A DNA stretch of 15,976 nt, from NCBI GenBank assembly GCA_027295245.1, contig JAPULF010000042.1:1-15976 (forward strand). The letters run 5' to 3'. The notes below the pieces were generated by a model. That model was not told the DNA's origin. It searched no databases and was given only the letters and a program-made list of their open reading frames with translations. Made by a program: the position numbers and the translations under genes. The stretch comes from Planctomycetota bacterium. Lineage in GTDB: Bacteria; Planctomycetota; Phycisphaerae; UBA1845; UTPLA1. Below are positions 1-15,976 of the stretch, in pieces (the stretch's first letter is position 1; each line of letters opens with the position of its first letter).

Positions 1-499
1 CCCACGCATTAAGCGCAGCGTTCATAGTTGGCCAAGAGGATTCATCGCCGTCCCGAACGCCGAGCGTTGTTCGCAAGTCGTTGGCGACGTTGATAAAATT
101 CGCTCCTCGGGAAGAAGATCGCACAAACTCAAGGGGCCGAAGACACATTTCCCGACGCATATCCCGCACCCATTCCTGGCGATCCTGCATTTCCCGAATG
201 AGCATTGTTAATGCATAGGAATACTCGCCTCCCAACACACCGGGAAGCTGACGAAAATCACGAATAAGATCAAAGTCGCGCGGCGGCGATTCGAGATAGA
301 GAACGGCAAAGGGCCTGCCGTACACTTCGGCCGCTTTCTTTGCTTGAAGCAGGGTTGGCTGGGTTTGACCTGATTCCCACTCGCCGACTCTTGATGCCGA
401 AACGCAAATCTTCTTGGCCGCGTCATCCACGCTAAGGCGAGCGCGTTCACGCGCCCACTTCATCATCTCAGGTGTAACGAGTGCGCGTATCGAGGCCAT
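1..499 (-). CDS. XRE-family HTH regulator of the ImmA/IrrE type, N-terminal part, cut by the window edge
   Basis: Reading leftward from ATG at 499-497, an open frame of 166 codons runs off the window. Residues about 10-60 form an XRE helix-turn-helix: a helix with WARERARLS, then DDAAKKICVSASRVGEWESG and the following QPTLLQAKKAAEVYGRP. Next comes LYLESPPRDFDLIRDFRQLPG, the linker typical of XRE proteins fused to an ImmA/IrrE (DUF955) metallopeptidase. The HExxH zinc site would lie beyond the edge, so the peptidase is inferred. Such proteins regulate mobile elements or act as antitoxin-like partners, often beside a PIN-like DUF4411 toxin (family knowledge, not visible here). The start lies 15 bp behind the icd stop in the same frame, with only a weak purine-rich stretch as RBS. 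Codons such as ATA, TTA, TCA, AGA and ACA are far commoner than in the neighbours, suggesting transfer. Confidence 0.85.
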   Translation of the reverse strand, partial: MASIRALVTPEMMKWARERARLSVDDAAKKICVSASRVGEWESGQTQPTLLQAKKAAEVYGRPFAVLYLESPPRDFDLIRDFRQLPGVLGGEYSYALTMLIREMQDRQEWVRDMRREMCLRPLEFVRSSSRGANFINVANDLRTTLGVRDGDESSWPTMNAALNAW

Positions 500-514
500 G
501 TTCTTGCTTGCGTG

Positions 515-1825
<1,311 letters not shown>

Positions 1826-1945
1826 GGTGCCGATGCCTCCATTGGGTTGTCATCAGGATTGCGGTGTCAATGCACCGAAGACCGCATGGTACGCGGAGTG
1901 GCGAAGGCGGGCAACGACGACGAATTGGAACGGGTCGGTACGGCG

Positions 1946-1967
1946 ATGCTCCAAGGTGAACGAGCAT
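1946..1967. repeat. Short inverted repeat between the ankyrin gene and icd
   Basis: ATGCTC (1946-1951) and GAGCAT (1962-1967) form six perfect pairs around a 10-nt loop, 22 nt past the ankyrin stop codon. No T-run follows on either strand, so it is not a standard intrinsic terminator. Role unknown. The rest of the 1826-1988 gap shows nothing further I can support apart from the icd RBS. Confidence 0.3.
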
Positions 1968-1988
1968 TCGGAATACTACTTACTCTCG

Positions 1989-2861
1989 TTAGCCCGCCGC
2001 ACGCATCGCTTTCACGAGTGGAATCGGGTCGTGGATGGTGAGCGAAGTCGCGCGACCGTCCGCCAACTGAAACCGAATCCGGGCCGCCGGCGAACCTTGG
2101 GGGGCGAAGACGTCGGGTTCGATTCTATGTAGAACCCGCAAAACACCGTCGCCGCGTTTGATTGACAGGGCGCCCCGACGGTTGAGAAGCACGTTGAATA
2201 CCTCGTCCTCGCCGCGACCGAACGTATATCGACCGAGATAGGCTGACTTCTGTTCGTCCGAAATGCCGAGGCTGAGCGTCGTATTATCTGCGTCGCCCAG
2301 CGACTCGAGATACTTCGCCACCTTGTTGGCGTGTTTTCGTGCTTCCGGCGAGTTGCGACTTTGACTGCCGCCGTTCAGGGCGTGTTGCAGAAGCGTGATG
2401 CCGTGCGGACCGTGGATGCGTTGGATGCCCGGCACGGCTTCGACCGCACTCTTGACGGCTTCCAGATGGCCGAACATGGCGAACGTGAACAGGTTGGGCC
2501 GGGCCCCGTGTTCGATCAGCAAGGTTGCGATGTCGCGGCGGCCTACGTGCGAAGCGGCGCCGAGGGCGCTTTCCCAATCACCGAACCCCCAGTCCCACGA
2601 GGCCTTCGCCAGCGCAGGACGCTTGGTGATCAGCTCCTTGACGCGGTCGAAGTTGAAGTGAGAAGCCCCCACGACCGACTCAACCGACTCGATATCCTGC
2701 CGCGGAAAGCCGGGCGAGAGTTCACCCTTGACTATGTTCGTCGCCCCTTCGGGGGCCGGGGACCCACGCGCTTCCGACAGATTGAGTCCGAAGAGCGCTG
2801 CGGCGGTGCAGGCCCCGGGAACCACGGTCAGGACTTCTCTGCGTGTCAGCGTTTTGTTCAT
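1989..2861 (-). CDS. Tat-signal ankyrin-repeat protein with a C-terminal DUF3471-like domain
   Basis: This is a 290-residue protein, probably exported. Residues 1-32 look like a twin-arginine signal: basic TLTRREVL with Arg7-Arg8, a hydrophobic stretch VVPGACTAAALFGLNL, then SEARGS. Residues about 58-170 carry degenerate ankyrin repeats, clearest in ESALGAASHVGRRDIATLLIE, followed by FAMFGHLEAVKSAV and GITLLQHALNGG. Residues about 203-285 contain YLGRYTF, a beta-rich stretch and FQLADGRATSLTIHD, resembling the DUF3471 tail found on serine-hydrolase-like secreted proteins; that assignment is tentative. No catalytic motif is seen, so a binding role in the envelope is the likeliest reading. GGAGG at 2871-2875, 9 nt before the ATG, supports the start. 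The gene lies 233 bp downstream of the DUF1579 gene on the same strand, too far to assume one operon. Confidence 0.8.
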   Translation of the reverse strand: MNKTLTRREVLTVVPGACTAAALFGLNLSEARGSPAPEGATNIVKGELSPGFPRQDIESVESVVGASHFNFDRVKELITKRPALAKASWDWGFGDWESALGAASHVGRRDIATLLIEHGARPNLFTFAMFGHLEAVKSAVEAVPGIQRIHGPHGITLLQHALNGGSQSRNSPEARKHANKVAKYLESLGDADNTTLSLGISDEQKSAYLGRYTFGRGEDEVFNVLLNRRGALSIKRGDGVLRVLHRIEPDVFAPQGSPAARIRFQLADGRATSLTIHDPIPLVKAMRAAG

Positions 2862-2888
2862 CGCGCATTACCTCCGAAGGACCCATCG

Positions 2889-2902
2889 TTCGCGCAAGCG
2901 AA
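2889..2902. repeat. Small hairpin just upstream of the ankyrin gene's RBS
   Basis: TTCGC and GCGAA flank a 4-nt loop, a perfect 5-bp stem 13 nt upstream of the GGAGG of the ankyrin gene. It could sit in the leader RNA and affect ribosome access, but nothing else supports a role. Confidence 0.25.
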
Positions 2903-2972
2903 ATCTCACGTGCTGGCATTCGCAGCGTTCACAGGGCGGGGATCGGACGGACGAAGTGCTAACCGGCGGTCT

Positions 2973-2991
2973 TCGACGACGGGATCGTCGA
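2973..2991. repeat. 7-bp inverted repeat in the DUF1579-ankyrin gap
   Basis: TCGACGA (2973-2979) and TCGTCGA (2985-2991) are perfect inverted arms around CGGGA. The element lies in the 233-bp gap between the DUF1579 gene and the ankyrin gene, about 110 bp upstream of the latter. It may be an operator or an RNA hairpin. No T-run follows, which argues against a terminator. I could not find a convincing -35/-10 pair in this gap. Confidence 0.3.
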
Positions 2992-3094
2992 GCGAATGCG
3001 ACACATCACACGCGTGCATATCGTCAAGATAGATATTCTCAACGGCCGACGCCGCCCGCGACGAAAAAAGTAATGATCTTTCTTGGGTCGACGG

Positions 3095-3616
3095 TCAAGA
3101 CGCCCGCGTGTAGTTGATCTCCATGCCCTTTACCTCTTGGCCGTCCGGGCCCGGGAAGTACATCGCCATGCTGTGATGATCGTTGTCCTGGAGCGTGATG
3201 ACGGAGCGTTTTTGCATGGGTTGGCCGGTCTGCGGGTTGGTGCATTCACCGACCATCGTCCAGGCCTTGCCGGACGCGTCCAGGTCGCCGGTCTCATGTT
3301 GCATGAAGGTCGAGGCGGTGTCGATCCAGAAGCCTTCGTACTTCTTGGTGACGGTGTTGTAGCCCCAGAAGCCGCGTCCCTCGAAGTCAGGAAAGGGCCC
3401 GTCGTTCTTGTCGCCTTTGTACTCCTGCCGGAGGAATCGCCCGCCCAGGTCGGACGTGTTGGTCATGGCTCCGGTGGAGATGAACGGCTCACCGGGCCCC
3501 ATCCACATCTTCACCTCGGCTCGAAAAGTACCGACGAACGGTTCAAAATTCTTGTGGGCGTCGTCGAGTGCGCCCATCTGGGTACATTCGGCGGCCGTTG
3601 ACGATTGCTCGGTCAT
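3095..3616 (-). CDS. DUF1579 family protein
   Basis: A 173-residue protein of the DUF1579 family, function unknown. The family signature is a compact, probably beta-rich fold predicted to bind a small ligand. Visible matches include HKNFEPFVGTFRAEVKMWMGPG near the N-terminus, then TSDLGGRFLRQEYKGD, FEGRGFWGYNTVTKKYEGFWID and, near the C-terminus, GQEVKGMEINYTR. No signal peptide or membrane segment is seen, so it is probably cytoplasmic. The frame could open at TTG 3634, but ATG 3616-3614 has AAGGA at 3624-3628 with 7-nt spacing, so I use the ATG. The upstream phosphohexomutase gene is closed by its own terminator, so this gene probably has its own promoter (see 3635-3662). Confidence 0.88.
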   Translation of the reverse strand: MTEQSSTAAECTQMGALDDAHKNFEPFVGTFRAEVKMWMGPGEPFISTGAMTNTSDLGGRFLRQEYKGDKNDGPFPDFEGRGFWGYNTVTKKYEGFWIDTASTFMQHETGDLDASGKAWTMVGECTNPQTGQPMQKRSVITLQDNDHHSMAMYFPGPDGQEVKGMEINYTRAS

Positions 3617-3623
3617 GGTCGTT

Positions 3624-3628
3624 TCCTT
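3624..3628 (-). promoter_or_regulatory. Ribosome binding site deciding the DUF1579 start
   Basis: AAGGA on the minus strand lies 7 nt before ATG 3616. It falls inside the frame that would follow the alternative TTG at 3634, which favours the ATG. Confidence 0.7.
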
Positions 3629-3634
3629 TCCCAA

Positions 3635-3662
3635 AATATCTTGCCTGAAGTGCTTGGTTCAA
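3635..3662 (-). promoter_or_regulatory. Possible sigma-70-type promoter for the DUF1579 gene
   Basis: On the minus strand TTGAAC (3662-3657) is followed after 16 nt by GATATT (3640-3635), four of six matches in each box. It lies just downstream of the terminator at 3694-3730, where a new promoter is needed. The predicted leader would be only about 12 nt and would barely include the RBS, which lowers confidence. Confidence 0.35.
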
Positions 3663-3693
3663 ACCGCGCGGTTGGCCCGCCCCATCGGCCTCG

Positions 3694-3730
3694 AAAAAAG
3701 CGATGACGTGACATGATATCACGGAATCGC
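3694..3730 (-). terminator. Intrinsic terminator of the phosphohexomutase-like gene
   Basis: Reading the minus strand from 3730: GCGAT, TC, CGTGAT, loop ATCAT, GTCACG, TC, ATCGC, then six T. The outer 5-bp stem and inner 6-bp stem (the last pair a T-G wobble) are separated by a symmetric 2x2 internal loop, and the T-run starts directly after the stem. It lies 50 nt past the stop codon at 3781. Confidence 0.75.
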
Positions 3731-3780
3731 CCCGCCGGCCAAGTCGGCTCCACGCCCCCGATTCAATGCTCAGGCTGAAT

Positions 3781-5367
3781 TCAGATCCGACGCCCGAAGC
3801 GCTCGCCCAGCAGGGGAGCCACCTCCAGGACACGGCGATCGACCATCTTCCGCGTACGGGCCTCCACGTTCAGCCGCAAGACGGGGTCGCCGGAACTCTT
3901 GCGAACGTTGAACCACCAGTCGGGGTAGCGCACCGTGACGCCGTCGAGTTCGTCGATTTCGGCATCGGTGAATCGGTCCCGGATCTTTCGAAGCGACGCC
4001 TCTCGGTCGGGACTCCGGAAGCTGATCTCGCCGGAGGGGCGAAATCTCTGCAAAGGGCGGGCCAGTTCGCTGAGCGTCTTGCCGGTATCCGTCAGGATGT
4101 TGATCAAATGGACCAACGCCAGAAATCCGGATTCGCAAAAAAAGTTGTCGCGGAAATAGTACCGGCCGCACAGCCCGCCGCCGAAGACGGCATTGGCGTC
4201 GGCCATCGATTTCTTCATAAACGCGGCCCCCACCCGCTCTCGGATCGGAACGCCGCCGACCCGTTGGATCTCCTCGGCCACGACCCGGCTCGATCGATGG
4301 TCGTACACGATCGACGCCCCGCCCTCGCGTTCGAGAAATGCCCGGGCCAGCAGGGCCGTGATAATGTCCGGACGGACCATCAAGCCGCGATCGTCCAGGA
4401 ACACGCACCGAGCGGCATCGCCGTCAAAGCACACACCCAACGACGCCCGATGGGCCTTGAGCATCTTGCGAAGACCCTTGAGATTCGCCGGATCCAGCGG
4501 ATCGGGAACGTGTTCAAAGCGGCCGTCGTGCTTGAAATTCAGCGGGACGATGGTCAACCGCTTGACGTTCTTGAAGACGATCGGCATCCAACGTCCGGCC
4601 GAGCCGTTGGAGGCATCAACTGCGACCCTGAGCGCCCGTCCCCGTGGTTCCCGTCCGCGCAAGAACCCGAGCACATACTCGCGATACGCCTTGGTCACAT
4701 CGGACTCGGCGTAGCCGGCGGTCGTGCCGGTCTCATGTCGCGGAACGCGACAGGCGATTTCGCGGATGCCGTTCATCCCGGTGTCCTGTCCCAGGGGAAC
4801 GCCCTTCGCGCCGCAGATCTCAAAACCGTTGAATTCGATCGGGCGGCGACCGCCGGTGGTCTGAATGCCCCCGCATGCGCCGAGGTGATTCACGGCGAAG
4901 TAAAGCTGCGGCGTGTCGATCATGCCGAGATTCAAGACGTTGGTGCCGGTGGCTCGGATGCCGTCGGAAAGGCCGCGCTGCAGCTCGGTGCCGTGGGGCC
5001 GCGTGTCGCGCCCGATGACGATCGCGCGACAGGCCGGGTCGGCCCGCTCGTAGCCTCGCAGCTTGGAGCGTAGGTATTGGGCCGCGGCATGGCCGATTCG
5101 CCAGGCGGATTCTTGGGTCAGCGGGGCCGGCACGGTGCCGCAGATGTCGAACTCGTCGAACAGGGCTTCGACGCCCGAAACCGGCTTTGCTCTATCGACC
5201 GAGATCGAGACCCGTTCGCCGGTGCCCGCGTCGGGGTTGAATTGACAGTTGGGGCACTTCGGGAAACTCGAACGCCGCCGGCCGCGGCAGATGGCGTTCG
5301 AGATCTTGATATGCTCCTCGCCGGCGCAGAACTTATAATAATCGGCGGTCGATTCCGATTCGATCAT
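3781..5367 (-). CDS. Phosphomannomutase/phosphoglucomutase homologue with all active-site loops altered (probable pseudoenzyme)
   Basis: The 528-residue product follows the alpha-D-phosphohexomutase pattern end to end, for example GRDTRP (119-124), DTPQLYFAVNHLG, VDASNG, YYFRDNF and YPDWWFNV. The key residues, however, are replaced: YDIRG is FDICG (73-77); the phosphoserine loop TASHNP is TGGRRP (171-176), with no Ser; metal loop DGDxDR is DGDAAR (315-320), losing the third Asp; GH before the sugar loop is GA (380-381); sugar loop GGExSGH is GGGLCGR (396-402); phosphate loop RxSNTEP is RKSSGDP (489-495). I checked these codons on the DNA. Residues 1-45 add four Cys (14, 27, 38, 41), the last pair CPNC, a possible zinc ribbon. 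No mutase activity is expected; a binding or regulatory role is inferred. ATG 5367 precedes the Cys-rich segment but lacks a clear RBS. The frame stays open upstream to 5715, overlapping acs, and that part looks non-coding. It is divergent from acs. Confidence 0.85.
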   Translation of the reverse strand: MIESESTADYYKFCAGEEHIKISNAICRGRRRSSFPKCPNCQFNPDAGTGERVSISVDRAKPVSGVEALFDEFDICGTVPAPLTQESAWRIGHAAAQYLRSKLRGYERADPACRAIVIGRDTRPHGTELQRGLSDGIRATGTNVLNLGMIDTPQLYFAVNHLGACGGIQTTGGRRPIEFNGFEICGAKGVPLGQDTGMNGIREIACRVPRHETGTTAGYAESDVTKAYREYVLGFLRGREPRGRALRVAVDASNGSAGRWMPIVFKNVKRLTIVPLNFKHDGRFEHVPDPLDPANLKGLRKMLKAHRASLGVCFDGDAARCVFLDDRGLMVRPDIITALLARAFLEREGGASIVYDHRSSRVVAEEIQRVGGVPIRERVGAAFMKKSMADANAVFGGGLCGRYYFRDNFFCESGFLALVHLINILTDTGKTLSELARPLQRFRPSGEISFRSPDREASLRKIRDRFTDAEIDELDGVTVRYPDWWFNVRKSSGDPVLRLNVEARTRKMVDRRVLEVAPLLGERFGRRI

Positions 5368-5631
5368 CGTCGCGAATGGTACCGCATGACGACGGGCGAG
5401 GCCACAACGAATAGAGATCCTCGGTCGCACGCGAATGCCGCGTCGACACGTTTGTAATACGCATGAAACATCCTTGTGCCCCGAACGCCGCCTCCCGTCA
5501 GTCCGGAGGGTCGCGATCACAAATTGACGGGGCCCGTGTCGCGCCGATATCATGCCGACGCGGTAAATCACAGGCCGGACTCCGTCCCTCGTCCGGCACA
5601 CACGCAAACAATCGATTCGGAGTAAATCGGC
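5368..5631. other. Divergent intergenic region between the phosphohexomutase homologue and acs
   Basis: This 264-bp region must hold the promoters for both directions. The one rightward candidate is listed separately (5524-5553). A small inverted repeat CCTCC/GGAGG with a 9-nt loop lies at 5491-5509. I found no convincing leftward promoter and no RNA gene. Confidence 0.6.
5524..5553 (+). promoter_or_regulatory. Candidate sigma-70-type promoter for acs
   Basis: TTGACG (5524-5529) and TATCAT (5548-5553), each five of six to consensus, are separated by 18 nt. The start of transcription would lie near 5560, giving a leader of about 70 nt before the acs ATG. Confidence 0.45.
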
Positions 5632-7608
5632 ATGACAGACGGGGCAGGCATCCAGTCGGCGGCGTCGGAATCGGAACGATACCCCCCCCCGGCTGCTTTC
5701 GTGGCCGACGCCCATATCAAGTCACAGGAGGAGTACGAGCGGCAGCACCAGCGTTCGATCAAGGACCCCGAAGGATTCTGGGGCGAGATCGCGGCCGACT
5801 TTCACTTTTTTCGGAAATGGGACCGCGTGCTGGAGTGGAACCGGCCGTTTGCGAAGTGGTTTGTCGGAGGAACCACCAACGCGAGTTACAACTGTCTCGA
5901 TCTCCAGATTGAGCGCGGGCGAGGCGATTCCACCGCGATCCTTTGGGAGGGCGAGCCGTGCGACGCCGCCGGAAACCCCAAAGAGATCAAGCGGCTGAGC
6001 TACCGCCAGTTGCTTCAAGAAGTGTGTGTATTCGCCAACACCCTCAAGAAGTTGGGGGTCGAGAAGGGCGACAGGGTCACGATCTATCTCCCCATGGTTC
6101 CCGAACTTGCGATCGCCATGCTGGCCTGCGCCCGAATCGGCGCACCGCACTCGGTGATATTCGGCGGATTCAGCGCCCAGGCGATCGTGGACCGCCTGGA
6201 GGACGCCCGGTCCCGCGTGATCATCACGGCCGACGGTGGTTTCCGGCGCGGCGGCATCGTGCCGCTCAAGGCCAACGTCGACGAAGCCTGCGGAATGACC
6301 GACCTCGTAAAAACGGTCGTCGTACTGCGGCGATGCGAAAACGACGTTCCCATGGTTGCCGGCCGCGACGTCTGGTGGCACGACCAGGTCAAGGGGGCCT
6401 CCGATACCTGCGAGCCCGAACAACTCGACAGCGAGCACATGCTGTTCCTCTTGTATACCAGCGGCAGCACCGGCAAGCCGAAGGGAATCCTCCACACCAC
6501 CGCAGGCTACATGATTCACACCGCGTATACGTCGAAACTCATCTTCGACCTCAAGCCCGACGACACCTACTGGTGTACGGCCGACATCGGATGGATCACC
6601 GGACACAGCTACATTGTGTACGGCCCGCTGCAAAACGGCGTGACGACGCTGATGTACGAAGGCGCCCCCAACCATCCGGACTGGGATCGATTCTGGGCGA
6701 TCTGCGACCGACATGCCGTCACGAAGTTCTATACCGCGCCGACCGCGATTCGGGCATTCATGCGTCAGGGGGCGGCCTACCCGGAAAAACACGATCTATC
6801 CAAATTGAAACTGCTCGGTACCGTCGGAGAGCCGATCAACCCCGCGGCATGGAAATGGTACCACGAGATCATCGGCGGCCGCCGCTGCCCGATCGTGGAC
6901 ACCTGGTGGCAAACGGAAACCGGTGGCATCCTGATTTCACCGCTCCCGGGAATCACCGATACGAAGCCCGGATCCGCGACCAGGCCTTTCTTCGGCATCG
7001 ACGCGGCAGTTGTGGACAAGGACGGTTCGGAAATGGGGCCGAACGAAAACGGGCTTCTCGTCATTCGGCGTCCCTGGCCTGGAATGTTACGCGGCATCTA
7101 CGGCGACGAGAAACGTTTTCACAAGGAATATTGGTCGGAGATCGAAGGCGTGTATTTCACGGGCGACGGGGCCCGATGCGACCAAGACGGGTATTTCTGG
7201 CTCACCGGACGCGTCGACGATGTCATCAAGGTATCGGGCCACCGGCTCGGAACGGCCGAGGTCGAATCGGCGCTGGTCTCGCACCCCAAGGTCGCCGAGG
7301 CGGCCGTTGTGGGTTTTCCCGATGAAATCACAGGTGAGGCGATCGCCGCATTCGTGACGCTGAGAGGCGGCGAAACGCCCGACCCGGGAATCATCGATGT
7401 ACTGAAAAAACACGTCGCAAAGCAGTTGAGCGCGATTGCACGCCCAAAAGACATTCGATTCTCCGATGCGTTGCCAAAGACTCGAAGCGGAAAAATCATG
7501 CGTCGCCTGCTTCGAGAATTGGCTACCAAAGGTCGCGTGGAGGGCGATACCAGCACTCTCGAAGATTTCTCGACTATCGCGAATTTACGCGGAAACACGG
7601 AAGAATAA
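5632..7608 (+). CDS. acs: Acetyl-CoA synthetase (AMP-forming acetate-CoA ligase)
   Basis: Activates acetate with ATP and CoA to acetyl-CoA through an acetyl-adenylate, in the cytosol. The 658 residues match the family's usual length. Visible motifs: the P-loop-like [11 protein letters not shown] (275-285); [10 protein letters not shown] around 423-432, including the Trp associated with acetate-size selectivity; [22 protein letters not shown], the hinge and A8 region; and the C-terminal [12 protein letters not shown] with Lys621, equivalent to the catalytic Lys609 that Pat-type acetyltransferases modify in enteric Acs. All catalytic residues appear present. GGAG at 5619-5622, 9 nt before the ATG, fixes the start. 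An unbroken run of nine C at 5682-5690 (codons 17-20) is a possible slippage site. The DUF3052-like gene follows 258 bp later on the same strand, probably as a separate unit. Confidence 0.97.
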
Positions 7609-7625
7609 CCGCCTTTCGCACTTCC

Positions 7626-7652
7626 CCGAGACCGGCTATAATCGCCGCTCGG
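7626..7652 (+). other. Inverted repeat after acs with TATAAT in its loop
   Basis: CCGAG, AC, CGGC, loop TATAATC, GCCG, CTCGG: nine pairs with one 2-nt bulge, 18 nt after the acs stop. No T-run follows, so it is at best a non-canonical terminator. The loop contains a perfect -10 hexamer (7637-7642), but no TTGACA-like box is placed correctly (TTTCGC at 17 nt spacing), so a promoter for the next gene is only possible. Confidence 0.35.
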
Positions 7653-7854
7653 CAAATGGATCCGATAGGATCGGCGCGGGCAGCGACACCGTATTGCAAG
7701 GGAATGCGGGACCAAAGCTCGAATCTGAGCCGCGCGTATGACATCATCGCGCGGCAAGGTTCACCGAGAACGAGTTCCGTTCGAGTGGATCGACCCTGAT
7801 CGGAATCAATTGGTTCGTCGAAAGGTTGACCAATTAAAACGCGTCTCGAGGGAT

Positions 7855-7860
7855 AAGGGA
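7855..7860 (+). promoter_or_regulatory. Ribosome binding site deciding the DUF3052-like start
   Basis: AAGGGA ends 6 nt before ATG 7867. The alternative ATG at 7738 has no purine-rich sequence before it. Confidence 0.6.
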
Positions 7861-7866
7861 CTAACG

Positions 7867-8568
7867 ATGGCAATGGAATCAGCCTGTACATTGAGAGTAG
7901 GACGAGAACGATACGATGGAAAAGTCCGCATGGACGGCGGCTACATCGATTTTTCGGGTCCGACCAAGTTCCGCTTTCGCCTTGCCGAGATTCGCAAGCC
8001 GAAACGCGAAGCGGACGAGATCGGTTTCGATTTTCACGGAACGAATGTCAAGATCCAGCTCGACGAGAAAACGGCGACTCGGTGGATCGATTCGATTCTG
8101 AACCCCGAAAGCCTCGCCGAAAAGCTGGGCGTCAAGTCGGGGCACACCGTCCGCGTGATGAACCTGGACGACGGCGAACTCGTCAGTTCGATTCGGGACA
8201 AGAAAGCCACCATCGTCTCTTCAGCGCCGGATCGGTGCGACCTCGTCATGCTCGGCGTCGAGCGCGCCGCGGAGCTTCGGCAGATCGGCGACCTCAGCGA
8301 CTCCCTCGCTCCGGGCGGCGCAATCTGGGTCGTGCTGCCCAAAACCGTGCGAACGGTCACCAAGGCCAACGTCATTACCGCGGCCCGGGAAGCGGGGCTC
8401 AGCAACGTCAAGACCGTAGACTACTCCGAGACACAGGCCGCCTATAAGGTCATACGACCAAACGGTGCGAAGAAGAAGCGCCGTACATCCGGCAACGGCT
8501 CGTCGTCGAACGGTGGAGGCGCGGCCCGCAAGCCGCGAAAGGCGACACCCGAGGCCGCCGCGCGATAA
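7867..8568 (+). CDS. DUF3052-like protein with an extra N-terminal domain and basic tail
   Basis: A 233-residue cytoplasmic protein of unknown function in three parts. Residues 1-80 are a beta-rich segment (VGRERYDGKVRMDGGYIDFS, later GFDFHGTNVKIQLDE and RWIDSILNP) that I do not recognise. Residues 81-197 match the DUF3052 pattern: LAEKLGVKSGHTVRVMN, then CDLVMLGV, LAPGGAIWVVLPK, and a GLSNVKTVDYSETQAAYKVI ending. Residues 200-233 are a low-complexity tail rich in Lys, Arg, Ser and Gly, consistent with nucleic-acid contact. The same frame is open from ATG 7738 (276 residues), but ATG 7867 has an AAGGGA RBS 6 nt upstream and starts where structured sequence begins. It lies 81 bp upstream of the first uvrA gene on the same strand, so co-transcription is plausible. 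A repair link is guilt by association only. Confidence 0.75.
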   Translation: MAMESACTLRVGRERYDGKVRMDGGYIDFSGPTKFRFRLAEIRKPKREADEIGFDFHGTNVKIQLDEKTATRWIDSILNPESLAEKLGVKSGHTVRVMNLDDGELVSSIRDKKATIVSSAPDRCDLVMLGVERAAELRQIGDLSDSLAPGGAIWVVLPKTVRTVTKANVITAAREAGLSNVKTVDYSETQAAYKVIRPNGAKKKRRTSGNGSSSNGGGAARKPRKATPEAAAR

Positions 8569-8581
8569 TGCGGCGACCGCA

Positions 8582-8601
8582 AGGCTCGTTTGCACGAGCC
8601 T
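8582..8601 (+). other. Perfect 8-bp hairpin between the DUF3052-like gene and uvrA
   Basis: AGGCTCGT (8582-8589) and ACGAGCCT (8594-8601) pair perfectly around the 4-nt loop TTGC, 13 nt after the upstream stop. No T-run follows. It may be a partial terminator, an RNA processing site or a leader element that lowers uvrA expression relative to the upstream gene. Confidence 0.45.
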
Positions 8602-8649
8602 CGTCGTGGGTCGCGCCAATCGCCGCCGGTCGTTACCGTCACGCAAACG

Positions 8650-10587
8650 ATGGAACCCAAGACGATCGAAGTCCGCAACGCTCGAGAGCACAATCTGCGC
8701 TCCGTGACCGTCTCGTTGCCGCGAAATGCACTGATTGTCTTCACCGGTGTGTCGGGCAGCGGAAAGAGTTCGCTGGCGTTTGACACCTTGTACGCCGAAG
8801 GACAACGGCGATACATCGAGTCCCTGTCTTCGTACGCCAGGCAGTTCATGGGCCAGATGCCAAAGCCCGATTGCGACCAGATCACCGGACTATCACCCGC
8901 GGTTTCGATCCAACAAAAAGCAACCGGTTGGAATCCCCGCTCCACGGTCGGCACCGTCACCGCCATCTATGACTATCTGCGGGTGCTCTTTGCCCGTATC
9001 GGCACCCAGCACTGCACCGCCTGCAACCGGGCGATCACCGCGCAGTCGCGCGATCAGATCGTCGGCGGCGTGCTCTCGACATTCGCCGGAGACTCGAAGG
9101 CGAGGCCGCAGGTCCTGATTCTGGCCCCGGTGGCCCGCGGCCAGAAAGGTGAGTTTCGCGACCTGTTCGACGATCTCGTTCGCGACGGCTACGTACGCGC
9201 CCGCGTGGATGGAACGTTGGTCGACCTGCACAACGATCTCGCCCTCGCCAGGAACCAGCGGCACGACATCGAGGTCGTGATCGATCGAATCGCGATCGAC
9301 CCCCAGTCCCGTTCGCGGCTCGCCGAAGCGGTAGAAAACGGACTCCGCGTCGGAAACGGAACCGTTGTCGTCACGCCTGCGGGTGATCGAGAAACGCCGG
9401 TTGCCCCGAATGCCGGGCGTCGAAAGAACACACGATCCGGCGGTTCGGAAGATCGCGTGTTCTCCTCGCATTATGCGTGTACGCGGTGCAGCCTGTCGTT
9501 CGAGCCTCCGACACCGCAAATGCTGTCGTTCAATTCCCCGGCAGGGATGTGTCCGACCTGTGACGGCTTGGGCGAATTGACCGACTTCGACCCCGACCTG
9601 ATGGTGCCCGACCCGTCGCTGAATTTCTGGTCGCCTTGCATCGCCCCCATGCGGACCAGGATCGGGCGATGGCGTCGACACATATATGAAGGCGTGGCTC
9701 AGGCCGTCGGAATCGACTTGAGTCGGAAGTGGAATGCGCTTTCAAAAGCCGAACGGCACACGATTCTGTACGGCACCGGCGATCGGCATATCGCGTTTGC
9801 CTGGAAATGGTCGGGCGGAATGTGGCGACACGGCGGTACGTTCGACGGGATCGTCGGCGAGCTGCGCGAAAAGTACCGCAAGGCCACGTCGTCATTCGTC
9901 CGGCGGTTTTACGAAAAGTTCATGCGCAAGGGACCCTGCACAAACTGCAAGGGCTCGCGGCTCACGCCCCAGGCCGCCGCGATTCGATTGCCGACGTCGG
10001 GCAAGCGGGCCGGGCCGGCCATTCACGAGCTTTGTTCGTTGAGCGTGACCGAAGTGCTTGACGTAGTGGACCGAATCGAACTGACGCCGGTGCAACACTT
10101 GATTGCCGACGAAGTGCTGAAGGAAGTGCGAACCCGTTTGCAATTCCTGCTCGACGTCGGCTTGCACTATATGGCGTTGAATCGACCCGCACCGACGCTG
10201 AGCGGCGGCGAGTCGCAACGAATCAGGCTGGCGGGCCAAATCGGATCCGGCCTGGCCGGCGTGCTGTACATCCTCGACGAGCCGAGCATCGGTCTGCACG
10301 CCCGAGACAATCAAAGCCTGCTGAAAAGCCTGATAAAACTCCGCGACTTGGGCAACACCGTTGTCGTGGTCGAACATGACGAGGCCACCATGCGCGCGGC
10401 GGATTACCTCGTGGACTTCGGCCCGGGCCCCGGTGTTCGTGGCGGGCGCGTCGTGGCCGCCGGCAGTTTCGAGGAAATCGTCGCCGAAAAGTCCTCGATC
10501 ACGGGGCGGTATCTGTCGGGACGTTCCGCGATCGACATTCCGAAGCGTCGCCCCGTCCTGCCCCGTAAGTCCGAGTCGTCGTCATGA
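8650..10587 (+). CDS. uvrA: UvrA-like protein, first ABC half (N-terminal half of a split UvrA)
   Basis: This 645-residue product corresponds to the N-terminal half of UvrA, the damage-recognising ATPase of nucleotide excision repair. In order: Walker A GVSGSGKSS (33-41) and LAFDTLYAEGQRRY; HCTAC near 121-125; a UvrB-binding-type domain (about 117-250, with VLILAPVARGQKGEF and DGYVRARVDG); a zinc module C277, C280, C301, C304; the DNA-binding insertion domain (about 305-428); C430/C433; signature LSGGESQRIRLA (517-528); Walker B with Asp543-Glu544; and the His loop VVVVEHDE. All ATPase residues look intact. The protein ends in the interdomain linker (KRRPVLPRKSESSS) and its TGA overlaps the next ATG (ATGA). 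ATG 8650 gives the usual UvrA N-terminus; an in-frame TTG at 8590 lies in a hairpin loop. No clear RBS precedes the ATG. Confidence 0.92.
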   Translation: MEPKTIEVRNAREHNLRSVTVSLPRNALIVFTGVSGSGKSSLAFDTLYAEGQRRYIESLSSYARQFMGQMPKPDCDQITGLSPAVSIQQKATGWNPRSTVGTVTAIYDYLRVLFARIGTQHCTACNRAITAQSRDQIVGGVLSTFAGDSKARPQVLILAPVARGQKGEFRDLFDDLVRDGYVRARVDGTLVDLHNDLALARNQRHDIEVVIDRIAIDPQSRSRLAEAVENGLRVGNGTVVVTPAGDRETPVAPNAGRRKNTRSGGSEDRVFSSHYACTRCSLSFEPPTPQMLSFNSPAGMCPTCDGLGELTDFDPDLMVPDPSLNFWSPCIAPMRTRIGRWRRHIYEGVAQAVGIDLSRKWNALSKAERHTILYGTGDRHIAFAWKWSGGMWRHGGTFDGIVGELREKYRKATSSFVRRFYEKFMRKGPCTNCKGSRLTPQAAAIRLPTSGKRAGPAIHELCSLSVTEVLDVVDRIELTPVQHLIADEVLKEVRTRLQFLLDVGLHYMALNRPAPTLSGGESQRIRLAGQIGSGLAGVLYILDEPSIGLHARDNQSLLKSLIKLRDLGNTVVVVEHDEATMRAADYLVDFGPGPGVRGGRVVAAGSFEEIVAEKSSITGRYLSGRSAIDIPKRRPVLPRKSESSS

Positions 10588-13500
10588 CCGGCACGACCGC
10601 GCTCAAGAAGCGAAAAGCGGGCCGGCAAGCAACCGCGGCCCGCAAAAAAACCGATCGCCGATTGCCGACTGCCGCGCCGCACGAACACGGCTGGCTGATC
10701 GTACGCGGGGCCCGACACAACAACCTCAAGAACATCGACGTCGAGATTCCCCTGGGTCGATTCGTTTGCGTAACCGGCGTGAGCGGCTCGGGCAAGAGTT
10801 CGTTGGTCAACGACATCGTTCGAGAGCAACTGACCGCCACGTTGAACGGCGCGGAAAAGGTCCGACCCGGAGACCACGACGCGATTCTAGGCACCGACCG
10901 CCTCGACAAGATCATCGACATCGATCAGTCCCCGATCGGCCGAACGCCTCGCAGCAATCCCGCGACCTACATCAAGCTGTTCGACGAGATCAGGGGGCTT
11001 TTCGCCAAGCTGCCCGACAGCCAGGTTCGCGGCTACGCCCCGGGGCGATTCAGTTTCAATGTGCCCACCGGAAAGGGCGGCGGCGGACGATGCGAGGCCT
11101 GCGAGGGCAACGGGTCAAATCGGATCGAGATGGACTTTCTGGCGGACGTGTGGGTGGAGTGTCCCCTGTGCGAGGGGCGACGCTTCAATCACGAGACGGT
11201 CCAGGTCCTCTACAAGGGCAAGAGCATCGCGGACGTGCTGAACATGGACGTGCAGGAAGCCCTGGAGCACTTCGACGCCATTCCGAAGATTCGCGCGATG
11301 TTGTCGACGCTTCACGACGTCGGCCTGGACTACCTCAAACTGGGCCAGTCCAGCACGACGCTGTCCGGCGGCGAAGCCCAGCGAATCAAGCTGGCACGCG
11401 AATTGGTCAAGCGCTCGACCGGTGGAACGCTGTACCTGTTGGACGAGCCCACCACCGGGCTTCACTTTGACGACATTCGAAGACTGCTGGCCGTACTACA
11501 CGGCTTCGTGGATGCCGGCAATAGCGTCATCTGCATCGAACACAACCTCGATGTCATCAAGACGGCGGACTGGGTCGTCGATCTGGGTCCGGAGGGCGGA
11601 GACGGCGGCGGCCGCGTGGTCGTGGCCGGAACGCCCGAGGCCGTTTCCGAGTGCCGGAAGTCGCACACCGGCCGCGTGCTTCGAGATGTTCTGACGCCGC
11701 GACGACAATCGCCGAGCCGATCGAAGCAAAAGCTCGGAGGCAAACGAAAAAAAACCGTTCGCAGGACGGACGACGCAATCCATGTTGTGGGCGCTCGCGA
11801 GCACAATCTCAAGGACATAACCGTGCGGATCCCGCGCGGCGCGATGACCGTGTGTTCGGGCGTCTCCGGAAGCGGAAAATCCAGCCTGGCCATCGACACC
11901 GTCTATACGGAAGGCCAACGGCGCTACGTCGAGTCTCTTTCCGCCTATGCCCGGCAGTTCTTGGGGCAACTGCAAAAGCCGAAGGTCGACCACGTCTACG
12001 GCTTGAGCCCCGCCGTTGCGATCGAGCAAAAGGCCGCCACCAAGAGTCCGCGCTCCACCGTGGGAACCGTGACGGAAATCTACGACTACATGCGGGTATT
12101 GTGGGCCCGCGTCGGGCAACCGTATTGTCCCAGGTGCGACATCCCGATCGGAACCCAAAGCAGCGAGGAGATTGCCGACAGCATCGCATCGATGCCCGAC
12201 GGAACAAAGTTGCTGTTGTGCGCCCCGATCGAGCGAGGTCCCGGCGAGTCGTGGGACGCCCTGTTCGCCCGCTGTCGGGCCAACGGCTACACCCGAATTC
12301 GAATCGACGGCAATGTTTGCGAGTTGTCGCAAGAGCTGAGCATCGATGCCCGTCGCCGACATGACGTGGAACTCGTCGTCGATCGCGTAGCGGTTCGTTC
12401 CGCGGCAGTCCGGCGGATCGGCGACTCCGTCGAGCAGTGTCTGGCGGTCGGTGATGGCGTCATGGTTGCCGTCGATTCGGACAGCGGCGCCGCAAAACGG
12501 TTTTCGCAGCACTTTTCCTGCGATTCCTGCCAAACCAGTTACGACGAACTGACGCCCCACCACTTCAGCTTCAACGCCCGCATGGGATGGTGCAAACACT
12601 GCGAGGGTCTGGGCGTGCAGCGAGGCACCGGCGTCGAATCCGTCGTGATCCAGCCGCACCTGTCAATTCTCGGCGGGGCAATTGCCGGCTGGGAGAATGT
12701 CGAAAAGCAACCGATGCTCCGAGCAATGCTCGAGGCCCTGGCCAACGCAATCGGTTTCAAACCGAAAGCACCGCTGAATACCCTCACCGACGCACAGCGA
12801 CACGTGCTGTTGTTCGGACTGGGTGATCGTTGGGTCGAAGCCAAGGGCAAGGCGGCGATCGGGCTCCGGTTTCAATGGAAAGGGTTTTTCCCGACCATCG
12901 ACGAGGCCACGAAGATGTCGTGGCGATATCGAACGAAACTGGAACATCTCGTGACCGACGTTCCGTGTACGCGGTGTTCCGGCGGGCGGATTCGACCCGA
13001 GGCGACGGCCGTGCGGGTGGGCGACCGGTCCATCGTTCAGGTCTGTGCGATGCTCTTGCGAGACTCGGCCGCATTCTTCCGCGAGTTGAGGCTGGACAAG
13101 CGCCGCACGCGGGTTGCGGGCGAGCTGCTGCACGAAATCAAGTCGCGGCTTCAGTTTCTGGTCGATGTCGGGCTGGACTATCTCTCGCTGGATCGCCAGG
13201 CGCCGACCCTCAGCGGAGGCGAATCCCAGCGGATACGGCTGGCCTCGCAGATCGGCAGCGGTCTCACCGGTGTACTCTACGTGCTCGACGAGCCGACCAT
13301 CGGTCTCCACCCGCGCGACAACAAGCGATTGATCGCCGCCTTGCACAAGCTGCGCGATCTGGGCAACACACTGTTGCTCGTCGAGCACGATCGGGAGGTG
13401 ATTGAGTCTTCGGATCACGTGATCGACTTCGGCCCGGGGGCGGGGGCTCACGGCGGACACGTCGTCGGTGCCGGTTCGCCGCGCGGCATCCGCCGACAGC

Positions 13501-15641
13501 GACGTTCGCTGACAGGTCGATACCTCGCCGGAAAAGCGTCGATCGGCGTGCCCACAAACAGGCGGCCCGTCCAATGGCCGAACGGCGCCGACGACGACGC
13601 ATCGCCGCCCGCATTGACCGTCATGGGGGCCCGACACAACAACCTCGACTCGATCGACGTGTCCTTTCCGATCGGACGATTCAACTGCGTCACGGGCGTG
13701 TCCGGATCGGGCAAGTCTTCGTTGGTCTCCGAGGTGCTGTATCCGGCCTTGGCCGCCCGCATTCATCGGGCCCGACTGACGCCGGGCGCCCATCAGGAGA
13801 TTCGCGGGGCCGATCACATCGACAAGGTTATCAGCGTGGACCAACAGCCCATCGGCAACTCCCCCAGTTCCAACGCCGCTACCTACACCGGGGTGTTCGA
13901 CGTCATACGCGAGCTGTTCGCCAAGCTGTCCGACAGCAAGATTCGCGGCTACACCGCCAACCGATTCAGCTTCAACCGTGCCGGCGGCCGCTGCGACGAC
14001 TGCAACGGGCTTGGGCAGGTCTGTCACGAGATGCACTTCCTGCCCGACGTATGGGTGCCCTGCGAGTCGTGCGGCGGGTCGCGTTACAACCGCGAGACGC
14101 TGCAGGTGCGTTACAAATCGAAGAGCATCGCCGACGTGCTGGCCATGCCCGCGTCCGAGGCCGTCGAACACTTTGCCAACGTGCCCAAGGTCCGCCGGAT
14201 GCTGAAGACGATCGAAGACGTCGGTCTCGGCTACCTGCAATTGGGCCAGGCCGCCCCGACCCTCAGCGGCGGCGAGGCCCAGCGCGTCAAGCTTGCCGCC
14301 GAACTGGGACGCCCCAACACCGGCAAGACGCTCTACATCCTCGATGAGCCGACCACCGGACTGCACTTTGAAGACTTGCGAAATCTGCTCGACGTCCTGC
14401 ACCGGCTCGTCGACTTGGGCAACACCGTTCTTTGCATCGAGCACAACCTGGATGTCATCAAGACGGCCGACTGGATTGTCGATCTCGGGCCGGAGGCGGG
14501 CCGGGACGGCGGACGCATCGTCGCGGCCGGCGCCCCCGAAGACGTCGCAAAAGTACCCGAGTCTCACACCGGCCGTCTCTTGGCCGCCGTGCTGAAAACC
14601 GGCCCGCGCGTGCAACGAGAGCGTTTCGATGCCAAGGCCGCCGCCGCCAAAGCGGCCCGAGAGGAAAAGCTTGCGGCCCCCGAAATCGAATCCGGCGTCC
14701 GAATGCCCTGGGAGCGAAACGGTCGAAAGTGGCACACCGGCGACCGCGTCAGCCGCGATGGGCAGAAGATCGAATGGGAGGGCCGGGCCCTGGCATTCGT
14801 CGTCGATCTGATCGAGAAGCAAGGCGGGAAAAAGTTGCTGCCCACGGTCTGGAATGATCGGGCTCGCGTCGAAATCAATGCCAGGGCCCCCGACGGCCTT
14901 TCGCAGAGTTCCGCCCCGTGGTTCTTTCACGCCCGCACCGGGGCCCGTTGGCTGCTGGATTTTTCCTTTCGCGTGCCGCGATCGACCTTCACCGGCCCGG
15001 CACTGAAGAAACGATTGAAACTGAAGACGCTGGACGAACGCGAGGACATCCCGGCCTACGGATCGGAGCCGCGGGTCCGTGTCCGCAGGGCCGGCGAAAT
15101 GGACGACGTCCGCGTGCAGGTATACGACAAGAAGGAAGTCTCCACGTCGGCGTTCCGAACCTTCGTCTCGACCGCCCTGAAATCTCACGTGCAACATCTG
15201 AGCCGCCTGGCCGGCGACACCGCGATGGCGACCCCGTGGAAGGTCGACGGCCGCGCCTGGCACCTGTCCCAGAAATCCATCCGAGGCCGAGAGTCGAAGG
15301 AATGGAAGCCGATCGTGTTGATGGAGTTGATCGGAAAGTTGAATCGCATTGCCCCCACCATGAAGGCCGACTGGTCGCGCAAGATAACGGTCTCGCTCCA
15401 GAATGCGAACGGCGCAAGCATTGGCATGATCGTTACGAACAACCGCTACGGCCTGCGCGTCATATTGCGAACGCCCGCGGGCAGATTCACACCGACCATG
15501 ATCGAGCACCTGGGCCTGTATCCCGAAGTCAAGACCGCCAAGGGCACGGGCCAGGTGAGCTTCTGGGTGCAGACCCTGGACCAGGTCCATGGCCCGACCT
15601 TGAAAGCGGTTGTGACGGCCGCCGTCGAGTCCAAGCCGTAG
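10584..15641 (+). CDS. uvrA: Giant UvrA-like protein: three ABC modules plus a C-terminal extension
   Basis: The 1685-residue product contains, in order: a basic leader (1-35); a UvrA C-terminal half (Walker A 65-73, zinc C170/C173/C193/C196, signature 260-271, Walker B D287-E288); a basic linker; then a complete second UvrA. That unit's N-half has Walker A from 426, zinc C646/C649/C670/C673, signature 876-887 and D902-E903. Its C-half has Walker A from 1038, zinc C1137/C1140/C1160/C1163, signature 1227-1238 and D1254-E1255. All His loops (EHN or EHD) are present. Residues about 1337-1685 are outside standard UvrA (about 940 residues) and contain two similar units starting PWERNGRKWH (1375) and PWKVDGRAWH (1551). 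With the upstream gene this makes two full UvrAs, probably a DNA-damage-binding excision repair ATPase. The ATG overlaps the upstream TGA by 4 bp, indicating translational coupling. Its frame extends upstream only to a TAA at 10566. Confidence 0.92.
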   Translation: MTGTTALKKRKAGRQATAARKKTDRRLPTAAPHEHGWLIVRGARHNNLKNIDVEIPLGRFVCVTGVSGSGKSSLVNDIVREQLTATLNGAEKVRPGDHDAILGTDRLDKIIDIDQSPIGRTPRSNPATYIKLFDEIRGLFAKLPDSQVRGYAPGRFSFNVPTGKGGGGRCEACEGNGSNRIEMDFLADVWVECPLCEGRRFNHETVQVLYKGKSIADVLNMDVQEALEHFDAIPKIRAMLSTLHDVGLDYLKLGQSSTTLSGGEAQRIKLARELVKRSTGGTLYLLDEPTTGLHFDDIRRLLAVLHGFVDAGNSVICIEHNLDVIKTADWVVDLGPEGGDGGGRVVVAGTPEAVSECRKSHTGRVLRDVLTPRRQSPSRSKQKLGGKRKKTVRRTDDAIHVVGAREHNLKDITVRIPRGAMTVCSGVSGSGKSSLAIDTVYTEGQRRYVESLSAYARQFLGQLQKPKVDHVYGLSPAVAIEQKAATKSPRSTVGTVTEIYDYMRVLWARVGQPYCPRCDIPIGTQSSEEIADSIASMPDGTKLLLCAPIERGPGESWDALFARCRANGYTRIRIDGNVCELSQELSIDARRRHDVELVVDRVAVRSAAVRRIGDSVEQCLAVGDGVMVAVDSDSGAAKRFSQHFSCDSCQTSYDELTPHHFSFNARMGWCKHCEGLGVQRGTGVESVVIQPHLSILGGAIAGWENVEKQPMLRAMLEALANAIGFKPKAPLNTLTDAQRHVLLFGLGDRWVEAKGKAAIGLRFQWKGFFPTIDEATKMSWRYRTKLEHLVTDVPCTRCSGGRIRPEATAVRVGDRSIVQVCAMLLRDSAAFFRELRLDKRRTRVAGELLHEIKSRLQFLVDVGLDYLSLDRQAPTLSGGESQRIRLASQIGSGLTGVLYVLDEPTIGLHPRDNKRLIAALHKLRDLGNTLLLVEHDREVIESSDHVIDFGPGAGAHGGHVVGAGSPRGIRRQRRSLTGRYLAGKASIGVPTNRRPVQWPNGADDDASPPALTVMGARHNNLDSIDVSFPIGRFNCVTGVSGSGKSSLVSEVLYPALAARIHRARLTPGAHQEIRGADHIDKVISVDQQPIGNSPSSNAATYTGVFDVIRELFAKLSDSKIRGYTANRFSFNRAGGRCDDCNGLGQVCHEMHFLPDVWVPCESCGGSRYNRETLQVRYKSKSIADVLAMPASEAVEHFANVPKVRRMLKTIEDVGLGYLQLGQAAPTLSGGEAQRVKLAAELGRPNTGKTLYILDEPTTGLHFEDLRNLLDVLHRLVDLGNTVLCIEHNLDVIKTADWIVDLGPEAGRDGGRIVAAGAPEDVAKVPESHTGRLLAAVLKTGPRVQRERFDAKAAAAKAAREEKLAAPEIESGVRMPWERNGRKWHTGDRVSRDGQKIEWEGRALAFVVDLIEKQGGKKLLPTVWNDRARVEINARAPDGLSQSSAPWFFHARTGARWLLDFSFRVPRSTFTGPALKKRLKLKTLDEREDIPAYGSEPRVRVRRAGEMDDVRVQVYDKKEVSTSAFRTFVSTALKSHVQHLSRLAGDTAMATPWKVDGRAWHLSQKSIRGRESKEWKPIVLMELIGKLNRIAPTMKADWSRKITVSLQNANGASIGMIVTNNRYGLRVILRTPAGRFTPTMIEHLGLYPEVKTAKGTGQVSFWVQTLDQVHGPTLKAVVTAAVESKP

Positions 15642-15662
15642 GGTCCGCCATGCGGGCCTTTT
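15642..15662 (+). terminator. Intrinsic terminator after the uvrA genes
   Basis: GGTCCGC, loop CAT, GCGGGCC, then TTTT: seven pairs (one G-T wobble) starting directly after the TAG stop. The loop is tight and the T-run short, but position and composition fit a rightward terminator. Confidence 0.65.
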
Positions 15663-15781
15663 CAAATCGCTCAGGTAGAGATGGCTTCGCGCGTTGTGGC
15701 GGGGGCGTCGGTTGACGAGCCGTTCTTGCCGAAGAAACACCCCAGGGCCCCGGAAGCCCAGCCGAGGGGAAGCGTGCGGAT

Positions 15782-15976
15782 CTAGGGGGCGCCGAACGAG
15801 CGGCTGGCCCGGCACAATTCCTCAGCCTGGCGGAAACGGCCTTCGCGGAAGGCGGCCCGGCCGGCAACGAAGCACGCCCGGGCGAGACGCTGGATTGCGA
15901 CCCGTTCGTTGAGGTGGCCGTTGACGGCGGGCGATTCGTAGAACCGCCGCAGCACGTAGGCCTTGATGGCGAGGTT
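15782..15976 (-). CDS. Unidentified protein, C-terminal 64 residues, cut by the window edge
   Basis: The leftward frame enters at the right edge and stops at TAG (15784-15782). The visible residues are helical and TPR-like: NLAIKAYVLRRFYESPAVNG, then ARACFVAGRAAFREGRFRQA and EELCRASRSFGAP. This style occurs in the tails of some glycosyltransferases and TPR proteins, but I cannot assign a family. After the TAG the same frame stays open for 36 more codons, with GC-rich third positions, to a TGA at 15673-15671. The stop may therefore be a recent interruption. The gene converges on uvrA. Confidence 0.6.
   Translation of the reverse strand, partial: NLAIKAYVLRRFYESPAVNGHLNERVAIQRLARACFVAGRAAFREGRFRQAEELCRASRSFGAP

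Follow-up and report, generated by a model that had tools for sequence, protein, structure and literature searches.

Within the alpha-D-phosphohexomutase superfamily, GlmM is a working enzyme that also regulates the diadenylate cyclase CdaA. PGM5, also called aciculin, is the only case comparable to the protein described here that was found in our literature search. According to the accessible part of one report, PGM5 is an inactive phosphoglucomutase of vertebrates and, in humans, a structural muscle protein (PMC7761743). A prokaryotic Glc-1,6-BP synthase family is described, in the available text, as making Glc-1,6-BP by active phosphotransfer (PMC9426568). The possibility that enzymes carry hidden second functions is raised in the part of PMC10211241 that could be consulted. 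The literature search, which covered few subscription papers, found no bacterial pseudo-phosphohexomutase and no ribbon-bearing one.

The window analyzed here is a stretch of 15,976 nucleotides of planctomycete DNA. It carries a PMM/PGM homologue in which every catalytic loop is replaced. Relatives with replaced loops occur elsewhere in the same order, frequently in genomes that have a further mutase.

Results

The homologue is encoded on the minus strand, from an ATG at 5367 to a TGA at 3781, and is free of stops over 528 residues. All four Pfam domains, PGM_PMM_I to IV, exceeded their cut-offs. The first-pass annotation had described an intact 528-codon frame with every catalytic loop changed, and direct reading of all six loops bore out both points (Table 1). 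The phosphoserine loop of active enzymes, TASHNP, reads TGGRRP, the metal loop DGDxDR reads DGDAAR, the sugar loop GExSGH reads GGLCGR, and the phosphate loop RxSNTEP reads RKSSGDP. A pseudoenzyme is a homologue from which conserved catalytic residues are missing, as they are here, and on these readings the window protein is predicted to be catalytically inactive. The same annotation had also credited the gene with its own terminator, but a pattern scan of window positions 3560-5800 found none.

Table 1. Coordinates of the mutase gene, its motifs and its conserved neighbors in the window
Feature	Position	Strand	Basis
Pseudo-phosphohexomutase gene, 528 aa + stop	3781..5367	-	Open frame, Pfam, AlphaFold model
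Four-cysteine (zinc-ribbon-like) motif, Cys14, Cys27, Cys38, Cys41	5245..5328	-	Conservation
FDICG, replacing YD(I/V)R(G/A)	5137..5151	-	Loop reading
TTGGRRP, replacing TTASHNP; catalytic Ser is Gly173	4840..4860	-	Loop reading
FDGDAAR, replacing FDGDADR; third metal Asp is Ala319	4408..4428	-	Loop reading
VGAAF, replacing VGHxF; His is Ala381	4219..4233	-	Loop reading
GGGLCGR, replacing GGELSGH; Glu398 to Gly, Ser400 to Cys, His402 to Arg	4162..4182	-	Loop reading
RKSSGDP, replacing the phosphate loop R(K/P/A)SNTEP	3883..3903	-	Loop reading
Acetyl-CoA synthetase (acs), divergent neighbor	5632..7608	+	Pfam, synteny
DUF3052-like gene, third member of the conserved neighborhood	7738..8568	+	Pfam 26.1 bits vs cut-off 22.7, synteny

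An AlphaFold model built from 75 sequences (mean pLDDT 90.3, pTM 0.83) found its best PDB match in the X. citri phosphoglucomutase 5bmn (TM 0.93 by target, 31% identity). The PMM/PGM fold thus appears, in the model, to be retained, as the first-pass annotation had supposed. In the N-terminal module, pLDDT averaged per ten residues was 68-86, and it fell below 50 for residues 49-62. By its four-domain sequence and its fold, the protein belongs by descent to the alpha-D-phosphohexomutase superfamily. The PMM/PGM equivalog model NF007088 gave it 363 bits against a cut-off of 618; three canonical proteins, P0004 (468 bits), P0013 (445 bits) and C181 (435 bits), also scored below this cut-off.

The first-pass annotation had envisaged orthologues with the same replaced loops and a canonical paralogue elsewhere in the genome, and both were found. 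The public protein P0001 is 98% identical to the window protein over 528 residues, without gaps (8 of 528 positions differ), and its loops are those of the window except for FDIRG. An error of sequencing or assembly is therefore judged unlikely. P0002 and P0003 (86% and 83% identical, 76 and 88 differences, again no gaps) have most of the changed loops in common with the window, but retain the third Asp of the metal loop (DGDADR). The change of YDIRG to FDICG that the annotation had listed is present in the window protein but not fixed: among this protein and its nearest three relatives, two have Cys and two have Arg there. The paralogue with canonical loops, C181, lies on a 3.1-kb contig of the window's own assembly (G000) and bears the ribbon. 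Database names place the close relatives in uncultured Planctomycetota/Phycisphaerae, and P0001 and P0008 are labeled phosphomannomutase/phosphoglucomutase in public records.

A wider search scored 8000 candidates, of which 2361 passed the threshold. Among the best 120 of these 2361 relatives, which were analyzed, the loss of catalytic features was bimodal: at least three of six features were replaced in 63, none in 54, and two in 3. We therefore rejected the idea of a one-off freak gene, since many relatives also have changed loops. The large changed clade has Gly at the position of the catalytic Ser in 59 of 63 proteins (Ala in 3) and Asp in place of the sugar-loop Glu in 61 of 63. The window clade (the window protein and P0001-P0003) has the same Ser to Gly change, but Gly and not Asp at the Glu position. 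At the GH position His is still the commonest residue of the large clade (11/63), the commonest residue at the SNTE positions occurs in 10-25 of 63 proteins, and the YDxRG arginine is Arg in only 6. R120, D121, R123 and R358 are retained in 57, 63, 63 and 60 of the 63 changed proteins, and the loop residue Arg489 in 55. At the NGxK position, 14 of these proteins have Lys and 32 have Arg (46 together); the window protein has Glu.

The mean entropy of the six loops is 0.0-0.58 bits in canonical proteins versus 1.03-2.52 bits in the changed ones (63 rows), and the phosphate loop, at 2.52 bits, is the most variable loop of the changed clade. Over the whole domain, entropy rises from 1.15 bits (canonical) to 1.51 bits (changed). 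The surface motif R202/D203/R207/P209, considered as a hallmark of the changed proteins, was dropped because canonical family members have the same motif.

The tree alignment comprised 132 rows after removal of 15 of 147 as near-identical (>88%), and 64 of the 132 were hand-picked for a smaller tree. With the loop columns left out, the changed proteins all fell on one side of a single branch. Within the changed group, the window clade branched off first and adjoined the partly changed P0009 and P0020, which were labeled canonical in both trees and excluded from the canonical set in the entropy and residue counts. In the 64-row tree, the joint clade received a bootstrap value of 96 and an SH-aLRT value of 68, and 93% of 200 bootstrap trees contained it; the quick tree of 132 rows gave it a support of only 50. 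By the AU test, a grouping of the window clade with the canonical P0004-P0007 was marginally rejected (p-AU 0.036), and a topology in which P0009/P0020 group with the large clade, leaving the window clade outside, was not (p-AU 0.31). On these alignments, a common origin of the window clade and the large changed clade is favored over a separate loss in the window clade, although it is not proven. We also noted three intermediates, P0009, P0012 and P0020, which have intact phosphoserine, metal and sugar loops but are without the histidine of GH and without the phosphate loop SNTE.

The four cysteines of the N-terminal module were conserved in all 134 rows inspected (4/4 window clade, 63/63 changed, 63/63 canonical and 4/4 independently changed proteins). 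Such invariance is expected of a zinc ribbon, and the cysteines may well bind metal. A known ribbon family or structure for the N-terminus was sought in Pfam, which gave no match, and in the PDB, where the module gave one match at E 2.1, taken as chance. Opposite to the loops, the entropy of the module drops, from 0.96 bits in canonical to 0.67 bits in changed proteins. G012, whose copy diverges most within the family (43% identity), retains the module (E 2e-25). Among the matches listed for the family and the class sample, the module occurs once per genome (twice in G000) and in the mutase frame; the exceptions are an apparent contig break in G167 and two weak matches (E 0.003 and 0.03). Seven short database proteins also match the module, and at least two of them, P0122 and P0124, run on into the start of the mutase. 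P0123 (72 aa) and P0126 (82 aa) are possibly standalone modules, as though stripped of the entire mutase body.

The gene was found in 16 of the 17 genomes of the window's family, changed in 14 and canonical in two (G008 and G013), and none of the 14 changed copies contains an internal stop. The remaining genome, G015, is 97% complete and has neither the pseudo-mutase nor acs, through joint loss of the two neighbors or an assembly gap. In other families of the order, the 21 best-scoring loci are all canonical. Further loci of the same order comprise four changed and two nearly canonical ones, the rest being canonical; four same-order genomes that matched the window protein (G228, G189, G058 and G240) were excluded from these loop counts. 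The class-wide sample consisted of 48 loci, 28 from genomes outside the listed match places (many of them low-scoring) and 20 spread over families. In 46 of the 48, Ser, Asp, Glu, His and SNTE are retained wherever the piece covers them. The other two, G095 (L228) and G130 (L246), belong to one genus outside the order and have partly changed loops. Neither genome has a match to the PGM2-like mutase described below, G095 lacks the ribbon and G130 is a fragment; perhaps they represent another, different retirement.

In a 94-genome tree, in which a row was called changed if at least three of five sites differ, the 17 changed rows require five changes, at least four of them forced by well-supported branches. 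This tree excludes four fragments (L230, L243, L245 and L246), L009 as near-identical, and, of the 21 canonical loci from the same order, 11.

The first-pass annotation had argued that the gene is not decaying but selected for a role other than catalysis, and had looked to dN/dS for support. Purifying selection on the pseudoenzyme is evident in related genomes, where two pairs of closely similar changed genes were compared, L008/L009 (0.060 by NG86, 0.046 by YN00) and L016/L017 (0.154 and 0.074), and it is for these pairs that the dN/dS part of the argument stands. Four more distant changed pairs gave 0.20-0.40 (NG86) at dS of 0.97-1.78. Seven canonical pairs gave 0.03-0.30 and one nearly canonical pair 0.08; for most pairs the ratio comes from NG86 alone, without a YN00 value. 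Taken with the changed loops of the orthologues, the absence of stops and the presence of other mutases, the ratios of 0.05-0.15 uphold the argument as a whole, and retirement under selection is well supported for the changed group and would extend to the window gene.

A search with PF02878 showed that every one of the 17 family genomes has two to four superfamily members. Fourteen of the 17 include a copy of GlmM type, recognized by the motif GGEGNGG, and the one tested passes a GlmM cut-off. The window assembly, which is 75% complete, gave neither a GlmM-type nor a PGM2-like match. We call a further mutase of these genomes "PGM2-like"; the one such protein tested against NCBIfam passes no cut-off. 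Its loops (TASHNP, DPDADR, GAEESYG or GMEESYG, and RPSGTEP) were seen in all 11 changed family genomes read and in G015.

At 1e-80 the PGM2-like mutase matched in 14 of the 248 genomes of the class, and at 1e-60 in 22 of the 71 genomes of the order. Within the family it is present in 12 of the 14 changed genomes, in neither of the two canonical ones, and in G015. In the order search (1e-60), a changed copy is accompanied by this mutase in 16 of 18 genomes. The two without a match are G000, which has the canonical C181, and G012, which has a mutase with SASHN and DPDSDR. All 18 changed genomes have some further member of the superfamily in addition to the changed copy and any GlmM; its loops were read in all but G003 and the four genomes outside the family. 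In family f3, ten genomes (G074, G164, G175, G178, G184, G194, G201, G204, G210 and G219) have neither a ribbon-bearing PMM/PGM nor a PGM2-like mutase.

A prediction set beforehand, that changed copies would be found in family f2 and in G148 of family f3, was borne out in part. The nine PGM2-like-positive genomes outside the family comprise four changed (G148, G027, G237 and G259), two nearly canonical (G243 and G258) and three canonical ones (G216, G255 and G256). G257 is both canonical and PGM2-like-negative. G013 is canonical despite a further mutase, which is of yet another type (TPSHNP, DPDSDR, GGEESAG). G013 and the PGM2-like-positive genomes that are canonical or nearly so indicate that a second mutase permits the loss, but does not compel it.

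Four of the five losses fall on PGM2-like-positive branches, which make up 11.5% of the eligible length (P = 0.0008, simple binomial). The fifth loss is placed on the stem of the changed family clade, which is reconstructed as PGM2-like-negative, probably because the incomplete window genome, also without GlmM, is its first branch. A phylogenetic pairs test with four pairs on supported branches was not significant (median p 0.5). Where the changed copy and the PGM2-like gene share a contig (G002, G010, G011 and G014), they are far apart.

Gene neighborhoods were compared for 28 loci, over about 9 kb on either side where the contig allows. The mutase and acs form a divergent pair in 9 of the 14 changed family genomes, including the window, and the acs neighbor is absent within about 9 kb of the other five. 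At the shared loci, acs is followed by the DUF3052-like gene (with a gap of about 2.6 kb in G006). The same neighborhood was found at none of 15 other loci (11 canonical, three changed, one nearly canonical). The neighborhood that the window has in common with eight changed genes provides independent support for shared descent. Further along the window, two tandem UvrA-like frames (665 and 1685 aa) occupy 8590-15641 on the plus strand, and both contain a single UvrA interaction domain and a single DNA-binding domain. The second frame also has three ABC stretches and is extended at its C-terminus, an arrangement that looks like two copies of UvrA distributed over two frames. Positions 1989-2861 (minus strand) encode a hypothetical protein with weak ankyrin-repeat matches below threshold and, by eye, a signal-like N-terminus.

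Discussion

The catalytic centre was lost but the gene was kept across the family, so the protein probably has a second, non-enzymatic job. We consider it reasonably probable that an ancestral enzyme with a ribbon-dependent second function lost catalysis once another mutase covered for it, and that it survives as a non-catalytic scaffold or regulator. The ancestor would have been an ordinary PMM/PGM of this planctomycete order that already bore the N-terminal four-cysteine ribbon. In lineages with another alpha-D-phosphohexomutase, the catalytic centre would then have been lost, and fold and ribbon retained. The ribbon would contact a partner, which may be a protein or a nucleic acid, and the mutase body would serve as a platform that positions or oligomerises this contact. 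Canonical relatives may have the same second function. We hold more tentatively to a broader reading, in which the ribbon-bearing PMM/PGM proteins of this order are bifunctional, combining catalysis with a regulatory or scaffolding function borne by the ribbon, and in which about five strippings of redundant catalysis have exposed the latter. The second function cannot be universal, since a search with the window protein at 1e-50 gave no match in 22 of 248 class genomes, including G015 and ten of family f3.

It is very unlikely that the gene is merely decaying, with redundant catalysis gone and the frame simply not yet broken. Decay would agree with the presence of another mutase in the same genomes, with loops far more variable than in canonical proteins and with the missing gene in G015 (where acs is missing too, and where an assembly gap could be responsible). 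However, the dN/dS values of the two close changed pairs largely refute it for related genomes, and the retention of all four cysteines in 63 of 63 changed proteins, the lack of stops in the 14 changed family copies and the gapless alignment of P0001-P0003 despite their many differences from the window all argue against it. The near-uniform replacements of Ser by Gly and of Glu by Asp in the large clade resemble remodelling rather than drift, as expected if the cleft had been rebuilt for another ligand or chemistry. Since the other loops, at the GH and SNTE positions, have no new consensus, and the window clade does not have the Asp, such a new enzyme nevertheless seems improbable.

Among the roles that the first-pass annotation had proposed, the sugar-phosphate sensor is weakened by the phosphate loop, the most variable of the six; the data agree better with a scaffold or a partner in regulation. 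The SNTE, YDxRG arginine and NGxK positions contact phosphate or substrate. Since the changed proteins have lost the YDxRG arginine and the SNTE residues, with variable replacements, and since NGxK has Glu for its Lys in the window protein, we think it unlikely that the cleft still binds a phosphosugar and that the ribbon reports this binding. Retention of R120, D121, R123, R358 and Arg489 in most of the 63 changed proteins, and of Lys or Arg at the NGxK position, would suit such a sensor, as would the likeness to PGM5, which according to the available text binds glucose-1-phosphate without activity (PMC7761743). It is similarly doubtful that the changed protein is a partner subunit that binds and regulates the PGM2-like mutase. 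The two co-occur, and GlmM, of the same superfamily, has been solved in complex with CdaA (PDB titles 7olh and 9g69). Yet redundancy accounts for the co-occurrence without any contact, G000 and G012 have a changed copy without a PGM2-like match, and the two genes are distant on the contigs that they share.

Our preferred reading, a retired enzyme kept as a scaffold or regulator, makes hidden second functions of enzymes directly testable, because the losses track a second mutase. If the bifunctional reading is true, pseudoenzymes reveal a hidden function of a living enzyme. There is also a practical consequence, as names such as those in the records of P0001 and P0008 lead pathway reconstructions to assign to genomes an enzyme for which this gene is probably not a source. 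To our knowledge, pseudoenzymes of bacterial central metabolism have seldom been seen together with canonical ancestors, intermediates and repeated losses in one order. Pseudoenzymes as such are already known, one of them in this superfamily; a bacterial four-cysteine form with repeated loss and a correlate of the loss was not found in the literature searched.

In domain order and fold, the window protein resembles the bacterial PMM/PGM enzymes of P. aeruginosa and X. citri, but it lacks their set of catalytic residues and has about 65 additional N-terminal residues, comprising ribbon and linker. GlmM with CdaA offers a precedent for a superfamily member solved bound to another protein; GlmM itself is active, however, and the window protein is only 20-24% identical to the listed GlmM structures. 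The Glc-1,6-BP synthases, as far as the available text describes them, are likewise a functional offshoot of the superfamily in prokaryotes, but the window protein lacks the phosphate-carrying serine (PMC9426568). PGM5 is closest in kind, an alpha-D-phosphohexomutase fold without mutase activity, if the window protein is inactive as we infer. According to the accessible part of the report, however, PGM5 largely keeps its active site and substrate binding (PMC7761743), whereas the serine, metal, sugar and phosphate loops of the window protein are replaced. The window protein also differs from PGM5 in being bacterial and in its N-terminal four-cysteine motif, and its gene is the sole copy of its own lineage in 15 of 16 family genomes, with loops that were lost about five times.
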